Source: Trueperaceae bacterium (GTDB lineage Bacteria; Deinococcota; Deinococci; Deinococcales; Trueperaceae). Taken from it: 64,000 nucleotides of DNA. The stretch lies in the NCBI GenBank assembly GCA_023954415.1, contig JAMLIB010000007.1, positions 1 through 64,000 on the forward strand, given 5' to 3'. Both the position numbers and the translations under genes were made by a program. The notes below the pieces were generated by a model that was given only the letters and a program-made list of their open reading frames with translations, was not told where the DNA came from and searched no databases. This document shows, piece by piece, positions 1 through 64,000 of the stretch (position 1 is its first letter; each line of letters starts with the position of its first letter).

Positions 1-332
1 AGGACCAGCGCCAGCCCCACGGCGGCGATCCCGAGCTCGAACGTGGCTGGGAGGCGGGCGATGAGGAGAGGCAAAGCGGGTTCACCATGCCGCAAGGACT
101 TGCCGAAGTCGCCCCTGACCGCCGCGGCGAGAAATCGCAAGTACTGAGCCGGCAGTGGGTCGTCGAGACCGAGACGGGCGCGCATGGCCGCGATGTCTGC
201 CGCGCTCGCCGAGGGCGGCAACATCAGGGCAGCTGGGTCGCCCGCCAAGCGGGTAAGCCCGAACACCATGACGGTGACGCCGACTATGACGAGCAGGCCC
301 GTAAGGAGCCGGCGTGCTAAGTAGGAGATCAC
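1..332 (-). CDS. ABC transporter permease, DppB/OppB type (partial)
   Basis: Inner-membrane permease of a peptide/nickel-type (PepT family) ABC importer. Only the first ~110 residues lie in the window; the gene continues past the left edge. The visible part starts MISYLARRLL, has a first membrane helix (LLTGLLVIVGVTVMVFGL), then the periplasmic region with RLAGDPAALMLPP and RARLGLDDPLPAQYLRFL, the usual layout of DppB N-termini. I chose a GTG start at 332 because a GGGTGAGG-like ribosome site lies just upstream and the family N-terminus begins there. It lies 140 bp downstream of a solute-binding protein gene on the same strand, so it is probably the permease for that protein and part of the ulaG-led operon. 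The partner permease and ATPases would lie outside the window. Confidence 0.85.
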   Translation of the reverse strand, partial: MISYLARRLLTGLLVIVGVTVMVFGLTRLAGDPAALMLPPSASAADIAAMRARLGLDDPLPAQYLRFLAAAVRGDFGKSLRHGEPALPLLIARLPATFELGIAAVGLALV

Positions 333-420
333 ACTGGCCTCACCCTACGCATGGCTGCTCCGCGCGGCCGCCATGGCCCTCGGTCTTACGCGCCGAGGCT
401 GCGTCCGCACCGAACGCAAC

Positions 421-450
421 GGTGGGGCGCCCGGAACGCGGCACCCCACC
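421..450 (-). terminator. Intercistronic stem-loop after solute-binding protein gene
   Basis: A 7-bp perfect stem (GGTGGGG / CCCCACC) with a 16-nt GC-rich loop lies between the solute-binding protein stop and the permease start. There is no T-run, so it is more likely an mRNA-stabilising or partial terminator hairpin, which would keep binding-protein expression above that of the permease. This role is inferred from position. Confidence 0.4.
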
Positions 451-472
451 ATACGCATGCATGATCCGTAGG

Positions 473-1975
473 TCAGTCCGCCAGCGAGAGCGGGTAGAAC
501 CAGGGAACCTCGTCGGCCCGCAGCGTGAAGTTCACGCGGTCGTTCGCTCCCCATAGTGTGTCGACCTGGAAGAGGAACGCGTGCTGAGCGTCCTCCTTCA
601 TGAGCCTCTGAACCTCGCTATAGAGTTCGGCCCTTCGTGACGCGTCGAACGTCGACCTGATCTCCTGGATCAAGGTGTTGACTTCCGGGTTCGAATAGCG
701 GCGGCTCATGTCGCCGGCCGCTAGCCATTCGACCAGCCAGAACGGCTCGAGGAACACGTCGCCTAGGCTGTAGACGTAGAGAGGAGCCGCTTGGTTCGCA
801 CCCCGCTTCTCCTGGAACACGCCGAGTTCGTAGGCGTTCTCCTTGACGTCGATGCCTATCTGGGACCAGTAGCCGGCCACGGCCTGAGAGAGCGCGTAAT
901 GGTCGGCGACCGAACCGGTGAAGTAGTCGAACTCCACCGAGAAGCCGTTGGGGTAGCCGGCTTCGGCCAGCAACGCCTTCGCTTTCTCTGGGTCGTACGG
1001 GTACGGCTCGACAGACGGGTCGAAGCCGAACGCCTGCGCCGAGACGATCGTCGCGGCCGGCCTGCCGAGCCCGCCGAACAGGCGGTCGATGATGGCCTGG
1101 CGGTCGATGGCGTAGTTGAGCGCCTGCCTGACCCTCACGTCGTCGAGCGGCTTCACCGAGGCGTCGATGGAGATGTAGAACACCCGTGAGGCCGACACGC
1201 GTTCGACGCGCAGTTCCGGACGCGAGTCGATCATGTCGACCATCACGTGCGGCAGCCCTTCTATGAGGTCGACCTCACCGGCGATCAGCGCCGCCACGCG
1301 CGTGGCGTCCTCGGCGATGGGCCTCACAACGATCTCCTTGACGCTCGGGGCACCGCGCCAGTAGTTCTCGTTGGCCGCAAGTACCAGGCGCTCGTTCTTC
1401 ACCCACTCCTTCAAGACGAACGGTCCTGTTCCGACGGGGTGCGTGCCGAAATCGTCACCGGCTTCCACCGTGTACACCGGCGGCAGCATCGGCCCGAACA
1501 GCTCGGCGAGCCGCGCCGGCAGCAGCACGTCTGGACTGACCGTATGGATGTCCACCGTGAACGCGTCTACGATGTCGACACCCGTGATGGTGTTGATCTG
1601 AGACCAGGTCGTGGCCGGGCTGTCGGGGTTGCCAGCGCGCGCGAGGGTGAACTGCACCGATGCGCTATCGAAAGGCTCCCCGTTCTGGAAGGACACGCCT
1701 TGACGCAAGTGGAAGCGCCACGTGGTGTCGCCGACCTGCTCCCAAGACTCCGCGAGCCCCGGGACCAGGGTCCCGGACGCGTCTCTCGCCGTCAGCCCGT
1801 CGAAGACGTTCGCCAAGAACGCTTCCGACTGGCGGCCCACCACCTTATGCGGGTCAAGCGTGTTCGGTTCAGCCTTCACGGCAATCGTGACGGTCTGTCC
1901 GAGCGCGCTGCTCACAGCTACCGTCGTCGCTAGGATCAACAGCAGCCGCACTGCCAGGTTCACGATGGATCGCAC
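473..1975 (-). CDS. ABC transporter solute-binding protein, family 5 (SBP_bac_5)
   Basis: Extracytoplasmic receptor of a peptide/nickel-type ABC importer, 500 aa, the normal family length. A signal peptide (MRSIVNLAVRLLLILATTVAVSSALG) is followed at once by the family start TVTIAVKAEPNTLDPHK. The family motifs GLAESWEQVGDTTWRFHLRQGVSF and PVGTGPFVLKEW are present. The ligand cannot be read from sequence; family 5 proteins bind di/oligopeptides, nickel chelates, glutathione, opines and sugars. Its company (lactonase, creatininase-family and BtpA-family enzymes) suggests a small cyclic or amide-containing catabolite rather than general peptides. It is the fourth gene of the run that begins with the ulaG homologue and is followed by a permease. 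Confidence 0.9.
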   Translation of the reverse strand: MRSIVNLAVRLLLILATTVAVSSALGQTVTIAVKAEPNTLDPHKVVGRQSEAFLANVFDGLTARDASGTLVPGLAESWEQVGDTTWRFHLRQGVSFQNGEPFDSASVQFTLARAGNPDSPATTWSQINTITGVDIVDAFTVDIHTVSPDVLLPARLAELFGPMLPPVYTVEAGDDFGTHPVGTGPFVLKEWVKNERLVLAANENYWRGAPSVKEIVVRPIAEDATRVAALIAGEVDLIEGLPHVMVDMIDSRPELRVERVSASRVFYISIDASVKPLDDVRVRQALNYAIDRQAIIDRLFGGLGRPAATIVSAQAFGFDPSVEPYPYDPEKAKALLAEAGYPNGFSVEFDYFTGSVADHYALSQAVAGYWSQIGIDVKENAYELGVFQEKRGANQAAPLYVYSLGDVFLEPFWLVEWLAAGDMSRRYSNPEVNTLIQEIRSTFDASRRAELYSEVQRLMKEDAQHAFLFQVDTLWGANDRVNFTLRADEVPWFYPLSLAD

Positions 1976-2010
1976 TGTATGCCTCCGGAATCTCGACCAA
2001 TGAACGTCGT

Positions 2011-2745
2011 CTAGGTAGCCTCGAACGCCTCCTGCACTAGCTCGGTCATCACCTCCAGCCAGCGTGAGATCAAACGCTCACCTTTCTCCGCCGTAGCGGC
2101 CGATGCATCTCCGAAGACCCCTGTCCGACTGAACTCTCGCCATGGCACGACGCGTCCCGCGTAGCCGGTGGGCACTTCCGGGTACTCACTGGGAGCCAGC
2201 TCCATCCGGCACGCCTCGGGGGCAACTGCCAGCATCAGCGAGGTCTCTATCTCGGCCGCATGGAAGTTGTTGCCGTTCCACAAGGGCGTCTCGGCGATCC
2301 CGTCCATCACCTGCTTGGTGCTCGGATAACAGATCCTCAGTGTCACCATGTCCGGGAAGAGCTCTAGGAGCCTCCGGGCCGCGGAGACCATCACCTGGGC
2401 GTTGCCCATATGGCCGCTCAGCAGCACGAGCCGGCGCACGCCGTGCCGATAAAGGCTGTCCGCCACGTCTACCAGTACCGCCTCCAGGGCGGACGGGCTG
2501 AGGCTGATGGTGCCTGGGAACTCGCGGGCCGACCAGACTTGCCCGTAGTTGAGCGTAGGCAGATACAGGCCGTCGCAACTCGCCGCCAGGCGCTTCGCCC
2601 AGAACGACGCCATCACGTTGTCGGTTCCCATGCTCATGTGGGGACCGTGCTGCTCCGTGGAACCCAGCGGGAGGATGACGGGGCGCGTCGCGGTCAAGGC
2701 GACCTCCGCCTCCGGCCAGGTCATGGCGTCCAAGGCTCGGTTCAT
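2011..2745 (-). CDS. Creatininase-family amidohydrolase
   Basis: Creatininase superfamily protein (244 aa), a metal-dependent hydrolase fold that opens cyclic amides or formamides. Visible motifs are LGSTEQHGPHMSMGTDN (residues ~27-43, with the Glu, His and Asp metal ligands), LLSGHMGN (~107-114, where NGHGGN is usual) and HAAEIETSLML (~161-171, with the conserved Glu and ETS). Known relatives hydrolyse creatinine or formamidopyrimidines, or process mycofactocin; none can be chosen here. It sits 61 bp downstream of the BtpA-family gene and 35 bp upstream of the binding protein gene in a co-directional run, so it probably acts on the imported compound. The SGHMGN variation is slightly atypical. 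Confidence 0.85.
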   Translation of the reverse strand: MNRALDAMTWPEAEVALTATRPVILPLGSTEQHGPHMSMGTDNVMASFWAKRLAASCDGLYLPTLNYGQVWSAREFPGTISLSPSALEAVLVDVADSLYRHGVRRLVLLSGHMGNAQVMVSAARRLLELFPDMVTLRICYPSTKQVMDGIAETPLWNGNNFHAAEIETSLMLAVAPEACRMELAPSEYPEVPTGYAGRVVPWREFSRTGVFGDASAATAEKGERLISRWLEVMTELVQEAFEAT

Positions 2746-2806
2746 CCTCGCCCGCCCTTTGCCGACCGGCTCACATCGACTCCGGCCCTGCCGCGGCTCC
2801 GACCGT

Positions 2807-3634
2807 TCATCCCGCTACTACGGCTCCGCTGCCGCGCAGGGTGTTCACGACGCCCATGAACTCCTTGACCCTGGAAGCGTCGATCTGGTTCCACGTGACG
2901 CCGGCGCGCTTGAACGAGGAGCCGACGATCGCCCCATCGGCGTTCTCTAGCATCTGCTTGACGTTCGCTACCCTCACGCCCGTGTTGGCGAACACCGGAG
3001 TGTTCGGCAAGCCGGCCTTCGCTTCCTTGAGCCAGGCGGGCGACACCTCGGTGCCGGCGGTCTGCCCGGACACGCAGACGGCGTCGGCCAACGAGCTGAA
3101 CACGCTGGTGGCGGCGATGGTCGAGAGCGAGCGGTCGCCTACGGAGACGGAGAACTCCGGCACGATGTTGAACAGCAGCCTGATGTGGTCGGCGCCGATG
3201 TTGCGCCTGAAGCGTAGAGCGGCGCCAGGATTGCCGCTCCACAAGCCCATGTCGCCCGCGTACGTGCCGGTGAAGACCTCGCGCACGAAGCCGGCGCCGG
3301 TCGCGTGGGCGACCGCTATCGCAGCGATCGGGTCCCAGAGGAAGTCGATCCCGAAGGGGATCGAGATGTCGCGCGTGGCTTCGGCGACGACCTTCGTCAT
3401 CGCTGCGACTATCTCCGGCCCCATCTGTAGCTGGTAGGGCCGGTCGTTCTCGTTGCAGAACAGCACCGCGTCGACGCCGCCGCTGGCCAGGCCGGACAGG
3501 TCGGCAAGCGCACTGTCGATGATCTTGCTCATGCCGGCGGAACTGTCGTACAGGGGTGTGCCGGGCAGCGCCGGGAGGTGAACCATCCCGACGATGGGCT
3601 TCTCGGTTCCGTAGACCTCGGTTAACCAGGACAT
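2807..3634 (-). CDS. BtpA/SgcQ-family TIM-barrel protein
   Basis: 275-aa protein with the BtpA/SgcQ family start (PIVGMVHLPALPGTPLYD) and the internal blocks GGVDAVLFCNENDRPYQ, IPFGIDFLWDP and GFVREVFTGTYAGDMGLW. The family adopts a TIM-barrel fold. Members include BtpA, linked to photosystem I stability in cyanobacteria, and SgcQ in an E. coli sugar cluster; the enzymatic reaction is not established as far as I know. The start is well supported by a GAAGGAGAG ribosome site. Its position between a lactonase-like and a creatininase-like gene argues for a catabolic role here. Only the family assignment is confident. Confidence 0.85.
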   Translation of the reverse strand: MSWLTEVYGTEKPIVGMVHLPALPGTPLYDSSAGMSKIIDSALADLSGLASGGVDAVLFCNENDRPYQLQMGPEIVAAMTKVVAEATRDISIPFGIDFLWDPIAAIAVAHATGAGFVREVFTGTYAGDMGLWSGNPGAALRFRRNIGADHIRLLFNIVPEFSVSVGDRSLSTIAATSVFSSLADAVCVSGQTAGTEVSPAWLKEAKAGLPNTPVFANTGVRVANVKQMLENADGAIVGSSFKRAGVTWNQIDASRVKEFMGVVNTLRGSGAVVAG

Positions 3635-3708
3635 ACTCTCTCCTTCGTGGCGTCGTTCGCTTGGGACTTTCGTGTGCGCTCGGGAGCGTCGAGCCTAGAA
3701 GTGCCGGC

Positions 3709-4770
3709 TCAGAGAAGGGCTGGGAACGGCAGGTCTGGCTCGTGGCTGAATGCGTCCTCGAAGCCGCGCCGGTGGTTGTAAACGAGCCGGTCGGCATGGT
3801 CCGGGTACACGAACTTGCCGCCTACCTGCCAGATGAAGGGCTTGAAAGCGTATTGCAGACGGTCCTTACGCATGTTCCAGAGCACGATGATCTCGTTGGG
3901 GTCGCCCTGGAAGTTGCTCCAGATGTCGTGATGGACGGGCATGACGACCTTGGCGTTGAGGCTCTCCGCCGCCCTCAACACGTCGTGCGACGACATCTTG
4001 TCCGTCATGCCTCGCGGGTTGTCGCCGAACGCGCACAGCGCTACGTCGACCTGATGCTCGTTGCCGTGCCGCGCGAACCAGTTCGAGTAGTGGGAATCGC
4101 CGGCAAGGTAGACGTTGCCGCCGGGCGTCTTCACCAGGTAGTTGACGGCTTTCTCGTTCATGTCTTGGACAGGCTGACCGCGCATCTGAACCCCGGCCGG
4201 CGCGGTCACTAGCGCGGTCCTGTCGAACGCCTCGAGCACTACGATCTCGAGGTCTTTGAACTTGAGCGTGTCGCCAGGTCGCACGACCACGCAGCGGTCC
4301 TCCGGCACCCCCCACGAGAGCCATGTCTGAACGCTCGACTGCGGTCCGACGAAGGGTACGTCGGACGAGCAGTTCGCCAGCACGGCTGCGGCGACGTTCT
4401 TGTCTATGTGGTCGCTGTGGTTGTGGGTGGAGAGGACGGCGTCGACCTCCCGGATAGCGAACGGGTCCAGGACACACACCGAGTTCCGCAGGTTCGGCTG
4501 TGGCTTGCGAGCGCCGATCGCACGTGCGTGTTGATGGTGGGGCGGCATATCAGGAAGGTTCTTCGTGCGCTTACCGGTCCCGACCCACAGGTCGACGCAG
4601 AGGTTGGCCCCGCCCTCGGTCTTCACCCATACTCCGGTGCAGCCTAGCCACCAGAGCGCGAATGTGCCCGGTTGGACTACCTCGCTAGCGATCTCTTCGT
4701 TCAGCCACGTTCCCCATTCGGGGAACGTCTCCAGAATCCACGACTCTCTTGTGATGCTGCTGATCGCCAC
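3709..4770 (-). CDS. ulaG: UlaG-like metallo-beta-lactamase-fold lactonase
   Basis: Closely resembles L-ascorbate-6-phosphate lactonase UlaG in length (353 aa) and in most blocks: [94 protein letters not shown] and [12 protein letters not shown]. The metal-binding HxHxDH motif reads HNHSDH (residues 116-121 from the chosen start). I start at GTG 4770, because GGAGG lies 7-8 nt upstream and the protein then begins like UlaG; an in-frame ATG at 4815 lies close to the predicted transcription start and lacks a ribosome site. It is the first gene of the catabolic operon. No PTS ascorbate transporter or UlaD/E/F partner is visible, so the true substrate may be another phosphorylated lactone. Confidence 0.88.
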
Positions 4771-4816
4771 CCTAGACCCTCCAGACTGTCTGGGCTCATC
4801 GCCCGCGATAGCCACA

Positions 4817-4846
4817 ATCCTAGGCGGCCGCCGTCTGAATTGTCAA
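4817..4846 (-). promoter_or_regulatory. Predicted sigma-70 type promoter of the ulaG operon
   Basis: Reading the minus strand, TTGACA (4846-4841) and TAGGAT (4822-4817) are separated by 18 bp. This predicts a start near 4810 and a leader of about 40 nt before the GTG start at 4770. The -35 hexamer is perfect. The nearby palindrome at 4864-4879 is centred about 61 bp upstream of the predicted start. Confidence 0.7.
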
Positions 4847-4863
4847 GACGAATTCGCATGTCC

Positions 4864-4879
4864 TTGCACATTTGTGCAA
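4864..4879. promoter_or_regulatory. Palindromic operator upstream of ulaG promoter
   Basis: TTGCACA-TT-TGTGCAA, two perfect 7-bp arms around a 2-bp spacer. The same core (TGCACA..TGTGCA) recurs at 5028-5041 in front of the divergent SorC-family gene, so it is probably the binding site of that regulator. Its position upstream of the -35 box suggests activation rather than simple blocking. Confidence 0.75.
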
Positions 4880-5019
4880 GCAGATCCGGCGCCCCGAGTC
4901 GAGAGACCTCTATCCTAGGTTGCAAGATAATCGCGCTCTAAACGAACTTATCCATACAACGCCCGATGCCCGGCCGGCCCCACGCCCCTCGACGGCCGAG
5001 ACCCAGCGGGGCCGTTGAG

Positions 5020-5042
5020 TACAATGGTGCACATATGTGCAA
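5020..5042 (+). promoter_or_regulatory. Candidate promoter -10 with overlapping operator of the SorC-family gene
   Basis: A -10-like TACAAT at 5020-5025 is followed directly by the perfect 14-bp palindrome TGCACATATGTGCA (5028-5041), which would cover the transcription start. No convincing -35 box is visible. The palindrome matches the one at 4864-4879. A protein bound here would block its own transcription, which suggests autorepression. Confidence 0.65.
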
Positions 5043-5052
5043 GAATGGAGGA

Positions 5053-6030
5053 ATGAAGGCGATCGGCGCCGACCAGGGCCCGCAGGAACCAGTGAGCAGC
5101 TCGCCGGCGGCGGCCACCCTCATGCTCGAAGCCGCTCGCCTCTACTACGAGCAGGACCAGACTCAGGGAGAGATCGCGCGCAGGCTCGGAACATCGCGCT
5201 CCACGGTGTCGCGGTTGCTCCGCGACGCCCGGCGCCTGGGAGTCGTGCGCATCACCCTCGACTATCAGTGGGCGCGCGACAAGGCCCTGGAGGCCGGACT
5301 CGTGAGCCGTTTCGGCTTGCGGGAAGCCAGGGTGCTGCAGAACCCCAGCTACACCCACGAAGAGCTCCTGGACGGCCTCGGCCGCCTCGCGGCAGACCTG
5401 CTCGCGGGCGAGGTCCGTGAAGGGATGATCCTCGGCGTCTCTTACGGACACTCGATAGCGGCGACCGTGGCCCATCTGCAACCACGCGAACGCGTCCGCA
5501 TGACCGTGGTCCAGATCATCGGCGCGCTAGGCTCGGCCGACCCGCGCATAGAGGGGGGCGACTTGACCCGCGAACTCGCTCTAGCCTTCGGTGGCGAGTA
5601 CCGTTACCTGTTCGCCCCCCTCATGGTCGAGAGCGAGCGCGCACGGGACGTTATCCTCCAAGAGCCGCTCGTCCGCGAGACCATCGACCTCGGCCGGGCC
5701 GCCGACCTAGTGTTGATAGGCATCGGCTCCCCCAGCTCCGTGAGCTTCTGGTCCGGCTACCTGTCACACTACGACCTCTCGAAGCTCCGCCTCAAAGGGG
5801 CCGTGGGCCATATGTGCGCGGAGTTCTTCGACCATGACGGGAAGGTCCTCGACATCCCCATCAACAAACGCTCGGTGAGCATCGGCCTGGAGTCGCTCCG
5901 CGCCGCCAAACGCGTGGTAGCCGTGGCGGGCGGTCCCGAGAAAGCCGACGCCATCGCGGCAGCCCTACGCGGCGGCTACATCGATGTGCTGGTCACCGAC
6001 GAGTTCGCGGCTCGGAGTGCGTTGGCTTGA
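5053..6030 (+). CDS. SorC/DeoR-family sugar-binding transcriptional regulator
   Basis: N-terminal helix-turn-helix (LEAARLYYEQDQTQGEIARRLGTSRSTVSRLLRDAR, residues ~24-59) followed by the SorC-type effector-binding domain, with GLVSRFGLREARVLQNP, LGVSYGHSIAATVAHLQP and DLVLIGIGSPSSVSFWSGYLS. The C-terminal domain normally binds a phosphorylated sugar. The start is uncertain: ATG 5053 has GGAGG only 1 nt away, GTG 5092 has AGGA at better spacing, and ATG 5035 lies inside the operator. It is transcribed divergently from the ulaG-led operon, and matching palindromes lie before both transcripts, so it very likely controls that operon and itself. The effector is probably a phosphorylated intermediate of the pathway. 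Confidence 0.88.
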   Translation: MKAIGADQGPQEPVSSSPAAATLMLEAARLYYEQDQTQGEIARRLGTSRSTVSRLLRDARRLGVVRITLDYQWARDKALEAGLVSRFGLREARVLQNPSYTHEELLDGLGRLAADLLAGEVREGMILGVSYGHSIAATVAHLQPRERVRMTVVQIIGALGSADPRIEGGDLTRELALAFGGEYRYLFAPLMVESERARDVILQEPLVRETIDLGRAADLVLIGIGSPSSVSFWSGYLSHYDLSKLRLKGAVGHMCAEFFDHDGKVLDIPINKRSVSIGLESLRAAKRVVAVAGGPEKADAIAAALRGGYIDVLVTDEFAARSALA

Positions 6031-6203
6031 TGGGATCCAAGCGTCAACTCCGCATTCGGGTCCCAACTTGCTTCCGAGGCCGTGCCCCAGCCGCCTCGCG
6101 ACAATGACTAGTGTCATCAATGCGTAGGTAATGCAACCATCAGCGCGCCCATGAACCAGCGCCCTTCCTACCCGCCTAGACAACTCAGCTATCCGAAGAC
6201 ACA

Positions 6204-6953
6204 CTAGCCCCCGGCCACCGCCGGTCCAATCCCGGCCTCCCTGGCAACCGGCCCATCCCCACCCCCCCGCAACACCCGATCCACATGCCGCCAAGCCTTC
6301 ACCGCGTGCGCGGCGCAGAGCGCCTGCATCCGCTCGCCGTCGCGCTTGCGCAGCGCTTCCAGCATCTCGGCGTGCTCGAGCAGGCTGCTCTCGATGCGGT
6401 CCTCGGTCTGCCAGACGTAGAAGCGCACGAGGCTGACGCTCGTCCATACTTCCTCGATCTTGTTGAGGAGGAGCGCGTTGTGGGCGGATACCGCGATGGC
6501 CCGGTGGAAGCGCGTGTTGTTCCTCATGATGTCGTCTCTGACGCCCTGGTCGGAAGCTTGTAGGCGCGAGAGGCGTTCGATGATCTTGAAGTGGGCCTCC
6601 ACCAGCCGGAGCTCGTCCTTGGTCGCACGTTCGGCCGCGAGCTTGCCCGCCAGCCCTTCCAGGGCCGAGCGCACCTCGTAGACGTCGCGCGCGAACGCGA
6701 GGTCGACCTTGCGGACGAAGACGCCGCGGTACGGCACCGTGGTCGCGAGCTGGCTCGCGACGAGCTGGTTCAACGCCTCACGGAGCGGGGTCCTGCTGAC
6801 GCCGTAGCGCTCGGCGAGGTCCCGCTCCACGAGCTTCGTGCCAGGTGCCAGGCGCCCGGTGAGGATGTCGTCCTTGAGGCGTTCGACGACCCATTCTGCC
6901 GTCGTGCGGGCAAGGGGGTCCTCCTCGCGGGTGGAACTGACCGTGTGTCTCAC
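6204..6953 (-). CDS. GntR-family regulator, FCD (FadR) subfamily
   Basis: 249 aa. The winged helix lies at residues ~20-85 (VVERLKDDILTGRLAPGTKLVERDLAERYGVSRTPLREALNQL), followed by an all-helical FCD domain (DVYEVRSALEGLAGKLAAER, NNTRFHRAIAVSAHN, LLEHAEMLEALRKRD, AAHAVKAWRHVDRVL) whose Asn/His pattern matches the metal/carboxylate pocket of FCD proteins. It lies 104 bp downstream of the MmgE/PrpD gene on the same strand. The first gene of that operon carries a TGGTATACCA palindrome, the usual FCD-type operator, so this is the likely repressor. The ligand is presumably a carboxylic acid of the pathway. The GTG start at 6953 directly abuts a GAGGA site, so it may be slightly wrong. Confidence 0.88.
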   Translation of the reverse strand: MRHTVSSTREEDPLARTTAEWVVERLKDDILTGRLAPGTKLVERDLAERYGVSRTPLREALNQLVASQLATTVPYRGVFVRKVDLAFARDVYEVRSALEGLAGKLAAERATKDELRLVEAHFKIIERLSRLQASDQGVRDDIMRNNTRFHRAIAVSAHNALLLNKIEEVWTSVSLVRFYVWQTEDRIESSLLEHAEMLEALRKRDGERMQALCAAHAVKAWRHVDRVLRGGGDGPVAREAGIGPAVAGG

Positions 6954-7057
6954 TCCTCAGTCAGGTTAGCATCGCGCTTCCCACGAGCTTCGGCCGGGGA
7001 GCGCGTGGCCGTGACCAGCGGCGGTCGCGGTGGCGAGGCAGGACCCGCGGTCGAGGG

Positions 7058-8404
7058 TCACAGCGTGAGGAGCGGCCGGAGCCGCTGGACGTCGTCGAGG
7101 TTCGGCAAGCCGAGCACCGCCCGCACCAGCTCGGCGCACCTCTGCGCGCCGAGGAGCGGGACCAAGAGGTCCTCGGCCTTCCTAACCACCTCGTCCTCCG
7201 GCATCGGGTTGTCGTAAGTGCCGCGGACGGCGCGCGTGTGGTGCCTCAGGCTCCTGCCGTCCTTGAGCTCGATCTCGACGATCCCCTGCCGGGGCGGGTC
7301 GGTGTCGTCCAGGCTCGCGTCGCCGATGAGCCGGATGCGCTTCTTCAGCTCGACGACGTCCGGCGCGGCCATCCTCGCGTAGTCCTGCGAGGCGGTGAAG
7401 ACGAGGCCGCCGTCGAGGAGCGTCACGGCCATGATGTGCTGGAGGTTGATGTCCGGCATGTGCCGGTCGTCCACCGTCTCGGCGCCGCCGGTCGGCAACC
7501 TGACCGTGAGCCGCTCGATGCGCTCCGGAGAGAGGTCGTGTTCGGCCATGAGCGCCGTCAACGAGTCGACGGCCGCCTGGATGGGCGAACCGACCGGCCA
7601 CCGCTTGATGTTGGTGCGCATGATCTCGTGATCGGTGCCGAGCCCGCGCGTCAGCTCGCCCGGCTCCCCGTGCGGCGAGAACGCGCCCATGAAGTTCGTC
7701 GGCCCGTCGAACACGTCCGCCACGCCCGTGAAGCCGTTCAGCACCATGTCGACGGCGCTCGTGCCCGCCCTCACCGGCATGCCGGCGAACACGAACGCCT
7801 TCTCGACGTGCTCGAGGTCACGGCGCCAGCTCGCCAGGCCGGAAGCCTGCTGCGCCGTGTAGGAGAGGGCGTACCTGACCGCGTCGAAGTCGAGCCTGGT
7901 CAGGGCGGCGGCGGCGGCCATCGCCCCGAACGCGCCGCTGATGCTGTAGGTGCTGCGCTGGGTGCGCTCGAGCACCGGCACCGTTATGGCCAGGTTCACG
8001 CGGGTGCAGACGTCGTAACCGAGCACCACGGCCCTGAGCAGGTCCTCGCCGCTGGCGCGCGTCCAGTCGGCGGTCGTGAGGGCCGCCGGCACGATCGAGC
8101 AGCCGGGGTGGGTCAGCGACGGGGCGTGCGAATCGTCCGTCTCGTCCGCGTGAGCGAGGAGCGCGTTCACGAAGGCCGCGGTGAGGTAGCCGGTACTCGC
8201 CCCGCTGCCCAACACGAACGCCTCGGGCGGCCCGCCCAGGCGGTCGGCGTAGGCCAAGGCGCGCTCGCCGGGGAGCAGCTGCGTTCCCGAGAGCATCGCC
8301 GCGACGGTGTCGAGCACGTGATGCTTCGCCTTGAGCGTCACGGCGGGCGGCAGGGGCTTGCTCAGCGCCGAGGAGATGTACTCGGCCAGCGCGTCCGTGA
8401 TCAT
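7058..8404 (-). CDS. MmgE/PrpD family protein
   Basis: 448 aa MmgE/PrpD-fold protein. Family marks include the N-terminal ALSKPLPPAVTLKAKHHVLDTVAAMLSG, the active-site region NALLAHADETDDSHAPSLTHPGCSIVPAAL (residues ~85-115) and KRWPVGSPIQAAVDSLTAL. Characterised relatives are 2-methylcitrate dehydratase, cis-aconitate decarboxylase and iminodisuccinate epimerase, so an enzyme acting on a di- or tricarboxylate is expected. There are no methylcitrate-cycle genes nearby, so a PrpD label would be unjustified. Its ATG overlaps the stop of the gamma-glutamyltransferase gene (ATGA), implying translational coupling. It is the last structural gene of the aminotransferase-led operon. Confidence 0.85.
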   Translation of the reverse strand: MITDALAEYISSALSKPLPPAVTLKAKHHVLDTVAAMLSGTQLLPGERALAYADRLGGPPEAFVLGSGASTGYLTAAFVNALLAHADETDDSHAPSLTHPGCSIVPAALTTADWTRASGEDLLRAVVLGYDVCTRVNLAITVPVLERTQRSTYSISGAFGAMAAAAALTRLDFDAVRYALSYTAQQASGLASWRRDLEHVEKAFVFAGMPVRAGTSAVDMVLNGFTGVADVFDGPTNFMGAFSPHGEPGELTRGLGTDHEIMRTNIKRWPVGSPIQAAVDSLTALMAEHDLSPERIERLTVRLPTGGAETVDDRHMPDINLQHIMAVTLLDGGLVFTASQDYARMAAPDVVELKKRIRLIGDASLDDTDPPRQGIVEIELKDGRSLRHHTRAVRGTYDNPMPEDEVVRKAEDLLVPLLGAQRCAELVRAVLGLPNLDDVQRLRPLLTL

Positions 8405-10152
8405 CAGTAGCCCCGCACCCCGCTATGGCTCCGCGGCTCGGAACCGCCGACGTACAGGCCCGCCGTCCTGTCGATCTTGAGGACCTGCATGCGGGAGTAG
8501 ACCTCCTGGTACATGGGCGACACGTCGAGCTCGTGGCCGCGGGCGCGCAGCACGTCGAGCGTCTCGGCCCCGACGCCGTCCTCGATCCGGAGCTCCATGT
8601 CGTGCGCCTCGCAGTGCATGCGCGGCGCATCGAGAGCAGCCTGCGGCCCGAGGCCGAAGTCGATCATCTGGACGAGCGCCCAGACGGTGCCGGTGATGAT
8701 CCGCCGGCCTCCCGGAGCCGAAAGGGCGTACACGGGCTCGCCGTCCTTGAACACGAGCGTCGGCCCGCTGTTGCGGAGGATGCGCTTGAAAGGCGCGATC
8801 GACAGGGCGTGCCCGGGCGCCGGGTTGGCCCCCTCCATCGAGTTGTTGAGCTGGAACCCGAGGCCTGGTACCACCACCTTGCAGTTGGAGAAGTTGGAGG
8901 AGGTTATGAGCATGAGGTTGCCCTCGGCGTCGCCGGCCACCATGAACGTCGTGTCGGAGTCGGGCTCCTTCGCCGTGCCGCCGCCCGTGATGGCCGCAAG
9001 GTCGAGGCCGAACTCCTTGTAGAGCTTGGACCCGCTGGCCTGGTGCCGCCAGGGGTTGCCCGGACTATGCAGCTTGGCCCGCTTCGGGTCTATCAGCTTC
9101 GCCCGCTGGCGCGCGTAGCTCTTCGACATCAGCCCGTCGTACGGCACCGGTACCTGGTCGCGGTCGCTCACGTACGCGTAGCGATCCGAGAACGCGAGCT
9201 TCATGGCCTCTGCGACGACGTGTATCAGGTCGGGGCTCAGGTAGCCCAGCGACCTGAGGTCGAAGTTCTCCAGGATGTTCATGATCGCGGCGATGGTGGA
9301 GCCGTTCGCGCAGTTGGCGTAGCCGTGGATCTCGTAGCCCCGGTAGGTGCTCACGCTCAAGGGGCCCGACTCGACCTTGTACGACGTGAAGTCGACGTCG
9401 CTGAGGATCCCACCGTGCTCCTCGACCCAGGAGACGATCTGCTTGGACACGTCGCCGCCGTAGAAGAGGCCGGGGCCTTCCGCGGCGAGGCGGCGCATCG
9501 TCTTCGCCATGTCGCCCTGCACGATGAGCTCGCCGGGCTTCAGCTCCCGGCCGTTCGGGAAGAAGGTGGCCTCGAACGGCTCGATCAGGGCGGGGTCGCC
9601 GTGCTCGAGCAGGAGGGCGCGGGTGGCGTTCATGCGCCGCGTGTAGATCTCGTCGGCGACGAACCCCTCCTCCGCGACCTTGATGGCCGGGGCTAGCACC
9701 TGCTCCCACGACCACGTCCCGAAGCGCTCCTGCACGTAGTGGTACTGCGCCACCGTGGTTGGGGCATACATGGCGCGGAAGCCGAGGGCGTTCGCGTCGT
9801 CCTTCACCTTGACGCGGTCGACGTCGCCGTAGAACTCCGGCACCTCGAGTAGCTCGTCCTTGAACATGTCGGCGTGGGCCTTGGCGGGCGCCTTGCTGGA
9901 CGCGTCGATGCCGACCACCTCGCCGGTGGTGCCGTCGTAGAACGCCATATGGCCGCCGTGGCCACCCAGGCCGCACGAGAACGGCTCGTAGACCATCATC
10001 AGGAACCCGGTCACGACGGCGGCGTCGACGGCGTTGCCGCCCTGCTTCATGACCTCGACGCCCCAATCGGCGGCGCGCTCGTCGCAGGCGGCCACGATGG
10101 CGTCGCGGGCGACTACTTCCTTCTTCGGGTAAGGGGCTTCGGCCGTCTTCAT
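8404..10152 (-). CDS. Gamma-glutamyltransferase family protein (cytoplasmic type)
   Basis: 582 aa Ntn-hydrolase of the gamma-glutamyltransferase family. It has GGNAVDAAVVTGFLMMVYEPFSCGLGGHGGHM near the N-terminus, and EPDSDTTFMVAGDAEGNLMLITSSNF (residues ~391-416), where the first Thr of DTTF is the expected self-cleavage nucleophile; GGRRIITGTVWALVQMIDFG follows. Unlike the second homologue at 21879 it has no signal peptide, so it is predicted to be cytosolic. TAGGAGACCGGA precedes the ATG. It sits directly downstream of the DppC gene and overlaps the MmgE/PrpD gene. A role in hydrolysing an imported gamma-glutamyl or related amide compound fits; some members of the family hydrolyse other amides, so the substrate is open. 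Confidence 0.88.
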   Translation of the reverse strand: MKTAEAPYPKKEVVARDAIVAACDERAADWGVEVMKQGGNAVDAAVVTGFLMMVYEPFSCGLGGHGGHMAFYDGTTGEVVGIDASSKAPAKAHADMFKDELLEVPEFYGDVDRVKVKDDANALGFRAMYAPTTVAQYHYVQERFGTWSWEQVLAPAIKVAEEGFVADEIYTRRMNATRALLLEHGDPALIEPFEATFFPNGRELKPGELIVQGDMAKTMRRLAAEGPGLFYGGDVSKQIVSWVEEHGGILSDVDFTSYKVESGPLSVSTYRGYEIHGYANCANGSTIAAIMNILENFDLRSLGYLSPDLIHVVAEAMKLAFSDRYAYVSDRDQVPVPYDGLMSKSYARQRAKLIDPKRAKLHSPGNPWRHQASGSKLYKEFGLDLAAITGGGTAKEPDSDTTFMVAGDAEGNLMLITSSNFSNCKVVVPGLGFQLNNSMEGANPAPGHALSIAPFKRILRNSGPTLVFKDGEPVYALSAPGGRRIITGTVWALVQMIDFGLGPQAALDAPRMHCEAHDMELRIEDGVGAETLDVLRARGHELDVSPMYQEVYSRMQVLKIDRTAGLYVGGSEPRSHSGVRGY

Positions 10153-10161
10153 TCCGGTCTC

Positions 10162-11061
10162 CTAGTCGTAGGTCCTGGGGTCGAAGTTGTCACGCAGCCA
10201 GTTACCCAGGAACAACAGGCTCAGCGTCAGGAGGGAGATCGCGAGGCCGGGCAGCGTCGCCAGCCACCAGGAGCTGGTGATGAAGCGGCGGCCGTCGGAG
10301 AGCATCTGCCCCCACGTGACCGCCGGGGGCTGCACCCCGAAGCCGAGGAAGCTGAGGCTGGCCTCGAGGATGATCATGCTCGCCACCTTCAGGGTGCCGA
10401 CGACGATGATGGAGCCGAGCACGTTGGGCAACACGTGCTTGATGAGCACCTGCGCCGTCCGCTGCCCCAGCCCGATGGACGCCTCGACGTACTCGCGGTT
10501 GCGGAGGGAGAGCACCTCGCCCCTGACCACCCTGGCGGAAGTGATCCAGCCGAACAGGCCCATCACGAGGATCAGGAGCCAGAGGCTCGGCCCGAACACG
10601 CCGAGGATGGTGATGTAGAGGATGCTGCTGGGGATGCTGATGATCACCTCGGTGATGCGGGTGACGATAGCGTCCACCCTGCCCCCGAAGTAGCCTGCGC
10701 ACAAGCCCAGCGTCACGCCGATCAGGAGCGCGAGGCCCGTCCCGAACACCCCGACGGCCAGCGCCACCCGAGAGCCGTAGACGAGCCGACTCAGGATGTC
10801 GCGCCCCAGCTGATCGGTGCCGAGCAGGTAGCGCGCATCGCCGGCCTTGTCCCACACGGGGGGCGTGAACCGGTCGCCGAGGTTCTGTTGCCTCGGGTTG
10901 TGCGGGGCGATCAGCGGAGCGAAGAGCGCGACCAAGACGAACACGGTGAGCACCACCGCGCCGAACACCGCCGGCGGGTTGCGCAGGAGCTCGCGCCCCG
11001 CGCGGCGCAGGCCAGGCGCCCGCTTCGCGACCCGCTCCTCCCCTGGGCTAGTGGTCGTCAT
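10162..11061 (-). CDS. ABC transporter permease, DppC/OppC type
   Basis: 299 aa inner-membrane permease. It has the OppC_N block (RELLRNPPAVFGAVVLTVFVLVALFAPLIAPHNP), the TDQLGRDILSRLVYGSRVAL motif, about six membrane helices and the EAA loop REYVEASIGLGQRTAQVLIKHVLPNVLG that contacts the ATPase. I start at ATG 11061, which overlaps the DppB stop (ATGA); a longer in-frame extension is arginine-rich shadow sequence. It pairs with DppB immediately upstream. Confidence 0.93.
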   Translation of the reverse strand: MTTTSPGEERVAKRAPGLRRAGRELLRNPPAVFGAVVLTVFVLVALFAPLIAPHNPRQQNLGDRFTPPVWDKAGDARYLLGTDQLGRDILSRLVYGSRVALAVGVFGTGLALLIGVTLGLCAGYFGGRVDAIVTRITEVIISIPSSILYITILGVFGPSLWLLILVMGLFGWITSARVVRGEVLSLRNREYVEASIGLGQRTAQVLIKHVLPNVLGSIIVVGTLKVASMIILEASLSFLGFGVQPPAVTWGQMLSDGRRFITSSWWLATLPGLAISLLTLSLLFLGNWLRDNFDPRTYD

Positions 11062-11996
11062 CGGTACGTGATCCTGGGGTCGACGACGACGTAGACGAGG
11101 TCGACGACGAGGTTGCCGAGGATGGCGAGGAAGGCCGTGAAGACGACGATGGCCTGGACGACGGCCATGTCGCGCCCGTTGATAGCGGTGATGAACAGCA
11201 GGCCCATACCGGGCCAAGCGAAGATACTCTCGGTCACGACGGAGCCGGACAGCAGCCCGGGAACGGACAGCCCGAGGACGGTTATGTAAGAGATGGCGGC
11301 GTTGCGCAGCCCGTGCTTGAAGAGTACCGAGCGCGCCGACAGGCCCTTGGCCCTAGCCGTACGTATGTAGTCGAGGCTCATGACCTCGATAAGGTTGCCC
11401 CGCAAGAGCCGCATGAGGAGTGCCGACATGCCGGTGCCGAGCGTGAAGGCGGGGAGGATGAGGTGCCGCCACGTTCCCGAGCCCGATACGGGCAGGAGGC
11501 GCAGGTTGACGGAGAACAGCAAGATCAGCATGATGCCGAGCCAGAAGTTCGGGATCGCCTCCCCCACTACGGCGTAGAAGCTGGCGAACGTGTCAGGGAA
11601 GCGGTTGCGGAACCGGGCCGCTATCAGCCCGGCCGGCAGGCTGATGAGGATCCCTATCAGCAGCGCGGCGCCGCCGAGCGCGGCGGTGGCAGGCAGGCGG
11701 CGGACGACGAGGGGCAGGGCCGGCTGGTTCTGGTAGATGAACGACCGACCGAAGTCGCCGTGGAGGGCGTCGCGCAGGAAGTATACGTACTGGAGCGGCA
11801 GCGGTTGGTCGAGACCCAAACGCGCTCGCAAGGCTTCGACCTGGTCGCTCCCGACCTGCCCCACGACCATGTCGTCGTCGCCGAGGTAGATGGCGAGGGG
11901 GTCGCCGGAGAACCTGACCACGACGAACAGGAGCAAGGTTATCCCCAAGATCGTGGGGATAACCTGCAAGAGGCGTCTGAGGACGTAACCGAACAC
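11058..11996 (-). CDS. ABC transporter permease, DppB/OppB type
   Basis: 312 aa permease starting (GTG 11996) with FGYVLRRLLQVIPTILGITLLLFVVVRFSGDPLAIYLG, the standard DppB N-terminus. It continues with GEAIPNFWLGIMLILLFSVNLRLLPVSG, the EAA loop DYIRTARAKGLSARSVLFKHGLRNAAISYIT and the C-terminal VYVVVDPRITYR. The start lies 10 bp after the solute-binding protein stop; no strong ribosome site is visible, so translational coupling is likely. Together with DppC and the binding protein it makes an importer lacking ATPases in this operon. Confidence 0.92.
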   Translation of the reverse strand: MFGYVLRRLLQVIPTILGITLLLFVVVRFSGDPLAIYLGDDDMVVGQVGSDQVEALRARLGLDQPLPLQYVYFLRDALHGDFGRSFIYQNQPALPLVVRRLPATAALGGAALLIGILISLPAGLIAARFRNRFPDTFASFYAVVGEAIPNFWLGIMLILLFSVNLRLLPVSGSGTWRHLILPAFTLGTGMSALLMRLLRGNLIEVMSLDYIRTARAKGLSARSVLFKHGLRNAAISYITVLGLSVPGLLSGSVVTESIFAWPGMGLLFITAINGRDMAVVQAIVVFTAFLAILGNLVVDLVYVVVDPRITYR

Positions 11997-12006
11997 CGCG
12001 TATCGC

Positions 12007-13494
12007 TCAGTTGGCGGGGCGGGCGTCGAACATGAGGAGGCTGCCGTCGGGGCGCGGGCTCCAGTCGAGGTCATCGCTGACGCCGATGAAGCCGACCGAG
12101 TTGTAGAGGTATATCTGCGGCAGCTCTTCCACGAGGATCTCCGTGGCGGCGTCGAGGAGCTCGGCGCGCTTCGCCGTGTCCATCTCGCGGTTGGCGGCGC
12201 GCACGAGGTCGCTGAACTCCTCGTTGCACCAGTGGCTCCGCTGCGAGTGCGCCCCCTCCGGGCACTGCAGGTCGCTCAGGGTGGAGCCGTAGTCCATGGC
12301 GGAGTTGCTCGAACCCACGCCCGCCATGTTCGTGAACTCGCCCGGCGTCCAGTACTTGCTGGACCAGACGCTGCTCTCGAACAGCTGGATGTCCGGCACG
12401 ATCCCGACCGCCTCGAGCATGGCGGCGGTCAGCTCGGCGCGGTCGCTGACGCTACTGGCGCCCATGATCGTGATCGTCAGCTCACCCGGGCCGTAGCCGG
12501 CTTCGGCTAGGAGCTCGACGGCCCTCGCGGGGTCGTAGTTGTAGGTGCCGTAGTACTTGGTCGGCATGAAGTTGTCGCCCGGGCCGGTGCGCACGCGCGT
12601 AGGCGTACCGTAGCCGTTCTCGAGGACGTCGATGAAGACCTGGTTGTCTATCGCGAGGTCGATGGCCTCGCGCACGCGCTTGTCTGCCGTGGCTTGCCCG
12701 TCGGACACGTTCAGCGTCCAGTGGACGACGCGGTTCGTCACCTGGGTCGTCACGTGCGCCACGCCACTCGACTCGACCCGCTCGAGGTCGTTAGGGCCGA
12801 TGTTGGAGACGGCGACGCCGCCCGTGACGAGCTCGCTCACGCTGGTCGTCGACTCCGTGATCACCCTGAAGACGAGCTCGCTGAAGGCGGCCTTGCCGCC
12901 CCAGTAATCCTCGTTGACCGCCAGGACGAGCCTGTCGTCGGGGCGGTACTCGACGAACTTGTACGGGCCGGTGCCGATGGGCGCCTGCGTGGCCTTGTCC
13001 AACCCGACGGCCTCGAAGTAGTGCGCGGGCAGCATCGAGGTAGCCGGCATCGTCAGGTTGACGGGGAGGAGCGGATCCGGGTTGGCCATGTGGAGGACGA
13101 CCTCGTACGGGTTGACGATCTCGACCGACTGGAGCTCGGCCATCAGCACGTGCCGGATCAGCTCTTGGTTGGTCGCGAGGCGCTCCAACGTGAACTTGAC
13201 GTCCTCGGCATCGAACGTCTCGCCGTCGTGCCATCTGACGCCCTGGCGGAGCGTCAGGTGCCAGTCCTTCTCGTTGACGACGTCCCAGGACAGCGCCAGC
13301 GACGGGACGATCTGGCCCTCACGGTCCAAGGCGAGCAGCCCGTCGAAGATGTTCGGGTAGACGTCGTTCGCCACGGTCCTGGTCGTCTGCGTGGGGTCGA
13401 AGCCCGGCATCCCCTCGCTGATCGCGATCGTCAGCGTCTGGGCGTTCGCGCTCCAAACGAGCGCGGCGATCACTAGTACCAACAGTCTTCTCAT
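12007..13494 (-). CDS. ABC transporter solute-binding protein, family 5 (SBP_bac_5)
   Basis: 495 aa, with an N-terminal signal peptide (MRRLLVLVIAALVWSANA) and the mature start QTLTIAISEGMPGFDPTQTTRT. Family motifs are PSLALSWDVVNEKDWHLTLRQGVRWHDGETF and APIGTGPYKFVEYRPDDRLVL. It is the receptor for the importer formed with the next two genes. The presence of gamma-glutamyltransferase, aminotransferase and MmgE/PrpD genes in the operon suggests an amino-acid-derived or gamma-glutamyl ligand, by inference only. Confidence 0.92.
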   Translation of the reverse strand: MRRLLVLVIAALVWSANAQTLTIAISEGMPGFDPTQTTRTVANDVYPNIFDGLLALDREGQIVPSLALSWDVVNEKDWHLTLRQGVRWHDGETFDAEDVKFTLERLATNQELIRHVLMAELQSVEIVNPYEVVLHMANPDPLLPVNLTMPATSMLPAHYFEAVGLDKATQAPIGTGPYKFVEYRPDDRLVLAVNEDYWGGKAAFSELVFRVITESTTSVSELVTGGVAVSNIGPNDLERVESSGVAHVTTQVTNRVVHWTLNVSDGQATADKRVREAIDLAIDNQVFIDVLENGYGTPTRVRTGPGDNFMPTKYYGTYNYDPARAVELLAEAGYGPGELTITIMGASSVSDRAELTAAMLEAVGIVPDIQLFESSVWSSKYWTPGEFTNMAGVGSSNSAMDYGSTLSDLQCPEGAHSQRSHWCNEEFSDLVRAANREMDTAKRAELLDAATEILVEELPQIYLYNSVGFIGVSDDLDWSPRPDGSLLMFDARPAN

Positions 13495-13552
13495 CTATTG
13501 CACCGCCTTCTTGTCCTGAGTTCTGGTTTGTCGTCCACGGGGGAAGGTATGC

Positions 13553-14755
13553 CTACTCCACGATCGCCTCCAAAGCCGCTGCGAGACGGCCTACCGCCTC
13601 GCCGACCCGCGCTTCCGGCAACGCGGCGAACGAGAACCTCAGGTGGCGCTCCCCACTCGGACCGAACGCGCCCCCCGGGGTGAGCACGAGGCCTTCCCTG
13701 CTGGCGATCGTCTTGGCCAGCGTCGCGGAGTCCAGGCCGGAATCGACGCGCAGGAAGTAGAAACACGCCCCCTCGGGAAGGCTGTAGCTCACCTTGGGGA
13801 CCGCCGCCAACGCTTCGTTCAGCAGCAGCCGCCGCCGGTCGTACGTCGCCACCATCGCGCGGACGTGCTCCGCGGCTTCCGAGTAGGCGACGCTCGCGCC
13901 CTTCTGAGCGAAGGCGCACGGCGACGAGATCAGGTGCTGGTGGATGATGAGCATCCTGTCGATCAACCAACTCGGTCCCGCGGCGTAACCGACGCGCCAG
14001 CCCGTCATGGCGTAGGCCTTCGAGTAGCCGTTGATGAGCAGCACGCGCTCGCGCGCGCCGGGCAGCGACGCGAGGCTGACGTGCTGCCTGCCGTCGTAGA
14101 CGAACTCCTCGTAGATCTCGTCGACGATGGCCAGGATGTCGTGCGCCGCCAGCAGGTCCACCACCGCGGCGAGCTCCTCGCGCGTGAACACCGTCCCCGT
14201 CGGGTTGTTCGGGTTGTTGAAGACGAAGGCGCGCGTCCGCGGGGTGATCGCGCGCTTCAGGGCGTCGATGTCAAGCCGGTTGTCTCGGAGCGTGACCATG
14301 CGCGCAACGCCCCCGGCCAGACCGATCATGCCGTTGTAGGCGACCCAGCTAGGGTCCAGGACGAGCACCTCGTCGCCCGGCTCGACCACGGCCTGCAGGC
14401 CGACGTAGAGCGCTTCGTGGGTGCCGGCCGTGATCAGCACCTCGCTCTCGGGGTCGTAGGCTACGCCGTTACGTGCACCGAGCTTGAGCGCCACGGACTC
14501 GCGCAGCTCTGGCAGACCGCGCGAGGCGGTGTAGGTCATGTACGTGTGCGGTATCTGGATGGCGGCGATGACGGCCGCCTTGACGACGGCGGGCGTGTCC
14601 AGGTCGGGCCGCGCGGTAGCCAGGCTCAGGACCTCGCGCTCACCGCGCTCGAAGCTTGGGATACCCTCGGCCGCCGTGTTGGTGGCCTTGGGTTGGACGC
14701 TCCTCAAGCGTGTGGGCAGGGGTAGAGGGTTCAGGCGACCCTCCCCGACCAGCAT
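13553..14755 (-). CDS. PLP-dependent aminotransferase, class I/II
   Basis: 400 aa fold-type I aminotransferase (aspartate aminotransferase-like). Visible marks are SLATARPDLDTPAVVKAAVIAAI, ASRGLPELRESVALKL, NNPNNPTGTVFTREEL, IVDEIYEEFVYDG, the PLP-lysine motif NGYSKAYAMTGWRVGYAAG (residues ~241-259) and GAFGPSGERHLRFSFA. The amino donor/acceptor cannot be told from sequence. It is the first gene of a six-gene operon with an importer, gamma-glutamyltransferase and MmgE/PrpD protein, so it probably transaminates the imported amino acid. The predicted leader is short; the ATG at 14755 lacks a clear ribosome site and a slightly later start is possible. Confidence 0.88.
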   Translation of the reverse strand: MLVGEGRLNPLPLPTRLRSVQPKATNTAAEGIPSFERGEREVLSLATARPDLDTPAVVKAAVIAAIQIPHTYMTYTASRGLPELRESVALKLGARNGVAYDPESEVLITAGTHEALYVGLQAVVEPGDEVLVLDPSWVAYNGMIGLAGGVARMVTLRDNRLDIDALKRAITPRTRAFVFNNPNNPTGTVFTREELAAVVDLLAAHDILAIVDEIYEEFVYDGRQHVSLASLPGARERVLLINGYSKAYAMTGWRVGYAAGPSWLIDRMLIIHQHLISSPCAFAQKGASVAYSEAAEHVRAMVATYDRRRLLLNEALAAVPKVSYSLPEGACFYFLRVDSGLDSATLAKTIASREGLVLTPGGAFGPSGERHLRFSFAALPEARVGEAVGRLAAALEAIVE

Positions 14756-14775
14756 CTGGTTTGCATGGGGTCAGA

Positions 14776-14785
14776 TGGTATACCA
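14776..14785. promoter_or_regulatory. FCD/GntR-type operator before the aminotransferase operon
   Basis: TGGTATACCA, a perfect 10-bp palindrome of the kind bound by FadR/FCD-subfamily GntR regulators, 21 bp upstream of the aminotransferase start and overlapping a possible -10 (TATACC on the minus strand). The FCD regulator at 6204-6953 is the obvious ligand. The rest of the stretch up to the toxin-antitoxin operator at 15057 shows nothing I recognise. Confidence 0.7.
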
Positions 14786-15056
14786 GATTGCTTAGGAACG
14801 CAAGGCGTGGATAGGATGATCGCGCTAAATAGGGCTTGTTCTTCATGTTCACCCAAGGCCTGGTATTCATGGGAGCCGTTCGTGTTGGGCGGCCCCGTGT
14901 CGGACGGCCTCGCGCTGGGCAACCTCGTGCCGGACGCCTCGGCTCGTCGGCGGGCCGCCTCAGCGGCGTGGTCGGGGGCGTGGGGCGGGTGTGAGCGTGG
15001 GCGTGGGTGCGGTGCCGGATGCAGGGCGCCAATGGGGCGCCAGGGGTGGGGCGCAC

Positions 15057-15087
15057 ATCATGTCATCACTATCATTGATGCTATGAT
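15057..15087 (+). promoter_or_regulatory. Operator/promoter of the vapBC-like pair
   Basis: Imperfect inverted repeat: ATCATGTCATCA (15057-15068) and TGATGCTATGAT (15076-15087) match at 10 of 12 positions around a 7-nt spacer that contains a -10-like TATCAT (15070-15075). It lies only 6 bp upstream of the antitoxin ATG. This is the usual arrangement for autorepression by an antitoxin-toxin complex. Confidence 0.6.
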
Positions 15088-15093
15088 TCAGCC

Positions 15094-15348
15094 ATGCGCA
15101 CCACCGTCACCCTCAGCCCCGAGGCTGCGGCGCTGATACAGAAGGCCATGCGCGAGCGCGGCCTCTCGTTCAAGGAGGCGGTCAACGCTGCCATCCTCCG
15201 GGGCTTCGCCCCCCCCGCCTCCGACGAACCCTTCAGCACCCCGAGCTTCGACTTGGGTGCTGCTCGCGTTCCGGTCGAGCACGCCCTCCGGCTGGCCGGC
15301 GAACTCGAGGACGAGGAACTACTGCACAAGCGGGCGCTCCGGAAGTGA
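15094..15348 (+). CDS. Antitoxin of a VapBC-type system (ribbon-helix-helix)
   Basis: 84 aa. The first ~45 residues (MRTTVTLSPEAAALIQKAMRERGLSFKEAVNAAILRGF) fit a ribbon-helix-helix DNA-binding antitoxin. The C-terminal half (VEHALRLAGELEDEELLHKRALRK) is acidic-to-basic and would wrap the toxin. The stop overlaps the GTG start of a PIN-domain gene (GTGA), the classic coupled order. It is expected to neutralise the toxin and, with it, repress the operator just upstream. It is surrounded by intergenic DNA on the left. Confidence 0.85.
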   Translation: MRTTVTLSPEAAALIQKAMRERGLSFKEAVNAAILRGFAPPASDEPFSTPSFDLGAARVPVEHALRLAGELEDEELLHKRALRK

Positions 15349-15788
15349 AGCTGGTCGACGCCAACGTGCTTATCTACGCCGTCGACAGCCGGGCCGAGAA
15401 CCACGCAGCGGCCAAGGGGTGGCTCGACGCCGCGCTCTCCGGCGGACATCGGGAGACGGTGCTGCTGCCCTGGATCAGCCTGCTGGCCTTCGTCCGCCTC
15501 GTCACGCACCCGGCCGTGTACGAGCTCCCGCTCACGACGGACCAGGCCTTGAGCGTGGCGGAGGCCTGGCTCGGCCGACCGAACGTCGTCACGCCCGAAC
15601 CAGATACGGCGCACGCCCGGCGCATGCGCACCCTGCTGAGCGCGACCGGCCGCGGCGGGAACCTGGTCAACGACGCGCACCTGGCGGCCATCGCCCTGCA
15701 GTACGGCGCTACCGTCGTCACCTTCGACAGGGACTTCGCGCGGTTCCCGGAGCTCGACTGGGAAGTGCCGGGGCTGGGCGGTTCCTAA
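15345..15788 (+). CDS. vapC: VapC-type PIN-domain ribonuclease toxin
   Basis: 147 aa PIN domain. It begins MKLVDANVLIYAVDS (Asp4 metal ligand) and has the later acidic positions in NLVNDAHLAAIALQYGATVVTFDRDFARF (Asp of VNDAH and of FDRDF). The family cleaves RNA, often tRNA, using Mg2+/Mn2+; the target here is unknown. The GTG start overlaps the antitoxin stop, supporting a bicistronic toxin-antitoxin unit. The length is normal for VapC, and no disruption is visible. Confidence 0.88.
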   Translation: MKLVDANVLIYAVDSRAENHAAAKGWLDAALSGGHRETVLLPWISLLAFVRLVTHPAVYELPLTTDQALSVAEAWLGRPNVVTPEPDTAHARRMRTLLSATGRGGNLVNDAHLAAIALQYGATVVTFDRDFARFPELDWEVPGLGGS

Positions 15789-15913
15789 GCACGAGGGCGC
15801 CTAGTCGCCCCCTCCCCTGCCCGCTCTCACCGCCGAGACCCGAGCCCGCCTCTCACCTCAACGCCCACGCGGCCGCCACAGCTCGCCGGCGGTATCATGG
15901 CCGGGTTCTCGAC

Positions 15914-17659
15914 TCACCCCAACGTCCACGCGGCCGCCACCTGCCGCTGGCGCCAGTAAGCCGCGAACCGCCCACCCAGCGCGAGCAACTCGTCGAGCGT
16001 GCCGGCCTCCCGGACGGCGCCGCCCTCTATGAAGACGATCCGATCGGCGCTCGCGATCGTGTTGAGGCGGTGCGCCACTATGACGCACGCTTGCTTGCCG
16101 CGCCGCTCGGCCAGGGCGGACATGAAGCCGGCCTCCGTCAGGGTGTCGAGCGAGCTCGTCGCCTCGTCGAGGAGCAGCACGGGCGCCTCCTTGAGGAGGG
16201 CTCTGGCCAGCGTCACACGCTGGCGCTCGCCACCCGAGAGCTGGCCGCCGCCCTCGCCGACGGGCGTGAGCCAGCCGCGCGGCAAGCGCGCGATGAGCTC
16301 GCTCAGCTGCGCGGCGCGCGCAGCCTCGTCGCATTCGGCTACGGTCGCTCCCGGTCGGCCCGCAGCCACGTTCTCGAGGAGCGTGTCGCCGACCAGCGCG
16401 ATCGACTGGAAGACGGCGGACGTCCTCTCCGTTATGCCCTCCGGGCCGAGCACGTCGTGCGGCACACCCGCGTAGCTGATGGTGCCGGCGTCCGGCGGCA
16501 TGAGGCCGGCCATGAGCGCGAGCAGCGTGCTCTTGCCGGAGCCGGACGGCCCGACTATCGCCAGCGTGGCGCCGGGTGGCACCTCGAAACTTACGCCGGA
16601 AACGACGTCCGTTGGGCGGCCGGGGTAGCTGAAGCCTACGCCCTCTAGGCAGATGGCGGGGGTGTCGGGCCGCTCCTGGGGCGTGGCGGCCTCTCCCCCG
16701 CCCCGCCGCACGACGACGGCGCCGGCCGGCGCCTCGAACACCCCGTCCAGACGCGTCAGGATCGCGAGGGCGCCGGCCAGCGTCGCGCCCAGCCGGTCGA
16801 GCTGCATGAAAGGGTCCAGGAACCGCGCGGCCACGACGATCAGCGCGGCCGCTTCGACCGCCGTGGTCGCGCCGCTCGTCAGCGAAACGACGACCTGCAA
16901 CGGGATGAGCACGAGCGCGGCTACGCGGATAACGGTCACGGCCTGATGCCCGACGACGCTCGTGACGGCCAGCCCGCCGGCGGCGGCGCGCTGCTGCTCA
17001 ACGGCCTCGTCGACCCGCGCCTCGGCCCCCTGCGCGGACAGGCGCAACAGGGGCTGCAGACGCGAGAACTCGGCGAGGGCGCGACCGAAGCGCTCCGCGG
17101 CCTCGAACCACCGGCGCTCGCTGCTCCGCGTGAGCGCCACCTGCAGCGCGAAGGCGCCCAGGTGAAGGGCGACCAGGCCGAGCAGCACCCAGGCGAGCCC
17201 CGGCGCGAAGAGGAAGACGCCGAGCGCGACGAAGGTCGTCGTGAACACGGCGTCGCATAGGGGCGCCAGGAGGTGGGCGAACCCCTGCGCGAGCTCGATG
17301 CCGCCGCTCGAGAACATCTGCTCGAGGCGTTGGCGCCTCTCGGGAGTGAACCAAGCGAGCGGGGCGCCCCGGATGCGCCCGAGGAGCACCGAGTCGTGGC
17401 GGGCCGCCACGCCAAGGCCGACGTCGAACGCCGCCAGCGACGCGCGCAGGTCGACGACGGTGCCCACGACGAGCGCGGCGAGGAACGCCGCCAGGTACCA
17501 CCACGTGCCGGCGCTGCGGGTGGCGAGACCGACGATGAGGGGGACGGCCAGGACGGCCGTGGCCGCGCGTCCGAGCGACCCGGCCAGGAGCCAGGCGAGC
17601 GCGGCCATGGAGGCCCGACCGAGCTTGGCGGCCTTCAGCAGCATGCGCAGGCTCCTCAC
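15914..17659 (-). CDS. ABC half-transporter, IrtB-like (membrane domain plus ATPase)
   Basis: 581 aa exporter-fold half-transporter: six-helix membrane domain (residues ~1-330), then an ATPase with Walker A GPSGSGKST, signature LSGGERQR, Walker B VLLLDEATSSLD and the H-loop IVAHR. Its GTG start overlaps the stop of the preceding SIP-domain transporter (GTGA). Mycobacterial IrtB is almost the same length, and the pair order matches irtA-irtB. These exporter-fold heterodimers import ferric siderophores. It probably forms the obligate partner of the upstream protein; the siderophore is not known and no biosynthesis genes are seen. Confidence 0.82.
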   Translation of the reverse strand: MRSLRMLLKAAKLGRASMAALAWLLAGSLGRAATAVLAVPLIVGLATRSAGTWWYLAAFLAALVVGTVVDLRASLAAFDVGLGVAARHDSVLLGRIRGAPLAWFTPERRQRLEQMFSSGGIELAQGFAHLLAPLCDAVFTTTFVALGVFLFAPGLAWVLLGLVALHLGAFALQVALTRSSERRWFEAAERFGRALAEFSRLQPLLRLSAQGAEARVDEAVEQQRAAAGGLAVTSVVGHQAVTVIRVAALVLIPLQVVVSLTSGATTAVEAAALIVVAARFLDPFMQLDRLGATLAGALAILTRLDGVFEAPAGAVVVRRGGGEAATPQERPDTPAICLEGVGFSYPGRPTDVVSGVSFEVPPGATLAIVGPSGSGKSTLLALMAGLMPPDAGTISYAGVPHDVLGPEGITERTSAVFQSIALVGDTLLENVAAGRPGATVAECDEAARAAQLSELIARLPRGWLTPVGEGGGQLSGGERQRVTLARALLKEAPVLLLDEATSSLDTLTEAGFMSALAERRGKQACVIVAHRLNTIASADRIVFIEGGAVREAGTLDELLALGGRFAAYWRQRQVAAAWTLG

Positions 17660-20220
17660 GCCGCCACCCCCGTCTCGCGCCAGAGCCGCGCGTAGAGGCC
17701 CTCCGCGTTCAGCAGGTCGGCGTGCGTGCCGCGCTCGGCCACCGCGCCGTCGTCGATCACGACGATCTGGTGGGCGTTGGCGATCGTCTGGAGGCGGTGC
17801 GCGATGACCAGCACGGTCCTCCCGGTGACCAGCTCCGTGATGGCGCGCTGCATGAGCGCTTCTGACTCGGGGTCGGCGTAGGCGGTGGCCTCGTCTAGCA
17901 CGACGACGTCCGGGTCGGTCAGCAGGAGCCGCGCGATCGCGAGGCGCTGCGCCTCGCCTCCCGAGAGCCGGAACGCGCCGCCAAGGCGCGTGGCAAGGCC
18001 GTCGGGCAGGGCCGCGACGACGCCGGTCAACTGCGCCGCGTCCAAGGCCCTGGCGAGCTCGTCGTCGGTGGCGCCCGGCCTGGCGAGGCGAAGGTTGGCC
18101 GCCACCGTGTCGTCGAGGAGCTGCGGCTGTTGGAACACGAAGGCGAGGCGCCGGCCGAGCTCGTCGGCCGGGTAGTCGGCGAGCGGGCAGCCGTCGAGGG
18201 TGACGGCGCCGCGCTGCGGGTCGTGAAGCCTGGCCGCGAGGGCGGCGACGGTCGACTTGCCCGCGCCGGAGCGACCGACCAGCGCGGTGACCGTGCCCGG
18301 ACTCAGGTCGAGCTCTAGGTCGCTGACGACCGGCCGCCTGGGGTGATAGCCGAACGTGACGGACTCGAACCGCAGGCGACCCCGTAGGCGCCCGCGCCCG
18401 TCAGGCAGCGGTGCGGTCGAGGTCGGCGGTGCCAGGGGCGGCTCCTCCAGCAGCAGACCGATGCGCTGCGCCGCGGCGTTCGCCTCGCGTACGGCGGCGG
18501 CCGTGTAGAGGAGGCCGAGGATGCTCGTCCCGAAGCTCGGGGCCAGCACGAGGAACGGCACCAGCCGCCCGAGGCCGAGGGCGCCGGCCATCACGAGCGG
18601 CACGCCGACGAGGACGTACATGCCGAACACGGTCGCGGGTCTCACGACGATGTCGGTGAGGGCGCGAACGCGGGCCGTCGGGCGCTGCAGGCGCTGGAAG
18701 AACGCCTGGCGCTCCTCGAGCAGGTCGGCGAACGCCGGGGTGGGGAAGAGCCGGTCGACCTGGACCGCGGAGAGGAAGGCGGCGGCGCGCGTCTTGACGC
18801 GTTCCAACCACTTGACCGACTTCTTCAGGTCGTCGATCCCCGCGTAGTAGACCCGCGCGTAAGACACGTAGGCGACGGCGACCGGCAGGAGCAGGAGGAG
18901 CGCGAGGCCAGCGTGCGTCCAGAGGAGCGCGAGGAGGATGAAGACGGGCGGCACCGCCGCCGCCACGATGTCGGGCACGGCGTGGGTGGTGAGGACGTGG
19001 AGCCTCGAGCTGTCGCCCTCGACCGCCTGCTGCACGCGGCCCGAGCTGCCGCGGTCGAACCACCCGAGCGGGAGCGTGCGGAGGTGGGCCACCAAGCGCT
19101 TGCGCAGGCCGGCGCTGAAGCCAGCGTCGACCACGTGGCCGGCGCCGAGGACGAGGCTCGTCAGCAGGGTGCCGACGCCGCCGAGCACGGCGAGGGTGAC
19201 GATGAGCCGCGTGACGTTCGCGGGCACGTCGCCACCGGCGAGGCGCGTGGCGAGGTAGCTGAGGCCGAGTAGCGGTAGGAGCTCCAGGAGGCTCGCGAGG
19301 GTCTGGGCGGCCGCGACGTAGCCGAGGAACCGCCTGAGGGGCGCGAGCAGCCGCGTGCCGGCGGCGCTGCGCCAGACGCCGGGCGCGGCGTCGCCGGCGC
19401 CACCGGCCTTCCCGGCGTTCTTACCCGTTCCCTTCGTGCGGGGCGCGCGGACGGCCTCCCCGGCCTCGTCCGCCGTTCGGGTGGTCCCCATCTCCTTCCC
19501 CTTGACCCAGTAGGCCTGGTAGTGCGTCGAGGCTTTCGGGAAGCCCAGCTCGCCCAGGGCCAGGCGCAGACGCTTCGTGTCGGCTGCCTCGATCACGACC
19601 CAGGCGAACCAGTCGGAGCGGTCCGTGGCGGCGACCGCGGCCACGACCTCCTCGATCCCCCGCTCCGTCGCCACGCGGACGATGTTCAGTTGCGGGTGGT
19701 CGACTACCGGCAGCTGCGCGAGGTGCGCCTCCTCGCAGTAGAGGACGAGGTCGATGGGGAGGTGGTCCGGGAGCGACGCGACGATCGCGTTGGCAGCGGG
19801 CAGGGAGGCCTCGTCGGCGATGAGCAGCCAGCCGGCCGGCTCGAGCTCCGGCTGCCGGAACCCCTCGCCGCCGTAGTACTGGACGGCGATGCGGTCGCCG
19901 ACCTCGGCCTGCTTGGCCCAAGCCGACCCGGGGCCGTCGGCGGAGTGGAGGAGGAAGTCGATGGCGAACCGCCCCGTCTCCGGCTCGATCTCGACCATCG
20001 TGTAGCCGCGCTGGAACTCGCGCCCGCTCCCGTCCACGGCGGGCAGCCAGAGGCGCAGCCACGCGCCGGGACCGTACTCGCGCTCGCTCACGAGCTGCTT
20101 GCTCGCGAACGTGATACGCCGGTAGAGGGGCGTGTGCTGGGTCACGGCCGTGACCTCGAGCTCGCGGTCCTCGGCCCCGAAGGCCTTCATGAACCAGCCT
20201 TGCCAGCCGCGTCTAGCCAT
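17656..20220 (-). CDS. SIP-domain-fused ABC half-transporter, IrtA-like
   Basis: 854 aa. Residues ~1-240 form a siderophore-interacting (SIP) FAD-binding reductase domain (LEVTAVTQHTPLYRRITF, GPGAWLRLWLP, REFQRGYTMVEIEPETGRFAIDFLLHSADGPGSAWA, GWLLIADEASLPAANAIV, STHYQAYWVKGKEMG). A linker rich in Gly/Ala/Lys, six membrane helices (~300-600) and an ATPase (Walker A GRSGAGKST, signature LSGGEAQR, Walker B VVLDEATAYADPES) follow. The length and layout match mycobacterial IrtA, where the SIP domain faces the cytosol and reduces the ferric siderophore on import. I start at ATG 20220; an ATG at 20244 is possible. The upstream sequence has an AT-rich TTGATCAA palindrome (20266-20273) but no sure iron box. 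Confidence 0.85.
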   Translation of the reverse strand: MARRGWQGWFMKAFGAEDRELEVTAVTQHTPLYRRITFASKQLVSEREYGPGAWLRLWLPAVDGSGREFQRGYTMVEIEPETGRFAIDFLLHSADGPGSAWAKQAEVGDRIAVQYYGGEGFRQPELEPAGWLLIADEASLPAANAIVASLPDHLPIDLVLYCEEAHLAQLPVVDHPQLNIVRVATERGIEEVVAAVAATDRSDWFAWVVIEAADTKRLRLALGELGFPKASTHYQAYWVKGKEMGTTRTADEAGEAVRAPRTKGTGKNAGKAGGAGDAAPGVWRSAAGTRLLAPLRRFLGYVAAAQTLASLLELLPLLGLSYLATRLAGGDVPANVTRLIVTLAVLGGVGTLLTSLVLGAGHVVDAGFSAGLRKRLVAHLRTLPLGWFDRGSSGRVQQAVEGDSSRLHVLTTHAVPDIVAAAVPPVFILLALLWTHAGLALLLLLPVAVAYVSYARVYYAGIDDLKKSVKWLERVKTRAAAFLSAVQVDRLFPTPAFADLLEERQAFFQRLQRPTARVRALTDIVVRPATVFGMYVLVGVPLVMAGALGLGRLVPFLVLAPSFGTSILGLLYTAAAVREANAAAQRIGLLLEEPPLAPPTSTAPLPDGRGRLRGRLRFESVTFGYHPRRPVVSDLELDLSPGTVTALVGRSGAGKSTVAALAARLHDPQRGAVTLDGCPLADYPADELGRRLAFVFQQPQLLDDTVAANLRLARPGATDDELARALDAAQLTGVVAALPDGLATRLGGAFRLSGGEAQRLAIARLLLTDPDVVVLDEATAYADPESEALMQRAITELVTGRTVLVIAHRLQTIANAHQIVVIDDGAVAERGTHADLLNAEGLYARLWRETGVAA

Positions 20221-20345
20221 GTCGGTTCCGCGCCATCGGCGCAACGTGCCTAATCCAGAGTTATTTGATCAAGATTAAGCCGGTGGTCGCCTGCGCCAGC
20301 ATGCGGGCCGGAAGAACGCACCCTCCCGAAGCCCCGATCGCGACG

Positions 20346-21611
20346 CTACGCCCGGCCCGCCCAGCCGGCCCGGATCTCGGTGCTGCTCACGTCGTGCCTG
20401 AAGCTCCGCTCCGGCAGCTCCTCGAACAGCCGCGCGACCTCGGGAGGCACCTTCAGGCGCCTGAGCGTCTTGTAACCCTCGGCCTCATCCAACCGCCCGG
20501 CCACGAGGAAGCGGCAGCCGTGAGCGCCGATCGCCTCGAGGGCGGAGCGCATGGCGGCTTCCGAACCCCCATAGAAGCGCGGCTCGAGGATCCGCTCGGC
20601 GGTGTCGACGCCGACGACGAAAACGCTGCCGGGGAAGAGCGCAGCCTTCTCGACGAAGAGGGCGGCCCGCGTGAGCGCGAGCGACCCGCGACCAGCGAAC
20701 TGCTGCGCCCTGAGGCGCGCCTCGAAGAGCCCGATGGGCGCCTTCTCGGCGTTCACGAGCGGAAGCTCGAACAGAGGGGGGAGGCCGACATGCTCGCTGG
20801 CCGCCTGCGCCAAGGCCAGGTGGCCCTCGTGGGCGGGGTTGAAGGCGCCGGAGAGGACCGCCATGCGCTGCCCCGCGCCGGCGCGGGGGAGGCCGACGAC
20901 GGACCCGTCCGACCTCACGATCACGGCGTCGCGCTCACCGCGCTCGACGGCGGCGATCAGTTCGCTGGGCTGAAACTCGATCTCGAGGCGCTCCGAGGCC
21001 GTCAGCGGCAGCTCCGGGCGCGCCAACACCCCGCAGGCCTCGGCCGCGACGCGTAGTAGCAGCAGCGAGACGAGCTCCTCCTCGCCGGCGCGGTCCCGCG
21101 CGTCCTTCTCGATCGTGAGGGAGTACGTCGTCATGCCGAACGAGTCCTGGACGGCGGCGGCCACGCGGTGCTCGCCGCGCTTGGCGCGGTCCGTCGCGAT
21201 GGTGGCGGTGCTGCCGAGGCCGAACACGGCGTCGGCCGCCTTCGCGTAACGCCGCGCCTGCTGGTAGGCGCGCCGAGCCATGGCGCGCGCGACGCGACGC
21301 GACGTGAAACGGGCGGGCATGAACCCCACCCAGTCGCGCATGCTCTCCTCGTTGTAGACGTCGACCGCGCTGAGGATGGTGCGGCTCGACCCGCCGACGC
21401 CGTGGAGCCAGGCGAGCGCCTGCGCCCCCGCGCCCGCGAACGCCATGACCATCTTGTGCGGGGTGGAGTGGATGGCGGTGGCGAGCTCGGTCGGGGTGGC
21501 GGGGAGCCGGCGGGGGTTGAGCTCGTTGCCGTCGCCCGGCCGCTTCGCGCTGTCCGTGTTGCCGTGACCGTTCTTGAGCGCGGGTGTAGCGCCGTGGTGG
21601 TCGGGCGTCAT
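20346..21611 (-). CDS. CinA-like / nucleotidyltransferase two-domain protein
   Basis: 421 aa. The N-terminal part (residues ~30-190) resembles the CinA C-terminal (NMN amidohydrolase-like) domain: TELATAIHSTPHKMVMAFAGAGAQALAWLHGVGGSSRTILSAVDVYNEES, then GLGSTATIATDRAKRGEHR. The C-terminal part (~245-420) is an adenylyl/cytidylyltransferase of the HxGH type: LSGAFNPAHEGHLALAQAA and, near the end, RHDVSSTEIRAGW (the ISSTxIR motif). The combination suggests pyridine-nucleotide or a related nucleotide salvage; a precise reaction cannot be named. It is monocistronic, divergent from the secreted gamma-glutamyltransferase gene. The ATG at 21611 was chosen; a longer upstream frame looks non-coding. 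Confidence 0.75.
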   Translation of the reverse strand: MTPDHHGATPALKNGHGNTDSAKRPGDGNELNPRRLPATPTELATAIHSTPHKMVMAFAGAGAQALAWLHGVGGSSRTILSAVDVYNEESMRDWVGFMPARFTSRRVARAMARRAYQQARRYAKAADAVFGLGSTATIATDRAKRGEHRVAAAVQDSFGMTTYSLTIEKDARDRAGEEELVSLLLLRVAAEACGVLARPELPLTASERLEIEFQPSELIAAVERGERDAVIVRSDGSVVGLPRAGAGQRMAVLSGAFNPAHEGHLALAQAASEHVGLPPLFELPLVNAEKAPIGLFEARLRAQQFAGRGSLALTRAALFVEKAALFPGSVFVVGVDTAERILEPRFYGGSEAAMRSALEAIGAHGCRFLVAGRLDEAEGYKTLRRLKVPPEVARLFEELPERSFRHDVSSTEIRAGWAGRA

Positions 21612-21878
21612 ATCCGCACCATCATGGCATGCAGCAACCGCGTGCCTGGCGGGGTTGAGGCCGCCTACCGCCCGGCCGGAGCCGCCGGAGCCCAGCAGGA
21701 GACCGGTACTGGCCGGGCGGCGGCCACTGCGGTCGGGCATCCGCGCGTGCCAGACGCGGTTCCTACCTGGCGTGAAGGGCTCATGTGAGTACCCTTTCGC
21801 TCATCGGTCCGACTCGAGCCCGAGTTCAGGCGTTACATTCACCGGTGAGTATCCAGCTCGGAAGGGAAGTGGTGCAGC

Positions 21879-23579
21879 ATGCAACACCGGCCCAAGTGTC
21901 TCTTGGTAACCCTTGGCCTGCTAGCGGCGTTCGCGGCCTGGCCGGCCCTGGCCAAGTCGCCGGCCCCGGTCCAGGCGAGTAGCGGCATGGTCGTGACGGC
22001 CCAGCACCTCGCCAGCCAGGTAGGGCTCGACGTCCTGCAGCAGGGAGGCAACGCCGTCGACGCCGCGGTGGCGGTCGGCTACGCCCTCGCCGTGACGTTG
22101 CCGAGCTCGGGGAACATCGGCGGCGGCGGTTTCATGCTCGTCCACCTGGCCGATGGGCAAGACATCTTCATCAACTTCCGCGAGAAGGCGAGCCTCAACG
22201 CCACCGTGGACATGTACCTGGACGCCGACGGCGAGGTCATCCCGGGCGCGAGCACGAACTCCTGGCTCGGCATCGGCGTGCCTGGCACCGTCATGGGCCT
22301 CGAGTACGCCCGCGAGAAGTACGGCACGATGAGCCGCGAGGCCCTCATGGCGCCGGCCATCGCGCTGGCGCGCGACGGCTTCGAGCTCGTGCCTGGCGAC
22401 GACATCCTCACGGTCCCCCTGAGCACCTTCCGCGCCGAGGAGAACGTGGCCGCCATCTTCCTCAAGGACGGCGAGCATTACGAGGTCGGCGACACGGTGG
22501 TTCAGACGCAGCTCGCGAACACCCTGCAGCTCATCTCGGACGAGGGGCCGGACGCCTTCTACAAGGGCTCGATCGCCGACGCCGTCGTGGCCGCGAGCGA
22601 AGCGAACGGCGGCATCCTGAGCAAGGAGGACTTCGAGAGCTACAAGGTGGCCGAGTACGAGCCGGTCACGTGCAACTACCGGGGCTACCAGGTGATCTCC
22701 TCGCCCCCGCCCAGCTCCGGCGGCACCATCATCTGCGAGATCCTGAACATCCTCGAGGGCTACCCGATCGGTTACCTGGGCTTCAACTCCGCGCAGACCG
22801 TGCACCTCATGACCGAGGCCATGCGCCACGCCTACGTCGATCGCAACACGTACCTCGGCGACCCGGAGTTCGTCGACAACCCGCTCGAGCGGCTGCTCTC
22901 GAAGGATTACGCCGCGCAGATCCGCGCCCAGATCGTGGGCAACCGCGCCACGCCTTCCAGCGAGGTGATGCCCGGGACGCCCCCGCACGAGGGCACGAAC
23001 ACGAACCACTACTCCATCGTCGACGCGCAGGGCAACGCCGTGGCCGTCACGTACACCCTCAACCTGAGCTTCGGCGTCAAGAAGATCGCCGGCGACACGG
23101 GCTTCCTCCTCAACAACGAGCTCGACGACTTCACGGTGAAGCCAGGCGTGCCGAACGCTTACGGGCTCGTGCAGGGCGAGGCCAACGCGGTGGCGCCCGG
23201 CAAGACGCCGCTGTCGTCCATGTCGCCGACCGTCATAACCAAGGACGGCGACATCTTCATGGTGACTGGCAGCCCGGGCGGCTCGCGCATCATCACGATC
23301 ACGCTCGAGTCGATCATGAACGTCATCGACCACGGCATGGACGTGCAGGAAGCCATCGACGCCCCCCGCATCCACCACCAGTGGCTCCCTGACGTGCTGT
23401 ACGTCGAGCGGTTCGCGCTCTCCGCCGACACGCGGGCGCTCCTCGAGGCGATGGGCCACGTCATCCAGGAGGGCGGCAACTGGGGCTCGGCCGAGGCCAT
23501 TCTCAGGAACCTGACCACCGGCGTGCTGTACGGCGCCAACGACAGCCGCAGGCCGCAGGGCGCGGCGATGGGGTACTAG
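21879..23579 (+). CDS. ggt: Secreted gamma-glutamyltransferase
   Basis: 566 aa gamma-glutamyltranspeptidase with a signal peptide (MQHRPKCLLVTLGLLAAFAAWPALA), so it acts outside the inner membrane on glutathione and other gamma-glutamyl compounds. Marks are QQGGNAVDAAVAVGYALAVTLPSSGNIGGGGFM, FREKASLNATVDMYLD, TNHYSIVDAQGNAVAVTYTLN (its Thr, in place of the TTHYS of E. coli, is the autoprocessing nucleophile) and GSPGGSRIITITLES near the end. The GGAAGGGAAG ribosome site supports the start. It stands alone. Compared with the operon-borne homologue at 8404 it is closer to classical Ggt. A perfect 25-bp inverted repeat follows 126 bp downstream. Confidence 0.93.
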   Translation: MQHRPKCLLVTLGLLAAFAAWPALAKSPAPVQASSGMVVTAQHLASQVGLDVLQQGGNAVDAAVAVGYALAVTLPSSGNIGGGGFMLVHLADGQDIFINFREKASLNATVDMYLDADGEVIPGASTNSWLGIGVPGTVMGLEYAREKYGTMSREALMAPAIALARDGFELVPGDDILTVPLSTFRAEENVAAIFLKDGEHYEVGDTVVQTQLANTLQLISDEGPDAFYKGSIADAVVAASEANGGILSKEDFESYKVAEYEPVTCNYRGYQVISSPPPSSGGTIICEILNILEGYPIGYLGFNSAQTVHLMTEAMRHAYVDRNTYLGDPEFVDNPLERLLSKDYAAQIRAQIVGNRATPSSEVMPGTPPHEGTNTNHYSIVDAQGNAVAVTYTLNLSFGVKKIAGDTGFLLNNELDDFTVKPGVPNAYGLVQGEANAVAPGKTPLSSMSPTVITKDGDIFMVTGSPGGSRIITITLESIMNVIDHGMDVQEAIDAPRIHHQWLPDVLYVERFALSADTRALLEAMGHVIQEGGNWGSAEAILRNLTTGVLYGANDSRRPQGAAMGY

Positions 23580-23705
23580 GCCGAGCCGCTTCGCTCTCTG
23601 GCTCCGCCGCCGCAAGCGGGTGGGCCTTGCGAAGTGAGCGAAGAAGGTTGGATGGGGACGCGGCGAGGGCTTAGTCATCCCCCGCCGACCCCTAGTAAGT
23701 GAGCG

Positions 23706-23764
23706 AAGGTTGAGCGATAACTTCAGCCAAAGAGGTCGGTTGGCTGAAGTTATCGCTCAACCTT
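23706..23764. repeat. Perfect 25-bp inverted repeat (hairpin)
   Basis: Left arm 23706-23730 and right arm 23740-23764 are exact reverse complements (core TGAGCGATAACTTCAGCC) around a 9-nt loop, AGAGGTCGG. It lies between the convergent ggt and META-domain genes, in a 354-bp stretch with no gene. No T-run follows on either strand, so it is not a textbook terminator, though it could stop both transcripts. Flanking short repeats are GTGAGCGAAG (twice, 23634-23709) and GTAGGCGC(C)GAGGCGAC-like copies near 23807 and 23860. Confidence 0.85.
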
Positions 23765-23933
23765 GGTTCGACCACACCGGGGCTCGGGAAGCCCTCCCGG
23801 TCTCGTAGGCGCCTAGGCGACGTCCCTCCCCGCGCGTGCCGCGCGGCCCGAGCCCCGTAGGCGCCGAGGCGACCCCACGCGTGAACCTGGAGGTCGGCGG
23901 CGACCGCGGCGAGCCGCGGCGTAGACGCGGGAC

Positions 23934-24797
23934 TCAGCGAACGAAGACCAACGACCCCTCGCTGCCGCTGAGGACGAGCTTGCCGTCGGTGGTCAGCTCG
24001 TAACGGTCTATGCCCGTCAGCGTGGTGAAGAAGCTCTGCTCCTGGTCCATGGCGCCGTCGCAGTACATCATGGTCGCGCCCGGTTGCGCGAAGCCGATGG
24101 CGCCGTCGAGCCCGAACGTCACCGCCGCGAAGTAGCTGTTGCAACCCGTCTTGCCGCCGGCGCGGCCGGCCAGGATGCTGAGGGTCGCGGGAGCGTCTTC
24201 GAGGGCCGGGGTACCGCCGACGCCGAACGATTCGAGCTTCCACTCGACGTTCGTGATGGGGCTGCTCGCATCGATGGTCTGCACCGCCACGCGCTCCTTG
24301 CCGACCAGGTGGAAACCGGCGTCATCGTGCGTGAACGTGGCCTGCGTCGCGAAGACCTCGTCGCCGTCGGCCTCGAAGGCGCCGAGGAGCACCGAGTCGT
24401 CGTCACACGTGTAGTTGGCGCGCTCGCCGTCGAAAGCGATGGTCGCCCCCTCGCCGGCATGCAGGCAGACGGTGCCGTCCTCCAACGTCACGCCGCGCGC
24501 TTCGATGGAGACGAGCCCGTCCGAGAACACGTTCTGCGGATCGTTCGGGTCGTAGGTGACGCGCGTCACCAGGCCGAGGCCATCGCCCAGTTGCAGCCCG
24601 CCCACCAGTGCGACGCCGTCGCTGCAGAAGTGGCTCACGCGACCGTTGGCGAGGCTCGGGTTCAGCTCGGGGCTGACGATCTTGCAGGTGTCGCCGTCCG
24701 GCAGGACGATGTCGACGCCCCTGGCGCCGGCCAAGCCGCCGAGGGCCGCCACCAGGAGCGTTGCCGTCATCACCAAGTTACGAAGCGCTATGCGCAT
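23934..24797 (-). CDS. Secreted META-domain protein
   Basis: 287 aa. A signal peptide (MRIALRNLVMTATLLVAALGGLAGARG) precedes an N-terminal ~150-residue cysteine-containing region of unknown type (DGDTCKIVSPELNPSLANGRVSHFCSDG). A C-terminal META/HslJ-like domain follows: VEWKLESFGVGGTPALEDAPATLSILAGRAGGKTGCNSYFAAVTFG, ATMMYCDGAMDQEQSFFTTLTGIDRYELTTDGKLVLSG. META domains occur in envelope proteins such as HslJ, linked to novobiocin resistance and heat shock in E. coli; molecular function is unclear. TAGGAGGCGAAC before the ATG is a strong ribosome site. It is separate from its neighbours, with an unusual repeat in its upstream region. Confidence 0.75.
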   Translation of the reverse strand: MRIALRNLVMTATLLVAALGGLAGARGVDIVLPDGDTCKIVSPELNPSLANGRVSHFCSDGVALVGGLQLGDGLGLVTRVTYDPNDPQNVFSDGLVSIEARGVTLEDGTVCLHAGEGATIAFDGERANYTCDDDSVLLGAFEADGDEVFATQATFTHDDAGFHLVGKERVAVQTIDASSPITNVEWKLESFGVGGTPALEDAPATLSILAGRAGGKTGCNSYFAAVTFGLDGAIGFAQPGATMMYCDGAMDQEQSFFTTLTGIDRYELTTDGKLVLSGSEGSLVFVR

Positions 24798-24910
24798 GTT
24801 CGCCTCCTAAGGAGCTCGCGGCGCCGTGCGCGCTCACGCGCAGCGCACCGGGCTCTACGCTCATCAAGCTAAGACGCCACGGTGAGGCGCGGCCGCTGGC
24901 TCGGTTCAGC

Positions 24911-24984
24911 GAACGTTCATGGCTTCCGGAGCGCTCACGGCCCCTGGAACGTTCGTGACTTCTGGAGCACTCGCGGCTCTTCCG
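24911..24984. repeat. 18-bp tandem repeat, four copies with palindromic cores
   Basis: Four units starting at 24911, 24929, 24947 and 24965, exactly 18 bp apart. Each starts with an 8-bp palindrome or near-palindrome: GAACGTTC, GAGCGCTC, GAACGTTC, GAGCACTC. Units 1/3 and 2/4 resemble each other most, so a 36-bp pair may have duplicated. The array fills the space between the META-domain gene (upstream side) and the stop of the next gene. Confidence 0.8.
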
Positions 24985-24985
24985 G

Positions 24986-26110
24986 TCAGTCGGTGAACGC
25001 GAGCAGCGCCGTGACGGGGCGGTGATCGGACGCCGCCTGCCATGCCATGACCTTCACCGAGAGGGTCGTGAGGCCCCGCGAGTGGAACACGTAGTCGATC
25101 CTGAGGAGCCAGTCCGGGAGTGCGGGTCGCGGCAGCGCTCCGCCGAGCGAGCCGTCGAGCGCGGTGTCGGAGCCCGCGGCCCCGGAGCGTGTGGTGTCGG
25201 GGCGGGCAGCCGCGCCGCTCTGGCCGCCGCCGCGGAAGGTGCTGCCGAACCCGAAGCCCCGGTTGCGCCAGGCGTCGAGCAGCTCGCTCGTGATCACGCG
25301 GTAGGCGCCGCTGCGCTCGGTGGTGTTGAAGTCACCCATGGCGACGACCGGCACGTCGGCGTCGCGCACCAGCGCGACGAGCGCGGCGGCGACCGCCTCC
25401 CGCGACTCGACGGCTCTGGCTATCTCCGCCGGCCATATCTGCGGGAACCTTGGGGTGGAGAGGTTGTGGACGTTGACGACGAGCAGGTCGCCGCGCGGGT
25501 GGTGGACGATGGCGACCTGAGGGTTGCGGGCGGCCGGGCCGCCGAGGTCCGCCGCCACGGGCTCGAGCGGGTACGCGGAGAAGATGCCGAGGCTTCCCCA
25601 GTCGCCGCACGGCGGGCAGGGCGCCAGGTCGACGTACGGGTGCGTGCCGGCCAAACGCCCGGCCAGCTCCTCGCCTACACCCTCGTTGAGTTCCTGCAGG
25701 GCCACGACGTGCGCGCCGGAGGCGAGTATGGCTGCCTCCAGCTCGCTCGCGTCATGGTTGCCCGCTTTGACGTTGAACGTCATCACCGAGACCGTCGCTG
25801 CCTGCTCGACCACGGCGGGCCCGTCGGCGCGCGACGGGAAGTACGTGCCCGTCCACAGGTAGGCGGCGACGGCGAGGGGGAGCAGGCCGGCCAGGGCGAG
25901 CCGCTTCCGCCGCAGCAACCAGGCGACCAGCATCGCTACGGGCACGGGGATGAAGAGGACGGGCGCCAGCGAGTTGGCGACGAACAACCACCACCAGCGA
26001 TCGGCGAACAAGAGGTAGAGGGCGAACCATAAGGTCGGAACGCTCAGGGCTAGGCAGGCGATGGCCGTCAGGAACGCGTTCGCGAAGGGGCGCAGACGGT
26101 TGCCTGACAT
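24986..26110 (-). CDS. Membrane-anchored endonuclease/exonuclease/phosphatase-family protein
   Basis: 374 aa. Three hydrophobic segments near the N-terminus (residues ~10-90) are followed by an EEP (DNase I-like) domain: VSVMTFNVKAGNHDASELEAAILASGAHVVALQELNEG (catalytic Asn/Glu), HPYVDLAPCPPCGDWGSLGIFSAYPLEP, VPVVAMGDFNTTERSGAYR and the final SDHRPVTALL His. The layout, several helices then a periplasm-facing EEP domain, is common in bacterial proteins of unknown substrate (phosphodiester or sphingomyelin-like). The C-terminal half has a Gly/Ser/Ala-rich insertion (GQSGAAARPDTTRSGAAGSDTALDG). It is transcribed divergently from the metal ATPase gene. Confidence 0.82.
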   Translation of the reverse strand: MSGNRLRPFANAFLTAIACLALSVPTLWFALYLLFADRWWWLFVANSLAPVLFIPVPVAMLVAWLLRRKRLALAGLLPLAVAAYLWTGTYFPSRADGPAVVEQAATVSVMTFNVKAGNHDASELEAAILASGAHVVALQELNEGVGEELAGRLAGTHPYVDLAPCPPCGDWGSLGIFSAYPLEPVAADLGGPAARNPQVAIVHHPRGDLLVVNVHNLSTPRFPQIWPAEIARAVESREAVAAALVALVRDADVPVVAMGDFNTTERSGAYRVITSELLDAWRNRGFGFGSTFRGGGQSGAAARPDTTRSGAAGSDTALDGSLGGALPRPALPDWLLRIDYVFHSRGLTTLSVKVMAWQAASDHRPVTALLAFTD

Positions 26111-26234
26111 CGCCGCAGCCTAACGCGCCGTATGATGAGGGGGAGACCGGGCCTTGGGGCTGGACGGCAAGGGGAGACCGGCTTCTCGGGTCCGGCGGCT
26201 GGGGTCGGCATAGTCGCGAAGGTAGCCATATTGT

Positions 26235-26247
26235 AATCGGAACGATT
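26235..26247. promoter_or_regulatory. Inverted repeat upstream of the metal ATPase gene
   Basis: AATCG-GAA-CGATT, two perfect 5-bp arms, ending 12 bp before the ATPase start. Such short repeats in front of metal-efflux genes are often metal-regulator sites, but the regulator is not identifiable and the repeat is short enough to be chance. Confidence 0.35.
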
Positions 26248-26259
26248 CCGGGTTAGGTT

Positions 26260-28356
26260 ATGGGCATGCGAGAACCGGAGCGACCGAACACGGGGGCCGG
26301 CCATGCTGCCGCCTCGGGGGAGACCCCAAGATCCGCTTCCGAGGGGCTGCTCGACGAGTTGGCGGCGGAGCGTGGGCGGAACCGCATGGCTGCCGTGTTC
26401 ACGGGTCTCACGGGCCTCGGCCTGGCCGCCGCCGTGCTGGCCGTGGTGGTCGGGCGCGCTTACGACGGTCAGGGAAGCGGCTGGCTCGCCGACTACGTCG
26501 GTGTCGGCGGTGTGGCGGGCCTCGTCGCTGCGGTCGGGCTGGCCGTCGCCTTCCTGGCCGGCGGCGTGCCGGCCGCCGCCGAGGCCCTCGCCGAGCTGAC
26601 GCGTGAGCGCAAGTTCGACATCGACCTCCTCATGGTGCTCGCCGCGGTGGCGGCGGCACTCGTGGGCGAACCCCGAGACGGTGCCGTGCTGCTCTTCCTC
26701 TTCAGCCTCGCCGGCACGCTCGAGGACCATGCCTTCACCAACACGAAGGGGGCCGTCGCGGCGCTCATGCAGCTGAAGCCCGAGACGGCCACGCTCCTGG
26801 AGGGCGACGAGCTACGCGTGGTGCCGTCCGACTCGGTCCCCATCGGCGCACGCCTGCTCGTGCGGCCGGGCGAGCGCGTGCCCCTCGACGGCGTACTGGA
26901 GCGCGGCGCGTCGAGCGTGGACCAGTCGCCCATCACGGGCGAGTCCGTTCCCGTCGACAAAGCCGTCGGCGACGCCCTGTTCGCCGGCAGCATCAACGGC
27001 TACGGGGCGCTCGAGTTGCGGGTCACGAAAGACGCGTCCAGCTCGACCCTGGCTCGCATGATCGAGCTCGTCACCGAGGCCAGGGCCAGCCGCTCGCCCA
27101 GCCAACGTTTCAGCGACTGGTTCGGCCAGCGCTATACGGTGCTCGTCATCGCCGGGACGGCGCTGGCGCTCGCCGCGTTCCTCCTCTCGGGCACCGACCC
27201 GCACGCGGCGTTCTACAAGGCCGCCACCCTCCTCGTGGTGGCGAGCCCATGCGCCATCGTGATCAGCGTGCCGGCCGCCGTCCTCTCGGCGTTAGCGCGC
27301 GCGGCTCGCATGGGCGTGCTCTTCAAGGGCGGCGGGGCCCTCGAGCGCTTCGGGGCCGTGACCACCATCGCGTTCGACAAGACCGGCACCCTCACCGAGG
27401 GACGCATGCAGGTGACGAACATCATGGCGTTCGGCCAGAGCGACGATGCTGCGCTCGCCGCCGCCGCGGCCATCGAGGCCGCCTCCGACCACCCCCTCGC
27501 CAAGGCGCTCTGCCTGGCGGCCGACAGCCGCGGGCTCGCCTGTCCGACCCCCTCCGACGTGGTCGCCGTGCCCGGCAAGGGCCTGGTGGGGAAGCTGGCC
27601 GGCACACCGCACTGGGTGGGCAACCGCAAGCTGGCAGCCGAGCTCGGGGTCGGGCTGGCCGAAGAGGCCGCCGCCGCCCTGGCTCGACTCGAGAGCGCGG
27701 GGAAGACGGTGGTCATACTGGGCGACGCGCAGCGCGTCACCGGGCTCTTCGGCATGGCCGACGTCGTGCGGCCGAGCGCGGCGCCCGCCTTGTCACAGCT
27801 CGCCCGGGCCGGGGTGAAACGTTTCGCGATGCTCACGGGCGACCACGCGGCCGTAGCGCGCGACGTGGGGCGCACGCTCGGGCTGGGGTCCGAAGGGGTA
27901 CGCGCCGACCTCTTACCGGACGAGAAGGTCGCGGTCGTCCGCGAGCTGGGAGCGGGCGGCACGGTGGCCTTCGTGGGTGACGGCGTCAACGACGCGGCCG
28001 CCCTCGCGAGCGCCGACGTCGGCGTGGCTATGGGAGTGGCCGGCAGCGACGCGGCCCTGGAGGCAGCCGATGTCGCCCTGCTCTCGGACGACCTCTCACG
28101 GCTCCCCGAGGCGTTCGAGCTCGCGAAGCGCGCCAACGGCGTGATCAGGCAGAACCTCGCCTTCGCGCTCGGGATCATGGTCCTGATGGTCATCGTCACG
28201 CTCTTCTCCCACCTTCCTTTGCCCCTCGGGGTCATCGGGCACGAGGGCGGCACCATCCTGGTGGTGGCCAACGGCTTGCGCCTGCTGGGCTTCGCGCCGC
28301 GGGCGCACAAGGACGCCGAGCGTCCTGCGACCACCCTCTCGACCAGCGTGAGCTGA
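26260..28356 (+). CDS. P1B-4-type metal-transporting P-type ATPase
   Basis: 698 aa heavy-metal ATPase without a soluble N-terminal metal-binding (HMA) domain. Motifs: TGES (actuator), SPC (VVASPCAIVISVPAAVLSA, around residue 329) in place of the usual CPC, DKTGTLTEG (phosphorylated Asp ~373), SDHPLAKAL (HP motif), FVGDGVNDAAALA, and HEGGT in the last helices. SPC plus HEGG(T/S) defines the P1B-4 group (CoaT, CtpD and similar), which exports cobalt, iron(II), nickel or zinc. It therefore probably removes excess Co2+/Fe2+/Zn2+ from the cytosol. The N-terminal ~90 residues contain two hydrophobic segments. It is a single gene, divergent from the EEP gene. Confidence 0.9.
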   Translation: MGMREPERPNTGAGHAAASGETPRSASEGLLDELAAERGRNRMAAVFTGLTGLGLAAAVLAVVVGRAYDGQGSGWLADYVGVGGVAGLVAAVGLAVAFLAGGVPAAAEALAELTRERKFDIDLLMVLAAVAAALVGEPRDGAVLLFLFSLAGTLEDHAFTNTKGAVAALMQLKPETATLLEGDELRVVPSDSVPIGARLLVRPGERVPLDGVLERGASSVDQSPITGESVPVDKAVGDALFAGSINGYGALELRVTKDASSSTLARMIELVTEARASRSPSQRFSDWFGQRYTVLVIAGTALALAAFLLSGTDPHAAFYKAATLLVVASPCAIVISVPAAVLSALARAARMGVLFKGGGALERFGAVTTIAFDKTGTLTEGRMQVTNIMAFGQSDDAALAAAAAIEAASDHPLAKALCLAADSRGLACPTPSDVVAVPGKGLVGKLAGTPHWVGNRKLAAELGVGLAEEAAAALARLESAGKTVVILGDAQRVTGLFGMADVVRPSAAPALSQLARAGVKRFAMLTGDHAAVARDVGRTLGLGSEGVRADLLPDEKVAVVRELGAGGTVAFVGDGVNDAAALASADVGVAMGVAGSDAALEAADVALLSDDLSRLPEAFELAKRANGVIRQNLAFALGIMVLMVIVTLFSHLPLPLGVIGHEGGTILVVANGLRLLGFAPRAHKDAERPATTLSTSVS

Positions 28357-28475
28357 CGGCGCGCGGCACGTGAGCCCGGGCAGGACGAGCGCCTAGATCT
28401 GGTCGGCTCCGACCAACTTGCGTGACTCACAAGTAACGCCCAGCCCCTAGCCTCTTTTCGAAGGAGGGAGAGGGT

Positions 28476-29102
28476 ATGGGCAGGGCAGCACGCAGCGGAA
28501 ACCGGCCGGCGGTCGCCGATCGGCATGGCGAACGGCAAGGCGCGGCGCCCCGGTCTTGGGTCCGGGCCTCGAGGCGGTGGCGCTCGCTCGTGCCGATCCT
28601 CACCACCTTGGCGGCAGCGGCCGTCCTGACGTTGCCTACGGCCCTCGGCGCCCAGGCCAGCCGCGCCTGGAACGCCACGCCCTACCCTCTCGGCTCGGTG
28701 CCCGTCGTGTTGCAGTCGCAGCGCAACGACTGCGGGCCGGCCGTCGTCGCCACGCTCGCCGCCTGGTCCGGGAGTAGGCTCGAACTGGCTTCGGTCACCG
28801 CCGCCGCGCGGCTCGCTCCCGATGGCCTCAGCTTGGGCGAGTTCGCTCGCCTCGCCGACCGCTTCGGGTTCCCTGGCACGTGGTACCGGGTCGGTCCTGC
28901 CGACCTGGCCGGGCTGCCCCTACCGTTCGTCGCTCACATGAACGTCGTCGGCTCCGCGCCGCTCGGTCACCTCGTCGCCGTGCGCGCCGTCACTCGCGGC
29001 GCGGTGACGGTGGCAGACCCCGCCGTTGGCGCGTACGTGCTCCCGCTCGACGCCTTCGCGCGCCGCTTCAGCGGCCGCGTGTTCCTGCTCGGGGCGCTCT
29101 AG
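28476..29102 (+). CDS. Exported C39-type cysteine peptidase
   Basis: 208 aa. A basic N-terminus and one hydrophobic segment (residues ~38-60, WRSLVPILTTLAAAAVLTLPTALGA) form a signal peptide or anchor. The C39 peptidase core follows: VPVVLQSQRNDCGPAVVATLAAW (Gln and catalytic Cys), LSLGEFARLADRFGF, GHLVAVRAV (His) and VADPAVGAYVLPLDAF (Asp). C39 peptidases cleave after double-glycine-type leaders, usually as domains of ABC exporters; a stand-alone exported form is less usual. GGAGGGAG sits before the ATG. Its stop directly abuts the next ATG. Two genes later lies a secreted protein with a matching cleavage-like motif, so it may process that protein. Confidence 0.85.
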   Translation: MGRAARSGNRPAVADRHGERQGAAPRSWVRASRRWRSLVPILTTLAAAAVLTLPTALGAQASRAWNATPYPLGSVPVVLQSQRNDCGPAVVATLAAWSGSRLELASVTAAARLAPDGLSLGEFARLADRFGFPGTWYRVGPADLAGLPLPFVAHMNVVGSAPLGHLVAVRAVTRGAVTVADPAVGAYVLPLDAFARRFSGRVFLLGAL

Positions 29103-30833
29103 ATGTCGGCCCCGTTCACATCGCTGCCCCGTCCCACCGCGTTCAGGAACGACTCGCCCGGCGCGGCCACAGCGACCGCTTCATCCTGGAGCGCTCCCGC
29201 CACCGGGGCGGAGCTATACGTCTCCTGCCTGGCGAGCATGGTCCTGTTGGCAGCCGCCTCACGGCCGTGGGCCGCCTCGCCCGCCCTCGCCTGGGTAGCC
29301 TTCATGCCGACCTTCCATCTGGTACAGGTCCTGGCCGCGCGCCGGCGCTTCCTGCTCGCGGCCGTCTGCGGCGCGCTCACTGCGCTCGGAGTCACCTCGG
29401 TGGCTTACGAAGCGACCCTGGCCCTCTCACTGCCCGCGTACCTGGTCGTCGCCAGCGCGGCCGCGCTGCCGTTCGGCGCCGCTTGCGGCGCGGCCGCGTT
29501 CGTGGTCGCGCGCTTGCGGGGCGGCGCTCGGCGCCTTGTCTGGCTCGTCCCCCCTGTCTTCTGGTGCTGCGCCGAGCTGGCGACCCGCCAGGAGTGGCTT
29601 GCGGGAGCCTGGGCACCGTCCCTCGCCGTGATCGGTTACTCCCAGGCGGAGACGCCCGCCGTCCACCTGGCGCGCCTCGGCTCGGTAACGGCAGTGAGCC
29701 TGGCGGTCCTGCTCGCCAACGCGCTGGCGCTAGAGGCTGTGCACCGCGTCATGGCGAGCGCTCGTCTTCACGGCTGGGCGCCTCGGACCGCGTCGGCGAC
29801 CCTTCTGCCCGTCGGGGGCCTCGGGCTCCTTGCGCTGGTCGTCTGGTCGGTCGCCACGGGGGCACCGGCCGCCACGTCGCTTACTGCCGTAGACGGCGCG
29901 ACGATCGCAGCGGGTAAGCAGGCTGTCGGAGAGGCGGTCGCCACCCCTGGGCAGGCCGTTGCTGCCGCGCCGGCAGGCGAGTGGGGCGTCACGCGCATCG
30001 TGGTGGTGCAACCCAACCTACCGGCCACCGCGCGCGCCGCCGCCGGGTCCGATGAGACCCTCGCCGCCGAACTCTTAGCGACCCTGGCCGACCTCTCCCG
30101 CTCGGCAGGCACAGGAACCGCGGCCGTCACCGTTTGGCCCGAGGGAGTCTGGCCGGGCCGCCTCGGCTATGTCTCATCGCGCGCCGCTTCCGGAGCGCCG
30201 CTCACCGGCGACCAGCGCCTGACCCTGGCCGGACTGGCGCCGCTGCTCACAGGCGCCGCGTCGCGCGACGAGGATGCCGGCGCATACGGCAACTCGGCTT
30301 TCGTGCTCGTCGGTTCGGAGCTCATCCATGTCGCCGACAAGCGGCGCCTCGTGCCGTTCGCCGAAGCCGGCCTCACGGCAGGGACGACCCAGGGCGCCAC
30401 CGAGGTGGGCGGCGTCCTGGTCGTTCCGGTGATCTGTTACGACATCGCCTTCCCGGCCACGGTGCGCGCAGCCGCGCGCGACGGGGCCGAGTTGCTTGCC
30501 GTCATCACGGACGACACGTTCGCGGCCGGCGGCGACGTTCCTCTTCAACACCTACGCGTCGCGCGTCTACGCGCGGTCGAGAACGGCGTGTGGTCGGCCT
30601 TCGCCTCGAACGGCGGCCCCAGCGCCATCATCGACCCGGCCGGACGGCTGGTCGAGCGCTCCACGCCTGGCGTGGCCACCACGCTCGGCGCGACCGCGAG
30701 GCTTAGGGCCGGTTCCACGCCGTACTCGCGGTACGGGGACTGGGCCGGGGTGCTCACCTGCCTAGCCGCGCTGGGCTTGGTGGGCGCCGCGGGGCGCGAA
30801 GGGGGTGGATACCGCCGATCGCCTTCCGCCTGA
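29103..30833 (+). CDS. Apolipoprotein N-acyltransferase-like (Lnt-like) membrane protein
   Basis: 576 aa. The N-terminal half has about six hydrophobic segments (residues ~35-270). The C-terminal half is a nitrilase-fold domain with all three catalytic positions: Glu in TVWPEGVWPG, Lys in VADKRRLVPFAE and Cys in VVPVICYDIAFPATV; FAAGGDVPLQHLRVARLRAVENGVWSAFASNGG follows, as in Lnt. Canonical Lnt transfers a third acyl chain to lipoproteins in the outer leaflet of the inner membrane. This copy is divergent at the N-terminus and carries an insertion rich in Ala/Gly before the nitrilase domain. It abuts the C39 gene and precedes three secreted-protein genes, so it may serve the cassette rather than general lipoprotein maturation. 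Confidence 0.8.
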   Translation: MSAPFTSLPRPTAFRNDSPGAATATASSWSAPATGAELYVSCLASMVLLAAASRPWAASPALAWVAFMPTFHLVQVLAARRRFLLAAVCGALTALGVTSVAYEATLALSLPAYLVVASAAALPFGAACGAAAFVVARLRGGARRLVWLVPPVFWCCAELATRQEWLAGAWAPSLAVIGYSQAETPAVHLARLGSVTAVSLAVLLANALALEAVHRVMASARLHGWAPRTASATLLPVGGLGLLALVVWSVATGAPAATSLTAVDGATIAAGKQAVGEAVATPGQAVAAAPAGEWGVTRIVVVQPNLPATARAAAGSDETLAAELLATLADLSRSAGTGTAAVTVWPEGVWPGRLGYVSSRAASGAPLTGDQRLTLAGLAPLLTGAASRDEDAGAYGNSAFVLVGSELIHVADKRRLVPFAEAGLTAGTTQGATEVGGVLVVPVICYDIAFPATVRAAARDGAELLAVITDDTFAAGGDVPLQHLRVARLRAVENGVWSAFASNGGPSAIIDPAGRLVERSTPGVATTLGATARLRAGSTPYSRYGDWAGVLTCLAALGLVGAAGREGGGYRRSPSA

Positions 30834-30862
30834 AGCACCTCGACACTTCCACCGGAGGAAAC

Positions 30863-31459
30863 GTGAAACGCCTCGAACTACGGTCCGCTAGCACGCTGCT
30901 ACTCATGCTCCTGAGCATGTCGCTCGGCTCCACCCACGCCGCCACCGTTCCGCTCGGCATGGGCGAGCTCGCGGCCGTGACGGCCGGCTTCTGCAACAAC
31001 TGTCCACCGGACGAGGAACCGAACGAGCCGCCCCCACCGCCGAAGCTCGTCGGCTACTCGTGGGAGATCGTGAGCTCCAGCACCGGGAAGCCCACTCAGA
31101 CGAGCTACTCGATGGAGCGCGACTTCACCAACCCGTCCTCCGTGCCGGTCACTTATACGTACGTGATCGACGAGCAGTGCAGGATGACCCTGACCAGCGG
31201 CGGAGCAGGCATCTCGGCGGCTCTCAGTCTGTCCGTCGGTTTCAGCAGGGTCTGCTCCAATCCGACGACGGCCCAGCTCACGGTCCCACCCAACAAGCGG
31301 ATCAAGCTCTACAAGGGCAACATGCGCGTGACCACGACGTACGTGGCACACAAGTTCGCCAATTACAGCGACGGCAGCTCGCAAGACACCGGCGTCGCCG
31401 ACCGCGGCACGACCAACAAGACCTACATGAAGTACACGACGATGGACGGCGCACTCTGA
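30863..31459 (+). CDS. Small secreted protein with double-glycine-like motif and CxxC
   Basis: 198 aa, not recognised as a named family. The signal peptide is MKRLELRSASTLLLMLLSMSLGSTHA. The next stretch reads PLGMGELAAVTAG and then FCNNCPPDEEPNEPPPPP. GELAAVTAG resembles leader ends of double-glycine-type precursors (ELxxVxGG/AG), after which C39 peptidases cut. A proline-rich linker leads to a beta-rich domain with two more cysteines (IDEQCRM, SRVCSNP) and LTVPPNKRIKLYKGNMRVTTTYVAHKF, a pattern seen in secreted beta-structured proteins. GGAGGA lies 6 nt before the GTG start, the strongest ribosome site of the cassette. A stable hairpin follows. It could be a secreted effector, adhesin or structural peptide; the function is unknown. 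Confidence 0.75.
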   Translation: MKRLELRSASTLLLMLLSMSLGSTHAATVPLGMGELAAVTAGFCNNCPPDEEPNEPPPPPKLVGYSWEIVSSSTGKPTQTSYSMERDFTNPSSVPVTYTYVIDEQCRMTLTSGGAGISAALSLSVGFSRVCSNPTTAQLTVPPNKRIKLYKGNMRVTTTYVAHKFANYSDGSSQDTGVADRGTTNKTYMKYTTMDGAL

Positions 31460-31465
31460 TCGGCC

Positions 31466-31501
31466 GGTGGGTGGTGGGCGCGCTCGCGCTCACCACCCAC
31501 C
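31466..31501 (+). terminator. Intercistronic hairpin after the small secreted protein gene
   Basis: Perfect 11-bp stem, GGTGGGTGGTG and CACCACCCACC, with a 14-nt loop, 6 bp after the stop codon and 24 bp before the next start. No T-run follows, so it is likely a partial terminator or mRNA-stabilising element that raises expression of the small protein relative to downstream genes. Confidence 0.6.
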
Positions 31502-31525
31502 ACCAAGCGTCGAGATGGGAGAAGC

Positions 31526-32488
31526 ATGAGACAAGCAGGTTATCGCCTTCGGCTCCTGAGCACCCATAGGGTACATGCTCCTTGGCGCGGCCTCGCACGC
31601 ATGCGGCCCGGCCTTCGGTCCAGCAAGGTCGCGGCCGGGTACGGCAGCTTCGCAGGCGTGCGGCTGGGCGGCCTCCGCCATGCGGTGGCGCTCGTCTGCC
31701 TCGCCACGGCTGGTCTGGCCGCCGTCGGCCGGTCCGTGGCGGGGGCGGGGCCGGACCTCGCACCCGTCGTAGGCATCCACTTCGAGGACCTGGCCCCGGG
31801 CTCCAACGGTGGCGCCACGCTCGCGGTCGCCAACCCGCGCCGTGCGGCGGCGGACTCCGTATCGGCCACGTCCGATTCCGACTGTCTGGACGTGGCCGAA
31901 CCCACCAACACCCGCTTCGAGGTCTGGCGCGTTCCGGCGAAGCTCACGCGCATGGAGCCTTGCAGCGCGAGCGTTACCGTCGCAGCGACGTACGGCGCGG
32001 AGACATGGCTCGGCAGGGTGCTCGTCGCTCTCTATCCGCTGGCGGACATCTCTCCGCTCGGGGCTGGCTCTGGGCTCGAGCTCACGGTCGTCTCGGGAAC
32101 CGATGCGTACGAGGACAGCGGCGGCGAACCGGGGCGCAAGTTCGACGAGCTGGCCTTGGTCAACGGCTCCGAGCTGACGGTACGGTTCATGAGCCTGAGC
32201 CGGAACCCCGCCCGTGACGAGCTCCTCGGCAGCCCTTTCCTCCGCGCGGAAGAGCGAGGCACCCGCCTCAGACAGCCCCTGCCGGACGACCGCATCCCGC
32301 GCGCCGGCATCGCCATCCCGCCAGGTGGTCGGCTCACGGTGGGCATCGAGGCCACGGCCAACGGACGCCTGACGGGCAGCCCGACGGCCGTCACGCTCGG
32401 CCTACTGCCCATCGTCTCCATCGGCGAGGTGAGCTACTACCTCGAGACGGGCCTCGTGACGTCGTTCTCATGGCCAGACGGTCGCTGA
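31526..32488 (+). CDS. Secreted protein of unknown function
   Basis: 320 aa, no family recognised. A basic N-terminus is followed by a hydrophobic export signal at residues ~49-72 (LRHAVALVCLATAGLAAVGRSVAGAG). The rest is predicted beta-rich and extracytoplasmic: VVGIHFEDLAPGSNGGATLAVANPRRAAADSVSATSDSDCLDV, then an Ig-like pattern, and PRAGIAIPPGGRLTVGIEATANGRLTGSPTAVTLGL near the end. There are two cysteines (~114 and ~137). GGGAGA lies 5 nt before the ATG; a later GTG at 31658 would give a more ordinary signal peptide. The end overlaps the next gene by 19 bp. It shares the GSxPAVLS/GxxPTAVTL style of repeat with the last gene of the cassette, hinting at related carbohydrate- or partner-binding domains. 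Confidence 0.6.
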   Translation: MRQAGYRLRLLSTHRVHAPWRGLARMRPGLRSSKVAAGYGSFAGVRLGGLRHAVALVCLATAGLAAVGRSVAGAGPDLAPVVGIHFEDLAPGSNGGATLAVANPRRAAADSVSATSDSDCLDVAEPTNTRFEVWRVPAKLTRMEPCSASVTVAATYGAETWLGRVLVALYPLADISPLGAGSGLELTVVSGTDAYEDSGGEPGRKFDELALVNGSELTVRFMSLSRNPARDELLGSPFLRAEERGTRLRQPLPDDRIPRAGIAIPPGGRLTVGIEATANGRLTGSPTAVTLGLLPIVSIGEVSYYLETGLVTSFSWPDGR

Positions 32489-33981
32489 TAGGCGAGTCGT
32501 CCCGCGCGCCGCGCTGCGGATCGGCGCGCACTCCAGGGCACGAGCGGGCGGGCGTTCCGCGACGGTGCCCGGTCCGCGCGTTCCGGCGCCCGTCGTGGGG
32601 CGCCCTACCGGGCCGGTCGCCGCGCACCCGCGCAGGGCGTACAACGCGCGCCGCCCTGTTGCTCGCCCTGCTCGCTCCCGGTGCAGCGGCGGCCGCGCAA
32701 GGATCGGTTCTCGAGCCCCTCCTCGCCGCGTACGAGGCCCACTACTCCCCGCCCGCGTTCTTGACGCAGCAGGCGAACGAGCTGGCAACCTCGGCGCTCG
32801 CCCACGAGTTGGCGCGGCTCCCTGAGTTAAGCGTCGCGGAATCGGTCACCTGGCGCGACTTCTCCAGCGTCGAGGTGAGCCTAGGGATGAGCGCGTCGAT
32901 ACCCCTCTATCGCCTCCGGACGGAGCCGGAGGCAGCTCTGCTCGCCGAGCAGCGATCCGCGTTCACGGCGTTCACGACGGCGACAGCGACTGCGGCAAGG
33001 GCCGAGTTCATACGCGACGTTCTCTCCCTGGCCCTCGTGACGGATCTTAGTGCCGCCGCTACGGCGACCTTGACCGAGTTCGAGCGGTACTGGCGACCGC
33101 CGACGAGCCATGCCGATGCGCTTGTGCTGCGCCCGGGGGAACGCGAGCTGCTCGTGGTCCACCAGGAAGTCGCCGGGCTGGCGCGCTTCGCCGCCGCCAA
33201 CGCGACGGAACTGTGGCGCAGGCTGGAGCGCATCCACGGCGTGCCCGCGACCGCCTTGAGCCTGCCGACCTTCGATGAGCTGAAATCCGCCATCCTCACG
33301 GACCCACCGAGCCTGACGGTCTGTCTTGCGAGCGGTCCTGAGGCTCTAGCCGCGGTGTCGCTGCACCGCCAGCGCGCCTTGGAGCGGGCATTGGCCTCCA
33401 CGGCCGGCGTCGAGATCGGGCTGTTCGCCCGGGCCGACTACCGCGGCCGGTTCCCGAGCGCCTCCGACGCAGGGGCGGCGACCGCGGCCATCGGGCTGGA
33501 GGCACGCATCCCGCTACCGGGCCACTGGCCCGCCTCCGGCGAGCTGACCGGCAGGGTGAGTCCGACCGGCGCCGAGCAGGCGTTCCGGTTGACTTGGCCG
33601 ACCGCCGCGACGACCGGTTCACTCGGGTCGACGGATGACGAACGGTTCGACGATCTCGAGCTTGCCGACTCCCTCGAGTACCTCACGGCCACGGTGACGG
33701 CGCTGCTCCGTTCCTACGAGTCCGCAGCGTCCGGAGTGGACGCGGCGGAGCTGACGCTCCTCTGGCTAGTGCGTGATCACATGCCTGACGCAGTCGGTCT
33801 CGAGGCGGCGCGCGCTGCAGCGCGTGCCGTCGAGGATCCGGTGCTCGCCATGCACGTCGTGAACGCCCGCGCCGAGCTCGCGTTCGCGGAAGCGGAGCTC
33901 GCCGGCCTCGCGCTGGACCTCCAGGTCGCGTGCGGAACGGGACGGCTCGGCTCGTCGCAGCCGGAAGCACCCGGTCCGTGA
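32470..33981 (+). CDS. Exported, largely helical protein, TolC-like
   Basis: 503 aa. A ~55-residue arginine-rich start precedes a signal-peptide-like stretch (TTRAALLLALLAPGAAAAAQG), so the true start may lie later. The mature part is rich in long Ala/Glu/Leu helices in two halves: EPEAALLAEQRSAFTAFTTATATAARAEFIRDVLSLALV and AVSLHRQRALERALASTAGVEIGLFARADYRGRFPSASDAGAATAAIGLEARIPLPG. The latter pattern (helix, then beta strands ending in a Pro-Gly turn) is like outer-membrane efflux proteins. I call it TolC-like tentatively; the family has very low sequence conservation. It overlaps both neighbours (19 bp and 4 bp), so it belongs to the same operon and could be the outer-membrane exit of the cassette. 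Confidence 0.5.
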   Translation: MARRSLIGESSRAPRCGSARTPGHERAGVPRRCPVRAFRRPSWGALPGRSPRTRAGRTTRAALLLALLAPGAAAAAQGSVLEPLLAAYEAHYSPPAFLTQQANELATSALAHELARLPELSVAESVTWRDFSSVEVSLGMSASIPLYRLRTEPEAALLAEQRSAFTAFTTATATAARAEFIRDVLSLALVTDLSAAATATLTEFERYWRPPTSHADALVLRPGERELLVVHQEVAGLARFAAANATELWRRLERIHGVPATALSLPTFDELKSAILTDPPSLTVCLASGPEALAAVSLHRQRALERALASTAGVEIGLFARADYRGRFPSASDAGAATAAIGLEARIPLPGHWPASGELTGRVSPTGAEQAFRLTWPTAATTGSLGSTDDERFDDLELADSLEYLTATVTALLRSYESAASGVDAAELTLLWLVRDHMPDAVGLEAARAAARAVEDPVLAMHVVNARAELAFAEAELAGLALDLQVACGTGRLGSSQPEAPGP

Positions 33982-35135
33982 GCGGTCGACGCCTGACGCT
34001 CGGCTTCGAGCGGGGGCGGCTCCGCGGGACCGCCTGCATCGCCGGGGTCCTGTTCGCGGCCGTACTCATCGGGAGCATGCTCGCCTTCGCCGAGGTCTGG
34101 ACCGGGGCCGGCATCCTTCCTAGCTGGGCGCCGCGGGCGCCGTACCGACTGGCCCGCGCACTGCCAACGCTGCCGTTCGCAGGATCGCCCGCCTGGGCGT
34201 GGGTCCGCCGCCATGTGGTCGGGGTCTCGCGCTGGCCCACGGCTGCCGCGCCTTGGTCGAATGCCGGCGCACCGAGCGAGCCTGCGCTTGGTCCTGGTGC
34301 TTACCTCGGTTGGAGCGACGGTGTTAGGGGCAGCATCACGTTCCACGGGCACGCCTGCAGCGCCTCCGACCCCCTCGTGACGTTGACGCTGTCCCTCGGC
34401 GATACGCGGATCGAGCTCGAGCGCAGCGCCGTGGTCGCCACCGACGACGACGTCGGCATCGGCTACCGCCTCCCCCTCACGACCGTGACGGCCCCTTTAC
34501 CGCCCGGAGAGTACTCGGCAGGCGCCACGGCGCGGTGCCGTTCCGGTGAGGAGACCCGGCACCAGCTCGGCGCGGTGCGCATAGTGGCGCGGCCGGCCGA
34601 CAGCGCGGGCCTCGTCGTGAGCACCTCGTCCACGCCTTCGGGCGGCGTTCCGGCCGTGCTCTCGGTCTTCAACCTCGGGCACCGGCCCGCGAGGTTGACG
34701 CGTGTAGAGTACGCGCCGGAAGTGGCCGCGACCGGCCAGGTCCTCGCCGGCGCCGGCAGCGTCGAGCAAGTGGCCAGGTGGCGGGCGAGCCTGTTCGGGA
34801 GCGAACCAGGCGGTTCCGACCCCACGTCACCTGACGCACTGCCGCCGGGTGCTACGCAGACCAACCCGACCGCGAGCGGCGGCGCGTCTGCCGACGGTTC
34901 CGGACCGCGGACGGCGGCCGACCAAGCGCTCCGCGTCCGCCCGGCGGCGAGCCTCGACCTAACCATCGAGCCCGATCAAGCGGCCCTCATCGTCGTGACG
35001 ACCGCATCGTTGTACCCGACCAGGCCGAGCAGGCCCGTGCTCTTCCGTCCGCTCGTCCTGTACGAGACCGCCGCTGGCGAGCAGGGCGGCATGCTCGTGC
35101 GCGACCGCCTGGCCGTCGGATGGACGGGGCCGTGA
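33978..35135 (+). CDS. Membrane-anchored protein of unknown function
   Basis: 385 aa with a single N-terminal membrane segment (residues ~16-40, CIAGVLFAAVLIGSMLAFAEVW) and a large extracytoplasmic region. That region has two beta-rich parts (ITFHGHACSASDPLVTLTLSLGDTRIELERSAV and SGGVPAVLSVFNLGHRPARLTRVEYAP), a Ser/Gly/Pro/Thr-rich linker at ~275-320, and a final RPVLFRPLVLYETAAGEQGGMLVRDRLAV. I chose GTG 33978, which overlaps the preceding stop by 4 bp (GTGA). No family was recognised. It is the last gene of the cassette; the ribosomal rpsF operon begins 187 bp downstream with its own leader. Confidence 0.6.
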   Translation: MSGRRLTLGFERGRLRGTACIAGVLFAAVLIGSMLAFAEVWTGAGILPSWAPRAPYRLARALPTLPFAGSPAWAWVRRHVVGVSRWPTAAAPWSNAGAPSEPALGPGAYLGWSDGVRGSITFHGHACSASDPLVTLTLSLGDTRIELERSAVVATDDDVGIGYRLPLTTVTAPLPPGEYSAGATARCRSGEETRHQLGAVRIVARPADSAGLVVSTSSTPSGGVPAVLSVFNLGHRPARLTRVEYAPEVAATGQVLAGAGSVEQVARWRASLFGSEPGGSDPTSPDALPPGATQTNPTASGGASADGSGPRTAADQALRVRPAASLDLTIEPDQAALIVVTTASLYPTRPSRPVLFRPLVLYETAAGEQGGMLVRDRLAVGWTGP

Positions 35136-35322
35136 GGGTGGGGCGGCGGCCGGGCGACAACGCCAGGACCGCCCCGCCGTGTGCTACCATGGGCATTTGC
35201 CGCGTGAACGCATCGGGCATGCCCGGGCACGCGTGGTGGCGAGCCAACGTTGGGTAGGGCGAGCGCGGGCCGTATCACGGTCTGTCGCGTCGTGTCTCTA
35301 CCCGTCAAGGAAGGAGGTGCAC

Positions 35323-35676
35323 ATGCCGAACGAAGCAGCGAAGTACGATCTCAACGTCATCCTCGACCCTAGCCTCAGCGAGCAGCAGGTCCAGGCCGAG
35401 AAGGACGCCGTGGCGCTCCATGTGGAACGCGCGGGAGGCGAGGTTCTCCAGCTCGACGAATGGGGCATGCGCCGTCTGGCGTACCCGATCCGCAAGGGCA
35501 ACGAGGGCTACTACCTCATCTATCGCCTACGCTTGAGCGGCGAAACCCCCAAGACCATCGAAGCTGCGTTACGCCAACGCGATAACGTCATGCGAGTCCT
35601 GGTCGTCCGGGAACGCCCGGAGTGGAAGACGAAGAAGGAACCGAAGGCCGAAGGCAAGGCCAGCGTCGCCGCCTAA
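35323..35676 (+). CDS. rpsF: 30S ribosomal protein S6
   Basis: 117 aa. S6 pattern: KYDLNVILDPSLSEQQVQAEKDAVALHVERAGGEVLQLDEWGMRRLAYPIRKGNEGYYLIYRLRL, then DNVMRVLVVRERPEW and a lysine-rich tail. It pairs with S18 on the small-subunit platform. AAGGAAGGAGG lies 6 nt before ATG 35323, which fixes the start although the frame is open further upstream. A leader of ~125 nt follows a possible extended -10 (TGCTACCAT, 35181-35189); S6:S18 complexes regulate this operon in other bacteria, but I could not identify their RNA site here. First gene of rpsF-ssb-rpsR-rplI. Confidence 0.96.
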   Translation: MPNEAAKYDLNVILDPSLSEQQVQAEKDAVALHVERAGGEVLQLDEWGMRRLAYPIRKGNEGYYLIYRLRLSGETPKTIEAALRQRDNVMRVLVVRERPEWKTKKEPKAEGKASVAA

Positions 35677-35715
35677 GCCGAGAGAACCTGTTGACGAGCG
35701 GTTGGAGAGTCACCC

Positions 35716-36546
35716 ATGGCACGTGGCATGAACACAGTTCTACTAGTCGGCACGCTGGTTCAAAGACCGGAGCTGCGCTATACCCCTGGCGGGTTGGCCA
35801 TCCTGGAGATGAACCTGGCCGGCAACGATCACGTCATGGGGGAGGACGACAGACCCCGCGAGTTGGCCTGGTACCACAGGGTCACCCTGTTCGGCGCCCA
35901 GGCCGAGACGATGGCTGAGCAGTTGCAGGAAGGCACCCACGTGTTCGTGGAAGGCCGCCTCAACTACCGCACTTGGGATGCCCAGGACGGCCAGAAGCGC
36001 AACGCGCTCGACGTCAACGCCCAGCGCGTCGATGTCGTCACGGTCGGCGTTCGCACGGGTGAGCCGACGGTCATCGACGCGCGCGGTCAGCATCGCCTCA
36101 AGGACGCCCTCAACCAGGTGCTCATCGTGGGTAACCTGACCCGCGACGCGGAGCTGCGCACCACCCCCTCGGGGGCGTCGGTGACGCGCTTCGGCGTGGC
36201 CGTCAACGAGCGCTTCAAGGGGCGCGGCGGGGACGACCAGGAGCGCACCGCCTTCGTCGACGTCACCGTGTGGCGCGACCTGGCGGAGGGCTGCGAGTCG
36301 CTTCGCAAAGGCGACGCGGTCTTCGTCATCGGTCGTCTCGTCAACGACTCTTGGACGGACAAGGAAGGCAATCGCAGGTTCACGACGCGCCTCGAAGGCC
36401 AGCGCGTCGAGTTCCTCACTCGCGGTCCCGGCAGCGGTGGAGCCGGAACCCGTCCGGAGCGCACAGTCGCTACCGGCGCCCAGGCGAGACCGTCGAAGCT
36501 GGATATCGACGAGGAGTTTCCACCAGAAGAGGATCTACCCTTCTAG
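35716..36546 (+). CDS. ssb: Single-stranded DNA-binding protein with two OB folds
   Basis: 276 aa, twice the usual SSB length. OB fold 1 covers residues ~4-112 (MNTVLLVGTLVQRPELRYTPGG... TWDAQDGQKRNALDVNAQRVDVV) and OB fold 2 residues ~128-236 (LNQVLIVGNLTRDAELRTTPSGASVTRFGVAVNERF... FTTRLEGQRVEFLTRG). The C-terminus is short and acidic and ends EEFPPEEDLPF, the tip that recruits repair and replication proteins. Two-OB SSBs that work as dimers are a hallmark of Deinococcus and Thermus. It lies between rpsF and rpsR and directly abuts rpsR (TAG ATG). Confidence 0.97.
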   Translation: MARGMNTVLLVGTLVQRPELRYTPGGLAILEMNLAGNDHVMGEDDRPRELAWYHRVTLFGAQAETMAEQLQEGTHVFVEGRLNYRTWDAQDGQKRNALDVNAQRVDVVTVGVRTGEPTVIDARGQHRLKDALNQVLIVGNLTRDAELRTTPSGASVTRFGVAVNERFKGRGGDDQERTAFVDVTVWRDLAEGCESLRKGDAVFVIGRLVNDSWTDKEGNRRFTTRLEGQRVEFLTRGPGSGGAGTRPERTVATGAQARPSKLDIDEEFPPEEDLPF

Positions 36547-36828
36547 ATGGCAAGAGAAGCACGGGAAAAGGGCGGCGATCGCCGTCGGCGTGGAGGCGGC
36601 CGCCGCGGCCGCAGGCCACGCGTCTGCCCGTTCTGCGCGGGTGAGTACGAGATCATGGATTACCACGACGGCAGGGTGCTGAGGCGCTTCATCTCGGACA
36701 CCGCCAAGATCCTGCCCCGTCGCCGCACCGGCGTGTGCGCCAAGCATCAGCGTCGGCTCGCCACCACCATCAAGCGTGCGCGTATGCTCGCGATCATCCC
36801 GATCACAGAGAAGCTGGTGCGGAAATGA
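36547..36828 (+). CDS. rpsR: 30S ribosomal protein S18
   Basis: 93 aa. A basic Arg/Gly-rich N-terminus is followed by the S18 core VCPFCAGEYEIMDYHDGRVLRRFISDTAKILPRRRTGVCAKHQRRLATTIKRARMLAIIPIT. CPFC plus the later Cys in GVCAKH form the zinc-type (C+) S18 pattern. The ATG follows the ssb stop immediately, and its own stop overlaps rplI by 4 bp (ATGA), so translation is coupled. It binds S6 and 16S rRNA in the platform. Confidence 0.97.
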   Translation: MAREAREKGGDRRRRGGGRRGRRPRVCPFCAGEYEIMDYHDGRVLRRFISDTAKILPRRRTGVCAKHQRRLATTIKRARMLAIIPITEKLVRK

Positions 36829-37277
36829 ACGTGATCCTGCTGGAGCCCGTCGAGAAGCTGGGCGAAGCAGGCGACATCGTCCGCGTCAAGGACGGTTACG
36901 CCCGGAACTTCCTGGTTCCGCAGGGCTTGGCGCTGCCGGCGACCAAGTCGAACCAGGCCGAACTCCAGGCGCGCCTGGCTCAGCGCGCCCGCCAGTTGGC
37001 GGAGCGCAAGTCCGACGCCGAACGCCTCGCCGCCATGCTCGGCGACGCCAAGGTGGAGATTCGCGTCAAGGCCGGGGAAGGCCGGATCTACGGCTCTGTC
37101 GGCAACCGCGACATCGTGGACGCCCTCAAGGCCGCCTACGACGTGGAGATCGACCGTCGCAAGGTCCTCCTCGCCGAGCCCATCAAGGTGACCGGCGAGC
37201 ATTCGGTCCCGTACCGCCCGCACCCCGAGGTCACTATCGACCTCAAAGTGCTGGTCGTGGCCGAGGGCGAAGCCTGA
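36825..37277 (+). CDS. rplI: 50S ribosomal protein L9
   Basis: 150 aa. N-terminal L9 signature MNVILLEPVEKLGEAGDIVRVKDGYARNFLVPQGLALPAT, long connecting helix (QAELQARLAQRARQLAERKSDAERLAAML) and C-terminal domain (VRIKAGEGRIYGSVGNRDIVDAL-like, VDLKVLVV-like). The start at 36825 overlaps the rpsR stop. It ends the operon and is followed by a strong terminator hairpin. Confidence 0.96.
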   Translation: MNVILLEPVEKLGEAGDIVRVKDGYARNFLVPQGLALPATKSNQAELQARLAQRARQLAERKSDAERLAAMLGDAKVEIRVKAGEGRIYGSVGNRDIVDALKAAYDVEIDRRKVLLAEPIKVTGEHSVPYRPHPEVTIDLKVLVVAEGEA

Positions 37278-37308
37278 GGACCGGGCTAGCCTGCCCTAGC
37301 AACTGAAA

Positions 37309-37345
37309 AGCCGCGGCCGGTGACTTACCGGCCGCGGCTCTCGTT
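37309..37345 (+). terminator. Terminator of the rpsF-rplI operon
   Basis: A perfect 12-bp stem (AGCCGCGGCCGG and its complement) with a 7-nt loop TGACTTA, followed by CTCGTTT. The left side has AAAAG, so it may also work in reverse for the convergent pyk transcript. It lies 31 bp after the L9 stop. Confidence 0.85.
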
Positions 37346-37529
37346 TGGAGGTCGGGTCGCTCGTTCGGACATGTCAGCAGCCGGACCGCACCAGAGCATG
37401 CGCTCCCGCCGCCCGCTTCTCAGCAACCGGACCGCGCGTCAGCCAAGTACTGCGGGGCGCCCGTGCGGTTGGCCGGCTACCAACTTCGGCATGCCGCGCC
37501 CGACCGTCACCGGCATACGCCGCTTCGGT

Positions 37530-41339
<3,810 letters not shown>

Positions 41340-41902
41340 GCGACTCTCCTGGGTTCCTTCTCCGCGTGCGCCTCACTCGGTTTCATCGGGGTTCTTTCCA
41401 TGATATTCGCTTTCGTGAGGGTTGACGGGTGGCACGGACCGGTTGCCTCCAGGCTGTCGAAGCCTAGCTCCTGGTGCCAGAGCATACCCTGTTAAGCCCT
41501 TCCTGGCGAGGTTTCCACGCGCTCTAACCCCGTGTTTGACGCTTGACTCGAAACGGACCCGTTTCATCCCTAAGAAGGCTTACTAGGTTTCAGCCTAACT
41601 AGAGATCATGGGAGTCCTCCTAGTAGGGCCTGTGGAGACTGTGGATAACCGCTTGTCGAGCGTCGGGCACACGATCTGGGCTGTGGAGCAAACTGTGGAC
41701 GATCAGGGATCGCCTGTGGAACAGCGTTCGACTCCTCCACCACCTTCAACAGCTGGGTACGACCCGGGGCTTTCCACAACCGGATCAACAGCTTCTCTAC
41801 AAGATTGTCCGCAGGGTTATCCACAGGCAGTAAAGGAGGCAAGAGGGCTGCTCCGTGAGAGGGGATGGCTCTAGGTGGGGGATCGGGACGGAGGGGCAAC
41901 GC
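41340..41902. other. oriC: Replication origin (oriC) with DnaA-box cluster 41631-41825
   Basis: The non-coding region between dnaN and dnaA. Perfect DnaA boxes: TGTGGATAA at 41640-41648 and TTATCCACA at 41817-41825, in opposite orientations. Near matches: TGTGGAGAC 41631-41639, TGTGGAGCA 41682-41690, TGTGGACGA 41694-41702, TGTGGAACA 41715-41723 and TTTCCACAA 41771-41779. The relatively AT-rich stretch 41560-41610 lies beside the first boxes and could be the unwinding element; on the minus strand the perfect box is followed by GGCCC and TACTAG, reminiscent of the box / GC stretch / DnaA-trio order. No rpmH/rnpA genes are present here. Confidence 0.9.
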
Positions 41903-43246
41903 TCAGACGAACGACTCGCGTAGGCTACGCACGGCCCGGCTGAGGTCACCCTCCTCCTGGATGACACCCTCGATCTTCTGTACCGCGTACATCACGGTCG
42001 AATGATCGCGGTCGGCGAAGTACTGCCCGATCTCGGGGTAGGAGTGGGTAGTCAACTCGCGGATCAGGTACATGGCGACCTGACGCGGTACCACCAGCTC
42101 CTGGCGCCTGCCTTTGCCACGCACGTCGTCCGGCTTGACGCCGAAGTGCTCGGCGGTTCGCTTGAGGATGTCTGGCATCGTCAGGTTGATGTCGCCTGGC
42201 GCGAAGACGTCTGAAAGGGCGCGTGCGACGGTCTGGCGGTTGAGGGGCGACTGGTTCATGGATGCGTAGACGATCGCGCGGACCAGGGCTCCCTCGAGCT
42301 CCCGGATGTTCGATGTCACATGCCTCGCTATGTAGTCGATGACCTCGGCCGGCACCTTGACGCCCCGGTACTCGGCGTTCATCCCTAGGATGGCGATGCG
42401 CGTCTCCAGCTCCGGAGCTTGGATGTCGGTTATCAGTCCCCACTCGAACCGGCTCCTGAGCCGCTTCTCCAGGGTCGGGATGTCCTTGGGCGGTCGATCA
42501 GAGGACACGATCAACTGCTTCCCCGATTCGTAGAGGGCGTTGAACGTGTGGAAGAACTCCTCTTGCGTGCGCTCCTTACCGGCGATGAACTGGATGTCGT
42601 CGATCAGGAGCAGATCAACGGTGCGATAGCGGTCGCGGAACTGCGTCATCCGGCGCTCGGCGATGGCAGTGATCAGGTCGTTGGTGAACGCCTCCGTGGT
42701 CACGTACTCGATCTGGAGGTCCGGCCGTGATTCGAACACGGCGTGCCCGACGGCGTGCATCAGGTGGGTCTTGCCCAGACCAGACTCCCCGTACAGGAAG
42801 AGGGGGTTGTAGGCGTGACCAGGTGCCTCGACCACGGCGCGTGCGGCCGCATGGGCGAGGTTGTTGTTGGGCCCGACGACGAAGTGCGAGAAGACGTACT
42901 TGGGGTTCAGTTTGGGGCGCCGGGTCTCGACGGAGCCCGCCGGCGTCTCGGGTGCCGGCGGCGCACTGAACATGTCCCGTTGCTCTATGACTTGACTGCC
43001 GATGACCTGGAACACGACGCGAGGTGGTTCGACGCCGAGGTCCCGGAGTGCAGCTTCGATCACGCCGCTGTAGTTGGACCTGAGCCAGTCGCGGGCGAAC
43101 GAGTGCGGCACACCAAGGACGAACGCGCCGTCCTCGATGCCGTGTGGGCTCACCTGGCTGAACCACGTGCGGAACTCGACCTCGGGGATCTCGGCGCGGA
43201 TGCGCGCGATGACGTCGTCCCACATCCCCTGTGCCTTGCCCGCCAT
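41903..43246 (-). CDS. dnaA: Chromosomal replication initiator protein DnaA
   Basis: 447 aa. Domain I ([25 protein letters not shown]), a short linker, domain III AAA+ ([23 protein letters not shown], Walker [11 protein letters not shown], Walker [40 protein letters not shown]) and domain IV with the DNA-binding signature ([26 protein letters not shown]). It opens oriC. I chose ATG 43246, which is preceded by GGGGAAGG at good spacing; ATG 43267 upstream lacks one. The gene lies beside the DnaA boxes and divergent from mnmG across an ~800-bp non-coding region. Confidence 0.97.
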
Positions 43247-43659
43247 CGCAAACCTTCCCCTTCCCAATACACCCTGCGAGACGCCGATTCTGCCACTGCC
43301 CGCTGCTCCGGGGCAAGCCCGCCGACCTCGGCAACGACTTCAAGATATGCGCCACGTTCCTGCCCTGCTGGGCGACGGTAGCCTCGAGCCAAGCTGCGCG
43401 TCACGGAACTCGGGGACGAGGACATCCGCACTGAGGACGCCCGCAAGACCGCCTCGCGCTGTCCCGGGCGGAACCGGGTGCATGGACCACCCCGACGCGT
43501 TAGGCGGCGGGTCCTGCGTGACGGGTAGTTCTCGCCCGGTTCAAGGGGCCAGCCCGGTGCTCGTTGGCCGACCGCTCGTCTTGAACTGCGTGCATGCTCG
43601 AAGGCCCTCGCAGGCGCCGTTGACCGAGCCAGTCTATCAGACGTCTCCCGCCTCCCGAC

Positions 43660-43683
43660 TTGTCGTGGGGCCCCACGACAAGG
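43660..43683. repeat. Perfect 24-bp palindrome between dnaA and mnmG
   Basis: The arm CTTGTCGTGGGG and its complement meet with no spacer. It lies ~414 bp upstream of the dnaA start, within the 815-bp gene-free stretch 43247-44061. No T-run is present. A dimer-binding site for a DNA-binding protein is possible. Elsewhere in this stretch I see only a duplicated 20-mer and a -10-like TATACT (43969-43974) that may serve mnmG. Confidence 0.8.
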
Positions 43684-43789
43684 ATAGGTTGGCGGTCCTA
43701 GCCCGTCGTGCCGCTATCCCGGTGCGAAGTGACCTTGACCCCACCCTCGGGTTGTGAACCCCGGCGGCGAGTAGCAGCCGCGTCGGGAC

Positions 43790-43829
43790 GAAGCCAGCGG
43801 CCAGAGACTGAAGCCAGCGGCCAGAGACT
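43790..43829. repeat. 20-bp direct repeat, two tandem copies
   Basis: GAAGCCAGCGGCCAGAGACT occurs at 43790-43809 and again, identically, at 43810-43829. A partial third match (GGGACGAAGCCAG) lies at ~43876. A simple recent tandem duplication in non-coding DNA upstream of mnmG. Confidence 0.85.
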
Positions 43830-44061
43830 ACGGAGGCCGGCGGCATGATTGGCCGGCGGCACGATCGTAGCGGCCTCGGGACGAAGCCAGGGGGTGGGGT
43901 CGACGACCGGTGGGGGACCCACCCGGGCAGAGAACTCAACCGCGACGCCGCCGCATGTGCCAGACAGCTATACTCGTGGGCGCTTGCGAGGTGTGGCCGC
44001 GGCCGCCCGAGCGGTTCCGCTCCGGTGTCAAGAGCAGATGTCGAGGGCAAAGGAGGGCAGG

Positions 44062-45894
44062 ATGCGGCAGGAGTTCGATGTGGTCGTCGTTGGGGGCGGG
44101 CATGCGGGTATCGAGGCAACGATCGCCGCAGCTCGGCTCGGTGCCCGAACGGCGCTGGTCATCCCCAACCCCGACAAGATCGGCGTCATGCCGTGCAACC
44201 CGGCCATCGGTGGACCAGGGAAGTCGCAACTCGTCTTCGAGCTGCATGCCCTTGGTGGCGTGATGGGTAGGCTGGCGGACGAAACGGCCATCCATACACG
44301 CATGCTCAACGCCTCGAAGGGGGCGGCGGTGCAGTCGTTGCGCGTCCAGAACGAACGTGACGGGTACGCCGCCGCCGCCAGGGCCTTGGTGGAGAACGAG
44401 CCCCTCGTGGCCATCGTCCGCGCTGAGGTGGCCGAGCTGCTCACCTACGGAGCCTCTGTGACCGGTGTGCTGACGACCGACGGTCGAACGTTGGTCGCGC
44501 CGGCCGTCGTGCTCTGCACGGGAACTTTCCTGGCGGGCGTCGTCTGGTATGGGAAGAAGCAACGTCCGGCAGGTCGGCAGGGCGAGGCTCCCGCGCGGCA
44601 CCTCTCCGCGTCGCTGCGCGCGACGGGCCACGACTTGGTCCGCCTCAAGACAGGCACGCCTCCGCGTATTCGCGCCGACTCGGTCGACCTGAGCGTCTTG
44701 CAGGAGGTCCCCTCCGACGATCCGCCAGGCACCTTCAGCGGCGTGCCCGGTCCACGCATGACGAGCACGCCGACGTGGTTGACACGCACTACCTCCGAGA
44801 CACACGCTCTCATCCAGGAGCATCTGCTCGAGTCCGCGATGTACGGGGGCGAGATCGACGCCACGGGACCCAGGTACTGCCCGTCGATCGAGGACAAGGT
44901 CGTCCGTTTCTCCGACAAGGACCATCATCTGCTGTTCGTCGAGCCGGATGGACTGGATACCAGCGAACTCTACCTTCAGGGCTTGTCGAGCTCTCTGCCC
45001 CCGAACGTGCAGGACGAGTTGATCCTGACGTTGCCCGGCTTCGAGCGCGCCGTGATCCACCGGTATGCCTACGCCGTGGAGTACGACGCCCTCGATCCGG
45101 CGCAACTCGATGTCACGCTCATGTCTCGCAAGCTGCGGGGGCTGTTCTCGGCTGGTCAGATCAACGGCACGAGCGGATACGAGGAGGCGGCGGCGCAGGG
45201 GCTTATCGCCGGCGTCAACGCCGCCCGGCACGCGGGGGGCGCCGTGAGGGTTACGGTCCTCAGGGACCAGGGGTACATCGGGGTGATGCTCGACGACCTC
45301 GTTCGCTGGGGGATCGCCGAGCCGTACCGGATGATGACTTCGCGGAACGAGCACCGGCTACTACATCGACAGGACAACGCCAACGAACGCCTGATGGGCA
45401 TGGGTCACGAGTGGGGCCTCGTTCCCGACGAGGTCTTCGCTAGGCAGCGCGCCTCCGAGGAGCGGGTGAGCCGTGAGGTACAGCGGCTAGCTCGCTCGCG
45501 GCACGGCGGCGACCTCGCCGTCACCATGCTCTGCCGCCCGGGCGTGGAGTACGAGGACGTGGTGGCGCTGGTAGGCGTGGCGGCCGACGAGTTGACACCT
45601 GGCGAGGTCGAGCGGGTCGTCACCCAGGTGCGGTACGCCTCGTACATCGAGCGGGCTAAACAGCAGCGAGACGGGCAGTCCGCCTACGAGCGGATGAGCC
45701 TCGAAGGCGTGAACTTCGAGTCGGTGGCCAGTCTGTCGACCGAGGGTTTGCAAGCACTTCGCCGAGCGGCCCCCGCTTCCTTGGGCGCTGCGCAGCGGGT
45801 GCGGGGCGTCAGGGCCAGCGACGTGGCCGCGCTCCTAGTTCACCTGAAGGCGCATCGCCACGGTGGGTCCGATAAGCGGGTGTCGCCAAGGTAA
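44062..45894 (+). CDS. mnmG: tRNA uridine-5-carboxymethylaminomethyl modification enzyme MnmG (GidA)
   Basis: 610 aa FAD enzyme. Starts MRQEFDVVVVGGGHAGIEATIAAARLGARTALV (dinucleotide-binding), then CNPAIGGPGKSQLVFELHALGGVMGRLADETAIH, LKTGTPPRIRADSVDLS, YCPSIEDKVVRFSDKDHHLLFVEPDG, GLFSAGQINGTSGYEEAAAQGLIAGVNAA and the C-terminal helical domain. With MnmE it installs the cmnm5 group on wobble U34 of certain tRNAs. AGGAGG lies 5 nt before ATG 44062; the open frame upstream is not coding. It is followed by parS and rsmG, the usual gidA-gidB-parA-parB origin cluster. Confidence 0.97.
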   Translation: MRQEFDVVVVGGGHAGIEATIAAARLGARTALVIPNPDKIGVMPCNPAIGGPGKSQLVFELHALGGVMGRLADETAIHTRMLNASKGAAVQSLRVQNERDGYAAAARALVENEPLVAIVRAEVAELLTYGASVTGVLTTDGRTLVAPAVVLCTGTFLAGVVWYGKKQRPAGRQGEAPARHLSASLRATGHDLVRLKTGTPPRIRADSVDLSVLQEVPSDDPPGTFSGVPGPRMTSTPTWLTRTTSETHALIQEHLLESAMYGGEIDATGPRYCPSIEDKVVRFSDKDHHLLFVEPDGLDTSELYLQGLSSSLPPNVQDELILTLPGFERAVIHRYAYAVEYDALDPAQLDVTLMSRKLRGLFSAGQINGTSGYEEAAAQGLIAGVNAARHAGGAVRVTVLRDQGYIGVMLDDLVRWGIAEPYRMMTSRNEHRLLHRQDNANERLMGMGHEWGLVPDEVFARQRASEERVSREVQRLARSRHGGDLAVTMLCRPGVEYEDVVALVGVAADELTPGEVERVVTQVRYASYIERAKQQRDGQSAYERMSLEGVNFESVASLSTEGLQALRRAAPASLGAAQRVRGVRASDVAALLVHLKAHRHGGSDKRVSPR

Positions 45895-45952
45895 GCTGCG
45901 GACCGCGCCGCGCCTTGCCGGACCGGCTCGGCCGACGACGGGTTCCTGGAAA

Positions 45953-45968
45953 TGTTTCACGTGAAACA
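45953..45968. promoter_or_regulatory. parS: parS centromere site
   Basis: TGTTTCACGTGAAACA, an exact match to the universal 16-bp parS palindrome bound by ParB. It lies between mnmG and rsmG, ~4 kb from the DnaA boxes. It is the only exact copy I found in the window. Confidence 0.97.
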
Positions 45969-46045
45969 ATCGCGATCGACACCGTCGTGGAGCGCGGTTC
46001 CCCGTGCCGAAGGGCATGAAGGTTGCCGAATCGGAGCCGCATGCG

Positions 46046-46073
46046 CTCGCGGTAGAGCTACGACTACCGCGAG
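46046..46073. repeat. Hairpin upstream of rsmG
   Basis: A perfect 10-bp inverted repeat CTCGCGGTAG / CTACCGCGAG with an 8-nt loop, ending 27 bp before the rsmG start. It may be the mnmG terminator or a 5' leader structure; no T-run follows. Confidence 0.55.
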
Positions 46074-46100
46074 GCACGGGTCGAACCGGGAGAAAGCCGT

Positions 46101-46742
46101 ATGAAGGATGCAGGGGCCACGCTCGGGCGGTACCGGGACCTGCTCACCCGCTACCATGCCGCCCTCGACCTCATGTCCGACCGCGGTCTAACCGAGCTCG
46201 ACCGCTTCCTCGAGGAGGGACACCGCTTCGCAGCCCTCATAGAGCGCCTGGTTGGTGCCGATGCGACCGTGGTGGACATCGGTTCCGGAGCCGGCCTGCC
46301 GGGCGTAGTCATCGCCGCTTGTCTCCCGGAAGCCACCGTCCACCTCGTCGAACGACGGCGACGCCGCGCCGCGTTCCTAGAGATGACCGTGGCCACGCTT
46401 GGGCTCGGTAACGCCCGGGTCTTCGGTGGGGATGTGCGGCATATGACCGGCGTGGCGGCAAGCGCGGTGACCGCGCAGGCCGTGACGGGTTTGGCCGAGC
46501 TGGCTGAGCTGTCGGTGGGCGTGCGCGCGGACTCGGCCTGGCTGATCACGCGCCGCGGGGAGGGTTGGCGCCAAGAGGCCCAAGCGCTTCTCGACGCGGC
46601 CGGTGCCGCCAAGCGTACGGGAATGGACCGGGCCGAGAGCAACGCGGCAGGAGCCGAGATGGTGGAGGAGCCGCTGGAACACCGTGGTAGCCTCGTCGCA
46701 CTTAAGCTCCTCGGAGGCTCGACGTGCCGATCATCGGCGTGA
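46101..46742 (+). CDS. rsmG: 16S rRNA (guanine-N7) methyltransferase RsmG (GidB)
   Basis: 213 aa SAM-dependent methyltransferase. GRYRDLLTRYHAALDLMSDRGLTELDRFLEEGHRFAALI, SAM motif VVDIGSGAGLPGVVIAACLPEATVHLVERRRRRAAFLEMTV, then VFGGDVRHM. It methylates G527 (E. coli numbering) of 16S rRNA. Its end overlaps the parA start by 19 bp. GGGAGA lies before the ATG. Confidence 0.93.
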   Translation: MKDAGATLGRYRDLLTRYHAALDLMSDRGLTELDRFLEEGHRFAALIERLVGADATVVDIGSGAGLPGVVIAACLPEATVHLVERRRRRAAFLEMTVATLGLGNARVFGGDVRHMTGVAASAVTAQAVTGLAELAELSVGVRADSAWLITRRGEGWRQEAQALLDAAGAAKRTGMDRAESNAAGAEMVEEPLEHRGSLVALKLLGGSTCRSSA

Positions 46743-47482
46743 TCAACCAGAAGGGGGGCGTCGGAAAGACCACGACCGCGGTCAACCTGTCGGCCGCCCT
46801 CGCGGAGCGGCGCCGGATCCTCCTCGCTGACCTGGACCCCCAGGCTAACGCCACCAGCGGCGTCGGCATCGGCGCTCCCGAGGCGACGCTCTACGACGTC
46901 ATCGCAGGCCGCTCGTCTGCCCGACAGGCGGTCATAGCCACGAGCACGGAGAACCTCCACGTGCTCGCCGCCTCGGCGGACCTAGCCGGGGTCCAAGTCG
47001 AGGTCGATGCCGGTCGCGAGAACATGCGGCTCCTGGCTAGGGGGCTGATGGGCGTGCGCCCGAACTACGACTTCATAATCGTCGACGCTCCACCGTCGAT
47101 GGGCGTCCTCACCCTGAACGCCCTCGCGGCTGCCGATCTCTTGATCATCCCGTTGCAAAGCGAGTATTACGCCCTAGAAGGCATCGCGTCGATGATGGAT
47201 ACGGTCGAGCGCGTCCGCGGCTCCGTCAATCCCGACCTGCGCATCCTGGGTATCGTCCTGACCATGTACGACAGCCGCACGCGGCTCTCGCAGGAAGTGG
47301 AAGAGAACGTCAGGAAGCACTTCGGTGACCTGGTGTTCAAGACCATCATCCCCCGCACCGTGCGGCTGGCGGAGGCGCCCTCTTACGGGCGCTCCGTGCT
47401 CGAGTACGCACCCACCTCGCAAGGGGCGGTAGCCTACCGAGAACTGGCCGAGGAGGTCATCGAGCGTGTCAGCGAAGCCTAG
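46724..47482 (+). CDS. parA: Chromosome partitioning ATPase ParA (Soj)
   Basis: 252 aa. Deviant Walker A (IGVINQKGGVGKTTTAVNLSAAL), LLADLDPQANATSGVG, FIIVDAPPSMGVLTLNALAAADLLIIPLQSEYYALEGIASMM and RTVRLAEAPSYGRSVLEYAPTSQGAVAYRELAEEV. It forms ATP-dependent DNA-bound dimers and segregates origins with ParB-parS. GTG start inside the end of rsmG; it overlaps parB by 17 bp. The C-terminal IIPRTVRLAEAPSYG block is typical of chromosomal ParA. Confidence 0.97.
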   Translation: MPIIGVINQKGGVGKTTTAVNLSAALAERRRILLADLDPQANATSGVGIGAPEATLYDVIAGRSSARQAVIATSTENLHVLAASADLAGVQVEVDAGRENMRLLARGLMGVRPNYDFIIVDAPPSMGVLTLNALAAADLLIIPLQSEYYALEGIASMMDTVERVRGSVNPDLRILGIVLTMYDSRTRLSQEVEENVRKHFGDLVFKTIIPRTVRLAEAPSYGRSVLEYAPTSQGAVAYRELAEEVIERVSEA

Positions 47483-48290
47483 TAGAGGTCTTGGTCGCGG
47501 CCTGGACGCCTTGTTGCCCAAGGTGGAGAAGGGCGGCGTCCAGCAGCTCTTGGTGGCGCAGCTGCGACCCTCGCCGTTTCAACCCCGTCAGAAGATGGAC
47601 GAGGCCGGCATCGCGGAGCTAGCGGACTCCATAGCCCGCAAAGGCGTGCTACAGCCCATCGTGGCGCGGCCGGTGGACGGGGGGTACGAGATCGTCGCGG
47701 GCGAGAGGCGCTTCCGTGCGGCGCAGCGGGCGGGCCTTACGAGTGTCCCGGCGACGGTACGCGAGCTGAGCGACCAGGAGACGTTGGAGATCGCCGTCGT
47801 CGAGAACCTGCAGCGCGAGGACCTCAACCCCATGGATGAGGCGCGCGCGTTCAAGCTCCTGCTCGACTTCGGTATGAACCAGGAGCGCGTGGCCGAGGCT
47901 GTGGGCAAGAGTAGGAGCGCGATCGCCAACGCGCTGAGGCTGCTCGCGTTGCCGGAGGAGGCCCAGGCAGCGATCGAATCGGGAGCCATCTCGGCCGGGC
48001 ATGCCAGAGCGATCCTCGCGCAGCCCGAACCCGACAGGCTCTGGGCACTGGGCGAGATCGTGCGGCGCGAGTTGACCGTTCGCGAGGCGGAGGGGCTGAA
48101 GCGCCCGACGGCACGCTCCTCCCAGCGCAAGGCCGCTGGGCGCTACGCCCGCCTGGAGGAAGACCTCAGTCGTTTCGCGGGGACGCGCGTGCGGATCGCG
48201 GGGAGTGGGAAGAATGGGCGCATAGAGCTCCACTTCCATAGTGAGGACGAACTCCAGCGCATCCTGGAACTACTGGGGTACGAGAGCTAG
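47466..48290 (+). CDS. parB: Chromosome partitioning protein ParB (Spo0J)
   Basis: 274 aa. KPSRGLGRGLDALLP start, CTPase/N-terminal domain (LRPSPFQPRQKMDEAGIAELADSIARKGVLQPIVARPVDGGYEIVAGERRFRAAQRAG, ENLQREDLNPMDEA), helix-turn-helix (NQERVAEAVGKSRSAIANALRLLALP) that reads parS, and a C-terminal dimerisation domain. GTG start, translationally coupled to parA. Its binding site parS lies 1.5 kb upstream. Confidence 0.97.
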   Translation: MSAKPSRGLGRGLDALLPKVEKGGVQQLLVAQLRPSPFQPRQKMDEAGIAELADSIARKGVLQPIVARPVDGGYEIVAGERRFRAAQRAGLTSVPATVRELSDQETLEIAVVENLQREDLNPMDEARAFKLLLDFGMNQERVAEAVGKSRSAIANALRLLALPEEAQAAIESGAISAGHARAILAQPEPDRLWALGEIVRRELTVREAEGLKRPTARSSQRKAAGRYARLEEDLSRFAGTRVRIAGSGKNGRIELHFHSEDELQRILELLGYES

Positions 48291-48415
48291 AGCGAGAGCC
48301 GGCGCACGGTCGCGGTACCTGGCCGTCGCGAGGCCCGCTGCGAGGCCCGCCGTGTTCCCTGAGCGTCTCGAGTAGAGGCGACCGGCGCCACCCGCCAGTC
48401 GTTCCGAGTCCCGGT

Positions 48416-48737
48416 CGCAGGGCTCCGCGCATGGGGGTTAAAGGAGCTGCGGCGGCCGGCCGGACCGGCCGCAACCGCAGGGCCCCGCGCACGGGGGTTA
48501 TAGGCGTTTGCGTGCGCGACTCTTCGGATTCCCTTCCGCGGGCCCCGCGCATGGGGGTTCTGGAGCTGGGGCGCGAGCGGCAATCTAGATCGGGTCCGCA
48601 GGGTCCTGCTCGTGGAGGTTCTAGCCAGATTGAACAGGCGCGGGGGCGCACAAGACGCAGGGTCCTGCTCGTGGGGTTCTAGGGTTCCGCTCGCGCACGG
48701 GACGCCGCTGCGCAGGGGCCCGCACGCGGGGTTCTAG
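48416..48737. repeat. Degenerate repeat array, six units of about 60-bp period (CRISPR-like)
   Basis: Six related ~27-29-bp units begin near 48416, 48476, 48536, 48597, 48656 and 48711. On the minus strand they read like AACCCCCGTGCGCGGGGCCC, with a CCCC...GGGG palindromic core; units 4 and 5 share TCCTGCTCGTGG, units 4-6 end in TTCTAG. Intervening 28-33-bp segments differ from one another. Period and stem resemble type I-E CRISPR arrays, but the repeats vary far too much for an active array and no cas genes are in the window. A decayed array or a hairpin repeat family are both possible. It lies in the gene-free stretch 48291-48988. Confidence 0.7.
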
Positions 48738-48780
48738 CCACCAAGGCCCTGACCCCGGCAAGCCCCCAGCGGCCGGGTCC

Positions 48781-48801
48781 GGTCACCGGTCACCGGTCAC
48801 C
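48781..48801. repeat. 7-bp tandem repeat, three copies
   Basis: GGTCACC three times in a row, with CACCAAGGCCCTG both after it (48798-48810) and at 48739-48751, so the segment seems to have been partly duplicated. A possible extended -10 for mdh (TGATACTAT, TACTAT at 48857-48862) follows downstream. Confidence 0.75.
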
Positions 48802-48988
48802 AAGGCCCTGGTCACGATTCGCCGTTCTGGCCGCTGGCGGCTGCTTTGGCCGGTGATACTATGGCGCCGACGTTCCGGTCTGCACGGCGCGCTCGCCGCG
48901 GCTAGTGCTGCCCACATGAGACGCGAAGCCGTGCGCGACAACCTGCCTGAGCAAGGGGTCGGGCCGAGACCGAACAGAGGTGAAGCAC

Positions 48989-49966
48989 ATGAAGCAACCC
49001 GTACGCGTGGCAGTCACAGGTGCCGCAGGCCAGATCGGTTACGCCTTGCTGTTCCGCATCGCAGCCGGCGACATGCTGGGTAAGGACCAACCGGTCATAC
49101 TGCAACTCCTCGAGATCACGCCGGCGTTGAAGGCCTTGGCGGGCGTAGTCATGGAGCTCGACGACTGCGCCTTCCCGCTGTTGCACGGCATCGTAGCGAC
49201 GGACGACCCCAACGTGGCGTTCAAGGACGCCGACTACGCCCTGCTGGTCGGCTCCCGGCCCCGTGGCCCCGGCATGGAACGTAAGGATCTGTTGCAAGCC
49301 AACGGCGCTATCTTCACCGTGCAAGGCAAGGCCCTCAACGAGCATGCCGCGCGCGGCGTCAAGGTCCTAGTGGTCGGCAACCCCGCCAACACGAACTGCC
49401 TCATCGCCTTGAAGAACGCCCCCGACTTGGCCCCTGAACAGTTCTCCGCCATGACCCGCCTCGACCACAACCGGGCGCTCAGCCAGCTCGCGGCGCGTAC
49501 GGGCGCGCAAGTCTCGGACGTACGGAAGATGATCATCTGGGGCAACCACTCCAGCACGCAGGTGCCGGACGTCACCCATGCGACGGTCGGTGGCAAGCCG
49601 GCCGCCGACCTCGTGGACGACGCTTGGGTCGCGGGGGAGTTCGTTCCGACCGTCCAGAAGCGTGGCGCCGCGATAATCGATGCCCGCGGTGCGTCCAGTG
49701 CGGCATCGGCGGCCAACGCCGCCGTCGACCACATGCGCACGTGGGCCTTGGGCAGCCCGGAGGGCGACTGGGTCAGCATGGGGATCTTGAGCGACGGCGC
49801 CTACGGCGTCGCCAAGGACATCGTGTACTCCTACCCGGTGACCGTGCGAGACGGCAGGGTGACCCTGGTGGCCGGTCTTTCCGTAAGCCCAGCGGTGCGG
49901 AGCAAGATGGAAGCGACCGAGCGCGAGTTGCTGGAAGAGCGCGCCGCCGTGGAGGACCTGCTCTAG
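48989..49966 (+). CDS. mdh: Malate dehydrogenase
   Basis: 325 aa, cytosolic-type (type 2) malate dehydrogenase. [39 protein letters not shown] (nucleotide-binding), [60 protein letters not shown] (catalytic Asp region) and [20 protein letters not shown] (catalytic His). It interconverts malate and oxaloacetate. ATG 48989 is chosen, with AGAGG 8 nt upstream, over the GTG at 48980, which has no room for one. Apparently monocistronic. Confidence 0.97.
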
Positions 49967-50057
49967 AGACGCGCAACTCAACCAGGTGAGCCCCGGTGGC
50001 GACAGGCACCCCGCCGGGTTATTCTTGGACCGTGAAGGTCGAGAAACCCCCCGGCAA

Positions 50058-50084
50058 GTCGGAGTCGTTCCGACATGCTATCCT
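50058..50084 (+). promoter_or_regulatory. Predicted promoter and operator of the Fur-family gene
   Basis: An inverted repeat GTCGGA-gtcgt-TCCGAC (50058-50074) sits directly upstream of an extended -10, TGCTATCCT (50076-50084). The predicted start is near 50091. A protein bound to the repeat would cover the -35 region, consistent with autorepression, but the repeat does not resemble a classical Fur box. Confidence 0.5.
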
Positions 50085-50136
50085 TGACGGCAACCGAGCG
50101 GGCCTGATCGGCCCGTCAGAGAGGCTATGTAGCCAG

Positions 50137-50658
50137 ATGCGCCACGAGGGCGATGAACTAAGTGCGGTGCGGCCCGCGGGTCACCACGAGCACGCCGACC
50201 ACCAGCCGATGGTCGATGGTGCGCGTGAGGTGCTGAAGGACCACGGCATGCGTTACAGCCGGCCGCGGGAGATCATCCTCACCTACCTGCTCGAGAAGGA
50301 CCGGCACGTGAGCGCGGAGAGCCTCTATCTCGACCTGAAGAAGCGCGGCGAGGAGCTGAGCCTCTCGACCGTGTACCTGAACCTCTCGGCCCTAGCCGGT
50401 GCCGGGCTCGTGCGGGAGTTCAGGGGAGCTACCGGACAAGCCCTCTACGACAGCAACGTCACACCGCACTACCACGTCGTCTGCGCCGATACGGGTGAGG
50501 TGCGAGACGTGCCGGCTCCGCTCGTGAACGGCGTCCCGCTCGGACGCTTCCTCAAGGAGTACGTCGAGCGCGAGACGGGCTGGACCGTAGACGAACCCCG
50601 CTTCAGCCTCACCGGCAAGCCGCCGATGGGCCAAGCGGGTGGCGCTTCCGAAGACTGA
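50137..50658 (+). CDS. Fur-family metal-responsive transcriptional regulator
   Basis: 173 aa from ATG 50137. A His-rich N-terminus (HHEHADHQP) precedes the winged helix (AREVLKDHGMRYSRPREIILTYLLEKDRHVSAESLYLDLKKRGEELSLSTVYLNLSALAGAGLVREF) and the dimerisation domain (YDSNVTPHYHVVCADTGEVRDVPAPLV). The usual CxxC structural-zinc motif is replaced by a lone Cys (VCADTG), so a structural zinc of the usual kind is unlikely. It could be PerR-, Fur- or Mur-like; sequence alone does not decide. The frame is open upstream to 49996, but the predicted promoter lies inside that stretch. It overlaps the acetyltransferase gene or lies just before it. Confidence 0.85.
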   Translation: MRHEGDELSAVRPAGHHEHADHQPMVDGAREVLKDHGMRYSRPREIILTYLLEKDRHVSAESLYLDLKKRGEELSLSTVYLNLSALAGAGLVREFRGATGQALYDSNVTPHYHVVCADTGEVRDVPAPLVNGVPLGRFLKEYVERETGWTVDEPRFSLTGKPPMGQAGGASED

Positions 50659-51601
50659 CCCGTTACAGACTGCCATGCCAGACCTCGGGTCCAGCGACGA
50701 CGACGGAGCCGCCCGTGAACTGGCCACCGGCGGGTCACCGCCTGAGCTGGTCTTGCGGGAGTTGACCAGTCACGCCGATCTCCATGAGGTCGAGCGCATC
50801 CAGCGGGAAGTCTGGGGGCTGGACGACTTGGAGGTCGTGCCCAACTCGCAGCTCCGAGCGGCGCTTCACGCCGGGGGGCAACTCGGCGGCGCCTTCCTCG
50901 AAGATGCGCTCGTCGGCTTCTCCTACGGTTTCCTCGCCTCGCCCCACGGCCGCCTGATGGTAGGGCCAGGTCTTCACTCGCACATGGCGGCGGTCAGGCC
51001 GGGCGCGCGCGGTCGTGGGGTCGGTAGAGCGCTCAAGTGGCAGCAGCGTGCCTGGTGCCTGGAGCGGGGCATCGAATGGATGACCTGGACGTTCGATCCG
51101 CTGCAGGCGCGTAACGCGAACTTGAACCTTCGTCACCTCGGAGCGGTCGGCGTCGACTATCTTGTGGACTTCTACGGTCCTATGGGTGGACCCCTTGGCG
51201 GTGGAAGGAGCGATCGCCTCCTCGCGCTCTGGATGCTCACCGGACAGAGAGTGACGGCCCGCGCCGAGGGTGGCGGACCCCTACACGGACCGGCAGTAGG
51301 TGCTCGGTCCGCGCTTCCGGTCCGGGAGCGCCTGGCGACCTGGGCCGTCCGAGCCGCTTCCAGCGATGGCGACGCCGAACCCGTGGTCGAGCTCTCCGAG
51401 GGCCTACTCGCCCGAACCGTAGAGACCGGTGCCAGGGTGATGGTGGCCGCCCCGCCGGAGGCCGGCGGCTTAGCCGCGCCAGAGCGTGCCGGGCGCTGGC
51501 AGGACGCGTTCGTCCGGACCATGATGCCCCTGCTGGCAGCCGGCTACGTAGCCGTCGACTTCGCGGCCGGCGCATACGTCTTCGACCCCATCGATGGCTG
51601 A
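50639..51601 (+). CDS. GNAT-superfamily acetyltransferase-like protein
   Basis: 320 aa. N-terminal part ~40-200 is GNAT-like (COG3375 type): LRELTSHADLHEVERIQREVWGLDDLEVVPNSQLRAALHAGGQLGGAFLEDALVGFSYGFLAS, HSHMAAVRPGARGRGVGRALKWQQRAWCLERGIEWMTWTFDPLQARNANLNLRHLGAVG. RGRGVGRALK is the acetyl-CoA loop. The C-terminal third is less conserved. The substrate is unknown. The start is uncertain: GTG 50639 (overlapping the Fur-family stop by 20 bp) or ATG 50675; neither has a good ribosome site. Probably co-transcribed with the regulator. Confidence 0.8.
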   Translation: MALPKTDPLQTAMPDLGSSDDDGAARELATGGSPPELVLRELTSHADLHEVERIQREVWGLDDLEVVPNSQLRAALHAGGQLGGAFLEDALVGFSYGFLASPHGRLMVGPGLHSHMAAVRPGARGRGVGRALKWQQRAWCLERGIEWMTWTFDPLQARNANLNLRHLGAVGVDYLVDFYGPMGGPLGGGRSDRLLALWMLTGQRVTARAEGGGPLHGPAVGARSALPVRERLATWAVRAASSDGDAEPVVELSEGLLARTVETGARVMVAAPPEAGGLAAPERAGRWQDAFVRTMMPLLAAGYVAVDFAAGAYVFDPIDG

Positions 51602-51618
51602 TGCGAAATGGCATCTAT

Positions 51619-51665
51619 CAATCTATAAAGCTCCACTTGACAATCTGTAAACTAGCGACTATCAT
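51619..51665 (+). promoter_or_regulatory. Strong predicted promoter with 22-bp-spaced direct repeats
   Basis: TTGACA (51637-51642), 17-bp spacer, TATCAT (51660-51665): a near-consensus promoter. CAATCTATAAA (51620-51630) and CAATCTGTAAA (51641-51651) form a direct repeat two helical turns (about 21-22 bp) apart, flanking and overlapping the -35 box. This looks like the binding site of a regulator that I cannot name. The region is strikingly AT-rich compared with its surroundings. Confidence 0.65.
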
Positions 51666-51682
51666 CTTGCCAAGGAGGCGAG

Positions 51683-51955
51683 ATGATGAACGCGTACCTC
51701 GATCAGCGTCACACCCTTGACCGTGTTTCACAACTGCGGAACGAGGCCGCGAACGACCGCCTCGTCCGTGCGGCCAACGCGCCCAGCCCGAGCGCGCGCC
51801 TGCGTGCGCGCTGCGCCAAGTGGCTCCACGCTTCGGCGACCCGGCTGGACGCCGTGAGCCGTCGCTTGGACCCGAAGGGCCAAGGCGGGCGTGCAGCGCT
51901 AACGGACGCCGGCAAGTTCGACGACCTGCGCGAAGTGATGCCCAATCTGCGCTGA
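51683..51955 (+). CDS. Small basic protein of unknown function
   Basis: 90 aa, not recognised. It is predicted to be helical and basic: LDQRHTLDRVSQLRNEAANDRLVRAA, then SARLRARCAKWLHASATRLDAVSRRLDP, ending KFDDLREVMPNLR. One Cys. There is no signal peptide and no clear membrane segment. AAGGAGG lies 5 nt before the ATG and a strong promoter before that, so it is very probably expressed. It might be regulated separately from its neighbours, as the direct repeats in its promoter suggest. The next gene is 320 bp downstream behind a tandem repeat. Confidence 0.7.
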   Translation: MMNAYLDQRHTLDRVSQLRNEAANDRLVRAANAPSPSARLRARCAKWLHASATRLDAVSRRLDPKGQGGRAALTDAGKFDDLREVMPNLR

Positions 51956-52038
51956 GGCGGCGCTCCGTCCGGAGCACTAGGGCCTGGGCTACGTCGAAAG
52001 CGTCGAATCTACCGAGAAGTCTGACGCCGGGCAGGCGG

Positions 52039-52166
52039 GGTGCGAAGTACGGATACTGGGCCGGCGGAGAGGTGCGAGGTGCGGATGCCGTGCCGGCGGC
52101 GGGTTACGAAGCACGGATGCCGGGCCGGCGGAAGGGTACGAAGCACGGATGCCGGACCAGCGGTAA
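52039..52166. repeat. 31-33-bp tandem repeat, four copies
   Basis: Units starting at ~52039, 52071, 52102 and 52135 share GGTACGAAGCACGGATGCCGG-like sequence (for example ACGAAGCACGGATGCCGG in units 3 and 4) and GCCGGCGG ends. A minisatellite in the gene-free stretch 51956-52275, between the small protein gene and the DUF4097 gene; the frames through it do not look like a real protein. Confidence 0.8.
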
Positions 52167-52275
52167 GCGCAAGGCGGTGGACCCTCGGCGGCCCGGAGGA
52201 TGTCAGGACCCTCGATAACGTGCCCGGGCCACCGCAGAACCCCACGAAAGCGAAGCAAGAGAGACAGGAGCACAG

Positions 52276-53379
52276 ATGGACGAGATAGCCCGAGTCGAGC
52301 AGATGGTCGCGGAAGGCCTCATAACCGCGGAGGAGGGCGAGCGCCTCAAGGCGGTGCTGCGCTCCGTCCAAGAGGCCGACGAACTGGAGGCGGCGCACGC
52401 TGCGTCGGAAGGCGGCGAAGGTCTGGACGCACGACTCGTGACCTCGCCTCCGAACGGCGACCAGGCCCCCGCCCTCGTGCCGCCTGCGCCCCTGCCGACG
52501 GTCCCTGTGACGACACCATCGCCGCCCGCTCAGCCGGCGACCCCGCCAACTGCGGCCATGCCGCCCGCATCACGACCAGCGCTGGGCGCCGACGCGCCGA
52601 GGCCGACCGTGCCGGCGGAACCTGGGCGGCCGGGTGCCAACGAAGGTGCACGAGGCGACGGCCGGCAGACGCAGGGCCGCGCGCCGAAGACCGACGACCA
52701 GGCTGCCGAGGCCTCCGCCCCGGCTGGTACGAGATGGGTGCGCGTGGACGTCGTAGCCGGCGACCTCGACGTGCACGTCGACCCGAGCCTCAGCGAGCCG
52801 AAGGTCACGTCGGACTCTGGCGAGGCCACGTTGGAGGCGACCGCCTACGGCTACCGCGTCGCGCTGGGCGGGAAGGGCGAGGGGTTCTTCCTGCGCAACC
52901 TCGAGGGCCCGCTCGCGGGGCTGCTGGCCGGCAGGGGCCGGCCCGGGGACGTGGAGCTCACCCTGCCTGCGGGTTTCGGCATCGACCTGGTCATGACGAC
53001 GGGAGACGTCGACCTCCACGGGGTGCCTTACCTTCGCGGGAGCCTCTCGGCCGGGGACCTAGACGCCTACGGGCTGGAGGGGATCGACCTCTCGAGCCTG
53101 GCCGGCGATGTGTCGGTGAGCCTGCGGGCGAGCAGCGGTCGGCACCGGATCATAAACACCGCGGGGGAGCTCGAGGTCGTGCTCCTGCCCGGCTCGGACG
53201 TCACGGTCAACGGCGACGTCTCGATAGGCGAGGTGAAGGCCGGGCCCGAGTTCACCACTGGCCGCAGGCTGATGAGCGGGACGGTGACCGGCACCCTCGG
53301 CACCGGGGTCGCCAGGCTCGACCTCAAGGTCACGGCCGGCACCATCAAGCTCAAGACCGGAACGGACGACCGTGGCTGA
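52276..53379 (+). CDS. SHOCT-like / DUF4097 adhesin-fold protein
   Basis: 367 aa. The N-terminal ~35 residues are a SHOCT-like helical hairpin (VEQMVAEGLITAEEGERLKAVLRSV). A long Pro/Ala-rich linker (~60-150) leads to a beta-helical DUF4097-type domain (TRWVRVDVVAGDLDVHVDPSLSEPKVTSDSGEATLEATAYGYRVAL, IDLVMTTGDVDLHGVPYLRGSLSAGDLDAYGLEGIDLSSLAGDVSVSLRASSGRHRIINTAGELEVVLLPGSDVTVNGDVSIGEVK). No signal peptide is seen, so it is probably cytoplasmic. Similar proteins occur near envelope-stress regulators (Bacillus YvlB). CAGGAG before the ATG. It overlaps the next gene by 8 bp. Confidence 0.75.
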   Translation: MDEIARVEQMVAEGLITAEEGERLKAVLRSVQEADELEAAHAASEGGEGLDARLVTSPPNGDQAPALVPPAPLPTVPVTTPSPPAQPATPPTAAMPPASRPALGADAPRPTVPAEPGRPGANEGARGDGRQTQGRAPKTDDQAAEASAPAGTRWVRVDVVAGDLDVHVDPSLSEPKVTSDSGEATLEATAYGYRVALGGKGEGFFLRNLEGPLAGLLAGRGRPGDVELTLPAGFGIDLVMTTGDVDLHGVPYLRGSLSAGDLDAYGLEGIDLSSLAGDVSVSLRASSGRHRIINTAGELEVVLLPGSDVTVNGDVSIGEVKAGPEFTTGRRLMSGTVTGTLGTGVARLDLKVTAGTIKLKTGTDDRG

Positions 53380-53800
53380 CTCCGACACCCGCAAGCGCAT
53401 CCTCGACATGCTGGCGGCCGGCCACATCACCGCGGACGCCGCAGCCGAGCTCCTGAAGGCCGTCTCTACCCAGGGGCCGAGGCTGCCCTCCCCGCCGCCC
53501 GTGCCTACGCCCCCACCGGCGCCCCAGCGCGGCGGCGCCCGCATGCTCCGCATCCTCGTCGACGCCCCCCACACCGGCAACGGCGGCAAGGTCCGCGTGA
53601 ACGTGCCGCTCGCCCTCGCCAAGTACGCCATGCGGTTCATCCCGCGTGACACGACGGAGGAGCTGAGCGACCAGGGCATCGACCTGGCGCAGTTGCTGCA
53701 GAACCTCGGTGACGACCTGCCTCAGGGGCGCCTGGTGGACATCGAAGCGGAAGACGACTCCGGCGACGCGAAGATCGCGGTGATCGTCGAGGTCGTGTGA
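53372..53800 (+). CDS. SHOCT-like protein
   Basis: 142 aa. N-terminal SHOCT-like motif (RKRILDMLAAGHITADAAAELLKAV, residues ~5-29), Pro-rich linker (PPPVPTPPPAPQ), then a conserved-looking domain ARMLRILVDAPHTGNGGKVRVNVPLALAKYAMRFIPRD, ending GRLVDIEAEDDSGDAKIAVIVEVV. That layout matches the YvlB-type N-terminal region without the DUF4097 beta-helix. The function is not established. GTG start, overlapping the preceding stop by 8 bp. Part of a three-gene SHOCT module. Confidence 0.7.
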   Translation: MADSDTRKRILDMLAAGHITADAAAELLKAVSTQGPRLPSPPPVPTPPPAPQRGGARMLRILVDAPHTGNGGKVRVNVPLALAKYAMRFIPRDTTEELSDQGIDLAQLLQNLGDDLPQGRLVDIEAEDDSGDAKIAVIVEVV

Positions 53801-53988
53801 GGCTGTGCGCGTACGGCCTCGGACCCCGCCACGGTTGCGGCCTAGCCGGGGACTGGCGCCGCAGCCACCGCCCGCGACCGGAACGACCCTGCGGGCCCCG
53901 CAAGCGGATCGGGCCGCGCACTGACCCCGGCGGGCCGCTGGAGCGGCACCCCGGCCCCAGCCCACTGACCGAACAGGAGTAACAGCGG

Positions 53989-54369
53989 ATGAAGATCCTC
54001 CCCATGCCGACCGCTTGCCCGGTGACGGGCGAGCCCCTCCTCGTGACGCGCCTGGAATGCGACGCCAGCGGCGTCGTCATCGAAGGGCGCTTCACCCCCA
54101 ACGAGTTCGCGCTGCTTCCGGCCGACCACCTCGAGTTCTTGCGCATCTTCGTCAAGGTGCGGGGGAACCTCAAGGAGGTCGAACGGGTGCTGGGCTTGAG
54201 CTACCCGACGGTGCGGCTCCGCTTCGAGAAGCTCCTCTTGGCGCTCGATTACGAGGTCGCCGACGACATCCTCGAGGAGCGCACCGGCATCCTCGACCGG
54301 CTCGAGGCCGGGGACATCGACGCCGAGGAGGCGGCTAGGAGGCTCAACGCCTTGGCGCGCAAGGGCTAG
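53989..54369 (+). CDS. DUF2089-family putative regulator with SHOCT-like tail
   Basis: 126 aa. The DUF2089 pattern is clear: CPVTGEPLLVTRLECDASGVVIEGRFTPNEFALLPADHLEFLRIFVKVRGNLKEVERVLGLSYPTVRLRFEKLLLAL, which includes a helix-turn-helix-like GNLKEVERVLGLSYPTVR segment. The C-terminal 25 residues (ILDRLEAGDIDAEEAARRLNAL) repeat the SHOCT-like motif of the two preceding proteins. CPVTGE keeps only part of the metal-ribbon cysteines usual in the family. ACAGGAG ribosome site. A 188-bp gap separates it from the previous gene, so it may be co-transcribed; it is probably the regulator of the module. Confidence 0.75.
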   Translation: MKILPMPTACPVTGEPLLVTRLECDASGVVIEGRFTPNEFALLPADHLEFLRIFVKVRGNLKEVERVLGLSYPTVRLRFEKLLLALDYEVADDILEERTGILDRLEAGDIDAEEAARRLNALARKG

Positions 54370-54474
54370 GCCGAAGCGGGACCGCGCAGACCCCGCTCGG
54401 ACTCGTTGTTCCGGGCGGGGCGTCGGGTTCACTACTTCGCATCGCGACACTCAAGAAGTCTTAGCGACCTCCGG

Positions 54475-54480
54475 TATACT
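54475..54480 (+). promoter_or_regulatory. -10 element of the dnaJ gene (near-leaderless)
   Basis: TATACT only 9 bp before the dnaJ ATG (54490), predicting a start within a few bases of the start codon. No strong -35 box is visible. The AGTCTTAGCGAC upstream was not identified as a known heat-shock element. Confidence 0.5.
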
Positions 54481-54489
54481 GGCGGCCGC

Positions 54490-55740
54490 ATGACCGACTA
54501 CTACGCCGTCCTGGAAGTCTCGCGGGACGCAGACAGCAAGACCATCAAAGCCTCGTACCGCAGGCTCGCCATGAGCTACCACCCGGATCGCAACCCGGGC
54601 GACAAGGAAGTCGAGGAGAAGTTCAAGGCGATCAACGAGGCGTACGCCGTGCTCTCGGACGAGGCGCGGCGCTCACGCTACGATCGCTACGGCACCGTCG
54701 ACGACAACGCGGTCTTCGGCGGCGACATCTTCGACATCTTCGCTTCCGTGTTCGGCACCAACGTGGCCAACATGTCCGGCGGACGCGGCAGGGCCGGCGG
54801 CCAACCGGGCGAGGACCTGGAGGCGCAGCTCCGCATAACCCTCGAGCAGGCGCGCGAAGGGGCGACCGTCGAGGTCGAGGTGGAGCGGCTCCGCGCCTGC
54901 CACCACTGCCACGGGGAGCGGGCCGAGCCGGGCTCCGCCGGCAAGTCGACCTGCCAGCGTTGCGGCGGAGCCGGTCAGGTCCGCGTGCAGGCGCAGTCGA
55001 TCTTCGGCGCCGTCATCACGGCGCGCACGTGCCCTGACTGCCACGGCGACGGTCACGTCATCCCGACGCCCTGCAAGGTCTGCAACGGTCGCGGCCGCGA
55101 ACGGGGCAAGGACACGGTCGGCGTCACCCTTCCCAAGGGCATCGACGGCGGTTACCGCCTGCGCGTTCCACGCGAAGGGAACGTCGGCGTGGACGGCGGC
55201 CAGTCGGGCGACCTCTACCTGTACATCGAGATGCGGCAACACCCCTTCCTCGAGCGGGCCGGCGACGACCTCCACTACACCCTCGAGGTGGGCATGGCGC
55301 AGGCCGCGCTCGGCGCCACGTTCGACGTGCCGACCCTCGAAGGCCGGGAGCGCCTCACGGTCCCGGCCGGCACCCAGCCGGGCAGCGCGTTCCGGTTGCG
55401 CGGCAAGGGGATGCCGCGCCTCAGGCAGACCGGCAACGGCGACCAGGTCGTCGAGGTCAAGGTAGTCGTCCCCACCAAGCTCACCGCGGAAGCGCGCGAG
55501 CACCTCGCCGCCTATGCCGGAGCGGTCGACGAGACGGTCGAGGAGCAGGAGACGGTCGCAGGCAAGGTGCGCGACTTCTTCGCAGGCAAAGGCAAGGGCA
55601 AGCGGCGGGGGCACGGCAAGGCGCGCGCGGACGACCAGGTCGACGCCTCCGATACTCCCGGCGGTAGAGGCGTCCAAGGCGGACGCGAGGAAGGCCAGGC
55701 GAGCAAGGGCGACGGGCGGGGGTCGCAGGCGAGCGCCTGA
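54490..55740 (+). CDS. dnaJ: DnaJ-type co-chaperone (zinc-finger class)
   Basis: 416 aa. J domain (residues ~1-66) with the HPD motif (YHPDRNPGDKEVEEKFKAINEAYAVLSDEARRSRYDRYG), a short region in place of a long Gly/Phe stretch, a cysteine-rich zinc domain with four CxxCxGxG-like repeats (CHHCHGER, CQRCGGAG, CPDCHGDG, CKVCNGRG), then the C-terminal substrate domain (GKDTVGVTLPKGIDGGYRLRVPREGNVGVDGGQSGDLYL). Stimulates DnaK ATPase. A low-complexity basic/Gly-rich tail of ~50 residues is unusual. No dnaK or grpE is adjacent. The ATG at 54490 is set by the J domain start. Confidence 0.93.
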   Translation: MTDYYAVLEVSRDADSKTIKASYRRLAMSYHPDRNPGDKEVEEKFKAINEAYAVLSDEARRSRYDRYGTVDDNAVFGGDIFDIFASVFGTNVANMSGGRGRAGGQPGEDLEAQLRITLEQAREGATVEVEVERLRACHHCHGERAEPGSAGKSTCQRCGGAGQVRVQAQSIFGAVITARTCPDCHGDGHVIPTPCKVCNGRGRERGKDTVGVTLPKGIDGGYRLRVPREGNVGVDGGQSGDLYLYIEMRQHPFLERAGDDLHYTLEVGMAQAALGATFDVPTLEGRERLTVPAGTQPGSAFRLRGKGMPRLRQTGNGDQVVEVKVVVPTKLTAEAREHLAAYAGAVDETVEEQETVAGKVRDFFAGKGKGKRRGHGKARADDQVDASDTPGGRGVQGGREEGQASKGDGRGSQASA

Positions 55741-55929
55741 GGCCCGGCCCCAATCCGGCCGCCGCTTCCGCCGTGCGCCGGCAGCCGGCGCACGTGGTTT
55801 CGCGTTCGTCGACCCATGAGGCCGGTCGGTTGCGTGGCTACCGGACGTACCCGACGGTCGGAGGCGGCGATACCCGTCACCCGGCTGGTCGGCTGTGCGT
55901 CGACCGAGCCGTGCCGGCCGTCACCACGC

Positions 55930-56946
55930 CTACAGCCTTTCGATGACCCCGAGCAACCACTCTCGCAGGCGCCCGAAGGCGCCTTCCCCCGTAGCCGCGA
56001 TGCGCAGGGCCGGCGCCTCGACGGGAGAGCGGAACCACGTGAGCTGGCGCTTGGCGTAGCGGACGGTTCCCAGCTCGACCGCCTCTCTGGCCTCGGCCTC
56101 GCTCGACTCCCCCCGCAAGTGGCTCGCCACCTCCTTGTAGCCGATCGCCTGGAGGGCGGTCGGCTGCTCGGGGTATAGGCGCAACAGCTCGGCCACCTCC
56201 GCCACCAGACCGCCTTCGAACATGGCCGCCGTGCGCAGGGCGATGCGCGGGCGCAGCTCGGCAACGGTCGGTAACAGCTGGGCCGTGGAGTACGAGTACC
56301 TGGGCTGAAGTCGGGGGAACGCGCTCGGGGGCCTGCCGGTGGCGCGGAGCACCTCCAGGCTGCGCACGATCCGGCGGGGGTTCCCGGCCGCGCGCGCCGC
56401 GTCGGCCGGGGCCGCCGCCCGCAGCTCCGCCTCGAGCTCGCCGAGTCGGCCCGCCGTCACGGCCTCCCACAAGGGGGCCTGCGCCGCCTGGTCGGCGGGG
56501 GGCACCGTCGGGAGGCCGTCCCGCAAGGCCCTGAGGTAGAAGCCCGTGCCGCCGGTCACGAGCGGGACGCCGCCGCGCGCCAGGACCGTCTGGATCGCCG
56601 CCTCCGCCAGGCGCACGTACTGCGCCACGGAGAACGGCTCGGACGGGTCGACGACGTCGAGCAGGTGGTGCCTCACCGCCGCCCGCTCCTCCGCCGTCGG
56701 CTTGGCGGTGCCTACGTCCATGCCCCGGTAGACCTGCATGGCGTCCGCCGAGACGATCTCGACGCGCCCGCCGGCGCCAGACGCGGCCGCCCCAGGCGCG
56801 ACCACCTGGGCGGCGTGCGGCGTGCCGGCCAGTGCGAGAGCCAGGCGCATGGCGGACGCGCTCTTGCCCGAGGCCGTCGGACCGGCGAGCACCGGGATGA
56901 CGGGGCGCGGCACGTCTGTTGTGACCGCATGGACGTCGGGACCCAT
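55930..56946 (-). CDS. miaA: tRNA dimethylallyltransferase
   Basis: 338 aa. P-loop GPTASGKSASAMRLALALAG, VEIVSADAMQVYRGMDVGTAKPTAEERAAVRHHLLDVVDPSEPFSVAQYVRLAEAAI, PLVTGGTGFYLRALRDG, then AGNPRRIVRSLEVLRATGRPPS and LQAIGYKEVASHLRG. It adds a dimethylallyl group to A37 of tRNAs reading codons beginning with U. A short insertion (APGAAASGAGGR) follows the first motif. It is divergent from the hsp20 gene. Confidence 0.95.
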   Translation of the reverse strand: MGPDVHAVTTDVPRPVIPVLAGPTASGKSASAMRLALALAGTPHAAQVVAPGAAASGAGGRVEIVSADAMQVYRGMDVGTAKPTAEERAAVRHHLLDVVDPSEPFSVAQYVRLAEAAIQTVLARGGVPLVTGGTGFYLRALRDGLPTVPPADQAAQAPLWEAVTAGRLGELEAELRAAAPADAARAAGNPRRIVRSLEVLRATGRPPSAFPRLQPRYSYSTAQLLPTVAELRPRIALRTAAMFEGGLVAEVAELLRLYPEQPTALQAIGYKEVASHLRGESSEAEAREAVELGTVRYAKRQLTWFRSPVEAPALRIAATGEGAFGRLREWLLGVIERL

Positions 56947-56981
56947 GCCCCAACGCTAACAAGCGGCTCAAAGTCCGGTGC

Positions 56982-56987
56982 TAGACT
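56982..56987 (+). promoter_or_regulatory. -10 element of the hsp20 gene (leaderless)
   Basis: TAGACT ends 6 bp before the ATG (56994), so transcription would start at the start codon and give a leaderless mRNA, a common mode in Deinococcota. No recognisable -35 box. Confidence 0.5.
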
Positions 56988-56993
56988 CGCGCC

Positions 56994-57386
56994 ATGAGCA
57001 TCGAGAAGTTCGGTACGGCCGGAGACGTCCAGGAGCTGCTCGCGGTCAGGGACCACATCGAGGCCCTCGTAGAACAGGCGAACGCGAAGCAGGCCAACCT
57101 GCCGAAGGCGGACTTCCTGGACCGCGGCGATGCTTTCCAACTCCACCTCGAGGTGCCGGGCATCGACCAGGCCGACCTCGAGATCGCGGTGGAGGACGGT
57201 GAGCTCCTGGTGGCGGGGCTGCGCGAGCCGCCGCTCTTCGACGGCCGCATGCTCTTCTCGGAGCGCGGCGTCGGGCCTTTCCAGCGCTCCTTCGCGCTGC
57301 CGAGCCCCGTGAGCAAGGACCTCGCCACCGCGCACTTGGCTGGCGGCGTCCTCACCGTCACGCTCCCCAAGCTCGTCGAGAGCTAG
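56994..57386 (+). CDS. Small heat-shock protein, Hsp20/IbpA family
   Basis: 130 aa. Alpha-crystallin domain ~residues 38-130: PKADFLDRGDAFQLHLEVPGIDQADLEIAVEDGELLVAGLREPP, FQRSFALPSPVSKDLATAHLAGGVLTVTLPKL, with the GVLTVTLPK motif that closes the domain. The N-terminal arm (VQELLAVRDHIEALVEQANAKQANLP) is short and helical. It holds unfolding proteins ready for DnaK-type refolding. Followed by ~180 bp with two GCGAGCCAYGCGCGGGCG-like repeats and no gene. Confidence 0.92.
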   Translation: MSIEKFGTAGDVQELLAVRDHIEALVEQANAKQANLPKADFLDRGDAFQLHLEVPGIDQADLEIAVEDGELLVAGLREPPLFDGRMLFSERGVGPFQRSFALPSPVSKDLATAHLAGGVLTVTLPKLVES

Positions 57387-57565
57387 CCACGCGCTCGCCT
57401 CGCCGGCGCTCTGTCGCAGGCGAGGCGAGCCACGCGCGGGCGTCGGGTCCCAGCGCCGGACCTTGACGGTTCGCTCGTCAGGCGAGCCATGCGCGGGCGG
57501 GCGTCGGTTCGGTTCCGGCTGACGAGCGCTGCGCCCACGAGGGGCCTAGCAGCGTTCGGCGGGCG

Positions 57566-58465
57566 TCATTCCAGGTCCACGTCCAGCTCGCCGCTGACGT
57601 TGCCCAGCACCACGACGTCGTTGCTGTCCAGGTAGTAGAGCAGGCGGTTCCCGCTCAGGACGTCCTCGCCCTTCACGCTGCGGGCCGGGTTGCCGGTGAG
57701 GATGGCCGTGCCGGCCTCCTCGTCGAGCTCGAGCCGCTCGCCGGTGGTCGTGCGGTCTTCGCTGACGACGCTCACGTTGCCCGTCAGCGTGGCACGCTGG
57801 GCGCCGACCGCGAACTCCATGGCGTCCGCGGTGGCGTGTAGCGGCTCCTTACCCTCGCCGGCGTCACGCTCGAGTGCGATCGGGCCGCTCATCTCCCCCG
57901 TGTCCGTCTCGCGGTCGAGGAAGAAACGCGTGCCCGTCACGTTCGTCTTGCCCTGCAAGAGGCGTACGGTCGGTCCTTCGGCGGGGGAGCGCGCATCGAT
58001 ACAGCCCGGCCGAGAGAACGTCACGTCGTCGCCCGTCAGCTCCAACGTCTCCTCCCCCGCCGCGGCCTCGGCGCCGTCCGGCGTCGTGATGACGGCGAGC
58101 CTGGACGTGAGGACCGCGTCCTCGACGCGCGTCTCCACCGTGCCCGGCGCCGGCGCGTACACGATGGTCGTGCGCTCCCCTTCCGAGCAGTTGCGGTTGT
58201 TGCCGATGGTGCGCGCGCCGTCCGCCGCCAGCCCCCGGTTGGTCACCACGAGCTCGGCGTCGTCGCGCTTGACGCTGAAGGTCGTGCTCGTCTGGGCCAA
58301 CACCGTGCCGGCCACCGCGAGCGTTGCCAGCAGCGCGAGGAGCGGCGCTCGGCGCGAAGGCGGCGGCCGGTGCCGGCGCCGCACGTTGCGCCGGGAATCC
58401 CGGTGCCGCCCCGGCGCAACGTGCGGCACCGCCGACGCGCGCGGCCCTCGCGCCCAGCGGTTCAC
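57566..58465 (-). CDS. LptA/OstA-like envelope protein
   Basis: 299 aa. An Arg-rich start, hydrophobic signal (APLLALLATLAVAGTVLAQ, residues ~40-58) and then two OstA-like beta-jellyroll stretches: DDAELVVTNRGLAADGARTI... and LHATADAMEFAVGAQRATLTGNVSVVSEDRTTTGERLELDEEAGTAILTGNPARSVKGEDVLSGNRLLYYLDSN, ending in a typical GNVSGELDV strand. Cys near NNRNCSEGE and GCIDARS may pair. Lpt proteins bridge inner and outer membranes to carry lipid. GTG start overlapping the preceding gene by 4 bp; the first ~27 residues contain a long inverted repeat and may not be coding, with GTG 58384 as an alternative. Confidence 0.75.
   Translation of the reverse strand: MNRWARGPRASAVPHVAPGRHRDSRRNVRRRHRPPPSRRAPLLALLATLAVAGTVLAQTSTTFSVKRDDAELVVTNRGLAADGARTIGNNRNCSEGERTTIVYAPAPGTVETRVEDAVLTSRLAVITTPDGAEAAAGEETLELTGDDVTFSRPGCIDARSPAEGPTVRLLQGKTNVTGTRFFLDRETDTGEMSGPIALERDAGEGKEPLHATADAMEFAVGAQRATLTGNVSVVSEDRTTTGERLELDEEAGTAILTGNPARSVKGEDVLSGNRLLYYLDSNDVVVLGNVSGELDVDLE
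58378..58427. repeat. 18-bp inverted repeat at the start of the LptA-like gene
   Basis: The arms GCCGCACGTTGCGCCGGG (58378-58395) and its exact complement (58410-58427) enclose a 14-nt loop; the structure lies in the 5' part of the annotated reading frame on the minus strand. It might be an mRNA hairpin controlling the third gene of the operon. Confidence 0.7.
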
Positions 58466-59448
58466 TCCGTGCCCGCTGGCCCTTCACCGCCGTCCGGTGC
58501 GAGCGGGCGCTCTGTCAGGGCGAAGGTGGCGGCGTCGTAGACGCTCGGCACCGAGGCGTCGATGGCCTCGAAGAAGTCGTACTCGACGTCCTGTTGGATG
58601 CGGTCCGTGACGAGCGTGGTGCCGGAGTCGGCGTCGAGCGCCCGCGCCGGCGCGTCCGGGGTGCCGATGACCTCGGCGATTCCCGAGTTGTCGTCGAAGA
58701 AGACCTCGTTGCCCGTGCTCGTGATGGCGCCGTCGACCACCGTCACGTCGCCGCGCGCGTAGAGGAGCTTGGAGCCCGTCAGCACGCGGATCTCGTCGGC
58801 CGTGATCACGGTCGTCCCGCCGTCGTCGTCGAGGCGGGTGATGCTCGCTTGCGCCCCGGCGCTCGTGAGTACGCCAAGCTCGCGCCCTTCCTCGTAGATG
58901 AGCTCGCTCGCCTCGGCCGACTGCTTGCCGTTCCGGAGCGCGACGTTGCCGCTGCTCGTGGAGCGGTCGGTGTCGACGTCGAACGCGACGCTGTCGGCCT
59001 CTATCCGCACCTCGTCGTCGCCATCGGCCTCCGGCGCCAGGATCACTTCGGCGCGCCCGGCGAGGACGCCGAGGCCCGTCGCCTCGCTGTACTCGAGGCC
59101 CGGTCCGGTGGCCGTTAGGCGGCCGCGCTCGACGCGCACGCCGTCCGTGAAGGCCGCGACGCGCTCTCCCCCGCGGGTGATGGACTCGCCCTCCGGCGCG
59201 CTCAGCACCGCGTGGTGACCGAAGATGCTCAGGGTCGAGACCGTGGCCGTGATGCCGAAGGGTTCGGGGTGCTCGTAGACGATCGGGCCGGAGCGCAGGT
59301 TCCCGCTCTGCGTGCCGCCGGAGCCGTCGATGGTGATGATGCGCTTGCTCGCGGCCTCCTGGGCGCCGTCTTGCGCCAAGGCCTGGACGGCGAGGCCGGC
59401 CGCTAGGGCCGCGAGTAGGAGCGCGGTACGTTTGTGACGGCTGATCAC
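58462..59448 (-). CDS. LptA/OstA-like envelope protein
   Basis: 328 aa. Signal peptide (TALLLAALAAGLAVQALA), then OstA-like repeated strands: KRIITIDGSGGTQSGNLRSGPIVYEHPEPFGITA, EADSVAFDVDTDRSTSSGNVALRNGKQSAEASELIYEEGRELGVLTS and TVITADEIRVLTGSKLLYARGDVTVVDGAITSTGNEVFFDDNSGIAEVIGTPDAPARALD. The YARGDVTV/GNVAL strands are typical. Probably a periplasmic bridge component with the LptC-like neighbour. GTG start overlaps the LptC-like stop (GTGA). The lipid carried is unknown. Confidence 0.8.
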   Translation of the reverse strand: MISRHKRTALLLAALAAGLAVQALAQDGAQEAASKRIITIDGSGGTQSGNLRSGPIVYEHPEPFGITATVSTLSIFGHHAVLSAPEGESITRGGERVAAFTDGVRVERGRLTATGPGLEYSEATGLGVLAGRAEVILAPEADGDDEVRIEADSVAFDVDTDRSTSSGNVALRNGKQSAEASELIYEEGRELGVLTSAGAQASITRLDDDGGTTVITADEIRVLTGSKLLYARGDVTVVDGAITSTGNEVFFDDNSGIAEVIGTPDAPARALDADSGTTLVTDRIQQDVEYDFFEAIDASVPSVYDAATFALTERPLAPDGGEGPAGTE

Positions 59449-60011
59449 TGGTTCCTCCCGGGCGAGTCGACTATGAACTGGGCGTAGCCGACCGTTCCGG
59501 GGCCGCCCGCCTCGAACTCCGTGAAATCGAAACTGATGCGCATGTCCTCGAACACGCTCTCGCCCAGGTCCTTGCCGGTCATGACCGCGCGCGGGACCTC
59601 GAAGCGCCCCGCCCGTTGGTCGATGAACACCGTGCGTGAGCCCTTGGAACTCATGTCGAGGTCAAGGTCGTCGGCTATGAGGTGCGCGTGCATATGGTCG
59701 CCGCGCAGGTTGTCTGCCCGGTCGATGGTGACGCTCTCGGCCGTGAGGGTGAAGTCCGTCTCCCCAGCGAGCACGCGGCGGCCGTCCGAGACCTCGTCCA
59801 GGGTCGTCTCCTGACGGTCTGGCGCGTAAGAGGCGGTCGGGGCGGAGAAGTACCAGACCGCGTCGGGGTCGGACTGGGGGAAGAGCGTGAGGTCGACCGA
59901 GCTCAGCTGGATGAGCGCGCTAGGGACGGTCGGCTGCGCCTGCGGCGACAGCGCCAGGACGACGAGGCCGGCGACCACCACGGCGAAAGCTATCGCTGCC
60001 CAGCGCACCAT
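59445..60011 (-). CDS. LptC-like membrane-anchored protein
   Basis: 188 aa with one N-terminal membrane helix (AAIAFAVVVAGLVVLALSPQAQ) and a periplasmic LptC-like domain: PDAVWYFSAPTASYAPDRQETTLDEVSDGRRVLAGETDFTLTAESVTIDRADNLRGDHMHAHLIADDLDLDMSSKGSRTVFIDQRAGRFEVPRAVMTGKDLGES. It would sit in the inner membrane and receive lipid for the two OstA-like proteins coded immediately downstream in overlapping genes. LptB/F/G homologues are not in the window. First gene of the three-gene operon. Confidence 0.78.
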   Translation of the reverse strand: MVRWAAIAFAVVVAGLVVLALSPQAQPTVPSALIQLSSVDLTLFPQSDPDAVWYFSAPTASYAPDRQETTLDEVSDGRRVLAGETDFTLTAESVTIDRADNLRGDHMHAHLIADDLDLDMSSKGSRTVFIDQRAGRFEVPRAVMTGKDLGESVFEDMRISFDFTEFEAGGPGTVGYAQFIVDSPGRNQ

Positions 60012-60223
60012 ACGGCGAGACTACCAACGCGCGCGACTGAGAAAGGTGACCACGGCGATAACCGAAGGCTTACCGAAGCGGGCTCGACGGCGTTCGCGTC
60101 CGGACAGCCGATCGCGCGTCCGGCTTCGACCGGACGGGTACAGCGCGAGGCGGGTCGGGGCAGTCGGTAGCGGCGCTCCGGAGCTTCGTCGGCTCCGGCC
60201 TCCCTGCGAGGCCGCTGGAGCCG

Positions 60224-60700
60224 TCAGTCGAAGGTGACGGCCACCACGCGGTAGACGGCGGCGCCGACGGGCATCTGCACCGTGACGTCGTCGCCGACGC
60301 GGCGTCCGACCAAGCTCCGCCCGAGCGGCGACTCGTCGCTGACGCGCCCCTCGAGGATGTCGGCCTCGTGCGTGCCGACGAGGTGGAACACGACGTTCTC
60401 GCCGTCCTGCGACCGCAGGGTGAGCGAGGCTCCGAGGCGCGCGACGGCCTCGCCGCCGTCCTCGTGCTCGACGACCACGGCGCGGTGGACGAGCTCCTCG
60501 AGGTCGGCGATGCGGGCCTCGTTGGCGCTCTGCAGCAACCGGGCCTCGTCGTAAGCGGCGCTCTCGCGCAGGTCGCCGTCCGCTAGGGCGGCGCCCATGT
60601 AGTCGGCGAGCTCCTGCCGCTTGTCTTCCTTCAAGTAGCGAAGCTCTTCCTTGAGCTTCTCGAGCCCGCGGGCGGTCATCTGGATGGGTTCCTTGGACAC
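60224..60700 (-). CDS. greA: Transcription elongation factor GreA
   Basis: 158 aa. N-terminal coiled coil with the acidic tip (LADYMGAALADGDLRESAAYDEARLLQSANEARIADLEELV), then the FKBP-like C-terminal domain (VARLGASLTLRSQDGENVVFHLVGTHEADILEGRVSDESPLGRSLVGRRVGDDVTVQMP). Asp and Glu of GDLRES are those that catalyse RNA cleavage in backtracked polymerase; the four-Asp tip of the related inhibitor Gfh1 is absent. I start at GTG 60700, where GAGGAG lies 4 nt upstream; GTG at 60712 lies inside that ribosome site. Confidence 0.93.
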   Translation of the reverse strand: MSKEPIQMTARGLEKLKEELRYLKEDKRQELADYMGAALADGDLRESAAYDEARLLQSANEARIADLEELVHRAVVVEHEDGGEAVARLGASLTLRSQDGENVVFHLVGTHEADILEGRVSDESPLGRSLVGRRVGDDVTVQMPVGAAVYRVVAVTFD

Positions 60701-60813
60701 TGTGCTCCTCACCTGGCGGGGGTAGGCTCCCGCTCCCGAACGCCACCCACGGCGGGCCTGGCGGCAAGCGAGTCGGCGGAACCAAGAGGACCGCCGGGCA
60801 ACGTCCGCTCGGG

Positions 60814-60819
60814 ATTATA
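60814..60819 (-). promoter_or_regulatory. -10 element upstream of greA
   Basis: TATAAT on the minus strand, ~113 bp before the greA start and within the divergent spacer. A clear -35 box is not visible. Confidence 0.45.
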
Positions 60820-60927
60820 TGCCGGGTGGCGGGGAGTACGTGAGTGGAGGGGGCCACAGAGCAGCTTGGCCGCCGCCCACGCTCGTTCGCTCTCCGGCGC
60901 CCGCCCGGTGGGCGCTAGCATGCACGC

Positions 60928-62157
60928 GTGGTGTGGACCCGGTTCGGGCAGATCGCTGGCGGCTCGCCAGAGGGCGCCGCCGCGGGCGCGGCGGTGAGTG
61001 CGCAGTCTGTCCCTGACGCGTGGATCGGAGGCGCCGCGGCCGCCCGCCGGGGCGCCGATCACTCGGTCGCCCGCGACCTCGTCCTCCGCCACGGCTGGAA
61101 CACGACGGTCTACCAGGTCCTCAACCCCGACATCCTGCACTGGTTCACGCCCGCGGGCGACGCGCTGGTCGGCTACGTGCAGCACGCGGGCGTGAGGGTG
61201 GTGGCCGGCGCGCCCGTCTGCCACTACGACCGCCTCGCCGAGATCGCCAGGGCGTTCGAGGACGACGGTCGGGCGCGCGGCCTGCGCACGTGCTACTTCT
61301 CCGTCGAGCCGCGCTGGCTCGAGCTCGTGAGGCGGCGCTCGGAGGTCGCGCTCATCGGCGCGCAGCCCGTGTGGGACGCCGCGACGTGGCGCGAGACCGT
61401 CGACTCCCACGCGTCGCTACGCGCCCAGTTCAACCGGGCGCGCAACAAGGGGGTGGCGGTCGAGCGCTGGCCCACGCCCCGCCTAGTCAGGGGTCAGCCG
61501 GGAGCGGCCGAGCTCAGGGGCCTGCGCACGCGCTGGGCGACGGCGCACGGCCTGCCGCCGTTGGGGTTCCTCACCGGCACCGAGCTCCTACCGGACGACG
61601 CGGACCCGAACGGGCCCCTCACGCTGGACCGGCGCCTGTACGTTGCTTCCCGCGGTGGCGACGCCGTCGGCTACCTCGTCGCCTCCCCGATCCCCATGCG
61701 CAACGGCTGGCTCATCGAGCAGGTCGTGCGCGACCCGGCGGCGCCGAACGGCACGGCCGAGCTCCTCATAGACAGCGCCGCCACCGACCTAGCCGACCTG
61801 GGCGCGAGCCGGCTCACGCTCGGCCTCTGCCCACTCTCGCGCATGCACCGCCCCGTCGAGGAGCCTCGCCGCGAGAGCCCGGCCTGGCTGAGGCTCGCGT
61901 TCGCGTGGGGCTACGCGCACGGGAGGCGCTTCTACGACTTCGCGGGCCTGGAGGCCTTCAAGGAGAAGTTCTGGCCGCCCCGCTGGGAGCCGATCTACCT
62001 CGTCGGCGGCGAGAGCATAGGCCTGCGGACGCTGTACGCGGTGGCGGCGGCGTTCACCGGGGGGCGACCCGTGAACGCGCTGGCGCAGGGGGTGTGGCGG
62101 GCGTACGGGCCGGGGAGGCGCTCGGTCGCGGACCCAGCGGGCCGCGCGCGGAGATAG
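60928..62157 (+). CDS. DUF2156 / phosphatidylglycerol lysyltransferase C-terminal-like protein
   Basis: 409 aa. Whole-length match to the DUF2156 family (C-terminal domain of MprF-type lysyl-phosphatidylglycerol synthases, GNAT fold): ARDLVLRHGWNTTVYQVLNPDILHWFTPAGDALVGYVQHAGVRVVAGAPVCHYDRLAEIARAFEDD, LRAQFNRARNKGVAVERWPTP, DAVGYLVASPIPMRNGWLIEQVVRDPAAPNGTAELLIDSAATDL, RFYDFAGLEAFKEKFWPPRWEPIYLV. There are no membrane helices like those of full MprF, so it may act on free donors or be cytosolic. GTG start; no good ribosome site, so the N-terminal 25 residues are uncertain. The acceptor is unknown. Confidence 0.75.
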   Translation: MVWTRFGQIAGGSPEGAAAGAAVSAQSVPDAWIGGAAAARRGADHSVARDLVLRHGWNTTVYQVLNPDILHWFTPAGDALVGYVQHAGVRVVAGAPVCHYDRLAEIARAFEDDGRARGLRTCYFSVEPRWLELVRRRSEVALIGAQPVWDAATWRETVDSHASLRAQFNRARNKGVAVERWPTPRLVRGQPGAAELRGLRTRWATAHGLPPLGFLTGTELLPDDADPNGPLTLDRRLYVASRGGDAVGYLVASPIPMRNGWLIEQVVRDPAAPNGTAELLIDSAATDLADLGASRLTLGLCPLSRMHRPVEEPRRESPAWLRLAFAWGYAHGRRFYDFAGLEAFKEKFWPPRWEPIYLVGGESIGLRTLYAVAAAFTGGRPVNALAQGVWRAYGPGRRSVADPAGRARR

Positions 62158-62337
62158 CGACTCGGCCGGCGGGGACGACTCGTGGGCGCCGGTCGAGCGC
62201 CCGGCCGAGGTGAGGCGGCGCGACGATAGCGGCTGCGGCGCGGCGCGAGGGCGTTCAGCGGGTGAGCCGGGGCCCTGGTACAATCTGGTCCGCGACGCGA
62301 GCGTGCATATGGGCGCCTTCGGTCGCGGTGGTGGCTA

Positions 62338-62413
62338 GGGCCCTTAGCTCAGCGGTTAGAGCAGTCGACTCATAATCGATTGGTCGCTGGTTCGAACCCA
62401 GCAGGGCCCACCA
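62338..62413 (+). tRNA. tRNA-Ile (anticodon CAU, Ile2)
   Basis: 76 nt cloverleaf with acceptor GGGCCCT/AGGGCCC, D-arm GCTC..GAGC, anticodon stem GTCGA/TCGAT (one G-U pair), loop CTCATAA with anticodon CAT at 62371-62373, T-arm GCTGG TTCGAAC CCAGC, and an encoded CCA end. The body sequence strongly resembles tRNA-Ile2, whose C34 is changed to lysidine by TilS to read AUA; it is not like initiator or elongator tRNA-Met. A -10-like TACAAT (62279-62284) lies 53 bp upstream. Confidence 0.93.
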
Positions 62414-62476
62414 AAATTCGCCCGGTCGGCGACATGCGACCGCCCAGCCGCTCGATGAGCGAGCATCCCGACCGCG

Positions 62477-62746
62477 CTACACCACGACGATCTGCCCCAG
62501 CACATCGATGAACGATTGCCAGCCGGCGAGCACGCCTTGCTGCTGTTCGGGCGTGAAGCCGGGGGTCTCCTGGGTGAAGCGCATCCGGGTCCCGCTCGGG
62601 GTGGGCGTGAGCTCGACGACGATCGTGGCCCTTCCGGGCTCTGCCGGCCGGTCCGTGATGGTGAACACGAGGCGCTCGTAAGGGGCGACCTCGACGAACT
62701 CGCCGGTCCAGTCGATCGTGTTGCCGTCGGTGGTGATCCCTGTCAT
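62477..62746 (-). CDS. SRPBCC (AHSA1-like) protein, N-terminally shortened
   Basis: 89 aa. It matches only the C-terminal half of Aha1-like/START-fold (AHSA1) proteins: GNTIDWTGEFVEVAPYERLVFTITDRPAEPGRATIVVELTPTPSGTRMRFTQETPGFTPEQQQGVLAGWQSFIDVLGQIVV. The family is usually about 140-165 aa and begins with a block on helix 1 (FxAPxxxVWxAxTDPxxLxxWW), which is missing here. The ATG overlaps the ArsR stop (ATGA), so translation starts there rather than in a lost upstream segment. It is a partner of an ArsR regulator, a common pairing of unknown function. Possibly a decayed gene. Confidence 0.7.
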   Translation of the reverse strand: MTGITTDGNTIDWTGEFVEVAPYERLVFTITDRPAEPGRATIVVELTPTPSGTRMRFTQETPGFTPEQQQGVLAGWQSFIDVLGQIVVV

Positions 62747-63087
62747 GGCTTCTCCTCTTCCTTGTTCGTGAGAGTGATCAGATGGTCGTCGAGGGCGTCG
62801 AAGCTGTCGACCCAGAACCGCCGGTAGTCGCCGAGCCAAGCGGCGGCGGCGCGCAACGGGCGCGCGTCGAGAGATGCCGGACGGTACTGGGCGTTGCGAC
62901 CGCGATGCACGAGGCCGGCGTTCTCGAGCGCGCGCAAGTGTTTCGAGACGGCGGCCAAGGTCATCTCGAACGGTTCGGCGAGCTCCCCCACCGTCGAGGA
63001 GCCCTCCGCGAGCCGGGCGAGGAGGGCCCGGCGCGTGGGGTCCGCGAGCGCGGCGAAGGTGCGGCTCAACTCATCGACCCGCGACAT
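62743..63087 (-). CDS. ArsR-family transcriptional regulator
   Basis: 114 aa winged helix: LSRTFAALADPTRRALLARLAEGSSTVGELAEPFEMTLAAVSKHLRALENAGLVHRGRNAQYRPASLDARPLRAAAAWLGDYRRFWVDSFDALDDHL. It lacks the cysteine metal-site of ArsR/CadC, so it belongs to the large non-metal ArsR group found with SRPBCC genes. GGAG before the ATG. The 9-bp inverted repeat just upstream is probably its operator. Confidence 0.92.
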   Translation of the reverse strand: MSRVDELSRTFAALADPTRRALLARLAEGSSTVGELAEPFEMTLAAVSKHLRALENAGLVHRGRNAQYRPASLDARPLRAAAAWLGDYRRFWVDSFDALDDHLITLTNKEEEKP

Positions 63088-63102
63088 CTCTCCAGTCTCG
63101 CC

Positions 63103-63139
63103 TATTCAACCGATCGGTTCTATACATGATGGTTGAATA
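63103..63139. promoter_or_regulatory. Inverted repeat upstream of the ArsR gene
   Basis: TATTCAACC (63103-63111) and GGTTGAATA (63131-63139) are perfect 9-bp arms with a 19-bp spacer, in an AT-richer stretch containing TATAGA (minus strand). Probably the autoregulatory operator of the ArsR gene, starting 15 bp upstream of it. Nothing else is seen between here and 63340. Confidence 0.65.
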
Positions 63140-63339
63140 TACGCGCGACTCGCGCCGTCCGTCAAGCCCTCGGCAGGGCAGCCCGAGGAGCCGGGGCTTC
63201 GCGGCCACAGGAACCCGCGCCGCAACGCCCGTGACGAACGGACACCCGCGACGCCCCTACGGACCTATCGTTACGTGCACGCGCGGGACCGCCCGACGCT
63301 CGACCCGGGCGCCCGACACCCCCGCACCTGGGAGTCCGC

Positions 63340-64000
63340 ATGGCCGAAGCCTCACCGCCCGCCCCCATCCTCGACGTCCAGGACCTGGTGGTGAGTTACG
63401 GCAGCAAGACCGCCGTCGACGGCGTGAGCTTCCAGGTTCACCGCAGCGAGATCTTCGGGCTGCTCGGGCCGAACGGAGCGGGGAAGACCAGCACCTTGAG
63501 CGCCATCGAGGGGTTGCTGAGGCCGGTCGGCGGCAAGGTGATCGTCGACTGCATCGACGTCCAGCGCGACCCGCTTTCTGCCCGGGCTCGCGTGGGCGTG
63601 CTGCTGCAGGAGGCGAGCTTCCAGCCGCAGCTGAGCATCAAGCAGTTGGCGCGGCTGTACGCGGGCCTCTACGGCGTGATGATCGGCGACGACGAGCTCG
63701 TGGACCGCCTGCGCGGCTTCGGGCTGGAGGGCGAGCTGGGCAAGCCGTTCAAATCCCTCTCCGGCGGGCAGCAGCAGCGGTTCTCCATGCTGATCGCGCT
63801 GATCCACGACGCGCCCCTGCTGTTGCTCGACGAGCCGACGGCGGGCCTCGACCCGCAGTCGCGCCGGAGCCTGTGGGACCGTATCCGGAAGCAGCAGGGG
63901 GCGGGTGGGAGCGTCCTCCTCACGACGCACTCGATGGAGGAGGCGCAGGCCGTGTGCGCGCGGCTGGCGATCATCGATCATGGCAAGCTCGTCACGGTCA
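63340..64000 (+). CDS. ABC transporter ATP-binding protein (partial)
   Basis: The first 220 residues of an ATPase; the gene continues past the right edge. MAEASPPAPILDVQDLVVSYGSKTAVDGVSFQVHRSEIFGLLGPNGAGKTSTLSAIEGL (Walker A), GVLLQEASFQPQLSIKQLARLYAGLYG (Q-loop), SLSGGQQQRFSMLIALIHDAPLLLLDEPTAGLDPQSRRSLWDRI (signature and Walker B) and LLTTHSMEEAQAVC (H-loop). This is the type that works with ABC-2 membrane proteins in drug, polysaccharide or lipid export. GGGAG lies 6 nt before the ATG. Its permease presumably follows. Confidence 0.92.
   Translation, partial: MAEASPPAPILDVQDLVVSYGSKTAVDGVSFQVHRSEIFGLLGPNGAGKTSTLSAIEGLLRPVGGKVIVDCIDVQRDPLSARARVGVLLQEASFQPQLSIKQLARLYAGLYGVMIGDDELVDRLRGFGLEGELGKPFKSLSGGQQQRFSMLIALIHDAPLLLLDEPTAGLDPQSRRSLWDRIRKQQGAGGSVLLTTHSMEEAQAVCARLAIIDHGKLVTV

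Follow-up and report, generated by a model that had tools for sequence, protein, structure and literature searches.

DeoR of Bacillus subtilis is a repressor whose operator, from −60 to −21, overlaps the −35 box and is occupied by a tetramer on two half-operators (PMC11229326). CitI of Weissella paramesenteroides is a SorC-family activator, and it reportedly raises polymerase recruitment at both promoters (PMC10798043). For ulaG, a study of the UlaG family reports regulators of the UlaR or BglG kind, together with PTS genes (PMC3219644). We found no description of a SorC-controlled ulaG in the open-access literature searched. Here, we investigated a divergent ulaG/SorC gene pair in a stretch of 64,000 nucleotides from a Trueperaceae bacterium (the window, G000:C7:1-64000). 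Based on the sequence, we regard the gap between the two genes as a real, conserved SorC-family control region with paired operators, which is well built yet basically ordinary in kind.

The locus resembles the E. coli ula regulon (UlaR/UlaG; PMC3219644) in that a ulaG homologue adjoins the regulator gene and multiple operators are present. However, UlaR of E. coli is a DeoR/GlpR-type repressor and uptake depends on a PTS, whereas the window has a SorC-type regulator and an ABC transporter; beside the window ulaG we found neither a UlaR (DeoR/GlpR-type) or BglG-type regulator nor a PTS transporter. The likeness to CitI is one of layout: the regulator is divergent from a catabolic operon, two operators lie in the common gap, and both promoters would be acted on. 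Unlike in the CitI system, the placement in the window suggests autorepression. DeoR (8r7y) has the same domain plan as the window regulator and is the best PDB match to it. Its half-site is TTGAACA, against TTGCACA in the window. In its operator, a well-formed palindrome lies upstream of the −35 box and is accompanied by a less perfect element closer in by about 22 bp (counted from the published sequence), against about 20 bp in the window. The window pair differs in lying about one helical turn farther upstream, and a second full operator is found on the regulator start.

The SorC/DeoR-subfamily regulator gene occupies 5053-6030 on the plus strand (PF04198, 3.1 × 10−66, 224 bits against a cut-off of 27). 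The best PDB matches of its product were B. subtilis DeoR (8r7y, 2.4 × 10−44) and Klebsiella pneumoniae SorC (2w48, 1.9 × 10−43), and its alignments with DeoR 8r7y and with 7bhy, the DNA-binding domain of DeoR, include the short N-terminal helix-turn-helix of the DeoR/SorC/LsrR type. The ulaG homologue (L-ascorbate 6-phosphate lactonase family) occupies 3709-4770 on the minus strand (NCBIfam NF008688, score 603 bits, cut-off 306).

On reading the window DNA, we found two palindromes where the original prediction had placed them, namely operator site 1, TTGCACATTTGTGCAA, at 4864-4879, and operator site 2, GTGCACATATGTGCAA, at 5027-5042 (no strand is assigned to either). They had been described as identical. 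This is slightly too strong, because the half-sites TGCACA and TGTGCA are the same in both, but over the full 16 positions a single base at the centre and another at the edge are different. A search for the 16-mer elsewhere in the genome had also been proposed, and our scan of the whole genome, with A or T at the centre bases and at most two mismatches, returned no zero-mismatch sites other than these two; exact TGCACA-N2-TGTGCA is thus confined to sites 1 and 2 in a genome of 3.2 Mb. By chance, one would expect 1.2 × 10−5 copies of this motif in a gap of 282 bp, and 0.08 copies in all 3.2 Mb. Chance palindromes were ruled out by the uniqueness in the genome, the footprint in the sister species and the co-occurrence with the ulaG/SorC pair.

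On the ulaG side, the most likely start codon is GTG at 4770, with GGAGGG 6 nt upstream (4777-4782). The alternative GTG at 4815 is less likely, since that at 4770 has the good ribosome site and sits where the family profile begins. TTGACA-18-TAGGAT, the promoter originally predicted for ulaG, was recovered as the sole promoter-like site found within 4700-5150. Its predicted −35 box, TTGACA, lies at 4841-4846 and its predicted −10 box, TAGGAT, at 4817-4822, both on the minus strand, with a predicted +1 near 4810. It agrees with the consensus at 10 of 12 positions (8 to 11 of 12 in relatives). Other ulaG promoters between sites 1 and 2 were discarded as weak and of a sequence unconserved in the sister species. 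When +1 is taken as 7 nt past the −10 box, the centre of site 1 (4871.5) computes to −61.5 of the predicted promoter, in agreement with the distance of about 61.5 bp given earlier. On this predicted promoter, site 1 is therefore centred near −61.5 on the right DNA face, as for a class I activator.

On the regulator side, the most likely start codon is ATG at 5053, adjacent to GGAGGA. Another in-frame ATG, farther upstream at 5035, falls within site 2; a start there was dropped in favour of 5053 because the sister species does not keep ATG 5035 in frame. A putative −10 box, TACAAT, lies at 5020-5025 on the plus strand (TACAAC in the sister species), and no clear −35 box was found for this promoter. 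The core of site 2 begins 2 bp past TACAAT in the window and likewise past TACAAC in the sister species. The second palindrome had been placed on the start of the regulator gene. That holds for the predicted transcription start, but not for the start codon, which is 11 bp beyond the end of the site.

We then compared the region with its relatives. A sister genome, G005 (L082), is labelled Trueperaceae. The regulator of the sister species (L036) is 96% identical to that of the window. Site 1 is conserved at 16 of 16 positions and site 2 at 15 of 16, and both predicted ulaG boxes are unchanged (6/6 for −35 and 6/6 for −10), against 49% identity in the 140 bp between the sites. The spacing of the two sites is 163 and 162 bp.

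Seven further Trueperaceae genomes have a divergent ulaG and SorC gene with one TGCACA-N2-TGTGCA between them, and their regulators are 51-55% identical. This one palindrome is common to both promoters. GCTAnnnT is found at a fixed distance after it, so that it appears to cover the −35 region of the regulator. Across 121 related genomes, the TTGCACANNTGTGCA motif occurred in all nine with a ulaG/SorC pair and in two of the 112 without one, and it was absent from all 30 family members that lack the pair (Fisher's tests, p = 5 × 10−12 for the 121 genomes and 5 × 10−9 within the family, relatedness being ignored). Of the two matches outside the pair, one is a double site where a LacI-family gene starts, and the other is a lone site with unrelated genes next to it. 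The former, in a distant genome (L063, 1500-1550), consists of two TTGCACA-N2-TGTGCAA 33 bp apart.

The register of the operator against the ulaG promoter is shared by two phyla. In the nine Trueperaceae, 31-32 bp separate the operator core from the ulaG −35 box. The corresponding distance is 30-31 bp in four Anaerolineae (L136, L140, L143 and L144), whose ulaG promoters match the consensus at 10-11 of 12 positions. Thus in 13 genomes TTGAC[ACTG] is found 30-32 bp from the operator core, TAnnnT is kept in the −10 box, and the operator is centred at −58.5 to −61.5 of the predicted promoter. In three other Anaerolineae (L089, L134 and L137), the operator pair is about one turn closer, at −48.5/−28.5, and the ulaG −35 box falls inside the operator. 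Five marine/sponge-type Chloroflexota loci, with operator-like elements and an unrecognisable ulaG promoter, were left out of the geometry, as was L084, which has overlapping imperfect elements only. In the Chloroflexota loci L090, L091, L095, L096 and L097, TGAGAA-N2-TGTGCA is separated by about 80 bp from another palindrome (e.g., TTGCACAATAATGCAA); the latter stands just before the regulator start, and the ulaG promoter was not recognised.

A second, poorer element was found 20 bp closer to the ulaG promoter, at −38.5 to −41.5 across the genomes of the upstream register. In the window it is the weak TGCGAA-TT-CGTCTT at 4845-4858 on the minus strand, 20 bp from site 1 and centred at about −41.5, where it touches the edge of the ulaG −35 box. 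The window copy is degenerate (6/12 matches), and the element is clearer in relatives, for example TGGGCA-N2-TGTGTT and TGAGAA-N2-TGTTTG. The 20-bp tandem spacing is clear in Anaerolineae and in a related SorC clade of the same order. In six loci of this clade, the divergent target, an ABC-transporter gene, has a TTGACA-18-TAGSAT promoter with the tandem operator immediately after it. The tandem (T)CACATAAG/CATATGTG operators of these loci (L045-L050) lie upstream of the SorC gene; the spacing of 20 bp was measured in L046, the only one measured.

The comparison also bears on the regulator side. The operator lies over the −35 region in the seven single-palindrome Trueperaceae, and at +1 in the window, the sister species and the four Anaerolineae. 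In the latter four, the regulator promoter is TTGACA-18-TA(A/G)(A/T)AT, and an operator-like element, weakest in L144, starts 3 bp past the −10 box. An operator at the start point is thus a recurring arrangement, for which repression appears to be the best reading. Because this placement recurs both at the Anaerolineae regulators and at the target operons of the related clade, the SorC-family protein very probably represses its own gene.

As for the protein that binds, we consider it highly probable (about 0.93) that both palindromes are recognised by the divergently encoded SorC-family protein, because the motif tracks the ulaG/SorC pair, keeps its register with the ulaG −35 box and resembles the DeoR half-site. 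Since the palindrome is also present at the unrelated LacI-family gene start in one distant genome, it is not exclusive to SorC proteins, and some other regulator might use it here. This is very improbable: the co-occurrence with the pair is strict in Trueperaceae, the site resembles TTGAACA of DeoR, and the recognition regions are nearly the same (SRSTVSRLL and SRPTVSRLL). Nor do we expect that one tetramer bound to both palindromes represses the region through a DNA loop. Such a loop would be in keeping with two strong sites 163 bp apart and with the formation, in this family, of tetramers that occupy two half-operators (PMC11229326). However, 163 and 162 bp correspond to about 15.5 helical turns, which is out of phase, the ulaG promoter would lie outside the loop, and the seven other Trueperaceae have a single palindrome; we therefore give looping only a slight chance.

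The effect on ulaG is less certain. The original prediction, that one protein activates the catabolic operon and represses itself, is upheld by the comparison with relatives as regards one SorC protein for both sites and self-repression. For the activation of ulaG by this protein we see about even odds, on predicted promoters, which makes it somewhat likelier than repression. In its favour, the strong palindrome is wholly upstream of the ulaG −35 box in 13 genomes, while the promoter or start of the regulator is overlapped. This asymmetry is not obviously needed for simple repression. Moreover, the upstream site at ulaG is a real difference, because the related clade puts a similar tandem at +1 of its target promoter. 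CitI also provides a precedent in the SorC family for activation through two operators in a divergent gap (PMC10798043). The same protein on the same sites could instead repress both genes, with a tetramer on site 1 and the −41.5 element blocking or locking polymerase at the ulaG −35 box, in the manner of DeoR over −60 to −21, until an inducer relieves it. This is a serious alternative, to which we give a little under even odds. Most characterised members of the SorC family are repressors (PMC11229326), and the operators of the related clade are at +1 of the target promoter. The ulaG −35 and −10 boxes are near the consensus (10-11/12 in the four Anaerolineae), and the window hexamers and spacer are the same as in promoters that are apparently repressed by the related SorC protein; the ulaG promoter may therefore not need activation. 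The three Anaerolineae with the −35 box within the operator also argue against activation, their −48.5/−28.5 pair being in a repressor-like register, near that of B. subtilis DeoR. A further point against it is the −41.5 element, which extends the likely footprint to the edge of the ulaG −35 box. Tentatively, the position of the promoter could set the effect of the SorC protein, with a pair at about −60/−40 (Trueperaceae, some Anaerolineae) giving activation and a pair at −48/−28 (other Anaerolineae) giving repression, while the 20-bp spacing stays constant; we regard this as doubtful.

If ulaG is activated, the control may be explained as follows. The SorC protein would bind as a tetramer (dimer of dimers) to site 1 and its weaker partner 20 bp closer, at about −61.5 and −41.5, beside RNA polymerase at the ulaG promoter. 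When its ligand is bound, most probably a sugar acid in phosphorylated form that belongs to the ulaG pathway, the protein would more probably than not recruit RNA polymerase to this promoter. On site 2, the protein would lie over the position where its own transcription starts, and so repress itself. In most other Trueperaceae, the single palindrome would serve both purposes, being centred near −60.5 relative to ulaG and overlapping the regulator −35 box. In the genus of the window, the predicted regulator promoter lies about 160 bp off, with its own operator copy.

For the ulaG-type operons of Deinococcota and Chloroflexota, these results offer a concrete operator motif together with a regulator. 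In these phyla, ulaG is associated with a regulator of the SorC type and with ABC transporters, not with UlaR and a PTS. The two registers, about one helical turn apart, pose a testable question, namely whether a SorC protein activates or represses by distance alone.

In the window, ulaG is followed by genes that are probably in its operon, namely a btpA/sgcQ family gene (2807-3634), a creatininase family gene (2011-2745) and, among peptide-type ABC genes, a family 5 solute-binding protein gene (473-1975), all on the minus strand. The gene order of this operon is the same in the sister species. We found no ulaD in the window genome (about 96% complete), in which the sole OMPdecase-family gene found was pyrF. 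Because ulaD was not found and btpA, creatininase and peptide-type ABC genes follow, the substrate of the window ulaG may differ. In the relative G027, the operon contains ulaG, an ABC transporter, ulaD, ulaE and a ulaF/araD-type gene, and this is plausibly an L-ascorbate pathway in which an ABC transporter replaces the PTS. An apparently complete L-ascorbate operon with ABC uptake (ulaG, ABC transporter, ulaD, ulaE and a ulaF-like gene) was seen in a Trueperaceae relative at L041, 717-7537.

Follow-up and report, generated by a model that had tools for sequence, protein, structure and literature searches.

Three adjacent genes in the 64,000-nucleotide stretch of Trueperaceae DNA analysed here (the window) encode a Toastrack/DUF4097 protein, a small α/β protein and a DUF2089 regulator, and their products probably cooperate to sense stress on the cell envelope. 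This joint role is considered probable because the SHOCT-like helical module carried by each protein is exclusive to the trio within the genome and because the trio recurs in distant bacteria. We read the trio, with a probability of roughly 45%, as a conserved envelope-stress system of the Toastrack-DUF2089 type, a complex assembled via the SHOCT-like modules in which the regulator is gated by its partners; within this reading we infer the binding, the membrane location, the direction of control, the stress signal and the target genes. The parts of the locus are listed in Table 1. Genes 1 and 2 share 8 bases, the start of the latter lying within the end of the former. A search of 51950-54560 showed neither a sigma-70-like promoter nor a terminator-like site, and no Rfam match exceeded its gathering score in 51500-55000. 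A 32-bp tandem repeat array lies upstream of gene 1. Its reading as a set of regulator sites was dropped because no such array precedes gene 1 in locus L038 or in the near-identical three-gene locus L056, the latter having only a different 15-bp array there.

Table 1. Features of the three-gene locus, with positions in the window
Feature	Position	Strand	Content or basis
Gene 1 (P1), 367 aa	52276..53379	+	SHOCT-like module, Pro/Ala-rich disordered linker, Toastrack/DUF4097 β-helix
SHOCT-like module, gene 1	52279..52347	+	PF22746 E=0.004 in own genome, below cut-off
Toastrack β-helix, gene 1, residues 150-361	52723..53358	+	Pfam, AlphaFold, Foldseek, VIA
Gene 2 (P2), 142 aa, GTG start	53372..53800	+	N-terminal SHOCT-like module and α/β domain
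SHOCT-like module, gene 2	53384..53470	+	PF22746 E=1.5e-7 in own genome; predicted helices
Gene 2 C-terminal domain (P2C)	53531..53797	+	β-β-α-α-α-β-β (AlphaFold, pLDDT 59-70)
Spacer between genes 2 and 3, without fourth gene (P4)	53801..53988	+	
Gene 3 (P3), DUF2089 protein, 126 aa	53989..54369	+	Zinc ribbon, HTH, SHOCT-like tail
Zinc ribbon, gene 3	54016..54111	+	PF22747 E=3.7e-12; Cys alignment
DUF2089 helix-turn-helix, gene 3	54115..54255	+	PF09862 E=1.6e-20
SHOCT-like tail, gene 3	54274..54363	+	PF22746 E=1.8e-6 in own genome

The initial annotation had described the three motifs as clearly related. They lie at residues 7-28, 10-31 and 101-122 of the products of genes 1, 2 and 3, with exactly the letters that it had given, and their kinship was borne out by Pfam scores for genes 2 and 3 and by family profiles for gene 1. 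The motifs of genes 2 and 3 are identical at 12 of 22 positions and score 48 with BLOSUM62, where the best unrelated 22-mers among 62,246 from the window's reading frames reach 31 and 34. The gene 1 motif shares 7 of 22 residues with each of the others (scores 27 and 19), and by pairwise comparison alone it is not above chance in this set; its kinship is therefore established by profiles. PF22746, with a Pfam cut-off of 27 bits, matches the gene 2 protein at E=1.3e-7 (31.4 bits), the gene 3 protein at E=1.4e-6 (28.2 bits) and the gene 1 protein, under the cut-off, at E=0.019 (15 bits). Gene 1 is assigned to this family because its relatives carry the module and because a helical hairpin is predicted: AlphaFold places helices at residues 3-12 and 18-45 of gene 1 (pLDDT 91-95 for residues 1-30, then falling), and the gene 2 protein likewise starts with two predicted helices (residues 2-16 and 21-32, pLDDT 81-95). 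Among ORFs of 80 named loci found with our own profiles, built without the SHOCT part (from residue 151 of gene 1 and residue 51 of gene 2 onwards), the module is present in 46 of 49 Toastrack ORFs and 63 of 64 gene-2-type ORFs. These counts are free of the selection behind two alignments whose source lists were chosen for carrying the module, and in which PF22746 matches 33 of 37 gene-1 proteins (E<=0.05; alignment A4, the window protein plus 36 of 39, excluding L065, L105 and one of two from L109) and 61 of 61 gene-2 proteins (E<=0.1; alignment A2, the window protein plus 60 of 63, excluding L077, L089 and L116 as fused, truncated or odd), the window protein being matched in both.

The initial annotation would have taken a motif widespread among unrelated proteins of the genome as a refutation, which is not what the genome shows. 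In the assembly (3.2 Mb, 30 contigs, 96% complete), PF22746 matches five places at E<=10, namely the trio, with the E-values given in Table 1, and two others at 0.6 and 1.2; at E<=0.05, no further place beyond the three genes is matched. All 14 control genomes contain matches at E<=10, and 3 of the 14 contain matches over the cut-off. With just three recognisable copies, all in adjacent genes of which one encodes a DNA-binding protein, this genome offers a clean test bed.

The 80 loci, from Deinococcota, Bacillota, Chloroflexota and others, were chosen as the best-scoring by DUF2089 similarity, and the system is therefore over-represented among them. A second SHOCT-bearing ORF lies within 3.5 kb on the same strand in 78 of these 80 DUF2089 loci; the two exceptions are a locus that begins at a contig end (L066) and one whose gene 2 is broken within its module (L073). 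SHOCT-bearing ORFs other than DUF2089 number 114 near and on the same strand, 2 far on the same strand and 0 on the opposite strand, and none of 5,358 shuffled control ORFs matches the SHOCT profile. The nearest detected partners lie upstream of the DUF2089 gene in 25 of 26 Deinococcota loci, where it stands last in the cluster, and downstream in 50 of 54 loci elsewhere, where it stands first; the reverse order was not seen, the remaining loci (1 in Deinococcota, 4 others) having no partner by the two profiles. The content of the cluster is thus conserved while its order is inverted. This conservation across phyla, together with the confinement of the module to the trio, supports the earlier proposal that the three genes form one functional unit. 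The same findings dispose of a chance likeness of short amphipathic helices, which the gene 1 motif and its low Pfam score could suggest: the module is genome-exclusive, its copies lie together at a single site in each locus, and family profiles find it in all three protein kinds in relatives, so that this explanation is refuted and keeps a negligible probability.

Within the family, gene 2 is present in 33 of 39 genomes, and a DUF2089 match occurs in 33 of those 33; DUF2089 is also lacking in 4 of the 6 genomes without gene 2. Genomes G108 and G109 have DUF2089 in the absence of a gene-2 match, which counts against a complex, as do three genomes of one Thermus genus-group in which neither gene 1 nor gene 2 was detected at the locus, or gene 2 is broken, and the DUF2089 protein retains its SHOCT-like tail. 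Loss of the partners is thus not followed immediately by loss of the tail. Such retention favours the explanation that the modules are tails serving homodimerisation or folding of their own proteins, in DUF2089 dimerisation for DNA binding, and that the shared sequence reflects descent from one mobile module. It is also favoured by the behaviour of the modules within genomes: in 28 loci with all three modules, those of genes 1 and 3 gave 0.357 in the same genome versus 0.376 in different genomes and those of genes 2 and 3 gave 0.428 versus 0.424, values on which concerted evolution was rejected, and covariation within loci was not found (see below). Only the modules of genes 1 and 2 are slightly closer within a genome (0.505 versus 0.479), a value reached by 54 of 2000 permutations uncorrected for relatedness. 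We consider self-serving tails unlikely, as they leave unexplained the clustering of the modules in one neighbourhood across inverted gene orders, and in-register self-pairing would bring residues of like charge together at columns 8 and 10 of the turn.

The turn of the module reads mostly E-G-K in the partners (genes 1 and 2) and R/K-G-E in the regulator. The window deviates and shows the pattern weakly, with E-G-L in gene 1, A-G-H in gene 2 and A-G-D in gene 3, and the gene-2 modules of Deinococcota mostly lack it (of 54 distinct modules, column 8 is acidic in 11, and column 10 is basic in 23 and acidic in 15). In a single case, L133, it is reversed on both sides, the Toastrack module having R-G-E and the DUF2089 module E-G-R. 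A mere effect of C-terminal position was considered using seven Toastrack proteins with a C-terminal module. In three of them (L095, L116 and L135) the turn Gly is followed by a basic residue and preceded by an acidic or neutral one, L133 is the reversed case, and L109, L110 and L114 fit neither pattern; in this small sample, C-terminal position alone thus does not explain the charges. The charge swap was also considered as a residue contact; clear at the class level, it is unsupported by per-locus contingency tables (Fisher p=1.0 with gene 1 and with gene 2 at column 8; p=1.0 and 0.17, respectively, at column 10). At the level of sequence, the class pattern hints at regulator-partner pairing, to which within-locus covariation gives no support. 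That the opposed charges do not covary, and that regulator modules are no closer to the partner modules of their own genome, is counted against the complex. A charge-coded heterotypic docking, in which partner E-G-K modules would pair with regulator R/K-G-E modules and not with themselves, a Toastrack/gene-2 complex would sequester the regulator, and gene 2 and P4 would be soluble and membrane versions of one domain, appears rather improbable; if true, it would amount to an envelope-stress switch contained in one operon, with neither a kinase nor PspA. The class-specific charge mirror suggests concrete mutants.

The domains that the initial annotation had assigned, a DUF4097 β-helix and a DUF2089 protein, are supported by Pfam, the AlphaFold model and Foldseek. 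In gene 1, a region of low confidence at about residues 41-140, corresponding to the linker, precedes predicted β-strands at 154-361 (pLDDT mostly 86-98, with a dip to 49-56 at 201-220). Model residues 150-362 match 4qrk (Foldseek E=1.6e-9; VIA Z 11.8, rmsd 3.9 over 176 residues), and the predicted β-helix fold resembles solved relatives. The 'putative adhesins' among the structure matches are presumably of the DUF4097/DUF2807 type. PF13349 (Toastrack/DUF4097) scores 20.6 bits on gene 1, under its cut-off of 22.9, and gives no match in the genome at E<=0.01; at E<=0.05 it matches 31 of the 37 aligned gene-1 proteins, the window's included (best 1.3e-17). The NCBIfam model LiaG matches the β-helix at E=4e-8, under the model's cut-off. 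In gene 3, PF09862 scores 72.9 bits (cut-off 33.4) and PF22747 46.6 bits (cut-off 27.6). By alignment, its zinc ribbon keeps two of the four metal-binding Cys, short of the four taken to mark a metal site; this segment contains 0-2 Cys in 17 and 4 in 9 of the 26 Deinococcota loci, and 4 or more in 54 of 54 loci elsewhere. A search of the PDB with the DUF2089 profile yielded no relative at E<=0.1.

For the C-terminal domain of gene 2, no Pfam family was found. Beyond SHOCT, the 61 gene-2 proteins gave weak, incoherent matches only: ComZ in 9 of 61, PTS-HPr (PF00381) in 4 of 61 (best E 0.0071), and others in fewer or similar numbers. The low-confidence model yielded no Foldseek match at E<=0.001, and the best row of a second fold comparison, the SPAK C-terminal domain (Z 5.3, rmsd 3.6 over 82), was rejected as being within the noise level stated for the tool. 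A PDB sequence search with the gene-2 alignment returned two designed proteins (E 0.001 and 0.014), with no single stretch significant, and one further chain at E 0.11. The NCBI LiaX model matches 11 of 61 gene-2 proteins weakly (best E=3.1e-5).

Several roles have been proposed for SHOCT and SHOCT-like domains, namely oligomerisation, anchoring and nucleic-acid binding (PMC11237479, PMC3581485, both cited in excerpt, as are the papers below), and assembly through the module is plausible. The gene 1 product would be a soluble Toastrack scaffold on a flexible linker, the gene 2 product a small α/β partner and the gene 3 product a DNA-binding regulator, each with one copy of the same bihelical docking module. 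The modules would gather regulator and partners in one sub-membrane complex, either through mutual binding, with a preference for regulator-partner pairs, or by attaching to one common site. There, the gene 1 and gene 2 products, joined by a small membrane protein in species that retain P4, would hold or gate the DUF2089 protein; envelope stress would then alter the complex and, in turn, transcription. If the pairing is real, it would explain how Toastrack proteins are linked with transcription in bacteria that lack PspA and have no kinase in the cluster.

It has been proposed, on the other hand, that SHOCT-like domains are membrane-anchoring modules (Ravi et al. 2024, PMC11237479), in which case each copy would independently attach its protein to the inner leaflet or to one membrane protein, and the three would not bind each other through it. 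The module does sit on otherwise unrelated domains, and in the excerpted report a classical SHOCT domain was negative for self-association and failed to oligomerise (Eberhardt et al. 2013, PMC3581485), which is also counted against the complex. Genes with hydrophobic segments occur in many of the same clusters: the small gene P4 in 21 of 26 named Deinococcota loci, and 4-TM YvlD-like genes (L092, L101, L113) and PspC (L092) added in Bacillota loci. However, P4 was not seen in the window spacer, and the near-identical trio L056 has neither P4 nor any hydrophobic segment; moreover, partner and regulator turn charges differ, which would be unexpected for a single common anchor site. We regard independent anchors as possible but somewhat doubtful. 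The associated membrane component of the Toastrack-DUF2089 context was not found among the trio, in L056 or in the spacer; the PspC gene of the genome lies on another contig, unlinked to the trio; and PF04012 (PspA/IM30), positive in 9 of 14 control genomes, found no match at E<=0.01 in the 96% complete assembly. The missing PspA match, the unlinked PspC and the L056 trio count against the complex as well. Judged from sequence profiles, P4, which was lost from the window cluster, may well be a hydrophobic relative of the gene-2 domain. First profile comparisons were weak (E 0.026 and 0.016); Bacillota members alone gave E 0.001 over 76 columns (score 22.3) and all members E 0.0006 over 49 columns (score 23.4), with column shuffles reaching at most 13.2 in 40 trials (Bacillota-seeded profile) and hhalign probabilities of only 21 and 30%.

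The association of Toastrack with DUF2089 is already published in outline (Ravi et al. 2024, PMC11237479), with the SHOCT-like domain N-terminal to Toastrack. Control of the DUF2089 regulator by the other two proteins, as suggested by the initial annotation, fits by analogy the Toastrack contexts of that paper and the biology of LiaX, in which truncating mutations are read as loss of a LiaFSR inhibitor (PMC10269926). As in the Toastrack-DUF2089 neighbourhoods described by Ravi et al. 2024, the window has adjoining Toastrack and DUF2089 genes; in contrast to the excerpted examples, its three genes include no LiaI-LiaF-TM, B-box or PspC, and its zinc ribbon lacks two of four Cys. By two-hybrid assay, YvlB interacts with PspA, LiaH and Yvl proteins (PMC9239133). 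B. subtilis yvlABCD and enterococcal liaXYZ, whose products include YvlB/LiaX, PspC and YvlD, are, as excerpted, operons with PspC and a holin-like membrane protein that are tied to sigma-W or LiaFSR, whereas the window cluster has no membrane gene and contains a DUF2089 regulator. The absence of a PspA/IM30 match sets the genome apart from the classical PSP system. Like SHOCT (PF09851, PMC3581485), the module is a short two-helix unit at protein ends that is common to unrelated domains, but the family matched is PF22746, PF09851 scoring 11.4 bits on gene 1 against a cut-off of 27. Relative to the excerpted parts of Ravi et al. 2024, the present analysis adds the unnamed gene-2 domain to the published outline and, to the known kind of system, P4 as a possible relative of that domain and the class-specific charge pattern at the module turn.

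Gene 1 encodes a protein in which a SHOCT-like two-helix module is followed by a linker and a putative Toastrack (DUF4097) domain. On its own score, this last assignment is left open: the Pfam DUF4097 match reaches 20.6 bits against a cut-off of 22.9, the SHOCT-like match is also sub-threshold, and the protein is not recovered by a DUF4097 search of its whole genome at E≤0.01. The assignment rests on the likeness of the structure model to 4qrk and on the DUF4097 matches of related proteins. In particular, the model predicts with confidence a pair of helices and, beyond a disordered linker, a beta-helix similar to the 'putative adhesin' 4qrk (Foldseek E=1.6e-9; Z 11.8, 176 residues at rmsd 3.9); solved structures of this kind are of DUF4097/DUF2807 type. 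Moreover, 31 of 37 aligned gene-1 proteins match DUF4097 at E≤0.05, and the DUF4097 beta-helix proposed in the initial annotation is thereby supported. The gene 2 product matches the Pfam family of the module, SHOCT-like_DUF2089-C (PF22746), above the cut-off (31.4 bits), and the regulator encoded by gene 3 contains a zinc ribbon (PF22747), DUF2089-HTH (PF09862), and PF22746, each above its cut-off. Two of the four cysteines of this zinc ribbon are lost, though the Pfam model nonetheless matches it strongly; all four are lost at loci L048 and L049. Metal binding has probably disappeared in these lineages.

Coordinates of the cluster and neighbouring features (window numbering unless a locus is named)
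Feature	Position	Direction	Remarks
Gene 1	52276-53379	same as genes 2 and 3	367 aa
Gene 2	53372-53800	same as genes 1 and 3	142 aa; GTG start; 8-base overlap with gene 1
Gene 3	53989-54369	same as genes 1 and 2	126 aa
Zinc ribbon of gene 3	54016-54111
Gap between genes 2 and 3	53801-53988
Tandem array 5' of gene 1	52034-52163		GC-rich 32-bp repeat, imperfect, in about four copies
ORF upstream of the cluster	51683-51955		90 aa
Fourth gene, example outside Deinococcota	L092:4588-4875

The tandem array occurs at a single place in the genome (E≤0.001); none like it was found upstream of gene 1 in L038 or in L056, a locus near-identical to the window trio. The upstream ORF shows only a faint likeness to the exonuclease VII small subunit, at E 0.004 and well under the cut-off.

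That three neighbouring proteins share a related motif is borne out, for genes 2 and 3 by bare string and for all three by family profiles. The 22-residue module peptides of genes 2 and 3 are identical at 12 of 22 positions and score 48, whereas the top unrelated 22-mers reach 31 and 34; as a bare string, the gene 1 peptide is no more similar to either than expected by chance. PF22746 matches 61/61 gene-2 proteins (E≤0.1) and 33/37 gene-1 proteins (E≤0.05), both sets having been preselected for carrying the module. When profiles built without the SHOCT part were used to pick ORFs in 80 named loci, 49 Toastrack and 64 gene-2-type ORFs were obtained, and a SHOCT profile found the module in 46 and 63 of them, respectively. 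Nor is the motif common to many unrelated proteins of the genome, as PF22746 matches the three places in the cluster, and its next-best match has E 0.6. At L047 and L048, from other Deinococcota families, the N-terminus of gene 2 appears by eye to hold two tandem SHOCT-like repeats, the second degenerate.

The gene content of the cluster is kept across phyla while its order inverts, and this is strong evidence that Toastrack, gene 2, and DUF2089 form one functional unit. The sample, drawn from Deinococcota, Bacillota, Chloroflexota, and a small number of further groups, comprised the best 80 of at least 580 DUF2089 loci, selected by, and thus biased toward, DUF2089 similarity to Deinococcota sequences. 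Profiles seeded with the window proteins detected a SHOCT tail on 74 of the 80 DUF2089 proteins; of the remaining six, one is cut by a contig end and five carry a tail that looks diverged by eye. With the same profiles, another SHOCT-bearing ORF was found on the same strand within 3.5 kb in 78/80 loci (114 such ORFs near, two far, none on the opposite strand), and 5,358 shuffled ORFs gave no match. In 25 of 26 Deinococcota loci, DUF2089 has its nearest partners upstream; elsewhere it has them downstream (50 of 54 loci). No locus among the 80 has the order reversed for its own group, and in five the profiles detected no partner.

Within Deinococcota, DUF2089 is matched in 105 of 111 genomes at E≤0.001 (103 above the cut-off), and PF22746 in at least 107 at E≤0.05 (at least 98 above the cut-off), a level at which 11 of 14 control genomes also match, only three of them above the cut-off. 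Gene 2 was found in 33 of the 39 genomes of the family, all 33 of which match DUF2089. DUF2089 is also missing from four of the six genomes lacking gene 2 (G079, G104, G106, G110), the exceptions being G108 and G109; these are raw counts that ignore relatedness and assembly incompleteness. The cluster is eroding in one Thermus group. In Thermus parvatiensis (L073/L140, G061), a frameshift interrupts gene 2 inside the module, and no gene 1 was found at the locus; in a congener (G062, L139), neither gene was found there, and a remnant resembling the end of the fourth gene described below directly precedes DUF2089. In a third genome of the genus (G071, L137), there is no zinc ribbon in the DUF2089 frame and no sign of a partner module. 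The SHOCT tail is still recognisable in all three, in G071 by eye only and with no match in a Pfam search. Unless these losses are recent, the tail must be of use by itself, and the group offers a natural test of what the DUF2089 tail needs.

Most named Deinococcota loci include a fourth gene, encoding approx. 85-145 aa with a hydrophobic segment, which as a rule lies in the gap between genes 2 and 3 (e.g., L057, L058, L059, L060, L062, L064, L065). Its profile matches in 21/26 named Deinococcota loci and 19/54 others, counts that arise partly by construction because the profile was built from its own members; none of 12,553 shuffled frames matched. It was not seen in the gap in the window, L037, L038, or L056, where this gap is only 68-194 bases. 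No convincing Pfam family was found, two of 30 members giving single weak matches (E ~0.04). The fourth gene is possibly related to the gene-2 C-terminal domain, to which its profile aligns at E 0.001 over 76 columns or E 0.0006 over 49, with a score of 22-23, against at most 13.2 in 40 shuffles, at an hhalign probability of only 21-30%.

In a one-profile alignment of the named loci, partner modules (genes 1 and 2) follow roughly the consensus ILxMLxEGKITxEEAxxLLxAL and regulator modules ILxALxRGEIxAEEAxxxL. The residue before the turn glycine is acidic in 29/42, 36/63, and 2/74 modules of genes 1, 2, and 3, and basic in 1/42, 0/63, and 58/74; the residue after it is basic in 32/42, 47/63, and 4/74, and acidic in 1/42, 5/63, and 66/74, respectively. 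When distinct modules only are counted, the pattern holds for genes 1 and 3 in both phylum groups and is absent from Deinococcota gene-2 modules. Were modules to pair in register, like charges would face each other in self-pairs, and opposite charges in regulator-partner pairs. Two results speak against such pairing: where the regulator turn departs from the pattern, the partners at that locus show no matching change, and regulator and partner modules of one genome are not unusually alike. The pattern would also arise from a single ancestral difference between the classes, whatever the reason for its retention. At L133 (Chloroflexi MAG), both turns are reversed (Toastrack module R-G-E, DUF2089 module E-G-R); this one case may represent a compensatory swap. 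The charge pattern offers a testable hint to how SHOCT-like modules work.

It may be proposed that the three proteins are joined through the module beneath the membrane, where the partners would govern the DUF2089 protein in response to stress. The Toastrack-DUF2089 association is already known: passages of Ravi et al. 2024 (PMC11237479) describe such neighbourhoods, recognise a zinc ribbon, an HTH, and a SHOCT-like tail as the parts of DUF2089, view SHOCT-like domains as anchors, and propose that membrane signals are passed on to transcription. Among the papers covered, this is the only one to name both DUF2089 and Toastrack. The literature on SHOCT, PspC, zinc ribbon, and yvl genes yielded no further account among the matches listed, and the passages covered do not mention the gene-2 domain, the fourth gene, or the charge pattern. 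One SHOCT domain tested by Eberhardt et al. 2013 (PMC3581485) is reported there not to oligomerise. In B. subtilis two-hybrid assays, YvlB interacts with PspA, LiaH, and Yvl proteins (PMC9239133); LiaX C-terminal truncations have been interpreted as losing a LiaFSR inhibitor (PMC10269926), and a 2026 Listeria paper counts a yvl-like operon among PSP variants. Among searches for PspA, PspC, and DUF4097, the only clear match in the genome outside the cluster is one small PspC-domain gene (L136, contig C5). Because PspA has no match there at E≤0.01 and PspC lies on another contig, the cluster, if PSP-like at all, is a stripped system. In Bacillota, the clusters at L092, L101, and L113 extend into a four-TM Phage_holin_4_2/YvlD-like gene, and that at L092 additionally includes PspC (Pfam); in these genes, they resemble yvl/liaXYZ-type operons.
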